This document shows, piece after piece, positions 1-38,957 of a stretch of 38,957 nt of DNA (position 1 is the first letter of the stretch; the number at the start of each line of letters is the position of its first letter). The position numbers were made by a program, and so were the translations under genes. The DNA comes from a virus. Below the pieces are notes generated by a model. The model did not search any database. It had not been told where the DNA came from and was given only the letters and a program-made list of their open reading frames with translations. The stretch covers positions 1 through 38,957 of IMG/VR virus record IMGVR_UViG_3300030329_006122. The stretch is one strand, 5' to 3'.

Positions 1-98
1 TCTTGAAGGTGAGGAGTTTGCTGAGGTTGGTACTGCTATTGGTTGGAGGGCTTTGGTTCCAGGTGAGGCAAATATAGTTAGAGGAGCAAGATATAGAG
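1..98. repeat. Left copy of 98-bp terminal direct repeat
   Basis: Bases 1-98 are identical to 38859-38956; base 99 (t) differs from the last base of the window (a). The repeat lies inside the fibre gene and keeps its frame. An overlap left by assembly of a circular or circularly permuted genome explains this most simply, though a true terminal redundancy is possible. Confidence 0.95.
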
Positions 99-2314
99 TT
101 GTTGTAAATATTTCTAATAGAACTGCAGGTTCAATATCTGTTCAAATTGGTAATAGTGTAGAGTTACATGGAGAAACTAACCATACAGGCACATTTACAC
201 AAACAGTAATAGCGAAGGCAACAGACGATTCATTGTTTGATAAAACATGCATCATATTACTTAGGCCAACTAACGATTTTGATGGATCTATAAATTCAGT
301 ATCAGTTAAACCTTTGTTATGCACTTTAGGGCTCGGTACTGAATTGATTTCTAATGCTAATGATAGGGTTTTTTCTGGCCCTCATAATTGGTCAATTTAT
401 TCTGTTGGTGATGGTGGTACTGCAACATCATCACTTGTTTTAGGGAAGCTAAGGATAACCATGACCCCACCTTCCAATGCAACAAATTATCATGAAAAGG
501 CAACAATAAAACTTGATGGATGGACAGATGTTGCTACTGATACTTTTACTGATGCAGGTGATTGGATTCAGAGTACAGATGCAGATGGTGGTGTAGAAAC
601 AGCCATTCCAACAAATGATGGGGATGTTGGTGGTGAGGGGTGGATGGTTGATACAGATGAAAATGTATTAAGAGCAAGAACTGATGGGATTACTAATGAC
701 ACATTAGCATCAAGAATTATTCCTGGTATAACCCCTGGTCAAACTATTAGGGTTGGTATGGATGTTATGCCATATGAGCCAACAGATGAAGCAAATTTCA
801 GGCTTATGGTAATGGTTGGAAATAATGATTTGGGGCAATGGCCAGTGGGTACTAGTTTTGGGCATACTGAAGAATTTTTTTGGCAGCAAAGTGCTGATGA
901 TTGTAGGCTATGGCTATTACCATATAACATAGAAGAAGGAAGACATAAGGGTGGAAATAGATCCAACTTACATGTTAGGATTGACAATGTTTATATAAGG
1001 AAAAAAACACCCTTTGGAATGTTAGAGGCAAATTTTGGATATAAATTATCAGCAGACATATACATGCATACTCACTCCAGTGGTTATACCCCTTATCAAA
1101 ATAAAATTAGATTTATCGTTTGGTATAGCAATACGAATAGTGACAGTTATGAATTTACAGTTGAGCCTGGTACTTCAGAACAAACTTATGAAGCCTTTAT
1201 TCCAGCTAGATCAATTGATTTTCAGATAGACCATATAAAAATTCAAGCAGGGTCTGAATTACCATCAGAAGATTATCCAGGTTATGATAGTGGTAATCAA
1301 TTTTATTATACTGTAGATAATGTTAGTTTTAGAAAGGTTACTTCAGGTGGTTTTTCTGCATCAAATAAAGATCATAAGGCAACAGCAGAATCATCGTGCT
1401 TTTATGGTACTTCTTGGGGGGTTAATGATGAACCTGGAAATGATCCTGTTCCTGGGTGTACTGACCCTTCAGCCATAAACTTTAATCCTAATGCTACAGA
1501 GAATGATGGCACTTGTTATTATTCAAGCAATGATGATGGCTCAGATGATGATGATGGGCCAGGTGAAGGTGGAGGAGATGATGATACTCCAGTTTCAGGA
1601 TGCACTGACTTTTCTGCCCTTAATTATAATCCTAATGCAACTGTAGATGATGGTACTTGTGAGTATACAGAACAAGATGATGATACTGGTCTTGGTGATG
1701 ATCCTCAGCCTGGTGAACACATATTAACTAAATTATTATTAAGATTAAATGATGATGAGCATCATATATGGGATTTGACAGTAAAAATCAATGCTCTTAA
1801 CGATGCTCAATTCTATGTTGCATCAATGGTTCATGATGGCTATTTAAAGGAATTGGAGAAAGTAAAATATGGCATTCCTTTATATAATGGTAAAATATCT
1901 TTTACAAATGCAAACATACATCCATTTAGAGGTAAAATATATAAAGTTTATGATCATACTGCCAATGATTGGTGCAGTATGCTACCTTCAGATGAAATGA
2001 GAAAATTAACATCATCATATTATCTCCCAGAAAGAGGTCAAAAGCCTTTAGTATATATAGACGAAGACATGCTTAATACAGTACCTGCTAGTGAATCAAT
2101 AGATGTGTTCTATTTAAAGAACCCTCAAGAAATAAATGATGAAATCAATACAGAGTTAAATCCAGCTCTACACCATGCTATAGTTTGTTATGCTGAATAT
2201 ATCTTATGGTTAATGGATAATAAAAAAGACCGAGCAGAAAATGCTTTAAGTATATGTACAGGAATACTAGATGCATTAAACCAAAATTATGAGATAGGAG
2301 GTGAGGGTGATTAA
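1..2314 (+). CDS. Tail fibre, C-terminal part (gene continues from 37114 across the window ends)
   Basis: The frame is already open at base 2, and because bases 1-98 repeat at 38859-38956 it joins in phase to the gene starting at 37114. The joined product is 1352 aa, and this segment encodes about residues 586-1352. A start can be called at the TTG at 53, but it is an ordinary internal Leu codon. The segment first finishes a jelly-roll, carbohydrate-binding-like module, then carries one or two more modules of similar look (W/N/F-rich, ending in 'xxIDNVYIRK' and 'YTVDNVSFRK'). Two cysteine cassettes and an Asp/Gly-rich linker follow. From about nt 1715 to the end comes a different, mostly helical domain ending in 'ALHHAIVCYAEYILWLMDNK', which resembles the C-terminus of head-tail adaptor proteins. 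The likely role is host-surface glycan binding at the tail. The adaptor-like tail is an inference. Confidence 0.75.
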   Translation, partial: LEGEEFAEVGTAIGWRALVPGEANIVRGARYRVVVNISNRTAGSISVQIGNSVELHGETNHTGTFTQTVIAKATDDSLFDKTCIILLRPTNDFDGSINSVSVKPLLCTLGLGTELISNANDRVFSGPHNWSIYSVGDGGTATSSLVLGKLRITMTPPSNATNYHEKATIKLDGWTDVATDTFTDAGDWIQSTDADGGVETAIPTNDGDVGGEGWMVDTDENVLRARTDGITNDTLASRIIPGITPGQTIRVGMDVMPYEPTDEANFRLMVMVGNNDLGQWPVGTSFGHTEEFFWQQSADDCRLWLLPYNIEEGRHKGGNRSNLHVRIDNVYIRKKTPFGMLEANFGYKLSADIYMHTHSSGYTPYQNKIRFIVWYSNTNSDSYEFTVEPGTSEQTYEAFIPARSIDFQIDHIKIQAGSELPSEDYPGYDSGNQFYYTVDNVSFRKVTSGGFSASNKDHKATAESSCFYGTSWGVNDEPGNDPVPGCTDPSAINFNPNATENDGTCYYSSNDDGSDDDDGPGEGGGDDDTPVSGCTDFSALNYNPNATVDDGTCEYTEQDDDTGLGDDPQPGEHILTKLLLRLNDDEHHIWDLTVKINALNDAQFYVASMVHDGYLKELEKVKYGIPLYNGKISFTNANIHPFRGKIYKVYDHTANDWCSMLPSDEMRKLTSSYYLPERGQKPLVYIDEDMLNTVPASESIDVFYLKNPQEINDEINTELNPALHHAIVCYAEYILWLMDNKKDRAENALSICTGILDALNQNYEIGGEGD
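1454..1660 (+). repeat. Two GCTD cysteine cassettes in the fibre
   Basis: Two 21-residue units (nt 1454-1516 and 1598-1660) share the pattern G-C-T-D-x-S-A-x-N-x-N-P-N-A-T-x-x-D-G-T-C. They are separated by an Asp/Gly-rich linker. Each unit has two cysteines 19 residues apart and several Asp/Asn residues, so a disulfide-closed, metal-binding loop is plausible. The same unit occurs twice more in the neighbouring nozzle gene (4897-5058). Confidence 0.9.
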
Positions 2315-2582
2315 AGAATTACATATAGGGTTAGGGTTAGATACTTATTCAGATCCATATTCAAATGGTGAATCTGTTAATACTGTTTATGATAATATAG
2401 AGCTTGATTCTCATGGAGTTGAAAAAAAGCGAGAATGCTTACAGGAACATGTTGATTCTGAGAAGCTAACAAACATGAGAGTATCTAAACTATTTTATTG
2501 GGTAGAGAATAATTTATTAAATAATAGAGCTTGGATTGTGTATGATAAAAATTCAGGCAAAATAAAAATAATGGAAGGGTAA
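2307..2582 (+). CDS. Small protein of unknown function, tail region
   Basis: A 91-residue protein without recognised motifs. A GTG at 2301 is the first possible start, but it overlaps the ribosome-binding site AGGAGG (2296-2301). The GTG at 2307 sits 5 nt downstream of that site, so I prefer it. The gene overlaps the last codons of the fibre gene, which ends at 2314, so translation is probably coupled. The protein is soluble-looking and mixed alpha/beta, with 'WVENNLLNNRAWIVYDK' in its second half. Its position between two fibre genes suggests a tail accessory or fibre assembly protein, but nothing in the sequence proves this. Confidence 0.75.
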   Translation: MIKELHIGLGLDTYSDPYSNGESVNTVYDNIELDSHGVEKKRECLQEHVDSEKLTNMRVSKLFYWVENNLLNNRAWIVYDKNSGKIKIMEG

Positions 2583-2586
2583 TAAA

Positions 2587-4281
2587 ATGATACATGGTAG
2601 AAGATCCAGTGAAAATTGGGCTACAGCAGGATTTAATCTATGGGGAACAAACTTCACCCCCTTCAATCAAGACCACTTGTTTTGGGTTAGTTCAGCAAAT
2701 GGTGGTGATGGTCGTTGGTATATGGCTAGGCAGGGTGATGGTGCTAATTATGATTGGCATTTATATCAATGGGATGGTCTTACAAAGGTTGGTATGCCTA
2801 ATGAAGATACATCCTGGGAACCAGTATCACAGGGTTTAGTTAATAATCCTGTTACTAGTTCATCATCTGAAATGTTAGGTCAAAAAGAAACCCACAGATT
2901 ACTACTCAAATGGGATGATACGAATAATATATTACATATTGGCCAGATACATATGGGAAGACCTACTAATGATGGTTGTCATTATGCTAATTATACTTTT
3001 GATCCATCCAATGATAATTGGACTGGTGGTGGTGCTCCAAAACTTGTCGTGCATTCAAATTTTGTTAATATACATGACAATGTTGATCCAGATAGTAGTT
3101 CTAATGGTGCTGATATGACTAGTGATACAAATTGGCCTAATCAAGCAGAAAGATTGTCAATGGCCTTAGAACCTGCTCATTCTACAACTACAACCTGGCC
3201 AAGAGTTTGGATAAGTTTCATGTATTCAGATGGTACTAATATAGATGTATATGCTAATTGTTCTACATCAGAAGACTACCAAACATGGGAGGAAAATGCA
3301 GGATCTTCATCAATTGCGAATTATATGAAATTAGTTGATGATAATGGTTTCGATGTAAAAGCAGGTGGGGGTACTGACCAAGAGATGTTACACAATGATT
3401 CCCAGGCAAAGTTATATTCAGGTAAAACTAGTGGAACTCCATATATAGGATTGTTTTATAATAATGGATCTGATAATAAATGGTATACAATAGAAAGGTC
3501 AGTTGCAGCAGCACCTACTGCAGGTGGTGGTGAGGGTTTTGGTAGTCCAGCTGCAGTGGTAACTGAATCAGATGGATTATCTCATCAAATGAATGTAAAC
3601 ACATATTTTGCAACAGGTCAAAATACTAGTACTGTTGTATTTGCATCAACAACTGCTAAACATAATATTAGATATGGTGTTCGTCTTGATGGAAGTTGGA
3701 GTACATCCCATTTTGTAGATGGAACTAATAGAGGGTATCCTAATATCATGGGTGATCCAACTAATAATAATTTATTTTTATTTTGTGCTGACCATGGGGT
3801 TGGTACAATTAATGATGATGTTGTATTGGATTATGGTAATTCAGCCCATGCAGGAAACCCTTGTTCAACAATTCAAATGAAAGTGGTAAATGCAGAAAAT
3901 TTATCAATCGATATTGCTGCTTGGCAACAAGTATTAACAGTAGGTACAGCGAATACTGATTATATCACTCCAATGCCTGTTATAAGTAGATCTACCCCAT
4001 TTGACAATGCTGGTGGTGGTGGTGCTGCTCCTTGGTTTAATAATTCTAAATTATTGGTAATGTCTACAATGATAGCCCCAGGCTCTGCTAATTTATGGGA
4101 ATATGACTCTTTAGATTCTGGTGTAAGGAATTTAAGTGTACTTTGGAATGAAATAGACCCTGTGAACTATGAAGTAACTACAGGTAATGATACAATTACT
4201 AGCATAACATTACAATCTCCAAATGTGGGCCAGGTTGTGACAGTTGGTGAAGAATTAACAATTACATGGGATACAAATTAG
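2587..4281 (+). CDS. Tail fibre-like protein, probable beta-propeller
   Basis: A 564-residue protein rich in Gly, Asn, Asp, Trp and Thr, with recurring short beta-strand segments such as 'RVWISFMYSDGT', 'YIGLFYNNG' and 'NLFLFCADHG'. This is the look of a sialidase- or BNR-type beta-propeller. The N-terminal half of the fibre gene at 37114 has the same texture, so the two may be related receptor-binding proteins. The last 25 residues ('ITLQSP' to 'ITWDTN') look like the opening strands of a Kre9/KNH-type beta-sandwich that stops abruptly at the stop codon. The second half of such a domain appears in the next gene. The ribosome site is GAAGGG upstream of 2587. A catalytic activity cannot be assigned. 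Confidence 0.7.
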   Translation: MIHGRRSSENWATAGFNLWGTNFTPFNQDHLFWVSSANGGDGRWYMARQGDGANYDWHLYQWDGLTKVGMPNEDTSWEPVSQGLVNNPVTSSSSEMLGQKETHRLLLKWDDTNNILHIGQIHMGRPTNDGCHYANYTFDPSNDNWTGGGAPKLVVHSNFVNIHDNVDPDSSSNGADMTSDTNWPNQAERLSMALEPAHSTTTTWPRVWISFMYSDGTNIDVYANCSTSEDYQTWEENAGSSSIANYMKLVDDNGFDVKAGGGTDQEMLHNDSQAKLYSGKTSGTPYIGLFYNNGSDNKWYTIERSVAAAPTAGGGEGFGSPAAVVTESDGLSHQMNVNTYFATGQNTSTVVFASTTAKHNIRYGVRLDGSWSTSHFVDGTNRGYPNIMGDPTNNNLFLFCADHGVGTINDDVVLDYGNSAHAGNPCSTIQMKVVNAENLSIDIAAWQQVLTVGTANTDYITPMPVISRSTPFDNAGGGGAAPWFNNSKLLVMSTMIAPGSANLWEYDSLDSGVRNLSVLWNEIDPVNYEVTTGNDTITSITLQSPNVGQVVTVGEELTITWDTN

Positions 4282-4284
4282 GCA

Positions 4285-7200
4285 ATGTCTAAAATAATTC
4301 AAAGTGTAACTCGTAAAACAGGAGCAAAAAGGTCTACCTCTAGATTTTCAGATCCAGAAGTTGGTCAAATAAGGTGGTCATTGTCTTTATATAAATTTGA
4401 CCAAGGCCAACTGAAAATTCTCCTATATGATTCCATGGATCCAGATAATGGTGCAGGGCCTTTAAATTCACTGTTTGATGATCCTAATTGGGGTTCGGTC
4501 ACTGTGAACGAAGAAAGGTTCCCAGATCAAACTATAACAAGTGATGTGCCAGGCAACTTTGGCTCTGGTTATAATCCAATGGATTGGGCTGGTTTTAAAC
4601 AAAAAATAGATGATATTCAAGCCTTAGATAACAGTAGGTTTATGGTGGTTATTATATTTGCCATGTATCATCCTACAGGTGGTGGTAATGGTGTATGGAA
4701 AACAACTGAGCCTTATGATAATTTTGTAACGAGCCAATGCCCTATTGAGTTTATTGGTGGTGATACTGCAACTCCCTGCACTGTTCAATATATATTTGGG
4801 CCAGACCTCAATAATCAGATTTCTCCTTCGGTTAATCCTACTGTTTCCTCTTATGGTTTTAATTTAGAAAACTATGTTCCACCACCAGATGTTTTTGGCT
4901 GTACTGATCCTGATGCCCTTAATTTTAACCCTGATGCAAATGTAGATGATGGCTCTTGCTATTGGTTTAACCCAGACCCAAATGCAACAGTTTTTGGTTG
5001 CACTGATCCAAATGCTAACAATTTTAACCCTGCTGCCAACTTTGATGATAATAGTTGTGAGTATGACCCAGAGCCAGAGGTAGAAGATACATTTAGAATA
5101 GAATTATGGAATAATAACCAACTTTTAGCACCTATTGCCACTGGTGTTACATTAACAGACTCTACAAACCAAGGCTCCTATTCATGGGTCGTACCTAATA
5201 GCTTAGGCTCTCTTGTTAGTCTTCCAGCAGATTGCGAGATTAGGGTTTATTACGAACAAAACGAATATGTTTATGGTACTACTGATTTATTTGCAATTCA
5301 TCCAACATATTCAGATGTAAATGAGATCATAAATTTAGAGTTAGTAACACCACAAGGTCTTTCAATAGGGGAGCCAATAGTACAAAATACAGACAATGAT
5401 GGTAGTTATGTATGGACAGTTTCTAATACCATAGCATCTGGTTATTATAGAATAAAAGCATCTGTTTCATTAGCTCCTTTTGCAAATACTTTAAGCAACC
5501 TATTTGAGATAATAAATACAGGCACTGAGCTTACAGCCAATACAATAGTACAGCTATCTACAGTTAAGGATGATGTTAATTTTTCTAATATCTCTGATAG
5601 AATAAGAATTGCAACTGGTATTGAGAATAGACCTATAATTTATCAACATATTAATCGTAATTTTTTTGGCACAACAGGTGATTCATATTTATATCAATTT
5701 AACTCGTTCCATGGTGATGAGGTAACACCTGAACCAGCCAAACTAACCCCAGGAAAAAGATCTTCTAGTTTATTTGCCTCTGGTGGTGGTAATGGTACAT
5801 TCATGAATGGTAAGTATGCTTTTTATAAGTTTGTGCCTGTTTATGATGGGATCCAGGAATCATTATTTCCTAATGATTTTGTTTCAGAGGCCAATACTTC
5901 AGTTGCAGATTCTGCAGGTTCAAACCCTGCTAGAGCAGAGTTAACATTAAAATTTAACCTATCAGATTGGAACCCTCGGATAACCCATATTAATATATAT
6001 AGAGCCATCCAAGATACTTCATTTGCAGAGAATAGTGTTTATTATAAAATAGATTCAATTGATACAAGATCTAGTTTTGGAACTGCAGCACAATCTTGGG
6101 AATCAGCCACTGGTAGGTATTTTAGTAATGGTGCAAATAGTTGGACACAAGATGCATATTCTGGTACTGAGGGGCATGTTCTCTTAATGTTGAAGGGGTA
6201 TAATTCTTTTGGATATCTAGGTGGAAGTGGTGCTTTTAATGTTGTTAATGAAGATGAACATAGTCTATGTAGATCTGACTCTATTGATTCTATTTTTGCT
6301 GAGATGGATAGTACAGGTGGAGGTGGAGGTAGTTATCTAAGGCTGGAATCAGCAACAACCATTTCAGCATCTTCTGGATCTATCAGAGTATCAGAAGAAA
6401 ACCATGTTTTACTTAATTCGAGCCCAACCTGGAATGATTGGAATGAATCAAGATCCTCTTATTTTATACATTATGATGCAACAGGATTTTTACTCTTTAG
6501 AGATGGTTCTAATGCACATGATTCTGGAAAATTATTAACAGGTAATTGGAATACTGGAGTGACATGGGTGGATGATGTTGCTGATGCAGCAACAAATGCG
6601 AACCCTGGAGTGGAACAAACTTATACCCAAGACACAACTAAAAGATTATACGAAAGGGGTGAGAATGGGGTTAAGTTCACATTATCTTTAGCAGATACTC
6701 AAAAATATCTATTATCATTTAGAATGTACTTTAGACCACATCTAGATACCCATTTAAATAATATATCTAATACCGATAAAATTTTCAATATGTTTAACAT
6801 GGATTTCGTGGTTTGTGAATCAACCTATTCAACAGATTTTACAGATGTTTCGCATTGGAAGGAAGTCCTTAGAGTTAAGAGGGTTCCAAGGAGTTTTAAA
6901 GATTCCTTGCATGGTAATGATGCGAATGATAGATATTTGCAATTCACTACTACATATACAGCATCATCTACAGCTAGTCATCAGTTCTGGGCAGGTTTTG
7001 TTGGAGAATCTAATGGTACTTCACTAACAGCATCTTTAGGCAAGTTGAGAGTTCATTGGCAGAAAATAGTATTTGCAAAGGTTGATGCTGAAAATTCTAA
7101 ATCTTTTATTGGATCTAAGTTAACAGCCATACCAGATTCTACATTTTTTAATGAAACTTTTCGAGGGGCTACCATAAAAACTACTCAAACTCAAGCTACT

Positions 7201-8586
7201 GGTGAGGTCACTGAGTATGTGGTTGCTGAAAAGAGTTATAATAATTTAATTCAACTTCCATCATCTACATTCCAATGGGATGGATCTACTAGTACTGCTG
7301 CCAATGGTACGATTGAGTCAACCATAGATCAGAGAGGTTGGACAGAGAGTAACAACCAAATAACATTAACATATACTGATTGGGGATTACCAAACAAAAC
7401 CACCCACCCTTATGAGTCCTCCTCATCAATTCAAGTTAATTATACTTACTCAAAATATATGGCAGGTAGATTGTTTGTTGCAGGTGTTCGTCTTGGCCCA
7501 GATCTGCAAAAAAGTGAAGACCATACTGATTGGGTGATGTTCTCTGAACTTAATAAACCTGATGTTTTACCTATTAGTAATTACATTGCAATAGAAGATG
7601 TTCAAGGTGGAGATATAACAGGGTTAGCAGAGCTTGTTGGTGACCTTGCTGTCTTTATGACCAATGGTATCTTTAGATTAGATATTCCAAAGGCAGACCC
7701 AAGATCTTGGAGCTTAATAGAATCAGAAAAAAACATTGGATGCAATGCACCCAAATCAATAGTTCCTTTTGAGGGTGGAGTGTTTTTTGCAGGTAAAGAA
7801 GCATTTTATTTACTAGATTCAAATTTTCAAGCTAGAAAATTATCAGAACAAATAAAAGATATTTATATACAATATCATACATCTGATACAGAGGCTATGT
7901 TTGCCCCTAATAAAAATGATCTATATGTATCTCTTGGTGGTGATAGTAATTCATTTATTTTAAAATTATCTTTAACCACCTTCCCAGAATCAATAGCATG
8001 GTCAAAGATACCATTAGGGTCTACAGCTAAATTTTCATCTACTGGTCTTATTACAGGATCTCATAGTATCATACCATCAGCAATGGCCATAGATGAATTA
8101 AATGCTCCATATTTACTTTCAACAGAATTAGATGGATCCTCTTATAATTCAAAAATATATGAATTAGAGCCTGGTACTGCATTGAGTTCAGATATACTTT
8201 ATGGTGAAACCCCTCAGGATAATCCTAATCTAATAAATTCTGCAAGAGAGAATGTTGGTTTTTCTAGAAAGACTGGTTGGGTTCAGATTGGAGATTTAGA
8301 GAATACATCAACCATTAGAAGAATTAGCTTATTGTATTCTTCAGTTGATTACATAAGATTGAAATTGTATGTTGATGGTAATTTAACTCCAGCCTTTGAA
8401 ACAATTTTTGATGGATCTAGGGATAAAGTAGTTTCTGAAGTGTATTATTCAATTCTTGCTCCAGATATATCAAAAACTGCACATGTAAGGGTTGGTATTA
8501 GGGCTAAGTTTGTACAGATAGAATTATCGTCTGATCCAAGTACATTTCCAGTTTCTATTAAAAAAATATCATTAGAGGTCGATTAA
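4285..8586 (+). CDS. Tail nozzle protein (P22 gp10 / T7 gp12-like) with N-terminal extension
   Basis: A 1433-residue protein. Residues 1-200 are an unrecognised N-terminal domain. Residues 205-258 carry two GCTD cysteine cassettes. Residues 265-345 look like the second half of a KNH-type beta-sandwich ('FRIELW', 'GSYSWVVP', 'DLFAI'), and a similar unit follows ('GSYVWTVSN', 'NLFEI'). The C-terminal third contains the propeller signature of podoviral nozzles: 'AGRLFVAG', 'WVMFSELNKPDV', 'GDITGLAELVGDLAVFMTNGIFRL', then 'GCNAPKSIVPFEGGVFFAGKEAFYLL' and 'KLSEQIKDIY'. It is far longer than T7 gp12 (about 800 aa) because of inserted N-terminal and central modules. It starts 3 nt after the preceding stop with only a weak ribosome site. 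I assign it to the distal tail tube; the nozzle assignment rests on the propeller pattern. Confidence 0.7.
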   Translation: MSKIIQSVTRKTGAKRSTSRFSDPEVGQIRWSLSLYKFDQGQLKILLYDSMDPDNGAGPLNSLFDDPNWGSVTVNEERFPDQTITSDVPGNFGSGYNPMDWAGFKQKIDDIQALDNSRFMVVIIFAMYHPTGGGNGVWKTTEPYDNFVTSQCPIEFIGGDTATPCTVQYIFGPDLNNQISPSVNPTVSSYGFNLENYVPPPDVFGCTDPDALNFNPDANVDDGSCYWFNPDPNATVFGCTDPNANNFNPAANFDDNSCEYDPEPEVEDTFRIELWNNNQLLAPIATGVTLTDSTNQGSYSWVVPNSLGSLVSLPADCEIRVYYEQNEYVYGTTDLFAIHPTYSDVNEIINLELVTPQGLSIGEPIVQNTDNDGSYVWTVSNTIASGYYRIKASVSLAPFANTLSNLFEIINTGTELTANTIVQLSTVKDDVNFSNISDRIRIATGIENRPIIYQHINRNFFGTTGDSYLYQFNSFHGDEVTPEPAKLTPGKRSSSLFASGGGNGTFMNGKYAFYKFVPVYDGIQESLFPNDFVSEANTSVADSAGSNPARAELTLKFNLSDWNPRITHINIYRAIQDTSFAENSVYYKIDSIDTRSSFGTAAQSWESATGRYFSNGANSWTQDAYSGTEGHVLLMLKGYNSFGYLGGSGAFNVVNEDEHSLCRSDSIDSIFAEMDSTGGGGGSYLRLESATTISASSGSIRVSEENHVLLNSSPTWNDWNESRSSYFIHYDATGFLLFRDGSNAHDSGKLLTGNWNTGVTWVDDVADAATNANPGVEQTYTQDTTKRLYERGENGVKFTLSLADTQKYLLSFRMYFRPHLDTHLNNISNTDKIFNMFNMDFVVCESTYSTDFTDVSHWKEVLRVKRVPRSFKDSLHGNDANDRYLQFTTTYTASSTASHQFWAGFVGESNGTSLTASLGKLRVHWQKIVFAKVDAENSKSFIGSKLTAIPDSTFFNETFRGATIKTTQTQATGEVTEYVVAEKSYNNLIQLPSSTFQWDGSTSTAANGTIESTIDQRGWTESNNQITLTYTDWGLPNKTTHPYESSSSIQVNYTYSKYMAGRLFVAGVRLGPDLQKSEDHTDWVMFSELNKPDVLPISNYIAIEDVQGGDITGLAELVGDLAVFMTNGIFRLDIPKADPRSWSLIESEKNIGCNAPKSIVPFEGGVFFAGKEAFYLLDSNFQARKLSEQIKDIYIQYHTSDTEAMFAPNKNDLYVSLGGDSNSFILKLSLTTFPESIAWSKIPLGSTAKFSSTGLITGSHSIIPSAMAIDELNAPYLLSTELDGSSYNSKIYELEPGTALSSDILYGETPQDNPNLINSARENVGFSRKTGWVQIGDLENTSTIRRISLLYSSVDYIRLKLYVDGNLTPAFETIFDGSRDKVVSEVYYSILAPDISKTAHVRVGIRAKFVQIELSSDPSTFPVSIKKISLEVD
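4897..5058 (+). repeat. Two GCTD cysteine cassettes in the nozzle gene
   Basis: Units at 4897-4959 and 4996-5058 follow the same 21-residue plan as the pair in the fibre gene: G-C-T-D-P, then N-F-N-P, then D-D-x-S-C. Their starts are 99 nt apart. They sit just upstream of the half beta-sandwich discussed for this gene. Confidence 0.9.
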
Positions 8587-8861
8587 TGGCAGGAGGAAGA
8601 ACCAAACCACAAGATGGAATCGTAGAGAAGGGTATGAGGACAGCTCAAAGGAATATTGAGAATAACGAACTGAAGATTAAGAGCTTGGAAGAGAAAGTGC
8701 AACCTATAGAATTAAGCATTGTAAATAAATTAGAATGGGTAAATGTTCCAGCAGTAACAGGCTCTCCAGGGAAGGCAGGTCAATTAGCATATGCATCTGG
8801 ATTTTTATATATATGTGTTGCAACAAGTACATGGAAAAGAGTTGCAGTATCAACTTGGTAA
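8586..8861 (+). CDS. Short coiled-coil tail fibre or needle-like protein
   Basis: 91 residues. Residues 15-45 form a charged heptad-like helix ('RNIENNELKIKSLEEKV'). The last 38 residues form a small beta domain with 'GSPGKAGQLAYASGFLYICVA' and a terminal 'WKRVAVSTW'. I know this ending from the C-termini of many phage tail proteins, where it caps a trimer. The start overlaps the nozzle stop by one base (TAATG), so translation is coupled. A trimeric fibre tip, needle or plug is the likely role. Its position between the nozzle and adaptor-like genes fits a tail component. Confidence 0.6.
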   Translation: MAGGRTKPQDGIVEKGMRTAQRNIENNELKIKSLEEKVQPIELSIVNKLEWVNVPAVTGSPGKAGQLAYASGFLYICVATSTWKRVAVSTW

Positions 8862-8877
8862 ACAATGAAGGAGAAAG

Positions 8878-9498
8878 ATGATAAATAATTATAATTGGGA
8901 TAAATTGGTAGATAGGTGCCAGGTGTATGTAGATGGCAGTAGAAGAGCATTAAGGTTATTTTTACAAGAGGCTGAAGCCGAGCTAACAAGGAAAGTAAAC
9001 ATAATAGAATCTAATATTTCTTTTGTTCCTTATGAAGGAGAATATTGGTATGACCTAACAGGATCAAGTGCTAATAATTTTAAAGAGATGAAGGCAATAT
9101 TTTATAAAGGACATAAATTAAAAAGGATCAATGAAGAGGAATTATTGTTAGATAATTATAATAGCTCCGAATTTGGAACCCCAGAAAAATATTATTTAAC
9201 CTCTAATGTAGTAAGTACTTTGCCAAATGTAAGAATTTATTTTGATAAAATACCTCCATTCCAGCCAGTTGGATTTAGGATGTGGTATTATGCAATTGCT
9301 GAACCTAATGAGGTTGGGCCACAGATCCCAGCACCATTTCATACAGACCTATGTTTTTATGCAATAGCACAGGTGAGTTCCAAATCTAATCCAGATATGT
9401 TTAGGGAATATACTTCACTATGGTCACAGGCAGTTGAAACTATTAGAGTTGAATCTGCTGATAAAGATTTAATATATAATATTAAGGAGGAAATTTAA
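8878..9498 (+). CDS. Head-tail adaptor-like protein (tail tubular A / gp4 type)
   Basis: 206 residues: an N-terminal helix pair ('RRALRLFLQEAEAELTRKV'), a central beta region ('FVPYEGEYWYDL', 'VRIYFDKIPP', 'FRMWYYAIAEP') and C-terminal helices starting 'IPAPFHTDLCFYAIAQVSSKSNPDMF'. This helix-beta-helix plan, with a hydrophobic helix after a Pro-rich turn, is typical of the ring proteins that join a podoviral portal to the tail nozzle. The ribosome site is AAGGAG, 5 nt before the ATG. The gene is joined to the next one by a TAATG overlap. It is one of three stretches in this genome with an adaptor-like look; the others are the 36443 gene and the fibre C-terminus. Confidence 0.55.
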   Translation: MINNYNWDKLVDRCQVYVDGSRRALRLFLQEAEAELTRKVNIIESNISFVPYEGEYWYDLTGSSANNFKEMKAIFYKGHKLKRINEEELLLDNYNSSEFGTPEKYYLTSNVVSTLPNVRIYFDKIPPFQPVGFRMWYYAIAEPNEVGPQIPAPFHTDLCFYAIAQVSSKSNPDMFREYTSLWSQAVETIRVESADKDLIYNIKEEI

Positions 9499-10472
9499 TG
9501 GGAAAAACAATAAAACTCCCTAAAAACTATATGAAAAAATTAGCATCCAAAGGGAGGTATGGGGATACTGAATTAGTGCATGTTAATAAGGATGAGGAAA
9601 AATTATTAGAAGGATATAGAGGTGGAGAACTAAGTGTTAACCCTGAAACAGGATTAAAGGAAGCCTTTCCATGGTTGGCAGCAGGTGCAGTGGTCAAAGG
9701 TATAGGAACTCTTATAGGAGGTGCTCAAAAAAGAAAAGCAAATAGGAATAGAAGAAGAGCACAATTACAGGCTAATAAAGCCTCTTATGAGGCAGCAAAA
9801 GTAAGAACCCCAGAAGAATTACAATATGCTCAAAGAATGCGACAGAGAGCACAACAGGGTTCCATGGATGTTCCACAATTACAATCAGATTTAAGTAGAG
9901 GTGCTTGGTCACAAGCAAGGCAAGTTCAAAATCAACAGCAAGGTCAAATGATAATGAGAGGTATGGAAGGATCTATTGTTGCTGATGAGATAAGAAGGAA
10001 AACAGATACTGATACAATGAGAATGGTGTCTGAACAGGCTAGAAAAATAGCAATGGCAAATGAACAAACAAAGTTACAAGCCCAAAGTTCATTAGATCAG
10101 TATCAATTAAAAAGAGCTGATTATTTAAGGCAGATAGGGGCAAAATATCACCAACAAAGAGGAAATATTCAAGCTGATTATTATGCAAGGAAGGGAGAGA
10201 ACCAGCAACAGCAATGGAGTGCTATTGGAGATACAATATCAAATGTTATGGGTGGCATAGGACAATACCAGGCAACTAATTTCGGTCAGTTTGCAAACAT
10301 TGGTAATCCAGATGATTTTATGCAGACTTTAGGTAACCAAGACATGCTGAATAGTTTTGTTGGCAATATGGATCCTACAACAGTAATGCAGTTTTATAAT
10401 TGGATAAGCAAACACAATGTACAATTCCCATCACCAGAAGGAACACCTGTAAAATCTTACAGTTCCTCCTGA
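9498..10472 (+). CDS. Internal virion / ejection protein
   Basis: 324 residues. The N-terminus carries 'GGELSVNPETGLKEAFPWLAAG', a stretch resembling a motif at the start of ejection proteins in many podovirus-like phages. A short hydrophobic Gly/Ala segment ('AAGAVVKGIGTLIGG', about residues 61-75) follows. A long Gln/Arg/Ala-rich helical region (about 76-240) ends in Gly-rich and Gln/Asn-rich sequence. I see no enzyme motif. Such proteins are packed inside the head and injected to build a channel across the envelope. A strong AAGGAGG ribosome site precedes the start. Confidence 0.6.
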   Translation: MGKTIKLPKNYMKKLASKGRYGDTELVHVNKDEEKLLEGYRGGELSVNPETGLKEAFPWLAAGAVVKGIGTLIGGAQKRKANRNRRRAQLQANKASYEAAKVRTPEELQYAQRMRQRAQQGSMDVPQLQSDLSRGAWSQARQVQNQQQGQMIMRGMEGSIVADEIRRKTDTDTMRMVSEQARKIAMANEQTKLQAQSSLDQYQLKRADYLRQIGAKYHQQRGNIQADYYARKGENQQQQWSAIGDTISNVMGGIGQYQATNFGQFANIGNPDDFMQTLGNQDMLNSFVGNMDPTTVMQFYNWISKHNVQFPSPEGTPVKSYSSS

Positions 10473-10529
10473 TAGTGGACTTAAAACTAAATACCCATCA
10501 AGGACATAAATTAAATATAGGAAATAAAA

Positions 10530-11183
10530 ATGGCAAAAAAGAATTTAACTCCAGAGCAAGTGGAAATGGCTAAGATAGCAATAATGAAGAGGCTATCTGC
10601 ACCAGACTTTAAGTGGGATAAAAAATCCAAGGATGGAAAAATGTCTGAAATGGATAAAAAAATAATGTCTATTTTGAGGATCCATGGCAAAGATGCTGAT
10701 TTAAATTCAGAAGATGCAGATAGTTTACGAGCCTATCTTTCAGGGTTTAATAATTTAAAACCAGAATGGTTATCTGGTGAAATGAAGGCTGATAAAAAAC
10801 CTAAAAGTAATCCTATAGAATTGTATGGAAAATTTGAAAAATCAGAGAGTAAATTTAACAAAAGATTGGATGAACTTTTCTCTATTTATGAAGGTCTTGA
10901 TGTTCCAGAGGCAGAAATCATAAAAAAATTACAATCAGACAAAAGATTAGAGTTATTGCAACGACAAATGCAAGATAATTTAGACCAACAACATGGCCAT
11001 GGTATTCTGCAAGACTATATGAAAGAAAGACAAGGGTTAGGTAATGAATTTCATCCTAATATTAAAGAATATTTAAATACAAAATATCCTGCTCAGGATC
11101 AAGGTAATAATAATTTTATAATGGGTAAATACAATCAATATGACAAACCTTCCCCACTCGTTAATAATAAGAAAGGTAACTAA
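10530..11183 (+). CDS. Putative second ejection or structural protein
   Basis: 217 residues, highly charged (Lys, Asp, Glu) and predicted helical by eye, with no membrane segment and no recognised motif. It is preceded by a 57-bp gap with a ribosome site (AGGAAAT) and followed after only 3 bp by the giant ejection protein gene. Position and composition suggest a helical partner co-packaged with its neighbours, but this is inferred only from context. A tail or assembly chaperone is also possible. Confidence 0.55.
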   Translation: MAKKNLTPEQVEMAKIAIMKRLSAPDFKWDKKSKDGKMSEMDKKIMSILRIHGKDADLNSEDADSLRAYLSGFNNLKPEWLSGEMKADKKPKSNPIELYGKFEKSESKFNKRLDELFSIYEGLDVPEAEIIKKLQSDKRLELLQRQMQDNLDQQHGHGILQDYMKERQGLGNEFHPNIKEYLNTKYPAQDQGNNNFIMGKYNQYDKPSPLVNNKKGN

Positions 11184-11186
11184 TTA

Positions 11187-14100
11187 ATGGCTGAAACAAC
11201 AAGTCTAGGAGCCACCTTAAATAGAGATAGACTATCTTATAAGCAATTTCTAGAGTTATATGGCATTAAGGATCCTGATAATCCACTTCATTATTATAAT
11301 TATAAATCAGCTTGGATGGGTGGAGGAAAGCCAGATGAAGAAGGTAAATGGCCATCTAAATATAAGACCGATTTGCATCCAAATAGATATATGGAAAAAG
11401 ATGGTGGCTTAATAGATACCAAAACAAATAAAAAGGCAACCATTGAAGATAAAGAGAAGTGGGATCGAAAGAGGGGGGAGTTTGAAAATAAAGCGAAAAT
11501 TAGAGGTTATAAATTACAAGATTTTACCCAATCTATTAGAGGTGAGCAGTTTACACCTAACCTTCCATATGAAGATACTCAGAATATTTATGTAGAGCCT
11601 AATGATAGTACTTATAAAGATTTTTCATTTTCATTTACAGGTAATACAGCAGGATTTGATTATGAAACAGATACATCGGCAGGAGAAAATACATTAACCC
11701 AGTTTAATGCATATGTTGCTAGACCTGCATCCAAAGAAATGGCACAGCTTGGACATGATCATGAAATTATAAAAGATAAAGACATCATTGAGTCTTATGC
11801 AAACTTTTACAATCAAAACAAATTAGAAATGAGCCTTGAAGAAAAGAAGGCATTATGGAAAAAGATAGAGGCCTTAGAATCCCAAGGTGTTGTAGCTTTT
11901 GATCCTCAAATGAATTTTACATTACCAAGCACAGAGGAATATAGACAGTATATAATAGAAAGAGAAAATGAGGAACTAAGTTTAAAATATCAAAAAGACT
12001 TTTTTGATGTTATAAAGGATTATACAACTGATCCAAGAAAATTATTACCTTTTGTGCATGATGTTGTAGATGGTTACCAAATATATGGACTTTGGGATTT
12101 AACAAAAAAAGTAGAACGAATTAATGAGTCATTAGAAAAAGGTGAAGATCCAGAAGAAGAATTGACAGAGGAAGAAAAAGAAGTTTTGATGGAGTTGATT
12201 TATGGAGATTCCACGACAGGAGGAAAAATAGCAGATACAGTGTTCAATATGATTCCATTTATGGGAGAGATGGCAGCAACCTTGGGTATTGGACAATTGT
12301 TTTATAAAGGATCAGTACAAATTGTTAAGAAAATTTCAAAGGACTTAACAAAAAATTTAGCAACAAAAGAGGGTAAAGATAAACTAGCTAAAGCAGTTAA
12401 TCAAGCATTTTCTAAAAAACTTATTAAACAACAATCTATTAAAACTGTTGGCGAGAAAGTAATCCCAAGGGCTATAGCCATAGAGGGTTTAACTCGAACA
12501 AAAGCAGTTGTTGCTCCTAAAATTTCAAAAAAGATTGCAGGTGCTAAGGATGATGTTTATGATAGAATGATCCCTACAATGGGTCGTATTAAGAATGAAT
12601 ATGGTGAAGAATATTATGGTGCAATGGAGGCAGGGTTGAGCCAGGATGATGCTAAAGAATCTGCATTATGGGATAATAGAATTGAAGTAATATCAGAATA
12701 TTCAGGAGGTTTATTAAGGTCAGCATTTAAAGGTATTTTAAGTCCATTTAAAAAATTAGCGAAAAAATATGGCCCAAATGGTGAGAGTGTTTTAGCTAAT
12801 AATGCACTATTCAAAGCATTCACAAAAAAATCTAAAGGAAAAATCCCAAAAAATAAACAGGCAGAATTTTATAAAAAAGTATTAGAAAGAGGTGGTTGGA
12901 ATGGTTATTGGGAGGAAATTGGCGAAGAAAGATTTGGTGGTATACTTAGGGCAGTTGCTGATGAGATGGGGATTAAAGGATTAGATACTACTATATGGCC
13001 AGACAAAGAGCAGTGGTTAGTGGAATTGGTTTCTTTTGGTGTACTCCCTGCAGGTATGACAGCTCAAGAATTTTCCTATCAAAGAAGATTATATAACAAG
13101 GTTAAAGATAGTAATGCTTGGAAAGAGATAAATAGAGCATCTGAAGCAGGTGAGATAAAGGGTGATGCAGAAGAGTTGTTGAGATATTTTGTACTTAAAG
13201 ATCCTAAAAAGTTTGATGAGTCTAATATTTTAGATATAAAGGATTCTATTTTAGAATTATCAAGGGAATATTTTGAAAACCAAGGACTTGATTTTGATGA
13301 TCTTTTGAAAAAAGAAGGCAAGAGGATTGATCTAGATAAGGTGTTTGCAGAGGGTAAGACAGAGTATGTTTCTATTGATGACAAAGTTAAAGTTTTAATT
13401 TCATTATTTCAATCTGAAAAGGGTGGTGTTACACCAGAGGCTGTAGTAGAGGAATTTTATGGTTCTTATTTTAAAAATAACTTATGGGATCCAAAGACTA
13501 AAACATTTAGAAACACATCTTCTGGAAAGATATTTAAAGAATATTATGAGGCATCTGGTGATACTAGATCACCTCAAGAGTTTTTCGAGCAATTGGGTGT
13601 TGAGCATTTTGTTAATAATAAGCTATATGGAGAAACAAGTATTGATAAAATATTGAGAATAGCTGCGAGATCATTATCCAATATATATAATAAGATAAAA
13701 GGCACAAAACCAAAGGTAGATCCTAAAATATTAAAGATGTGGGATGAGGCTGGTATGGGTAAGAAATGGTCACCTATCCATGCTACAGCACCTCCAGAAG
13801 ATAAAAAGGAAGATGTTGAAGAACCTCAAGAAGAGCCCCCTGTGGAGGTATTACAAGTAGAACCTGAAAAGGATGAATCTTATAGAATAGAAGAACCAAA
13901 AAAAGGAAGAACCAAAGGTGAATTTAAATATGCCAAAGATCAAAAACATCCACCTGGTAAACCTGAATTAGAGCAGGATGGATATGTTTGGAATTATTCT
14001 CCCTACTTCAAAGCATGGCAGAAAAGTAACGATCCAAATGCCCCTCAACCTAAAAAAACCAAAAAGGATGATGAATCATATAGGTTAGTAGAGAAGGCTG

Positions 14101-17100
14101 AGGGAGATGGTGAAGCACCTTCAAAAGAAGAGGTTGAGAATGAAATAAATGTTGATACTGTTGACAATCTATCGGATGCAGAGATTGAAGATATTAACAT
14201 TGTTACTCTTGAACCTCCTGCACCTCCTAAAGCTAAAAAGAAAGAAAAGCAGAAAGATGTTGAGCTACCAAGTGAAAATATAGTTGCTGATGTTAAACTT
14301 AAAAAGCCCATAAGCAAAAAAATATTTAATGATTGGAAACTTGGATTAGATAGTAACTATAAAGATTGGAAGCCCACCATAACCAAAGTAACTCCATTGC
14401 ATTATAAGGTTAACTATTCTGTTCCAATTACTGCTGATGGCTATGCACTGCCTAGTAAAACAGTTAATGTTAATAATTTTAAGAGATATGATATTAATGA
14501 AAAAGTCACCTATGATAAACTTCCAGAACCTAATAAGGATGAAGTAAAAAGTAGGATCAGAACTAGATCATTACAAAAAACTAAAGGAGCTAAACCTAAA
14601 AATAAAAAGCAAGTATTTAAAAATAAGAAAGGTAAGCAGATAACTGTAGGAAATAAAACTCCAGAGGATTGGTTGTCTGATGTAAAGGCCAATCTCACAC
14701 AAAGTAAAATCAAAAAAGCTAGAGAGTGGTATGGTGAGATTTATGGAATATTTAAAAATGCATTTGGTGAGCAGGATGGTGTTAAATATATGGTAACATG
14801 GCTCTTATCACAAAAACAAAAAAGTCCATCACAAGGACTAAGAAATGCATTGCAGGTAGCAGAGGAAATAAAATCTAATAGTAAAATTAAATTTAGATCT
14901 GGGCCAAAGAAAGGTCAGCCTAAGATTGCAGGTTTAAGTGACAGGATAATGAGAGATGTTTTTGAAGGAAAAGAGGTTCCATCTGGAATGGGTGCTAAAT
15001 TATTAGACTTCGTTGATTCTGCATTAGAAACCATAACAAGAAGGTATATGGGTAACAGTATGCAGGGTGGTCACCCAGCAGTTGTTGATAGGCATACATA
15101 TAGAGATAGAGGTTATTTAACCCCAGTATTATCTAATAAATTACTCTCTGAATTTGATGTAAAGACAAAGGCAGATGTACCAGGTGAGAATCCATCTGAG
15201 GCACAATATGAAGAGGCATCTCATTTCTTTAATGAGGTTGCTAATTATTTAAATGAACAGGGATATAATGGTGGTGGTTGGACACCTGCTCAAGTACAAG
15301 CAGTGGGGTGGACAAGCATTACAAATGCATTAGGTGAAGAAGGCGAAACAGCTCAAGATGCAATAGTTTATAATACTTCAGATGTTTTATTTGAATCCAT
15401 ATTTTTTGGCGAAGGATCACCATATGCAGAAAAGTATAAGCAGATAGAAGATTTTGGATATACACAATTACATCACATATCTAATAAGGTATCTCAATTT
15501 CTTTCAGATGCCATTCTTGATATTACAGGAGCAAAAGGGTTTTTAATACAAGGCTCTGGTGGTTATTTAGATTACCCTCAAGCACCAAGCACATCTTTAA
15601 GAATGATATCTACTCCAGAAACGATGCAAGATGCCATGGATGTAGTGGGGTATGTTGCTCAACAAACAGAGGTAATGACATTCAAACCCATTCAAAATGG
15701 AGATGGTTTAGGTGTACAAATATATGGTAAGGGTTTAGATAATAGCTCTATTGTTGATGATATATATAGAATGCTTAGAGAATATAATCCAGACATGGTT
15801 ACAGGATATACAGCAGGTGAGGTTGAGTTGGAGGATGGAGGATCTGTACCATCAATGGTTGTGGTACTTAATACTGGTAAACCTAAAAACATCACAACAG
15901 TAGATGCAAAAAATAAGTTTTTCGATAAATTTATCACTACTAATCAACAACTTCTAAAAGATTTATTAGAAAATCACATAAAAATAAAAGGCATTGATAT
16001 TAAGTTAGATTATTCGTATATTAGGCTTAACTCTATTGCCTCAAAGAACAATTGGAAGGAAAATAATAATGGCGAAAGTTACATTCAAAGGCTTAGTGAA
16101 AGATTCGGATCCGATATACAAACGAGGTTGGACAATGTTATTCGGAAGGAATTTGAGCAAAGGCTTGAGCAAGGGATCCAAGAAGCACAAAGAAATGAAA
16201 TAGATTTAGACACATCTTATAGAATTGTAGATTCATCCGAAGTAAAAGGATTTTATTCTAATTCTATATCTTCAGTAAATCAAAATAAACATAAATATCC
16301 TAATGGCATAAAATCAAGATCTTTGAGAAATGTTCTGCTACAAATGGGAGCAAATAAAGAAGAACTTGATTGGATGGACATTGATGGGTTGGTTAGTAAA
16401 TATAAGCCAGAGGAGAAGGTGCATATAGAAGATCTTCTTTTATGGATGAAACAGAATAGGATTGTGATTAAGGAGAGGATTTTAGGGCCAGGGGCACAAA
16501 TGAGAGTTGGGCCTATAGATGATGTTCTTCTCGAAGAAGGTGTTCATGGTGAGGCGAGATGGGGTGATCATATTTATAAACCACATGGAAGACATACTTA
16601 TCGAACCACAAAAGAATATAGAGAACTATTATTTATTTTAGAAGGTGATGGAGAATTTACACCGAATAGTATTCATTACGATACACCTAATCTGCTTGGA
16701 CATGTAAGGTTCGGTACTAGGTTTACTAAAGATGGTAAGAAGGTTTTGTTTATTGATGAAATGCAATCTGACTGGCACCAACAAGGAAGCTCCAAGGGTT
16801 ATGGTAAAAAAGCTGAATCTGCCAATGCAGGAGAAATCGAAACATTGGAAAATACAAGGAGTCGATTAAAAAATAACATTGTAAGAATGTTAACAGAGGC
16901 AGTAGAAAAGCATGATATTGATGGTCAATGGGGTAAGGATGCTAGAGCTGTATTTGCTGGAGATATCCCTACCAATGAACTTATACATATGGTAGGTCTT
17001 TTTGAAGAAAGGGCACAATCCTCTGAAACTAATTTGACTTCTCTTTGGGTACAAGTAATTGGCTCTAGAATTAATGATGGAAACATTCTTCCTAGGCCTA

Positions 17101-20100
17101 GACTCCACCCCTCTACTCTACCTGCTCGTGGAGCACCAGGACAAGGTGATTGGGTGGAAGGTGATGGGTGGAGTCAAGAGTTAGAAGACCATGTATTGGA
17201 TTTAGGAAACACCATTAGAGAGATTGCAGAGTTTAGAACCAAACAAGCAACCATAATACCAGAAGCTCCTTATAAAAAAACAGCCTGGATTAAATTTTTT
17301 ATGAAAAGGCTTATAAGGTGGGCAGTAGATAATAATCATGATTATATTTCATGGACTCCTAGTGCAGTACAGTATCAGCGATGGCAAAATCGATTTGATC
17401 ATAAGGCATGGAAGGTCAGATGGGTGAAACAAGCAACAGGCCCAAATGTAACTCCTAGGGTAACTGTGACAACATTTATTCGAGATGATGGGCAACGAAA
17501 TCCTGAACCATATGGTGGACTTGTTATTCCATTATATGGTCAAACTGTAATAGGGAGCAGGAAGGTGTCATTAAATTCTTATCTAGGTAAAGAGATGGCT
17601 GATGAAATAAGGAATTCGTGGGATAAAACACCAATTTCTGATGAATTTGTTTCTCCATTGGAATCTGAAGGTGAGTTAGATTTTAATATTGGTGGTCGCC
17701 ATTTCCAGTTTATATATGATCAAGCCATTCCAAGTATAAAAAAATATATTAAAAAGTGGAATTCAAATATCACTAAAATCCCAATGATTACTGCAGTAAC
17801 AGGGGGTAAACAATTAGCAGAGTATGATATAGGTGAGAATATATCTATTGAAACAGCTCTTGAGGAAGATTTATTATGGTCAGAAGATTTTGATGCAATA
17901 CCTATTACAGATGAAATGGTAAATTCAGTATTAGAGGGTCAGCCATCATTCAGAGTTACTGAGGCAGAGAAAGATAAATTAGAGGTGCCAGAGGAAACCT
18001 CAAGAGCATACCTTCAAAGGAAACTGCAAGACTCAATGAATAGGTTAAATCTCATCCAGGATGTTATTGGTGATATTTCAGAAGAAGATGATGTATATTT
18101 AAAGGCAGAGCTATTTATAGGTTCAGCTGCAGAAAAAATAGATAGATTCAGAGATTCCATTGTAGGTGATGATACTGCTTTTGTTAATAGGATGGATAAA
18201 GATAATATCTCTGTTGAGGATTTTGGTGATTTATTATATGCCCTTCATGCTAAAGAAAGAAATAGTAAAATAATAGAGAACAATCCAGACTTTGAGGGTG
18301 ATGGCTCTGGAATGTCGAATGCAGATGCAAATAAAATTATTAAAAAATATAAAAAGAAACATCCTATATGGAAATATGAAAAAGAATTTAGAGAATCTAT
18401 AATACAAGGCAGGTTAGATGTGTTGTATGAGGGTGGCCTTATAAATGAGGATCAGTACAATCTATTTTCTAGTGGTCAATTATATTCAAATTATGTTCCA
18501 TTAAAAGGCAAAAAAGGTAAAGTTTCAAGACCAATGGTTGGTAAGGGTTGGAGTGTTGGTGGTAAGGATATTAGAAGGGCTTGGGGCAGAGGCAGTAGAG
18601 CAGATAATCCCTTTATACAATCACTTATTGACATGGAAGAGGCTCTTATAAGAGTTGAAAAAAATAAAGTAACCACCTCATTGTATAATCTTGCACAAAA
18701 TAACCCCTGGGATGGTTGGGAGGCAAAAGGTAGAAAATATAAACCTCAATATAATCAAGATGGTGAGATAGAATATTTTAGACCAGACTTGCTACAGGAC
18801 AATCAAGTATCAGCAATAATAGATGGAAAGCATAAAATCATTACCATAAATGATGAGGCTTTGTTAAGGGGTATTAAGAAGATGGGTACTGGTAGATCAT
18901 TTAAGTTCCTTCAAACATTTGCTAATTATTTTAGAGCAGTAAACACCATGTATAACCCTAAATTTATTTTAACTAATTTCTTTAGAGATCTTCAAACAGC
19001 AGGTATACATTTATTTGGAGAACAAGAGGCAGAGCTTTCTGCACAAGTCATAAAAGATATTGTTCCTGCAATGCAAGGGGTATTAAAAGAAGTTAGGGAT
19101 GGTAAGGGTAATGCTTGGTCTGATGCTTATGCAGATTTCAAGGCTACTGGTGGAAGGGTTGGTTGGTTTGATACTAAGTCTACAGAAGAAAAATTAGAAG
19201 AATTAAATAGTCGATTAGCAGCAGTTAAGGAAAATGCTTTTTGGAAGAGAGGCAGATTGTTTTTAAAATTAATTAGAGATATGAATGAGGCTGTTGAGAT
19301 GGGTGTAAGATTGTCTGCATATGTTAATATGGTAAACTCTGGTATTTCTAAAAGAAGATCAGCACAATTTGCAAAAAATTTAACAGTTAACTTTAATAAA
19401 AAAGGTGAGTGGGGATCTATCATTAATTCAATATGGATATTTAGTAATGCTGGGATACAAGGCAGTACAAGGATCCTTTCATCCATAGCTACAAGTAGAA
19501 GGACTAGAGCTATTGTTGGTGGGGTAGCAGGTATGGCTTTCCTTCAAAGCTATATAAATAGAATAATGTGCCCAGATGTATGGGAAAGAACTTCATCTTT
19601 TGAAAAGGATAATAATTGGGTAATAGTTACACCTAATTGTCAAAAATATACCATAAGGGTTCCATATGGCTATAATATGTTTAAGGTAATGGGGCAAACA
19701 GCAGAAGAGCTTATGGTTGGAGATCTTCCATTAGGAGAGGCTTTAGCAAGGAATTTAGAAGGGATTAATAATGCTTTTAATCCTATTCAATCAGGAACAT
19801 TATCTCACCTTCCTTGGCCAACATTTTCTAGACCATTAATCCAATATAAGGATAATGTTAATTTTATGGGAACAAGTATTTATAGAGATGATTATCCATT
19901 CCAGGCATCTGTAGTAAACCAAAAGAAAGCATGGCCATCAATGGAAGGTGGTTGGGAACAAAAAGTAACCAATTGGTTTTTCAAATTAACAGGTGGAGAT
20001 TTGGAAAAGGAAACAAAAAAACCATGGACTATTGATACTAACCCAGAATTATTGGAACATTTAGTAGATTCATATGGTGGAGGAACTGTAAGATTTTTAA

Positions 20101-20549
20101 GTAATACTTTATCTACCACCACAGAATTAGCCATCAATGGAAGGTTCCCAGAAACAAGAAAAATACCTATTGTCAATGCTTTTAAAAAAGGTGACAATGG
20201 ATTCCAGGCTAAAAAAACTTATTCTATAATATTAAAAGATTCTAGAAAATATGTTTATGATGATGTTCAGCAGGAAAGATTTTACAGGAATCTTGAATGG
20301 GCATATGAGTTTGAAGTTATAAATGCAAAACAATTCAATGATGCCATGTTGGCATTTGAAAAAAATCAGCAGAAAGCAAGAGGGATATATGACAAAGTAA
20401 AGGCATATAAGAAACATATGAAAAAAGGAATGAAGATGCCTAGTCGTTTTTATAGCCCCTCCAAACCACCAAAAAAGGATGAAGATGAAAAAGACAATAA
20501 AAAAAATAATACAGGAAACTCTAGAAAAGGTAGAAGAATTAAATTCTAG
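11187..20549 (+). CDS. Giant polyvalent ejection protein with LPD38-type C-terminal region
   Basis: 3120 residues, about 24% of the genome. In order: a charged N-terminus; a hydrophobic segment near 346-375; a long helical region; a Pro/Lys/Glu-rich linker (about 860-1080); a conserved-looking domain from 'TPEDWLSDVKANL' (about 1158) to 'HPAVVDRHTYRDRGYL' (1296-1311); and a domain with 'HVRFGTRF', 'VLFIDEMQSDW' (1839-1863) and 'IPEAPYKK' to 'ISWTPSAVQYQRW' (2024-2067). The latter two are patterns I know from phage and plasmid polyvalent proteins. Around 2580-2606, 'NYFRAVNTMYNPKFILTNFFRDLQ' matches the large polyvalent protein-associated domain LPD38. The C-terminus is basic. Four S-(Y/F)-R motifs sit near domain borders. 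The probable role is injection into the host with the DNA, with enzymatic or anti-defence domains. No individual activity is proven. Confidence 0.8.
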   Translation: MAETTSLGATLNRDRLSYKQFLELYGIKDPDNPLHYYNYKSAWMGGGKPDEEGKWPSKYKTDLHPNRYMEKDGGLIDTKTNKKATIEDKEKWDRKRGEFENKAKIRGYKLQDFTQSIRGEQFTPNLPYEDTQNIYVEPNDSTYKDFSFSFTGNTAGFDYETDTSAGENTLTQFNAYVARPASKEMAQLGHDHEIIKDKDIIESYANFYNQNKLEMSLEEKKALWKKIEALESQGVVAFDPQMNFTLPSTEEYRQYIIERENEELSLKYQKDFFDVIKDYTTDPRKLLPFVHDVVDGYQIYGLWDLTKKVERINESLEKGEDPEEELTEEEKEVLMELIYGDSTTGGKIADTVFNMIPFMGEMAATLGIGQLFYKGSVQIVKKISKDLTKNLATKEGKDKLAKAVNQAFSKKLIKQQSIKTVGEKVIPRAIAIEGLTRTKAVVAPKISKKIAGAKDDVYDRMIPTMGRIKNEYGEEYYGAMEAGLSQDDAKESALWDNRIEVISEYSGGLLRSAFKGILSPFKKLAKKYGPNGESVLANNALFKAFTKKSKGKIPKNKQAEFYKKVLERGGWNGYWEEIGEERFGGILRAVADEMGIKGLDTTIWPDKEQWLVELVSFGVLPAGMTAQEFSYQRRLYNKVKDSNAWKEINRASEAGEIKGDAEELLRYFVLKDPKKFDESNILDIKDSILELSREYFENQGLDFDDLLKKEGKRIDLDKVFAEGKTEYVSIDDKVKVLISLFQSEKGGVTPEAVVEEFYGSYFKNNLWDPKTKTFRNTSSGKIFKEYYEASGDTRSPQEFFEQLGVEHFVNNKLYGETSIDKILRIAARSLSNIYNKIKGTKPKVDPKILKMWDEAGMGKKWSPIHATAPPEDKKEDVEEPQEEPPVEVLQVEPEKDESYRIEEPKKGRTKGEFKYAKDQKHPPGKPELEQDGYVWNYSPYFKAWQKSNDPNAPQPKKTKKDDESYRLVEKAEGDGEAPSKEEVENEINVDTVDNLSDAEIEDINIVTLEPPAPPKAKKKEKQKDVELPSENIVADVKLKKPISKKIFNDWKLGLDSNYKDWKPTITKVTPLHYKVNYSVPITADGYALPSKTVNVNNFKRYDINEKVTYDKLPEPNKDEVKSRIRTRSLQKTKGAKPKNKKQVFKNKKGKQITVGNKTPEDWLSDVKANLTQSKIKKAREWYGEIYGIFKNAFGEQDGVKYMVTWLLSQKQKSPSQGLRNALQVAEEIKSNSKIKFRSGPKKGQPKIAGLSDRIMRDVFEGKEVPSGMGAKLLDFVDSALETITRRYMGNSMQGGHPAVVDRHTYRDRGYLTPVLSNKLLSEFDVKTKADVPGENPSEAQYEEASHFFNEVANYLNEQGYNGGGWTPAQVQAVGWTSITNALGEEGETAQDAIVYNTSDVLFESIFFGEGSPYAEKYKQIEDFGYTQLHHISNKVSQFLSDAILDITGAKGFLIQGSGGYLDYPQAPSTSLRMISTPETMQDAMDVVGYVAQQTEVMTFKPIQNGDGLGVQIYGKGLDNSSIVDDIYRMLREYNPDMVTGYTAGEVELEDGGSVPSMVVVLNTGKPKNITTVDAKNKFFDKFITTNQQLLKDLLENHIKIKGIDIKLDYSYIRLNSIASKNNWKENNNGESYIQRLSERFGSDIQTRLDNVIRKEFEQRLEQGIQEAQRNEIDLDTSYRIVDSSEVKGFYSNSISSVNQNKHKYPNGIKSRSLRNVLLQMGANKEELDWMDIDGLVSKYKPEEKVHIEDLLLWMKQNRIVIKERILGPGAQMRVGPIDDVLLEEGVHGEARWGDHIYKPHGRHTYRTTKEYRELLFILEGDGEFTPNSIHYDTPNLLGHVRFGTRFTKDGKKVLFIDEMQSDWHQQGSSKGYGKKAESANAGEIETLENTRSRLKNNIVRMLTEAVEKHDIDGQWGKDARAVFAGDIPTNELIHMVGLFEERAQSSETNLTSLWVQVIGSRINDGNILPRPRLHPSTLPARGAPGQGDWVEGDGWSQELEDHVLDLGNTIREIAEFRTKQATIIPEAPYKKTAWIKFFMKRLIRWAVDNNHDYISWTPSAVQYQRWQNRFDHKAWKVRWVKQATGPNVTPRVTVTTFIRDDGQRNPEPYGGLVIPLYGQTVIGSRKVSLNSYLGKEMADEIRNSWDKTPISDEFVSPLESEGELDFNIGGRHFQFIYDQAIPSIKKYIKKWNSNITKIPMITAVTGGKQLAEYDIGENISIETALEEDLLWSEDFDAIPITDEMVNSVLEGQPSFRVTEAEKDKLEVPEETSRAYLQRKLQDSMNRLNLIQDVIGDISEEDDVYLKAELFIGSAAEKIDRFRDSIVGDDTAFVNRMDKDNISVEDFGDLLYALHAKERNSKIIENNPDFEGDGSGMSNADANKIIKKYKKKHPIWKYEKEFRESIIQGRLDVLYEGGLINEDQYNLFSSGQLYSNYVPLKGKKGKVSRPMVGKGWSVGGKDIRRAWGRGSRADNPFIQSLIDMEEALIRVEKNKVTTSLYNLAQNNPWDGWEAKGRKYKPQYNQDGEIEYFRPDLLQDNQVSAIIDGKHKIITINDEALLRGIKKMGTGRSFKFLQTFANYFRAVNTMYNPKFILTNFFRDLQTAGIHLFGEQEAELSAQVIKDIVPAMQGVLKEVRDGKGNAWSDAYADFKATGGRVGWFDTKSTEEKLEELNSRLAAVKENAFWKRGRLFLKLIRDMNEAVEMGVRLSAYVNMVNSGISKRRSAQFAKNLTVNFNKKGEWGSIINSIWIFSNAGIQGSTRILSSIATSRRTRAIVGGVAGMAFLQSYINRIMCPDVWERTSSFEKDNNWVIVTPNCQKYTIRVPYGYNMFKVMGQTAEELMVGDLPLGEALARNLEGINNAFNPIQSGTLSHLPWPTFSRPLIQYKDNVNFMGTSIYRDDYPFQASVVNQKKAWPSMEGGWEQKVTNWFFKLTGGDLEKETKKPWTIDTNPELLEHLVDSYGGGTVRFLSNTLSTTTELAINGRFPETRKIPIVNAFKKGDNGFQAKKTYSIILKDSRKYVYDDVQQERFYRNLEWAYEFEVINAKQFNDAMLAFEKNQQKARGIYDKVKAYKKHMKKGMKMPSRFYSPSKPPKKDEDEKDNKKNNTGNSRKGRRIKF

Positions 20550-20928
20550 AGAGGCATTAGATTTAATTTATGAAACAGGTTGTGCTGAATCTGGATATAG
20601 AGCTTTAGAGCAAAGTGGTGATGGCCCAGCTTTAGGATTCTTCCAATGCGAACCTGCGACCTTATATGATTGTTTAGATAATTATATAAAATATAGACCA
20701 TGGCTCCAAGAAGCATTGTCTAGCTTAGGTTTTATTTCAGATGATGCAGAGTACAGCCTTAAAACAAATATAGCCATACAGGTCTTTTTTTGCCGAATCA
20801 AGTACAGAAGGGATAAAGAACCAATCCCTAAAACCATGGAAGAAAGAGCTAAATACTGGAAGAGGGTATATAATACTGAGGGTGGAAAAGGTACAGTGGA
20901 TCATTATTTAAAAGCCAATACTGATTAA
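20479..20928 (+). CDS. Transglycosylase-like endolysin
   Basis: 149 residues. 'YETGCAESGYRAL' (31-43) followed by 'GPALGFFQCEPAT' (49-61) has the Glu-then-Gly-x-x-Gln arrangement of lysozyme-like transglycosylases, with E32 or E37 the candidate acid. The C-terminal part, 'AKYWKRVYNTEGGKGT', resembles the end of other phage muralytic proteins. There is no signal peptide, so export would need a holin. The start at 20479 (or the ATG at 20485) lies inside the 3' end of the giant gene and overlaps it by 71 bp, with only AAAAAGG upstream. No later start codon precedes the conserved region, so the long overlap seems real. Holin-like genes follow directly. Confidence 0.6.
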   Translation: MKMKKTIKKIIQETLEKVEELNSREALDLIYETGCAESGYRALEQSGDGPALGFFQCEPATLYDCLDNYIKYRPWLQEALSSLGFISDDAEYSLKTNIAIQVFFCRIKYRRDKEPIPKTMEERAKYWKRVYNTEGGKGTVDHYLKANTD

Positions 20929-21240
20929 ATGGAAATGCTTAGCATAATTGAGAAGTTTGGGATCCCTGTCACTGTTGCCTGTGCTTTTGGATTTTTCATA
21001 TGGAAACAAAACAAGTATATTCAAAACGATCTAACAAAAGACCTGCACCATAAATTTAATGGTTTAATAAATGATTCAGAACAAACAAGATTGATAGTAG
21101 TTAAACTGATAGATGCGATCAAGAAAACTCAATTAGAGTTAAGGGAGCTAAAGGCTAGTTATAGGGAATTGGTAAATATAATAAAAAAGTTGAGTGGTAA
21201 TGGTTTAAAGCACAAATTTAAAGATGATGAAAATTATTGA
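20929..21240 (+). CDS. Holin-like membrane protein with coiled coil
   Basis: 103 residues. One N-terminal membrane helix (about 8-25, 'FGIPVTVACAFGFFIWKQNK') is followed by a long amphipathic helix with heptad-like spacing and a basic end. One membrane segment plus a charged tail is the layout of BhlA/UviB-type holins and of some spanin or membrane-anchor proteins. The ATG directly abuts the lysin stop codon (TAA-ATG), so the two are translationally coupled. The lysis role comes from this position; the exact class is unsure. Confidence 0.5.
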   Translation: MEMLSIIEKFGIPVTVACAFGFFIWKQNKYIQNDLTKDLHHKFNGLINDSEQTRLIVVKLIDAIKKTQLELRELKASYRELVNIIKKLSGNGLKHKFKDDENY

Positions 21241-21284
21241 TCGTTTACGAAAATATATAATAAAAAAATATGGAGATATAGATC

Positions 21285-21533
21285 ATGGGTCTAGTAGAAA
21301 AGTTAGTGGTAGAAAAAGTATTAAAACTTCTTCTAAAACAATTCAAATTAAATAAATTATTAGATTACATGGAAAAACCAAACCCTGCTGACATAGGGGT
21401 TGCAGAGTTAAAGGAGAGAGTTTCCAAGTTAGAGGAAATATCTCATGAACCAAGGGAATTTGTCACATGTGCAGATTGTGATAAACCCATAAAAGACTAT
21501 AAAAAACATTTAAAATATAAGGGGAAAAAATAA
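21285..21533 (+). CDS. Small zinc-finger-like protein in the lysis region
   Basis: 82 residues. An N-terminal amphipathic helix ('LVVEKVLKLLLKQFKLNKLLDYM') leads to a second helix ('VAELKERVSKLEEI') and a C-terminal 'FVTCADCDKPIKDYKKHLK'. Its C-x-x-C and downstream histidine could form a partial zinc site. The ribosome site is GGAGAT. It shares its last base with the first base of the next start (TAATG). No function is assigned; the placement suggests a lysis accessory. Confidence 0.6.
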   Translation: MGLVEKLVVEKVLKLLLKQFKLNKLLDYMEKPNPADIGVAELKERVSKLEEISHEPREFVTCADCDKPIKDYKKHLKYKGKK

Positions 21534-21814
21534 TGGAATGGATTACAAGTAATTTAGATTGGCTAGGTGGTGTTGGTGGTGCAGGAGTCACCTTAACCAT
21601 ATTAAGATTTTTACCAAATGAAGACATTTATGAGTTCGTTGAAAAAATGTGTTACAGGGCAGGAAGGGTTATTACTTTAGGAATGGCCTCCAGGAGATCC
21701 CCTGTAAAAGAGATTTGGAATAGTAAGATTGAGCCATGGTTTATTGATGTGCTGGAGAACACAATTGGAGCTGCAGTTCATGGAATAATTAGAGGTTTGA
21801 AGACAGACAAATAA
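21533..21814 (+). CDS. Small membrane-associated protein, lysis cassette
   Basis: 93 residues. An N-terminal Gly/Val/Leu-rich hydrophobic stretch (about 10-27, 'LGGVGGAGVTLTILRFL') is followed by 'PNEDIYEFVEKMCYRAGRVIT' and a C-terminal amphipathic helix ending in 'AAVHGIIRGLKTDK'. It is coupled to the preceding gene and is the last gene before the hairpin at 21835, closing the late operon. A holin or pinholin subunit is possible, but I cannot tell which of the two membrane proteins here is the real holin. Confidence 0.55.
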   Translation: MEWITSNLDWLGGVGGAGVTLTILRFLPNEDIYEFVEKMCYRAGRVITLGMASRRSPVKEIWNSKIEPWFIDVLENTIGAAVHGIIRGLKTDK

Positions 21815-21834
21815 TTCTCTTAGTAACGATGATG

Positions 21835-21872
21835 AGAGGGGGGATTATTCTAGACATTGTAATCCCTCCTCT
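21835..21872 (+). terminator. Hairpin terminator at end of late operon
   Basis: Left arm 21835-21847 and right arm 21860-21872 pair over 13 bp with one G-U, around a 12-nt loop. The stem is rich in G/C next to its base. Only a short 'ATTT' follows, so the U-tract is weak, but the position between the last lysis gene and the first recombination gene suits a terminator. Confidence 0.65.
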
Positions 21873-21880
21873 ATTTAAAA

Positions 21881-21909
21881 TTGTTGCTGCAAATCAATGT
21901 TTTTATTTA
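21881..21909 (+). promoter_or_regulatory. Weak candidate promoter for the recombination operon
   Basis: TTGTTG (21881-21886) and TATTTA (21904-21909) are 17 bp apart, immediately after the terminator and 45 bp before the start at 21955. Both boxes deviate from the sigma-70 consensus. A promoter is expected here because the operon restarts after a hairpin. Confidence 0.3.
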
Positions 21910-21954
21910 TATTTCCCAGGAAGATTTTTCAGAAAATAACAAAAGGAGAGTACA

Positions 21955-22632
21955 ATGAGTAATAAAAACCTAGGCCTCTGGGATCAAGTTGAATCTACAG
22001 ATGCAAAATTCACCCACAAACTACAATATGGTGCCAAGCTAACTGCAATAGATGCTCAGTATCAAAGAAAAAGAGCCACTGAAATGTTTGGCCCTATGGG
22101 AATTGGTTGGGGTACTACAGAATCTACCTATGTCCACAATCAAGAATTCTCCCACCTATATTTCACTGCTAAATTATGGTATGTATGGGAAGGAACTAAA
22201 GGTCAGATAGAGATAGCCTCTGACATACCATCAAAACCCGATTGCTATAAAAGTGTTAGAACTGATGCTATAACTAAGGGATTAAGTGAGCTTGGTTTTA
22301 ATGCAGATGTTTTTATGGGTACATTTGATGGAAATAAATATATGAAAGAAGACTCGGTGCTCTCCGAGAATGAGGCGATTGGAAGGGGTTCTAGTGGTGA
22401 GGTCACTAATTCCCCTTCTGCCTCTGAAGAGCCTACTATGGAAACATTATTGGATTTCGGTAAACATTCCGATAAACTTTTAAAAGATGTTCCATTAGAT
22501 TATTTAAGTTGGTTGGTGGGTCAAAAGGATCCAAGTCCAAAGGTTGCTAAATGGCTTGATATTGCAAATAAAGAACTGCATAGGAGAAAAACAATAGAAA
22601 ATCAAAAGGGTGGTGATGAATATGAATTCTAA
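21955..22632 (+). CDS. Rad52/Sak-like single-strand annealing protein with ExoX-like C-terminal domain
   Basis: 225 residues. Residues 25-130 have the pattern of phage Rad52-type annealing proteins: 'LTAIDAQYQRKRATEMFGPMGIGWG', then 'KSVRTDAITKGLSELGFNADVFMG', then 'FDGNKYM'. After a Ser/Glu linker, residues 165-212 ('LDFGKHSDKLLKDVPLDYLSWLV' onward) match the small domain found at the C-terminus of ExoX-like exonucleases and fused to various phage proteins. The likely role is annealing of complementary strands during recombination-dependent replication. The small domain may recruit DNA or partners. A strong AAGGAGAG ribosome site precedes the ATG. The 3' end overlaps the exonuclease gene, its natural partner. 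Confidence 0.75.
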   Translation: MSNKNLGLWDQVESTDAKFTHKLQYGAKLTAIDAQYQRKRATEMFGPMGIGWGTTESTYVHNQEFSHLYFTAKLWYVWEGTKGQIEIASDIPSKPDCYKSVRTDAITKGLSELGFNADVFMGTFDGNKYMKEDSVLSENEAIGRGSSGEVTNSPSASEEPTMETLLDFGKHSDKLLKDVPLDYLSWLVGQKDPSPKVAKWLDIANKELHRRKTIENQKGGDEYEF

Positions 22633-23377
22633 ACCACAATTGATTGAAAAAACAAGGAATGGAAGGTGGTACTCAGTTGCAGGATATGATGTTCCATCAG
22701 TAACAACAGTACTGCAAGGATTCAAATGCCCTCATTGGCTAATGGAATTTATGGTAAAACAAGCAGGTGGCGACCCTAGGTTGTTATACGATAAAAAAGG
22801 AGAGGCCTTGAGGGTAGGATCCTTGGTTCACGAAAGTATAGATAAAATACTTAATGGTGAATCTATCACATTGGATAATGATCACGAGGCTCAAAAAGCA
22901 TTAATATCATTTATGTGTTTTTGGAAAAAATATAATCCAAAACCTTTTGCACAAGAACAATTACTTGCATCAGAAGAAATGAGGGATGATTCTCTTAGGT
23001 ATGGTTTTGCAGGTACAGTAGATCTTGTGGCTGAAATAGATGGTGATTTATGGCTTTGTGATTATAAAACCTCTCAACAACTAGACCCTGAAATGGGTTT
23101 GCAATTATCTGCATATAAAATGCTTTGGGATTCAACTCACGATAGGAAGATAGATAGGTTGGGTATAGTTTGGTGCAAGAAGACCTTTAGGGGTCAGCTA
23201 CCTGCTAAATCAACAAAATATCTGCATGAGTTTGAATACTCACCGAAGGATTGGTTTTGTGCATTTAAGTTGTTTCAAAGGTATTGTAAAGATACTAATG
23301 GTGTTTATGGCCCTAAATTAAAAATTGATTATATTAATGAATTTAGTTTAGATGTAATCAAGGATTTAAGTATATGA
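22616..23377 (+). CDS. RecB/Cas4-like PD-(D/E)XK exonuclease
   Basis: 253 residues from the ATG at 22616. GTGs at 22610 and 22613 and an ATG at 22622 are also possible; GGG at 22608-22610 is the likely ribosome site. RecB-type nuclease motifs appear in order: 'GSLVHE' with His72, 'GTVD' with Asp136, 'CDYKTS' with Asp149 and Lys151, and 'QLSAY' with Gln163. Together with the upstream annealing protein this forms a two-component recombinase like lambda Exo/Beta, in which the nuclease resects ends and the partner anneals. The two genes overlap by 17 bp. Confidence 0.8.
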   Translation: MNMNSKPQLIEKTRNGRWYSVAGYDVPSVTTVLQGFKCPHWLMEFMVKQAGGDPRLLYDKKGEALRVGSLVHESIDKILNGESITLDNDHEAQKALISFMCFWKKYNPKPFAQEQLLASEEMRDDSLRYGFAGTVDLVAEIDGDLWLCDYKTSQQLDPEMGLQLSAYKMLWDSTHDRKIDRLGIVWCKKTFRGQLPAKSTKYLHEFEYSPKDWFCAFKLFQRYCKDTNGVYGPKLKIDYINEFSLDVIKDLSI

Positions 23378-23381
23378 CATT

Positions 23382-23450
23382 GGGGGTTAGAGCTATGGTT
23401 ATATCTGACCAAGGGTGATAATCTTTGCAGAGATTAATGTTCTGACCCCT
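23382..23450 (+). ncRNA. Possible structured RNA, domain A (three-way junction)
   Basis: In the 203-bp gap after the exonuclease gene, 23383-23391 pairs with 23441-23449 over 9 bp (one G-U). This extends inward by a G-U and a C-G pair and outward by a G-U. Inside are two hairpins: 23396-23401 with 23406-23411 (loop tatc), and 23419-23424 with 23431-23436 (loop ttgcag). The joining strand 23412-23418 is purine-rich. This is the layout of a compact aptamer or ribozyme-like RNA. It does not match the hammerhead, purine, preQ1 or glutamine riboswitch cores as I remember them. The fold was drawn by eye. Confidence 0.4.
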
Positions 23451-23460
23451 ATAATATTTA

Positions 23461-23542
23461 TGAGCAGGTGCATTTCTTTGAATGACCTACAATCAATAGC
23501 ATATGATAAAAAACCAAGAAAGTCCACACAATCACCTGCTCA
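23461..23542 (+). ncRNA. Possible structured RNA, domain B (long hairpin)
   Basis: TGAGCAGGTG (23461-23470) and CACCTGCTCA (23533-23542) are perfect 10-bp inverted repeats. Inside them 23473-23478 can pair with 23516-23521, and a short ATCA/TGAT hairpin lies at the tip. A consensus-like TATAAT (23450-23455) sits between domains A and B. The element ends 38 bp before the gene at 23581. It could be RNA structure or a DNA element such as an origin or an operator. Confidence 0.4.
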
Positions 23543-23580
23543 ACTTTTAATAACATCAAACAAAAAAAAGGAAATAAATA

Positions 23581-23883
23581 ATGAGAAGTGAAGTACATAC
23601 TAATGTAATGCTACCACATTTAAAGATTCAAATTGTACCAACTGACATTGTTGGTAAAGACATTACATATAAAATAATAATTCAAGCTGATGACTTTAGC
23701 GAGATAGTTCCAAACATGACAGTAGTAGCAAAAAAAGTAACAGTTAATAGTAAAGATTTTCACATAAGGGGAACAGATGAAAAACCACAGATTGAAAAAG
23801 AAGAGGTCAAACAACCTAAACCAAAGGCTAAACCGACAACACAAGATCAGGCATCGAAAAGCATTAAAAAGTCTGTTAAATGA
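23581..23883 (+). CDS. Small protein of unknown function before the methyltransferase
   Basis: 100 residues. The N-terminal two thirds look beta-rich ('HLKIQIVPTDIVGKDITYKIIIQADDF', 'NMTVVAKKVTV'). The C-terminal third is a Lys/Pro/Gln-rich, probably disordered tail. The ribosome site is AAAAGGA. The stop overlaps the methyltransferase start (ATGA), so the two are translationally coupled. This could be a DNA- or protein-binding accessory of the methyltransferase, but no motif supports a specific role. The structured region 23382-23542 lies just upstream and may control it. Confidence 0.7.
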   Translation: MRSEVHTNVMLPHLKIQIVPTDIVGKDITYKIIIQADDFSEIVPNMTVVAKKVTVNSKDFHIRGTDEKPQIEKEEVKQPKPKAKPTTQDQASKSIKKSVK

Positions 23884-25175
23884 TACTCCTTGACCTTTTT
23901 AGTGGTATAGGTGGTTTTCATCTTGGTTTGACCCAGGCAGGGATAAAGTTTGATAAAGTATATTATTCTGAAATAGATAAACATGCAGTTAAACAATATG
24001 AAAGGAGATTTCCAGATGCAGAATGGCTCGGAGATATTACCTCTATTCGATCTGACAGATTACCAAAACACATTGACCTCATTTGTGGAGGATTTCCATG
24101 TCAAAGTTTCTCAATTGCAGGAAAACGAGGATCCTTTAATGACACTAGAGGTACTCTCTTTTTTGAAATCGCAAGGATTCTCAGACATTACATTGAAATT
24201 GGAAACCCCATCAAAAACTTTATACTCGAAAATGTTAAAGGCTTATATAGTGCAGGAGATCACTCAGCCTTTGCTACAATCCATGGAATTCTTACCGACC
24301 TTGATTATACCATTGAGTGCGAATTACTTAATACTCGCAACTTCTCCTGCCCACAGAATAGGGAAAGAATATACATTGTCGGACATTTTAGAGGAGAATG
24401 TAGACCAAAAGTATTTCCTCTCGGACAAGGTTATGAAAAGGTTACTGAGTTACAAGGACAATATACAAACACCATTAAAGCAAGATACGAGGCCACAGGG
24501 GATGGATCGTACATTATTGAGGGTGAACAGCATGCACAAGAAGGAACAGGACTCAAACAAATCGGAACAATAGGTGAAGATTCAGAGGCTACTAGGGTTT
24601 ATGATACAGGTGGTAATGCTAGAACAATTAAAGATGGTGGTGGTATGGGTGCTAAAACAGGATTATATGAAGTTATGGCTTATTCTAAATCACATAGAAC
24701 TGATAATGTAGAACATAGAATTAAAACTGATGAATTTAATACTTTATCTACAGGAAAAGGTTGTACAAATCAATCCTCTGCAAATTATATTAAAATAATA
24801 GGGAACTTAAAAGGTGATGGTGGTCACGAATGTCATAATGTACATGATCCTAATGGAATTGCACCTACAGTAAGAAATAACCATGGAAAAACCACTATGA
24901 TAGAAAATCCTAGTTTAGATGAAAATGGCAACACAACTGCATTAGATGCTAATTATTATAAAGGCCATGGAACTAGAGGTAATAAAATGAGAGCATTGGC
25001 GACTACTTCATCTAGGATTCGTAGATTAACCCCAACTGAATGTGAAAGATTACAAGGATTCCCTGATGGATGGACAGAAGGACAATCAGATACACAACGA
25101 TATAAACAACTAGGCAATGCAGTATCAGTGCCTGTAGTTAAAGCAATAGGAGAGCAACTATATGAAAATAAATAA
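23880..25175 (+). CDS. dcm: DNA cytosine-C5 methyltransferase
   Basis: 431 residues with all main m5C-methyltransferase motifs: I 'DLFSGIGGFHLGL' (5-17), IV 'GGFPCQSFSIAGKR' with catalytic Cys74, VI 'ENVKG' (117-121), VIII 'QNRERIYIVG' (159-168), IX 'RRLTPTECERLQGFPDGW' (381-398) and X 'QLGNAVSVPVV' (410-420). The region between VIII and IX, about 210 residues, holds the target-recognition domain. It contains several short degenerate repeats, as in multispecific phage methyltransferases. The likely role is protecting phage DNA from host restriction. It overlaps both neighbours. No cognate restriction enzyme is adjacent, although two small PD-(D/E)XK nucleases lie downstream. Confidence 0.92.
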   Translation: MILLDLFSGIGGFHLGLTQAGIKFDKVYYSEIDKHAVKQYERRFPDAEWLGDITSIRSDRLPKHIDLICGGFPCQSFSIAGKRGSFNDTRGTLFFEIARILRHYIEIGNPIKNFILENVKGLYSAGDHSAFATIHGILTDLDYTIECELLNTRNFSCPQNRERIYIVGHFRGECRPKVFPLGQGYEKVTELQGQYTNTIKARYEATGDGSYIIEGEQHAQEGTGLKQIGTIGEDSEATRVYDTGGNARTIKDGGGMGAKTGLYEVMAYSKSHRTDNVEHRIKTDEFNTLSTGKGCTNQSSANYIKIIGNLKGDGGHECHNVHDPNGIAPTVRNNHGKTTMIENPSLDENGNTTALDANYYKGHGTRGNKMRALATTSSRIRRLTPTECERLQGFPDGWTEGQSDTQRYKQLGNAVSVPVVKAIGEQLYENK

Positions 25176-25908
25176 CCCTTGGGTATTAATTCCAGAAAAT
25201 GTTTTAAAAGATCCTAATCTTACTTTTAGAGAGAAGATAATGTATTCTAAAATTCTAGCACTAGATAATGGTGAAGAACATTGTTATGCAAATAATCATT
25301 ATTTTTCAGAATTATTAGGTGTTGGCAAAGTTAGCATATCAAGAATCATAAATGGATTAGTTAAGAAAAATTATATTAAAATCAACAATCCACAATCTAA
25401 GCATAGAAGGATAAAGATATGTACAAACCTACTTTATACAAATGGTCAAAGTAACAATATACATATGTATAAACAGAATAATAATAATAAAAATAATAAT
25501 AAAACACATGTAGGACTTCGTATTTTACATTTTAAAAGCTCAATGATAGAGGCCTTTAAAGATGCCGAGATGCCTGTAGAAGAGCAGGAAAAGTTTTTAG
25601 AATACTGGTGCGAATTAAATTCAAGTGGAAATAAGTTTCGCAGAGAAAAAGAAGAGTTCTTTGATGAAAAGAAAAGAGTTAAAACATGGATGGCTAGAGT
25701 GCAGAAGTGGAATAACAAAAAAGCAAATAAAATACATTTAACTCAATTTAAGAGGGATAGTGCAGGTTTTCCAATAGGGTGGTGTGGTAAATGTGGTAAG
25801 AGTGATTTTTATACAGAGTTTGAAATATTCCAAGATAGCAGGTGCTGCGGTGATAAATTATTTCCTCATAATCATATAGAAAGGAGTGGTAATGGAACTA
25901 TCAACTGA
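25162..25908 (+). CDS. Replication initiator with winged helix and zinc finger
   Basis: 248 residues. Residues 5-75 form a winged-helix domain of the type in phage O-like and DnaD-like replication proteins: 'PWVLIPENVLKDPNLTFREK', then 'FSELLGVGKVSISRIINGLVKKNYI'. An Asn/Lys run (106-114), encoded by an AAT-rich tract, is a flexible linker. Residues 130-184 ('FLEYWCELNSSGNKFRREKE' to 'KTWMARVQKW') resemble the helicase-loading region of such initiators. Cys208, Cys211, Cys228 and Cys229 near the C-terminus could bind zinc. With no phage helicase or polymerase visible, it probably loads host machinery. The start overlaps the methyltransferase gene, with AGGAGAG as ribosome site inside it. Confidence 0.7.
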   Translation: MKINNPWVLIPENVLKDPNLTFREKIMYSKILALDNGEEHCYANNHYFSELLGVGKVSISRIINGLVKKNYIKINNPQSKHRRIKICTNLLYTNGQSNNIHMYKQNNNNKNNNKTHVGLRILHFKSSMIEAFKDAEMPVEEQEKFLEYWCELNSSGNKFRREKEEFFDEKKRVKTWMARVQKWNNKKANKIHLTQFKRDSAGFPIGWCGKCGKSDFYTEFEIFQDSRCCGDKLFPHNHIERSGNGTIN

Positions 25909-26062
25909 AGAGCTCATGGCTGATATTGATGAACTTAAAACTGAGAATAAAAGGCTCCAATATCAATATGATGAGATGTCTAAAGAACTAGCAAGTAAAC
26001 AACACAGGATTAATGAATTAGAACATAGACTAAGGAATTCCCATGGCAAACCATCAGGCTGA
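25892..26062 (+). CDS. 56-aa coiled-coil protein
   Basis: A short acidic and helical protein: 'LMADIDELKTENKRLQYQYDEM' and 'RINELEHRL' keep leucines or other hydrophobics at heptad spacing almost throughout, so a coiled-coil dimer is likely. AAGGAG lies 5 nt before the ATG, and the gene overlaps the initiator upstream by 17 bp and the nuclease downstream by 20 bp. This dense coupling supports it as a real gene. The function is unknown; a dimerisation or anti-host peptide would fit. Confidence 0.6.
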   Translation: MELSTEELMADIDELKTENKRLQYQYDEMSKELASKQHRINELEHRLRNSHGKPSG

Positions 26063-26510
26063 CTTTCAGACTAGATATAACAATCCTATAGCAGAACCTA
26101 AATCAGAGGAATTTTATAGGAAAAAAGGTTATACCTATTTCAGGTATGGAATAGATCAAGGTGGATTAATTTCAGCAAAAGAGTTTAATAGTATCCCAAT
26201 ATGGATCCAAAAAACTCCAGATTATATATTGGTAGACAAAATACCTAGATCTTATTTTGTTGAAGTAAAAGGGTGTCATCAAGTACTTAGGATGAAGGTA
26301 AAAGATTTTGATTGTTATGGTTTTTGGAATAACATAATACCAAATATGAACTTAATCTTTTTTATATATTCAACATCTTTACAATCATCCAAGCAGATAT
26401 CATATTCTGCTTTAGATAATTTAATATCACATGGTGGCTATAAAATAAATAAGTATCCAGAAAACAATAAAGAATATTGGGAAATTGCAGTGGAGGACAT
26501 ATGGGGTTAG
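26043..26510 (+). CDS. PD-(D/E)XK endonuclease, resolvase-like
   Basis: 155 residues with 'TPDYILVD' (Asp60) followed by 'YFVEVKG' (Glu74, Lys76), the catalytic core of PD-(D/E)XK nucleases, flanked by alternating beta strands and helices. The size suits a Holliday-junction resolvase or a debranching endonuclease; a small restriction-type enzyme is another option. It sits in the recombination operon and its last codons overlap the following 47-aa gene. It lacks the extra RecB motifs seen in the 22616 gene. Confidence 0.65.
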   Translation: MANHQADFQTRYNNPIAEPKSEEFYRKKGYTYFRYGIDQGGLISAKEFNSIPIWIQKTPDYILVDKIPRSYFVEVKGCHQVLRMKVKDFDCYGFWNNIIPNMNLIFFIYSTSLQSSKQISYSALDNLISHGGYKINKYPENNKEYWEIAVEDIWG

Positions 26511-26644
26511 CATTATTGATAGAATTCATTAATCATGTATATAAAGACAAACTAGATAGGCATGAGATGATATTAGTAGCAGAAGACTTTATAGAAAATA
26601 AAAAAAAAGGAGAGAGTAGTGAAAATAATAAAATACATACCTAA
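26501..26644 (+). CDS. 47-aa protein of unknown function
   Basis: The open frame starts at an ATG with GGAGG six bases upstream, overlaps the nuclease by 10 bp and the next gene by 26 bp. The sequence is helical ('GLALLIEFINHVYKDKLDRHEMILVAEDFIENK') with a Lys/Ser/Asn tail. It has no cysteines and no membrane segment. The good ribosome site and operon packing support it, but nothing shows its job. Confidence 0.5.
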   Translation: MGLALLIEFINHVYKDKLDRHEMILVAEDFIENKKKGESSENNKIHT

Positions 26645-26948
26645 TCAGCAACCTGGTAGCAAAGTAAAGGCTTTTTTTGATATTGAGGTTGACCTGGCAG
26701 TTAATGGTAATATAATTCCCAAAGCATTTGAGATCAAAGGGTTTAAATTAATACAAGGTGAAAAAGGCTTTTTTATAGGTGCATCATCTAAAAAGTATGA
26801 AAAAAATGGTGAAACCAAGTATTTGGATGATGTATGGATAGCTGATAATATTAAGGAAAGTTTGCTTGAAATAGCATTAGCAGAGGCAGATCCAGTTCCA
26901 GATGATGAATTGTTTCCAGATGGTAAGCCTTTAATAATGCAGAAATAG
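26619..26948 (+). CDS. SpoVG-like nucleic-acid-binding protein
   Basis: 109 residues, GTG start behind AAGGAGAG. The core, 'VKAFFDIEVD' to 'KAFEIKGFKLIQGEKGFFIGASSKK' to 'GETKYLDDVWI', parallels bacterial SpoVG ('xRAIASITLD', 'DIRVIDGNNGLFVAMPSKR', 'GEFxDI') in order and spacing. Bacterial SpoVG binds DNA and RNA and affects gene expression and cell division. The C-terminus is acidic. In a recombination operon it may serve as a small DNA-binding protein. It overlaps the next start by one base. The assignment is by motif only. Confidence 0.6.
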   Translation: MKIIKYIPNQQPGSKVKAFFDIEVDLAVNGNIIPKAFEIKGFKLIQGEKGFFIGASSKKYEKNGETKYLDDVWIADNIKESLLEIALAEADPVPDDELFPDGKPLIMQK

Positions 26949-27331
26949 TGCCAAAGCCTACTCTTAAATCAATAACAAGAAGGCTAGATAACATTGTTAG
27001 GCAGATTGTTGTTTCTAGGGATGTACGATGTGTTACTTGTGGTTGCAATGAAACACTTCAAGTTTCACATTATATATCTCGTTCCCATATAAGCACTAGA
27101 TGGGATTTAAGGAATTGCAATCTGCAATGTTCTAGATGTCATTTAAAGGATTTTCATGGTGGTTTTGTTTCACAATATCAAAATTATTTAAAGCTAAAAC
27201 ATGGTAAAGATATTATTGTCACCCTTGAGCAGGAAGGCAGGAAACTTGCTAATGAGGTAGGGTTAAACAAATTGTTCCAAAGAGAGGAGCTATATAATAG
27301 ACTTAAAGTGCAATTATCTGAATACAAGTAG
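26948..27331 (+). CDS. ninG: NinG/Rap-like recombination nuclease
   Basis: 127 residues, GTG start sharing one base with the stop of the SpoVG-like gene. 'CVTCG' (Cys28, Cys31), 'VSHYISRSHISTRWDLRNCNLQC' (His41, His47, Asn59, Cys61) and 'CHLKDFHGG' give the zinc-stabilised HNH-like pattern of lambda NinG (Rap). That protein promotes recombination between phage and other DNA by cutting branched structures. C-terminal helices follow. It is slightly shorter than lambda NinG. It fits the annealing protein and exonuclease in the same operon. Confidence 0.75.
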   Translation: MPKPTLKSITRRLDNIVRQIVVSRDVRCVTCGCNETLQVSHYISRSHISTRWDLRNCNLQCSRCHLKDFHGGFVSQYQNYLKLKHGKDIIVTLEQEGRKLANEVGLNKLFQREELYNRLKVQLSEYK

Positions 27332-27509
27332 GCTATTAAATAATATAGATTCTACAATAAGAGATGCAGAAATAAAGGCATTTTGGGAAGGTTTGTCCTA
27401 TACTGAAAAATCATATAAGTGGAAGATTGAGATAATCTCCAGCCACTATCATACATCAGAGGAAACCATTAAAAATGCCATCTATAAAGACAAGCATAGA
27501 GATAGGTAG
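27318..27509 (+). CDS. Possible small HTH-like gene lacking a standard start codon
   Basis: The 143-bp gap after ninG holds an open frame (27267-27509) in the +1 frame relative to ninG. No ATG or GTG lies in it, and the only TTG is well inside. A CTG at 27318 would give 63 residues containing 'FWEGLSYTEKSYKWKIEIISSHYHTSEETIKNAIYK', which reads like a helix-turn-helix. It ends 35 bp inside the next gene, like other overlaps here. Non-standard initiation (CTG, or ATA at 27294 behind GGAG) or a frameshift from ninG are possible. It may also be a decayed gene. Confidence 0.4.
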   Translation: MNTSRLLNNIDSTIRDAEIKAFWEGLSYTEKSYKWKIEIISSHYHTSEETIKNAIYKDKHRDR

Positions 27510-27885
27510 TGCAGGTGAACATCTTGCAATGTTTGAGATCTATTTGGCAGGTTATAATGCCCACCTAACAAGCGATCAATGTAAGTACGATATAATTATT
27601 GACACATCAAGCAACTTAATCAGAACCCAAGTAAAAACAACTGTAAAGCCTACAGATACTAAAGAACTACAAAGTTTCACTTATCAGATAAAGAGAAAGA
27701 TAGGGAACAAAGCAATATCATATGCATTGGAAGAATTTGAATTATATGCATTTTCTTGTTTACCACTTAGAAGGGTAGCATTTATGCCTCACAAGGATGT
27801 ATTAAATTCACATAAGGTTACAATAAGGTTAGAAGAATATAATTATTATACATTAGATAGAGCATTGAAGATTATTTTAGGGTAA
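27475..27885 (+). CDS. PD-(D/E)XK family nuclease
   Basis: 136 residues. 'GSAGEHLAMFEIYLAGY' (Glu15), 'YDIII' (Asp39) and 'TQVKTT' (Gln52, Lys54) form the E-D-QxK pattern of a small PD-(D/E)XK family related to archaeal-type resolvases and intron-type endonucleases. A basic central region and a beta-rich C-terminus follow. It closes the early operon and ends five bases before a hairpin terminator. GAGGAAA lies upstream of the start. Branched-DNA cleavage is the best guess; specific restriction is possible. Confidence 0.65.
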   Translation: MPSIKTSIEIGSAGEHLAMFEIYLAGYNAHLTSDQCKYDIIIDTSSNLIRTQVKTTVKPTDTKELQSFTYQIKRKIGNKAISYALEEFELYAFSCLPLRRVAFMPHKDVLNSHKVTIRLEEYNYYTLDRALKIILG

Positions 27886-27889
27886 AAAA

Positions 27890-27914
27890 AACCCCCAATT
27901 AAGGGGGTTCTTTT
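27890..27914. terminator. Bidirectional rho-independent terminator
   Basis: AACCCCC (27890-27896) and GGGGGTT (27903-27909) form a perfect 7-bp stem with loop aattaa. A T-run follows on the plus strand (tt-c-tttt) and an A-run precedes it, so it can work on both strands. It separates the plus-strand early operon from the convergent minus-strand gene. Confidence 0.85.
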
Positions 27915-27929
27915 CATTTTACATTAAGG

Positions 27930-28520
27930 TTACACCTCAGAATTAAAATATGCTAAATTCCAATATTTCATCGCATCATCCATAGTTAACCCATTTAGCA
28001 CAACATAGCTTTTATGATATTTTTCAATGTAATCCCATAAATTGATTCCTTTTTCTTCTTTGAAATTATATTTTTTAGAAAATAAATTCTCTGAAGGAAC
28101 TTTCCAAGAGGCTAAAGTATTTTTTTTAGGATCATAAATAGTAACATTTTTCAACATCTTTTTTAACTCTTTTCTATCTAAAAAATCCTCAACAAGATAA
28201 TGAATAATTCCACTTATATTCCAATCAACACCCTCACCCTCTCTTTTTCTCCAATACCAACTTCCCTTTGGTACACTATTTCTTAGTTCTACTAATGGTT
28301 CAAATGGAAGATTTTTCCAAAACTCAAGATGCAATTCACCACCATTAGCCATATCATCTGCAACTCCAATCCTTTTACCATCCCAATAAATATTACAATT
28401 AAACCCTTCTCCATCACGACCTCTGAAGGTTTTAACTGCTTTAACTTTTAATGGACTATCTAGGATTATTTCACGAGCTTTGAGGTTATTTTTTACAAAC
28501 TTCTCTTTATTATTTTTCAT
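27930..28520 (-). CDS. Lone minus-strand gene, unknown function
   Basis: 196 residues from the ATG at 28520, chosen because AAGGAGAG lies 7 nt upstream. The frame could extend to an ATG at 28619, but no ribosome site is seen there. The protein starts basic. It carries 'FRGRDGEGFNCNIYWDGKRIGVADD' (about residues 31-55), a short beta stretch I have seen in small hypothetical phage proteins, then 'GSWYWRKREGEG' and a charged helical second half. It has no membrane segment. This is the only convincing gene on this strand, with its own promoter region and a terminator shared with the early operon, so it may be an independently expressed accessory (moron) or regulator. Confidence 0.75.
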   Translation of the reverse strand: MKNNKEKFVKNNLKAREIILDSPLKVKAVKTFRGRDGEGFNCNIYWDGKRIGVADDMANGGELHLEFWKNLPFEPLVELRNSVPKGSWYWRKREGEGVDWNISGIIHYLVEDFLDRKELKKMLKNVTIYDPKKNTLASWKVPSENLFSKKYNFKEEKGINLWDYIEKYHKSYVVLNGLTMDDAMKYWNLAYFNSEV

Positions 28521-28628
28521 TGTAGTACTCTCCTTGTTTTTGTTTTCGTTGTTATTTTCTATGTCAAAAATCAGCATTAATTTAATAATATTATTATAAA
28601 TACCAAAGTTTATTTTCATTTATCGTTA

Positions 28629-28640
28629 TATAATGTAATC
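28629..28640 (+). promoter_or_regulatory. Candidate promoter of the packaging operon, possibly leaderless
   Basis: The 120-bp AT-rich gap between the divergent genes holds a perfect TATAAT at 28629-28634. Its expected start point, 7 nt downstream, falls on the A of the ATG at 28641, and no ribosome site precedes that ATG. No good -35 box is seen. On the other strand TATAAT occurs at 28598-28593, about 73 bp before the minus-strand start. Confidence 0.4.
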
Positions 28641-28934
28641 ATGGAAATAGTAATTTCTTTCACAATTGGCACTCTTTTAGGTGCAGTAATCACATCAATA
28701 TCTCATCGTTTAGGATCATCAGCATACGAGAAAGCAGTACAATTAGTTTTATCCCCATCTCCAACTGATTGGGATTCTACGACATCAAGCCAAGATATTC
28801 CATTATCAGATGGTTTATATGATTTTCAAAATGCAGAAGATTTATTACATCAATATGAAGGTGTAGATTTCGATGATCCAGATGATGATGATAATAGAGA
28901 ACCCAATCTTGATGACTTTAAGGAACTAGAATAA
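28641..28934 (+). CDS. Small membrane-anchored acidic protein
   Basis: 97 residues. Residues 3-20 ('IVISFTIGTLLGAVITSI') form a membrane helix. The rest is polar and becomes strongly acidic ('DFDDPDDDDNREPNLDDF'). There is no lipobox cysteine. It is the first gene after the divergent promoter and has no ribosome site, which fits translation of a leaderless transcript. The function is unknown; an inner-membrane protein acting early on the host is possible. Confidence 0.55.
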   Translation: MEIVISFTIGTLLGAVITSISHRLGSSAYEKAVQLVLSPSPTDWDSTTSSQDIPLSDGLYDFQNAEDLLHQYEGVDFDDPDDDDNREPNLDDFKELE

Positions 28935-28976
28935 TGCTACATAAACCCTTTCCATACCATACCTTAGGTAAAAAAA

Positions 28977-29189
28977 ATGATACCAAGCAAAATAGATAGA
29001 ATAATAATGTGGACAATAAGATCCATACCTAAAATAAATAAGATAGTACAAAAAGGGTTGGGCGAGGCTTATGATTTAGGCTTTAATAGGGGTATCGTAG
29101 AAGGCTCAAAAATTGCAGGTAGTAAGAAGTATGTCAAGAAAATAAAGAAGGTATTAGAAAGAAAATATGGTACAAAAGGTTTGACCTGA
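28977..29189 (+). CDS. Small basic protein of unknown function
   Basis: 70 residues, Lys/Ile/Gly-rich with 'GEAYDLGFNRGIVEGSKIAG' and a basic C-terminal helix. The only ribosome-binding signal is a weak AGG before an A-run. Its place just before the terminase genes suggests a packaging accessory, without direct support. It has no cysteine and no clear membrane segment. Confidence 0.5.
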   Translation: MIPSKIDRIIMWTIRSIPKINKIVQKGLGEAYDLGFNRGIVEGSKIAGSKKYVKKIKKVLERKYGTKGLT

Positions 29190-29210
29190 TGAGCTTGAGG
29201 AGAGAACAGG

Positions 29211-29519
29211 ATGGATAACAGGGATGATAAAGGTAAGTTTACACCTGGTAGCAGTGGTAACCCTGCAGGAAGACCATCTAAAGGAATGAGTAATGCTGAG
29301 AAGTTCAGACACAATCCAAAAGCAGAAGGTATTTTAAATAGAATTTTTTCAATAGCAAACACATTGGGATCTGATGAAGAACATAAGGATGCCATGTCCT
29401 GTGCTAAGTTAATTGCTGACAAAATAGTACCAACATTAAAATCCCAAGAACTTGAGATCTCTGGAGTTGATAAGGGTTATGTTGTTATTCCAGAGCAAAA
29501 GGAATCTGATAAAGAATGA
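29211..29519 (+). CDS. Terminase small subunit-like protein (DUF5681 type)
   Basis: 102 residues. It opens with 'DDKGKFTPGSSGNPAGRPSKG', the signature of the DUF5681 family often found directly upstream of large terminases, followed by a helical region and a short acidic tail. The stop overlaps the TerL start (ATGA), so the two are coupled. The small subunit would recognise phage DNA for packaging. It is short for a TerS, and the DNA-binding part is not obvious, so the role comes mainly from position plus the N-terminal motif. Confidence 0.65.
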   Translation: MDNRDDKGKFTPGSSGNPAGRPSKGMSNAEKFRHNPKAEGILNRIFSIANTLGSDEEHKDAMSCAKLIADKIVPTLKSQELEISGVDKGYVVIPEQKESDKE

Positions 29520-30931
29520 ATTATATATGGCAACCACATCCTGGACCACAAACAACTGCATTGCAGGTAAGTGATGTATATGAAACGATGTATGGTGGTG
29601 CCAGAGGTGGTGGTAAGACAGATGCAGGATTGGTTTGGATGCTAAAAGACACAGAGAACCCATTATATAGAGGATTAGTAATTAGAAGGAATGCTGAGGA
29701 CTTACATGATTGGATGGATCGAGCTAGAATAATGTACCCACATGCAACCATTACAGGTAAACCTGCTACGATAAAATTTCCATCTGGTGCAATCATAAGG
29801 TCAGGACATTTGAAGGATGAACAGGCATATACGAAATATCAAGGTCACGAATATCACAGGATACTCATTGAGGAGCTGACTCAGATCCCATCAGAAGAGA
29901 GTTATTTAAAGTTAATATCTAGCTGTAGGTCAACTGTTCCAGGATTAGATCCGAAAGTATTTCTTACATGTAATCCAGGTGGTAAAGGACATCAGTGGGT
30001 AAAACAAAGATTTATAAATGGCCACAAGCCAATGAAAGCATTTAAAGATTCAGTGAGTGGTAGGCTAAGGATGTTCATACCTGCCACTGTAGAAGATAAT
30101 CCTGCATTGCTTGAACAAGATCCAGAGTATGTGGCATTCCTGGAATCTCTCCCAGAGCCACTTCGTTCTGCATGGAGGAAGGGTGATTGGGATGTATTCG
30201 CTGGACAATATTTTACAGAGTGGCATCCAGATGTACATGTTATATCAGAGGAAGAGGCCACCAAGATAGGTTATAATGACTCATTAAATAAACATTATAT
30301 GGGTATAGACTGGGGATTCGCAGCACCATTTTGTGCATTATGGTGTCAAGTTACTACAGGCAACAGGGTGTTTGTGTATAGGGAATTATATGGTACTGAG
30401 AAGCACCCAAAAGAATGGGCAGAGCTTATATGGAAAGTTAATCAGAAGACAAATACAGATATATCAATGACATTAGCTGATCCATCAATGTGGGCAAAGA
30501 ATCCATTATCCTGGAATAGTCCAGACAGAGCCATGTACACAGATAAAAGCATAGCTGATGCGATGAGTCCATACCTTGAATCATTGGTTCCTGCTAACAA
30601 CAGCAGAGTAAATGGTTGGAGAAACATGGCTCAATTAATGCATTGGAGTAGTACTCAAAGACCTCATTTTTATATAATAAAAGGTACTTGTAAGAACTTG
30701 ATCAGAACCCTGCCTAACATGGTAAGGGATGAGAAACACCCAGAAGACATAGATACAGAATTAGAGGATCATGCAGTGGATAGTTGTAGGTATATGTTGA
30801 GTCATGTATCTGCTCCAGCAAAGAAGGATCCCAAGCCTCCCATACTACAGCAAAAGATAGAAGAATTGCTTATTATGCCAGAGGATGACCCTGATGGTTG
30901 GTCATATAATTTTGAAAGCAAGGATATATAA
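29516..30931 (+). CDS. terL: Terminase large subunit (TerL)
   Basis: 471 residues. The ATPase half has Walker A 'GGARGGGKT' (27-35), Walker B 'RILIEEL' (115-121, catalytic Glu119/120) and the coupling motif 'LTCNPGG' (150-156). The nuclease half has 'MGIDWGF' (Asp265), 'TLADPS' (Asp322) and 'DHAVDSCRYML' (Asp422), the three acidic sites of the RNase-H-like headful or cos nuclease. The length is normal. It drives DNA into the prohead through the portal encoded at 31285 and cuts the concatemer. It is coupled to the upstream small subunit. Confidence 0.95.
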   Translation: MNYIWQPHPGPQTTALQVSDVYETMYGGARGGGKTDAGLVWMLKDTENPLYRGLVIRRNAEDLHDWMDRARIMYPHATITGKPATIKFPSGAIIRSGHLKDEQAYTKYQGHEYHRILIEELTQIPSEESYLKLISSCRSTVPGLDPKVFLTCNPGGKGHQWVKQRFINGHKPMKAFKDSVSGRLRMFIPATVEDNPALLEQDPEYVAFLESLPEPLRSAWRKGDWDVFAGQYFTEWHPDVHVISEEEATKIGYNDSLNKHYMGIDWGFAAPFCALWCQVTTGNRVFVYRELYGTEKHPKEWAELIWKVNQKTNTDISMTLADPSMWAKNPLSWNSPDRAMYTDKSIADAMSPYLESLVPANNSRVNGWRNMAQLMHWSSTQRPHFYIIKGTCKNLIRTLPNMVRDEKHPEDIDTELEDHAVDSCRYMLSHVSAPAKKDPKPPILQQKIEELLIMPEDDPDGWSYNFESKDI

Positions 30932-30958
30932 ATGTATACAGGAATATAAGGAGATATT

Positions 30959-31123
30959 ATGCCTACAGGCCCAGGAACATATGGTAGTCAAAAAGGAAGA
31001 CCAAAAAAGAAAAAGAGAAAAAGTAATACTAAGATGAGGCTAAAGAAAAGAGTTTTCAACCATGGAAATCAGAACCAAGGCGATACAGGTGAAGACTATA
31101 CTATAGACGATTCAGGTGAGTAA
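30959..31123 (+). CDS. 54-aa basic protein between TerL and portal
   Basis: The sequence begins 'MPTGPGTYGSQKGRPKKKKRK', a Gly/Pro then Lys/Arg stretch I recognise from tiny genes near the terminase or portal in other phages. It ends with an acidic tail ('GEDYTIDDSGE'). AAGGAG precedes the ATG. The next gene starts inside its last codons. The strong positive charge could serve DNA binding during packaging, but no family is known to me. Confidence 0.6.
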   Translation: MPTGPGTYGSQKGRPKKKKRKSNTKMRLKKRVFNHGNQNQGDTGEDYTIDDSGE

Positions 31124-31292
31124 AAAGGTAATAAAACATGGTGGTTTGAAGAATTTCCTTGGATTGAGAAAGTATGGCAAAGATGCTTTTAAAGCTCTTA
31201 AAACAAGAAGGTTGAAGTTTTCAAAAGACTATAAAAAGAACAAGGGTTTACATGTTAGACCCACTACAGTAAAGGATTTAAACGATGCCTGA
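31116..31292 (+). CDS. 58-aa basic protein upstream of portal
   Basis: GTG start at 31116, overlapping the previous gene by 8 bp and the portal gene by 8 bp. The product is rich in Lys, Arg and Gly ('LRKYGKDAFKALKTRRLKFSKDYKKNKG'). The continuous overlap on both sides supports it. The ribosome site is weak, so it may depend on coupled translation. Function unknown. Confidence 0.5.
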   Translation: MSKKVIKHGGLKNFLGLRKYGKDAFKALKTRRLKFSKDYKKNKGLHVRPTTVKDLNDA

Positions 31293-33099
31293 TTCATATG
31301 ATGCTATACAGGTGGACAGCCCATTAGAGAAGTATACTGATGGATATGCTCCAACAGAAAAGGATAGAAGAATTCTAAAATATCTATCTAAAATGTTTGA
31401 TGAGTCTAAGAGATCTAGAGCTCATAAGGTTCCTAGGTGGAGAAGGAATGAGGAACTATATAATGGAGATTATTTTAAGCCTTTCAAGTTACCAAAATAT
31501 AAGTCCAGAATAATTGCTAATTCTTGTCATTCGATTGTTGAAACAATGTATTCCATATTAACAGATAGATTTCCCAAGGTTGATTTAATGCCTAAATCCG
31601 AAGACCAAGTTGAGATAGCACAAGTATCACAAGATGCCATAGAGTCTGAGATGAAAAAAAGAAAAGCATTAAGGGCCATAAGTGGTATGAAAAGGGATGG
31701 ATTAATATATGGTAATGGTTTTGTTAAGATGTCAATGGAGGGAGGCAGGATTAATTATTCTGTTCCAGACATTTATACAGTATTCGTGGATCCTTTAGCA
31801 ACCAATTTAAATAATGCAAAATGTGTAACCTTTGCTACTCCAACATATGTACAAGAGATAAGAGATTTATATGAAAATGGAAAGTATGTAAAATCCGAAG
31901 GAAAGTTGGATGAATATAAATCATTTGTTAGAGGTACTGCAGATGGTGATGCTGCCCAAGTATCAACAGGTGCTCCTGGTGGTGTTGGTAATCTTACATA
32001 CCCAGATGGTACGAGTGCGAGTGGAGAGGCGAGAACTGATTATATTGAGCAATCTCCTGCATATGAAGAAGAAGCCTCTGGCGAATATATGGGTGGACAG
32101 GCTTTATTGAAAGAGGCATGGCATCTATATAAAGGTGAGTGGTGGATCACTACATGGTCTGGTAAAGTATTACTTCAACATGTTAAGTCACCATTTGACT
32201 TTTGTCCTATAGTAATGTTCCAAAACTATGGAGATGAGCATCATTTTTGGGGCAAGGGTGAACCTGAAATAATTGAACCATTAACAGTTGGAACTGCCAT
32301 AATGCTATCACAATCAATTGATAACATGATATACCATGGCAATCCAGCTTGGATCATGAGTAAGTCGATGGCTAAAAATCAAGGGAATAGACCTAGTGAT
32401 AAGCCAGGTCAAGTATTTTGGACATCTGGGCCACATGAGATGGCACAGAGAATTCCTGCAGGAGCACCATCACCTGCGAACCTTCCAATAGTAGAACAAT
32501 TAATGAAATTAACAGATTCAATATCTGGAATACATGACATTACTCAAGGTAGAAATCCTTCAGGAGTAACTGCATCCAGAGCAATAGCCCAATTACAAGA
32601 AGCATCTCAGCAAATTATTAGAGCAAAGGAAAGAGATATTGGTACAGATGCGATAGTAGATCTATACAAGATAACATTATATATGATGCATTCTAATTAT
32701 GAAGACAGTATAAGAGTTAGAAAAGAGGCTGAAACTGGTGGATATGAATTTATAGAAATAGCCCCATATGACATAGATCCAGACTTAGATTTTAAATATG
32801 TTCCAGGATCAACAATGCCAGAGTCAAGAGCACAAAGAATTGATCAAGCATTGGATTACATGCAAATGGGATTATTGGATCCAGAGAAATTCTGGAAATG
32901 GCATGATAGGGATATGTCTAGGGAAATATTGAATGAAATCATGGAAGAAAAGCAAATGCAACAAGATGCCATGGAGAGGGATCAAGAAGTGCTATCTGGC
33001 TCCACAGATCCTAGGGAAATAGAGGATGCATTGCTAAGGCAAAGGGAAGCACAGGGTATGAATCAGCCACCCATGGAGGATCCTAATGCCAGGAAGTAG
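31285..33099 (+). CDS. Portal protein (P22-like)
   Basis: 604 residues. The N-terminal part ('SRIIANSCHSIVETMYSILTDRFPKVDLMP', 'AISGMKRDGLIYGNGFVKM') and the middle part ('IIEPLTVGTAIMLSQSIDNMIYHGNPAWIMSK', 'ISGIHDITQGRNPSGVTASRAIAQLQEA') follow the portal plan of P22-type and related podoviruses. A flexible Gly/Ser/Asp-rich loop (about 214-250) may be a crown or clip insertion. The C-terminus is Gln/Glu-rich helix ('REILNEIMEEKQMQQDAMERDQE'). Twelve copies would form the DNA entry vertex that binds TerL outside and the adaptor below. AAGGAT is the ribosome site. Confidence 0.88.
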   Translation: MPDSYDAIQVDSPLEKYTDGYAPTEKDRRILKYLSKMFDESKRSRAHKVPRWRRNEELYNGDYFKPFKLPKYKSRIIANSCHSIVETMYSILTDRFPKVDLMPKSEDQVEIAQVSQDAIESEMKKRKALRAISGMKRDGLIYGNGFVKMSMEGGRINYSVPDIYTVFVDPLATNLNNAKCVTFATPTYVQEIRDLYENGKYVKSEGKLDEYKSFVRGTADGDAAQVSTGAPGGVGNLTYPDGTSASGEARTDYIEQSPAYEEEASGEYMGGQALLKEAWHLYKGEWWITTWSGKVLLQHVKSPFDFCPIVMFQNYGDEHHFWGKGEPEIIEPLTVGTAIMLSQSIDNMIYHGNPAWIMSKSMAKNQGNRPSDKPGQVFWTSGPHEMAQRIPAGAPSPANLPIVEQLMKLTDSISGIHDITQGRNPSGVTASRAIAQLQEASQQIIRAKERDIGTDAIVDLYKITLYMMHSNYEDSIRVRKEAETGGYEFIEIAPYDIDPDLDFKYVPGSTMPESRAQRIDQALDYMQMGLLDPEKFWKWHDRDMSREILNEIMEEKQMQQDAMERDQEVLSGSTDPREIEDALLRQREAQGMNQPPMEDPNARK

Positions 33100-33316
33100 G
33101 AATGAATTAGAAGGTCAAGATTTTGGTGTATCTAAATCAAAGGCATCAAAAAGAGGGATATTTTCACTGCATAAGTGGTGTACCATTAATGGATATCCTG
33201 GAGTAACCAAGGAGTGTATTGCATCTGCCAAGCAGAGCAGTGATCCAAAGATAATCGAAATGACAAAACAAGCACTGCTAAATAAAATAGCAGAGAAAGG
33301 TAATGATGGAATTTAA
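33086..33316 (+). CDS. Small head-region protein of unknown function
   Basis: 76 residues, basic, with two cysteines ('HKWCTINGYPGVTKECIASAK') and a helical end ('IIEMTKQALLNKIAEKGNDG'). GGAGG lies 6 nt before the ATG, inside the portal 3' end; the overlap with the portal is 14 bp and with the next gene 14 bp. It sits between portal and scaffold, where phages often keep small head accessory genes. Confidence 0.6.
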   Translation: MPGSRNELEGQDFGVSKSKASKRGIFSLHKWCTINGYPGVTKECIASAKQSSDPKIIEMTKQALLNKIAEKGNDGI

Positions 33317-33809
33317 ACCAACAAACCTACTTGCTAGAAAGAAAAAGAAATCGGCAGGTGGAAAAAAACAGCTATATAAAACAATAGCTCACTACAAAAG
33401 TATGGGCATACCATTGGGCTTTATTAAAGATAAGATAATCGGTGGTGCAGGGCGAGATTTCTCTGTGAACCCTAGAACTGGACAGAAATGGACAGTAGAT
33501 GAGGCTGCGAAATATGCTTGGGATTCTGGTAAAAAGCTATTTGATTATGGTGGAAAACCTTATGAGGCATATGAGGAAAAGGTAAAACAAGAAGAGAAAA
33601 AAGAAGAGAAAAAGAAAGATGATAAAACTCCCATCAATAAACTAGATGAGAAAAAGCCTGTAGAGAAAAAAGCTCCAGAGAAAAAAACTCAAGAGCAAAA
33701 AACTCCAGAGAAAAAAGATGATGTTAAATTGGTAGCTCCAGTGAAAAAAGAGGAGCAAAAATCTGATACTGTAATAAGAGCAAGAGCAAGGATGCACCAA
33801 GTAAATTAA
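33303..33809 (+). CDS. Head-region protein with Lys/Glu-rich repeat tail
   Basis: 168 residues. Residues 15-95 are a compact domain ('AHYKSMGIPLGFIKDKII', 'GRDFSVNPRTGQKWTVDEAAKYAWDSG'). The rest is low-complexity Lys/Glu/Pro sequence with repeated 'PEKK' and 'KTPEKK' units, encoded by a visible near-repeat around 33660-33720. The tail is probably disordered and could bind partners or DNA. Its order between portal and scaffold suggests a head maturation or assembly factor; no family is recognised. Confidence 0.6.
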   Translation: MMEFKPTNLLARKKKKSAGGKKQLYKTIAHYKSMGIPLGFIKDKIIGGAGRDFSVNPRTGQKWTVDEAAKYAWDSGKKLFDYGGKPYEAYEEKVKQEEKKEEKKKDDKTPINKLDEKKPVEKKAPEKKTQEQKTPEKKDDVKLVAPVKKEEQKSDTVIRARARMHQVN

Positions 33810-33842
33810 TTTCAACAGACCAACCCAATAAGGAGAGTCTAA

Positions 33843-34742
33843 ATGGTAAACCAATATAATGATATAGAAATATCAGAAGAAGAAAAGGCCAGTTTATCTG
33901 AGCCTGAAGAGGCTACACAGCCACAACAAGCAGAGGAACCTGCAGAGCCTTCGCAAGAAGTAAATTCGGCAGAGTCTAATAATGCACCAGAAGATGCTCT
34001 GGTAGAAAAGGCATCAGAAGATGATGGTATCAACCTGGATGAGTATGACATTGAGGTGGATGGGGAAACCTATTCAGCCGAGCAGATCCAACAATGGATG
34101 AATGATTCTAATAATAAAGAAGCATGGCAAAAATCAAATACTCAAAAAGCACAAGAGCTATCGCAATGGAACAACTTGATCGATAAGATTAATGGTGATG
34201 AGAAGTTTAGAGATTACATGGGTGATTTCTTCTATGATAATCCAGAAGAACTTGCAAAATTAAATCTAAATGGTGAAGCTGAAGGGATTGGTATTAACGA
34301 TCCCATGTCATCTAATGATGGTATGCAAGAACCTACTGAAAATCAACCATCCGATCCAAGGTTAGATGAATTGGATGAAAAGGTGGCTGAACTTCAATCT
34401 GCTGAAGTAGTGAAAGAGTTAGAAAATGACATGGATACATTAGTCCAAGATAATAAGGAAATCTTTGAAACAGAACAAGATGAATTGAATTTTTTGGAAT
34501 TTTGTGTTGAAAATCAAGTTTCTGATTTAACTACAGGTTTCATGTTATATACATGGGATAGTCTTATGGAACAAAAGAACCATCTTGAGAAACTTCAAGG
34601 AAACAAAGAGAAAAATCAGGGGGTAATTGTTGGTACTCGTGAAGCAGGAGGCCCAGAGCAGAATGCTCCTAAAGCCTACTCGAATTACAAAGACATGAGT
34701 ATAGATGATCCTGATATTTCTAAGTATTTTAATAATGACTAA
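33843..34742 (+). CDS. Putative scaffolding protein
   Basis: 299 residues, strongly acidic. It has a disordered Glu/Pro/Ala N-terminus (1-60), a central helical region ('SAEQIQQWMNDSNNKEAWQKSNTQKAQELSQW') and coiled-coil-like helices at 175-255, ending in a conserved-looking 'DPDISKYFNND'. This composition and its place directly before the major capsid gene are typical of scaffolds, which shape the prohead and leave before packaging. AAGGAGAG precedes the ATG. No protease is visible next to it. Confidence 0.7.
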   Translation: MVNQYNDIEISEEEKASLSEPEEATQPQQAEEPAEPSQEVNSAESNNAPEDALVEKASEDDGINLDEYDIEVDGETYSAEQIQQWMNDSNNKEAWQKSNTQKAQELSQWNNLIDKINGDEKFRDYMGDFFYDNPEELAKLNLNGEAEGIGINDPMSSNDGMQEPTENQPSDPRLDELDEKVAELQSAEVVKELENDMDTLVQDNKEIFETEQDELNFLEFCVENQVSDLTTGFMLYTWDSLMEQKNHLEKLQGNKEKNQGVIVGTREAGGPEQNAPKAYSNYKDMSIDDPDISKYFNND

Positions 34743-34760
34743 ACAAATAAGGAGGTCGTG

Positions 34761-35882
34761 ATGGCCCTTAATTATGATTCATTGAGTGCTTTGACTCGTG
34801 ATAAATTCCTTCCAGTATTGGTCGATAATATTTTTAACTCCAACCCATTAACTTTAAAGTTATTAGCAAATGCTGAAAAGTTAGATGGTGGTAAAAAGAT
34901 TATTACTCCGATTGAATATGGAAAAAATACTGCACAAGGTTTTTATTCTGGGTATGATGTACTTGATACAACACCTTCTGATCCAATTACTGCAGCAGAA
35001 TGGAACTGGAAACAGGCATTCTCTACTATAACAATAAGTGGTGAAGAAGAATTAAAAAATAGTGGTGACAGCCAAGTGCTTTCACTATTAAAATCCAAAA
35101 TGAAAAATGCAGAGAAATCTTTGAAAGATTTGTTTGGAACGAAATTGTTTCAGAATGCTGCTCCAGGTTCTAATGAGATTACATCATTAGTTGGATCAGC
35201 AGTTGGCAATGCTATAGATTGTGATGCAGCTGCAAGTGATGATCCACTTGCTTTGATAGATGCAGTACAACACGATTCTAGTACACATCATGCAGGAGGT
35301 AATCTAGATAACTGTATCGTAGGTTATAACAGAAGCCTAGGTGGTATCAATTCTGATACTTACACATGGTGGGATTCAAGATTTGCCTCTCTTGCAGTAG
35401 ATGCTAGTAATGTACATGGTCAAGCAACAGCAGCATCTTTTACAGCAGCAACTGCTACTGTTAATGGTGTAGCTAACATTATCAAAAAAATGACACAGAT
35501 GTATGGTGCATTAACAATTGACAATGATTCTCCAGACTTGATTGTCGTACCCCAGGTGATCTTTGATTGCTATGAAACTGCATTACAGCCTTCCAAAAGG
35601 TTTGAAGGTGATGCTGTTTTGGCAGATGCAGGATTCCAGACATTAAAGTTCAAGGGTGCATCTGTGGTGGTAGATAGTCATTGCCCTGCAGGTCACATGA
35701 TATTTTTGAATACAAAATATCTGGATTTCAAAGTGCATAATAAACGAAATTTCTCGTTTGAGAATTTCATGAAACCAATTAACCAAGATGCTAGAGTAGC
35801 CAAAATATTCTGGATGGGTCAGTTAACTTGTACTAACCCTCGTATGCAAGGATGTATTGTTGGCTTACCTACTGGCTATTAA
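34761..35882 (+). CDS. Major capsid protein
   Basis: 373 residues. The ATG at 34761 is preferred over the GTG at 34758, because AAGGAGG then ends 5 nt upstream. N-terminal segments 'KKIITPIEYGKNTAQGFYSGYDVLD' and 'WKQAFSTITISGEEELKNSG', followed by the long helix 'LLKSKMKNAEKSLKDLFGT', match the HK97-fold coat proteins of this phage type (N-arm, E-loop, spine helix). 'DNDSPDLIVVPQVIFDCYETAL' and 'FKGASVVVD' to 'HMIFLNTKYLDFKVHNKRNF' form the A- and P-domain strands. No long cleavable N-terminal delta domain is present, so the separate scaffold fills that role. Confidence 0.88.
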   Translation: MALNYDSLSALTRDKFLPVLVDNIFNSNPLTLKLLANAEKLDGGKKIITPIEYGKNTAQGFYSGYDVLDTTPSDPITAAEWNWKQAFSTITISGEEELKNSGDSQVLSLLKSKMKNAEKSLKDLFGTKLFQNAAPGSNEITSLVGSAVGNAIDCDAAASDDPLALIDAVQHDSSTHHAGGNLDNCIVGYNRSLGGINSDTYTWWDSRFASLAVDASNVHGQATAASFTAATATVNGVANIIKKMTQMYGALTIDNDSPDLIVVPQVIFDCYETALQPSKRFEGDAVLADAGFQTLKFKGASVVVDSHCPAGHMIFLNTKYLDFKVHNKRNFSFENFMKPINQDARVAKIFWMGQLTCTNPRMQGCIVGLPTGY

Positions 35883-35896
35883 AAAGGAGGTAGATA

Positions 35897-36385
35897 ATGA
35901 GTTATAGTTTAAATAATATTCTGCCTGGGAGTTTTAGTAATGTAGATACATCACGAAAATTCAATCTTGGTGCAGTTGCCTTTGATGCTGATGGTAATGG
36001 TTATAGGTATGTTCAGGTTGATGTAGCAGGAACAGCAGATTGGGCAGCTGGGAAACCAGTTGGTTTGATTTCTGGTGGAACTGCATATGAATGTGCTGCT
36101 GACTTACCAACAGGTGTTAACTGTTGTGGAATAGCACAAGCCACTATAGATGTTTCAGCTTATACAGATGGAACAGATACTCTATATGCTTGGATTCAAG
36201 TAAGTGGATCTGCTGCTGTAACCCTTCATAGTGGTACAGATGTTACACATGGTTTACATGTTGTATGGCATGCAGATGGAACAGTTGACTTATTGGCTGC
36301 AGGAGAAGAGCATCAATCAATGGGTTTTTGTATAGGAGGTAGTGGTACTACTTCTCTTACAATCCAATTGCAAGGAATGCTATAG
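35897..36385 (+). CDS. Putative capsid decoration protein
   Basis: 162 residues, almost all beta-strand-like, rich in Gly, Ala, Thr and Val ('RYVQVDVAGTADWAAGKPVGLI', 'LYAWIQVSGSAAVTL'), with four cysteines. AAGGAGG lies 6 nt before the ATG and the gene follows the coat gene by 14 bp. Small beta-rich proteins here usually bind the outside of the capsid as cement or decoration. A hairpin closes this pair of highly expressed genes. Confidence 0.6.
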   Translation: MSYSLNNILPGSFSNVDTSRKFNLGAVAFDADGNGYRYVQVDVAGTADWAAGKPVGLISGGTAYECAADLPTGVNCCGIAQATIDVSAYTDGTDTLYAWIQVSGSAAVTLHSGTDVTHGLHVVWHADGTVDLLAAGEEHQSMGFCIGGSGTTSLTIQLQGML

Positions 36386-36396
36386 AATAAATAACA

Positions 36397-36424
36397 ATCT
36401 CCCCCTGGGAAACTAGGGGGAGAT
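36397..36424 (+). terminator. Stem-loop after capsid genes, weak or partial terminator
   Basis: ATCTCCCCCT (36397-36406) pairs perfectly with AGGGGGAGAT (36415-36424) around an 8-nt loop. The plus strand lacks a T-run after it, so full termination is unlikely. Partial attenuation or protection of the capsid mRNA 3' end fits its place between capsid and tail genes. Confidence 0.55.
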
Positions 36425-36442
36425 AGAATTAAAGGGGAATGT

Positions 36443-37111
36443 ATGACCTTGGGTCAAATGTATAATGCTTTGAGCATAAAGTTGGAGGATGTGGGGAATA
36501 CTGTTTTCTCAACTACAGACAAGGGTCATGCCATAGGAATAGCACAGAGAACCATAGCATCAATATTAGATGCAACTTATTTAAAAGAATTAGAAAGAAA
36601 ATCTACCAATGTAAGTACCTCAGTTTCCTGGATATCTAGAATTGAAGAGGTGGACTTGCATGAAAAAGGTATTTATCCTTATGGCAATAAGATAACTTTA
36701 GTGCAGGTTCCAACAGCATCTAATGTTGCACAGAGAGGTATGTGTAAGATGGTTGGGCCAGACTTTATTGATCAAGATAAGAACCAATATATATCTTCAG
36801 ATATACATGAAATAATGGTATGTCATTATGGTAAAAAATTATTGTTTTCAGTTACAAATGCTAGAAATTTTCCAGGCTTTTGTCATATAACATATATTGT
36901 AGATCCTGTTGAGTTAACAGATTATACTAATATTCAATCAAGCATACCTTTATCTACAAGTCTACATAGGTTAGTTTTAGATATTGCTGAAGCAGAATTA
37001 TGGCATAGAGATAAAAAATATGAAAGATCTATTACTTCATATACAAAAGCACATACAACATTAAAAACATTAAATGAAAGATTATCTGATGATTATAGGG
37101 AGCAAATTTAA
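36443..37111 (+). CDS. Adaptor or head-completion-like protein
   Basis: 222 residues. N-terminal helices ('GQMYNALSIKLEDV', 'GIAQRTIASILDATYLKELE'), a beta-rich middle and C-terminal helices ('STSLHRLVLDIAEAELWHRDKKYERSITSYTKAHTTLKTL') match the general plan of connector proteins that attach below the portal. The C-terminal domain of the fibre has a similar outline and shares 'YLKELE'. It is the first gene after the capsid hairpin, with AAAGGGGA as ribosome site. A tail terminator or assembly protein is an alternative. Confidence 0.5.
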   Translation: MTLGQMYNALSIKLEDVGNTVFSTTDKGHAIGIAQRTIASILDATYLKELERKSTNVSTSVSWISRIEEVDLHEKGIYPYGNKITLVQVPTASNVAQRGMCKMVGPDFIDQDKNQYISSDIHEIMVCHYGKKLLFSVTNARNFPGFCHITYIVDPVELTDYTNIQSSIPLSTSLHRLVLDIAEAELWHRDKKYERSITSYTKAHTTLKTLNERLSDDYREQI

Positions 37112-37113
37112 CT

Positions 37114-38957
37114 ATGGCTGGTAGATATGTATTCAATGGGGCAGAATTTGGTGATCCAGGCTTTGGAACATATCAAGTAGAGGCTCCAAACCATGGAAGA
37201 GTTTTTGCAGTTCGTAAGGCAGATATGTCTTTAAGTTGGTATACTATAGTTCCTAAAGATGGTGAGTTTTATCTTTATAAATATAAAGGTGAATGGCGAC
37301 ATCAGGATGATTACTTAGATGTTCCACAAGATTGGCCAAATTCTCCCTCATATGATGAAAATCAAGGTTTTCAGTTGATGAATGAAGTTGACAAACAAGA
37401 TATTGCAAATTGTTCGAGTTGGGATAATGCAAATACTTTATCGTTAGATATTAAAGTTATGGATAGGGCTACCTCAAACATTTGTGTTCTTGGTTCTAAT
37501 GATGAACTAGGTGGTGGATTAAAATATTCAGAGTGGACATTAGATCCAGATAATGATACTTTTGTCTTTGTTGATAATAAGAATTTTTCATCTTCATGGT
37601 TAAACCAATACTTAGATGATAATGGTACTGAGGGGCAATATCACAAAAGAAAAATTAGTCTAACAATTGATAATACAGGACTCCCCTGGATTTTTATTGC
37701 AAATGACGATTGTAGAGCTTATACTTTTTGTCCTGTGTCGGTAGGTGATAAGTTTGGAACATGGCGAAATCCTTTTGAAATTGCAGATGCCTCTGGTGCA
37801 TCATCTGAAGAACCTACTAGCTCTCAGCAGTATAGAAGTTTTAATTGTACATCCTTTAGATTTTATTATAGTGGAGCATGGAGGATAGGTATATTTTATG
37901 GCTCAAAACATATATCTTGGAGGATTTCCTACAGGGCTGATACAGATGCATGGAATGCTAGTTGGACAGAGGTGGTTATTGAAGATTATGAAAATGAGGG
38001 AACAGATGCTGGTGAAGCGAATGATTGGAGCAGGAATGATGACCATGTCTGTGTAGATTCTCGTATTTTACCAGGAGATACTGAGAGTACTATTGTTTGG
38101 GGTGGAAAGACTGGTAGTGATAAATATCATCTTATGTGGTATAAAGGGGATTCTGGATCATTTGAAGACATCCAGGACACATATGCATCTGGACACGATG
38201 GCAATACATTACTAACAAGACCAATGCATTTTATTAATTCTCAAGCAGGTAGAATACATGCATATGGTGCAGAGCCATTCCAACCTAATAATGCTACTTC
38301 AACTTCTCAAATACATGAATATGTGTATGATTTAGGAACTGGCGAGTTGGTTAGTACCAGGAACACCATGATGACAGGAATTAGTTCAGCCAATGGTATA
38401 AATAATCCTTTTGGTGTTTCTGCTGCTGAAGGTCATTTAAATGGCACCAATGAATATCCATCTGTTGTGGTTCCTATAATAGCAACGACTTATGGAATTC
38501 AAGGTTTAACCTCAGCTCGTTATGTTTATAACCATGCAAATTGCCAAGCACCAGCAATAGAGTATATATATGGGTGTCAAGATGATACTATTGGTAGGCA
38601 TCCAGATGTTGATGGTTATTGTAGTTGGGGATATAATTCGGAAAATTACACAGATGCAGATGATGAAAATGTAACTGATGTAAATGAGATGATAAATAAT
38701 CCGAGTTTTGATACAAATCCTAATGATGTTGGTACCAACTGGAGGTGGTTTATAAGTCAAGATGGTCAAGCAGTATCATATCCATTTTCATATATAGGAG
38801 GTACTCAGGGTCATTGGTTATGGAGTGAAGCTAATGGAAATATAACACATGTCCCAGTTCTTGAAGGTGAGGAGTTTGCTGAGGTTGGTACTGCTATTGG
38901 TTGGAGGGCTTTGGTTCCAGGTGAGGCAAATATAGTTAGAGGAGCAAGATATAGAGA
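37114..38957 (+). CDS. Tail fibre, N-terminal part (continues at window start)
   Basis: The ATG at 37114 follows the previous stop by 2 bp. The frame is open to the end of the window (614 codons) and continues in phase at base 2, giving 1352 aa in all. Residues 1-480 are beta-rich with many Trp, Tyr, Asp and Gly ('SWYTIVPKDGEFYLY', 'GLPWIFIANDD', 'YHLMWYKGDSG', 'RIHAYGAEPF'), consistent with a beta-propeller like that of the gene at 2587. Residues 487-503 ('GCQDDTIGRHPDVDGYC') are a variant cysteine cassette. From about 525 ('NNPSFDTNPNDVGTNWRWF') begins a carbohydrate-binding, jelly-roll-type module. The likely role is receptor binding. Confidence 0.75.
   Translation, partial: MAGRYVFNGAEFGDPGFGTYQVEAPNHGRVFAVRKADMSLSWYTIVPKDGEFYLYKYKGEWRHQDDYLDVPQDWPNSPSYDENQGFQLMNEVDKQDIANCSSWDNANTLSLDIKVMDRATSNICVLGSNDELGGGLKYSEWTLDPDNDTFVFVDNKNFSSSWLNQYLDDNGTEGQYHKRKISLTIDNTGLPWIFIANDDCRAYTFCPVSVGDKFGTWRNPFEIADASGASSEEPTSSQQYRSFNCTSFRFYYSGAWRIGIFYGSKHISWRISYRADTDAWNASWTEVVIEDYENEGTDAGEANDWSRNDDHVCVDSRILPGDTESTIVWGGKTGSDKYHLMWYKGDSGSFEDIQDTYASGHDGNTLLTRPMHFINSQAGRIHAYGAEPFQPNNATSTSQIHEYVYDLGTGELVSTRNTMMTGISSANGINNPFGVSAAEGHLNGTNEYPSVVVPIIATTYGIQGLTSARYVYNHANCQAPAIEYIYGCQDDTIGRHPDVDGYCSWGYNSENYTDADDENVTDVNEMINNPSFDTNPNDVGTNWRWFISQDGQAVSYPFSYIGGTQGHWLWSEANGNITHVPVLEGEEFAEVGTAIGWRALVPGEANIVRGARYR
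38859..38956. repeat. Right copy of 98-bp terminal direct repeat
   Basis: Identical to bases 1-98. Joining the two copies gives a circle of about 38,858 bp and restores the fibre gene. The last base of the window departs from the repeat, possibly a sequence or assembly edge error. Confidence 0.95.

Follow-up and report, generated by a model that had tools for sequence, protein, structure and literature searches.

A strand-specific predicted RNA hairpin and a probable short gene between the exonuclease and methyltransferase genes of an uncultivated tailed phage

The DNA analyzed here (the window) is a virus record of 38,957 bp from an uncultivated tailed phage, and carries genes for terminase, portal and major head proteins. 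A scan for tRNA and tmRNA genes returned none. One gene of 3120 codons (11187-20549) takes up a quarter of the genome, and the strongest 80-nt fold of the window (17101-17180, -38.1 kcal/mol) lies within it. The initial annotation had drawn attention to a gap of 203 bp (23378-23580), which is indeed present between the stop codon of an exonuclease gene at 23377 and the next ATG at 23581. It is the largest gap of the region but not the only sizeable one, as had been claimed, because two others of 140 bp (21815-21954) and 143 bp (27332-27474) are found nearby, and the first of these also contains a strong hairpin. The genes and features of the locus are:

22610..23377, + strand: PD-(D/E)XK exonuclease gene, upstream of the gap (phrog_298, E 2e-29; PF12705)
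23381..23451, + strand: predicted RNA hairpin, with a 13-bp outer stem (23381-23393/23439-23451), an irregular inner stem and a loop at 23417-23420
23460..23591, + strand: probable short gene, of 43 aa with a start at ATG 23460 and of 37 aa with one at TTG 23478
23461-23470/23533-23542, no strand assigned: perfect 10-bp inverted repeat, TGAGCAGGTG/CACCTGCTCA, with a 62-nt loop, inside the short frame
23581..23883, + strand: orphan gene of 100 aa, downstream of the gap, for which no family or homologue was found
23880..25175, + strand: C5 cytosine DNA methyltransferase gene (PF00145, E 6e-75; dcm, TIGR00675)
25162..25908, + strand: DnaD-like/replication initiation gene (phrog_186, E 4e-13)

Folding predictions for the first half of the gap indicate a genuine, strand-specific RNA hairpin. 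The + strand of 23381-23452 folds at -31.7 kcal/mol, compared to -16.0 +/- 3.1 kcal/mol for dinucleotide shuffles (z -5.1, 0/500), whereas the minus strand is unremarkable (z -1.5); the first half thus far exceeds chance on the + strand only. DNA folding of the two strands gives values near chance (z -1.8 and -0.3). The best RNA fold has 29 pairs (10 GC, 11 AU and 8 GU), and the difference between strands arises because 8 of the 29 pairs are G-U, which points to RNA as the structured molecule. An outer stem of 9 to 12 bp had been described and is in fact 13 bp, its pairs having probabilities of 0.8-1.0 both alone and in a context of about 420 nt. The three-way junction enclosing two hairpins that had been drawn inside it is disfavored, since the junction (-27.0 kcal/mol) is 4.9 kcal/mol worse than a continuous irregular stem (-31.9 kcal/mol) and each enclosed hairpin has a probability of about 1%. 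Among the 80-nt windows of the genome, counting both strands, the hairpin ranks fifth, and two + strand windows that fold better, at 17101 and 22346, are both within genes, so fold energy alone is no proof of function.

The hairpin was found in one phage only among the records and loci searched. An Rfam covariance-model search of the whole window gave no matches at the gathering threshold, and relaxing the threshold gave sub-threshold noise only; a known family is therefore excluded at the gathering threshold. The layouts of purine riboswitches and hammerhead ribozymes were rejected because their core sequences are absent. A covariance model of the hairpin (R1) was run on 29 records from relatives, whole or partial, and on some 100 additional loci without finding a relative, the exact stem pattern was not found across viral contigs, and a comparison of the gap DNA with a phage collection returned chance fragments only. 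The pattern of the inverted repeat did occur in two viral contigs (L260 and L261), which share one identical element in reverse complement, and no homologue of any window protein searched was detected in them. As roughly one chance match is expected in such a scan, the element was not taken as homology.

Searches with the terminase and with an exonuclease profile recovered 19 loci with the same kind of exonuclease (L068-L085 and L089). The distance from the exonuclease stop to the next ORF start is between -19 and +9 nt in every one of them (counting a TTG start in L072 and L085), and a comparable hairpin at this junction is absent from all of them. Over the 500 nt that follow the exonuclease stop, local folds mostly range from -14 to -23 kcal/mol, and the stronger folds of L071, L083 and L084 fall inside predicted downstream ORFs. 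Those of L071 and L084 (-32.6 and -40.4 kcal/mol) lie about 121 nt past the exonuclease stop, around the start of the initiator gene. What follows the exonuclease differs among the relatives: the initiator gene directly in L068, L070, L074, L077 and L079, small ORFs in L069, L071-L073, L081 and L082, a methyltransferase in L078 and another gene in L080. This differing content indicates that the junction is a variable insertion slot. A recognizable initiator gene lies downstream in most of the 19 loci, whereas L075, L083 and L089 showed none at the threshold applied; a search with the initiator profile found more members with the same gene order, and in many relatives the DnaD-like gene comes directly or soon after the exonuclease. 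Across the phage family, the exonuclease/initiator junction (22610-25908 in the window, counting both genes) holds small ORFs, a methyltransferase or nothing. In the window the slot is about 1.8 kb long and is occupied by the hairpin, the short frame, the orphan 100-aa gene and the methyltransferase gene, the last of which (23880..25175) belongs to the inserted segment. A search for close relatives of the methyltransferase gave only three distant ones.

The second half of the gap has a different character. Much of what had been treated as a non-coding spacer is probably coding, as the open frame 23460-23591, which extends beyond the next start codon (23581), has coding-like codon usage. Its codon score of 0.139 per codon is above that of every wrong-frame and antisense segment sampled from known genes, and among their in-frame segments it falls at the 23rd percentile. 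Of 20,000 shuffles of the gap, 4.4% contained an ATG frame of at least this length, and 8.4% of these frames reached its score, or about 0.4% jointly. The coding signal starts near 23474. No good ribosome-binding site is present at ATG 23460, while TTG 23478 comes after an AGGTG. This AGGTG forms the 5' arm of the inverted repeat, and the predicted fold pairs all of it, so a hidden ribosome-binding site is possible. Neither the 43-aa frame nor the 100-aa downstream protein, both used as handles to relatives, gave any homologue. From its codon usage, 23460-23591 is probably a short gene. The perfect 10-bp inverted repeat is present as described but is not exceptional: counting such repeats with loops up to about 100 nt, the window has 5, against 7.6 +/- 3.0 expected from shuffles, and 41 of 2000 shuffles of the gap (2%) hold one. 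It is probably incidental, and it may possibly hide the AGGTG ribosome-binding site of the short frame if the predicted pairing forms. The second half would then be mostly short coding sequence, its repeat incidental or at most masking the ribosome-binding site, and the two-domain element originally proposed is better described as one hairpin and a probable short gene.

Strong hairpins are common in the gaps of this phage family. In the window, a G-rich hairpin of 14 bp (21833-21875) lies in the gap of 140 bp that precedes the recombination genes, where the + strand of 21820-21885 has z -4.4; strong hairpins occur at the same junction in L085 and L183, and are absent in most other relatives. 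Another, of 12 bp with a GAAA loop (36397-36424), is found between the two genes that follow the one for the major head protein, and has counterparts at the same junction, before a ribosome-binding site, in L157, L160, L167, L169, L171 and L175. Hairpins of like form are seen in L010 and L163, where the neighboring genes were only partly checked. In an alignment of six distinct sequences of this hairpin, 96.7% of cells pair, a percentage inflated by the 24-mers having been picked as hairpins and hand-aligned on the loop. The arms differ wholesale, and 8 of 10 pairs are changed on both sides, where shuffles give 3.6 and slid controls no more than 6, while the GNAA loop is kept in five of the six sequences. 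This hairpin is a better candidate for an RNA family than the one at 23381-23451. Hairpins that lie within operons and lack a U-run are thus maintained in this family, and a role in processing or stability suits them better than one in termination.

The closest parallel is perhaps the R1.1 site of T7, an RNase III site in a phage pre-mRNA with a long imperfect stem (PMC8708148, PMC4858673). A literature search on phage processing hairpins yielded general RNase III papers. Like R1.1, the 23381-23451 hairpin is predicted to form a long and imperfect stem, placed between the genes of a single polycistronic message and without the U-run of a terminator, and its 29 predicted pairs over 71 nt, the outer 13 uninterrupted, amount to the approximately two helical turns of an RNase III site. 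Unlike the RNase III signals of T7 early mRNA, it is a single predicted copy at its junction and is not conserved in relatives. It resembles the capsid-gene hairpin of its own family in being strong, on the transcript strand and in an operon gap with no U-run, but the latter has a conserved position, a GNAA loop and compensatory changes, whereas 23381-23451 is unique, longer and irregular. With intrinsic terminators it shares a GC-rich stem after a gene, and differs from them in lacking a U-tract and in the length, irregularity and G-U pairs of its stem.

Our preferred reading, tentative and at slightly under even chances, is that the hairpin is a lineage-specific, RNase III-site-like element for mRNA processing or stability within the operon, at the edge of an inserted cassette. 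Gene order suggests that it is transcribed. The exonuclease message would end in a long irregular double-stranded stem, and past this stem would start a second message, that of the inserted short ORF, 100-aa gene and methyltransferase; host RNase III might cut the stem, or the stem might block exonucleases, or both, giving the two messages separate stability and expression. The hairpin probably came with, or arose at, the gene cassette that entered the slot separating exonuclease and initiator. Cleavage and a stabilizing role are presumed from the predicted fold and its resemblance to known sites. Several observations favor this reading: the + strand signal (z -5.1) and the 8 G-U pairs suit an RNA of the coding strand, the hairpin sits at the variable exonuclease/initiator insertion slot, and the family has strong hairpins in other gaps, of which one covaries and lies within an operon right before a ribosome-binding site. 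Counted against it are the absence of any hairpin homologue in the searches, the two in-gene windows that fold better and, as regards the short frame, the want of a good ribosome-binding site at its ATG and of any homologue.

The main mechanistic rival is termination, in which the hairpin would act as a terminator or attenuator after the exonuclease genes and meter polymerase into the methyltransferase cassette. The strong GC-rich outer stem, followed by the AU-rich stretch UAUAAUAUUUAUG, is compatible with this, and terminators are present in the gaps of relatives (L162). However, the tail of the stem, UAAUAUUUAUG, has no run of U, the terminator scan makes a call in the window at 27890-27909 but none at the hairpin, and a matching high-score downstream promoter was not called there; the first two points also speak for processing, and we consider termination unlikely. 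About as likely is that the hairpin has no present function and is a by-product left over from insertion of the gene cassette, as would be allowed by its restriction to a single phage, by its place in a slot of variable content and by the equally strong in-gene folds of the window. A strand-specific z of -5.1 together with 13 uninterrupted outer pairs is nevertheless much for unselected sequence.

Rather than a new riboswitch or replication origin, the hairpin is most likely a feature of a common type. The initial annotation had offered a structured phage RNA among its options, and while a processing role is the best reading of the first half, an aptamer or riboswitch is unsupported. A new ligand- or protein-binding regulatory RNA, acting as a riboswitch-like leader over the methyltransferase and initiator genes, would agree with a structured sequence in a leader-like position 5' of the methyltransferase gene that has no match in Rfam. 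Such an RNA is very improbable given that a conserved core is absent, no relative turned up in the loci searched, the three-way junction is disfavored by 4.9 kcal/mol, the gene cluster is no metabolic pathway, and other genes intervene between hairpin and methyltransferase. A hair less probable again is its more elaborate form, an undescribed cis-acting phage RNA sensing a protein or ligand that controls the methyltransferase and initiator cassette, with the repeat switching the ribosome-binding site of the leader ORF. A DNA structure serving the replication initiator, whether as an origin, the other option raised at the outset, or as a protein-binding site, is the least probable of all. The inverted repeat does lie 1.6 kb upstream of the DnaD-like initiator gene, but it is at chance level window-wide, DNA folds of the region are near chance and the hairpin leans on its 8 G-U pairs. 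In addition, the skew does not change at the locus, iterons were not found in the region, and conservation of the structure is not seen among relatives with the initiator.

Should the processing reading be correct, the locus would add one more phage case of a hairpin parting the segments of a message, in this instance at the edge of a methyltransferase cassette. The pattern of hairpins in the family, including the covarying one after the capsid genes, would be of modest use in the annotation of genomes of this sort and could provide a starting point for defining an RNA family.
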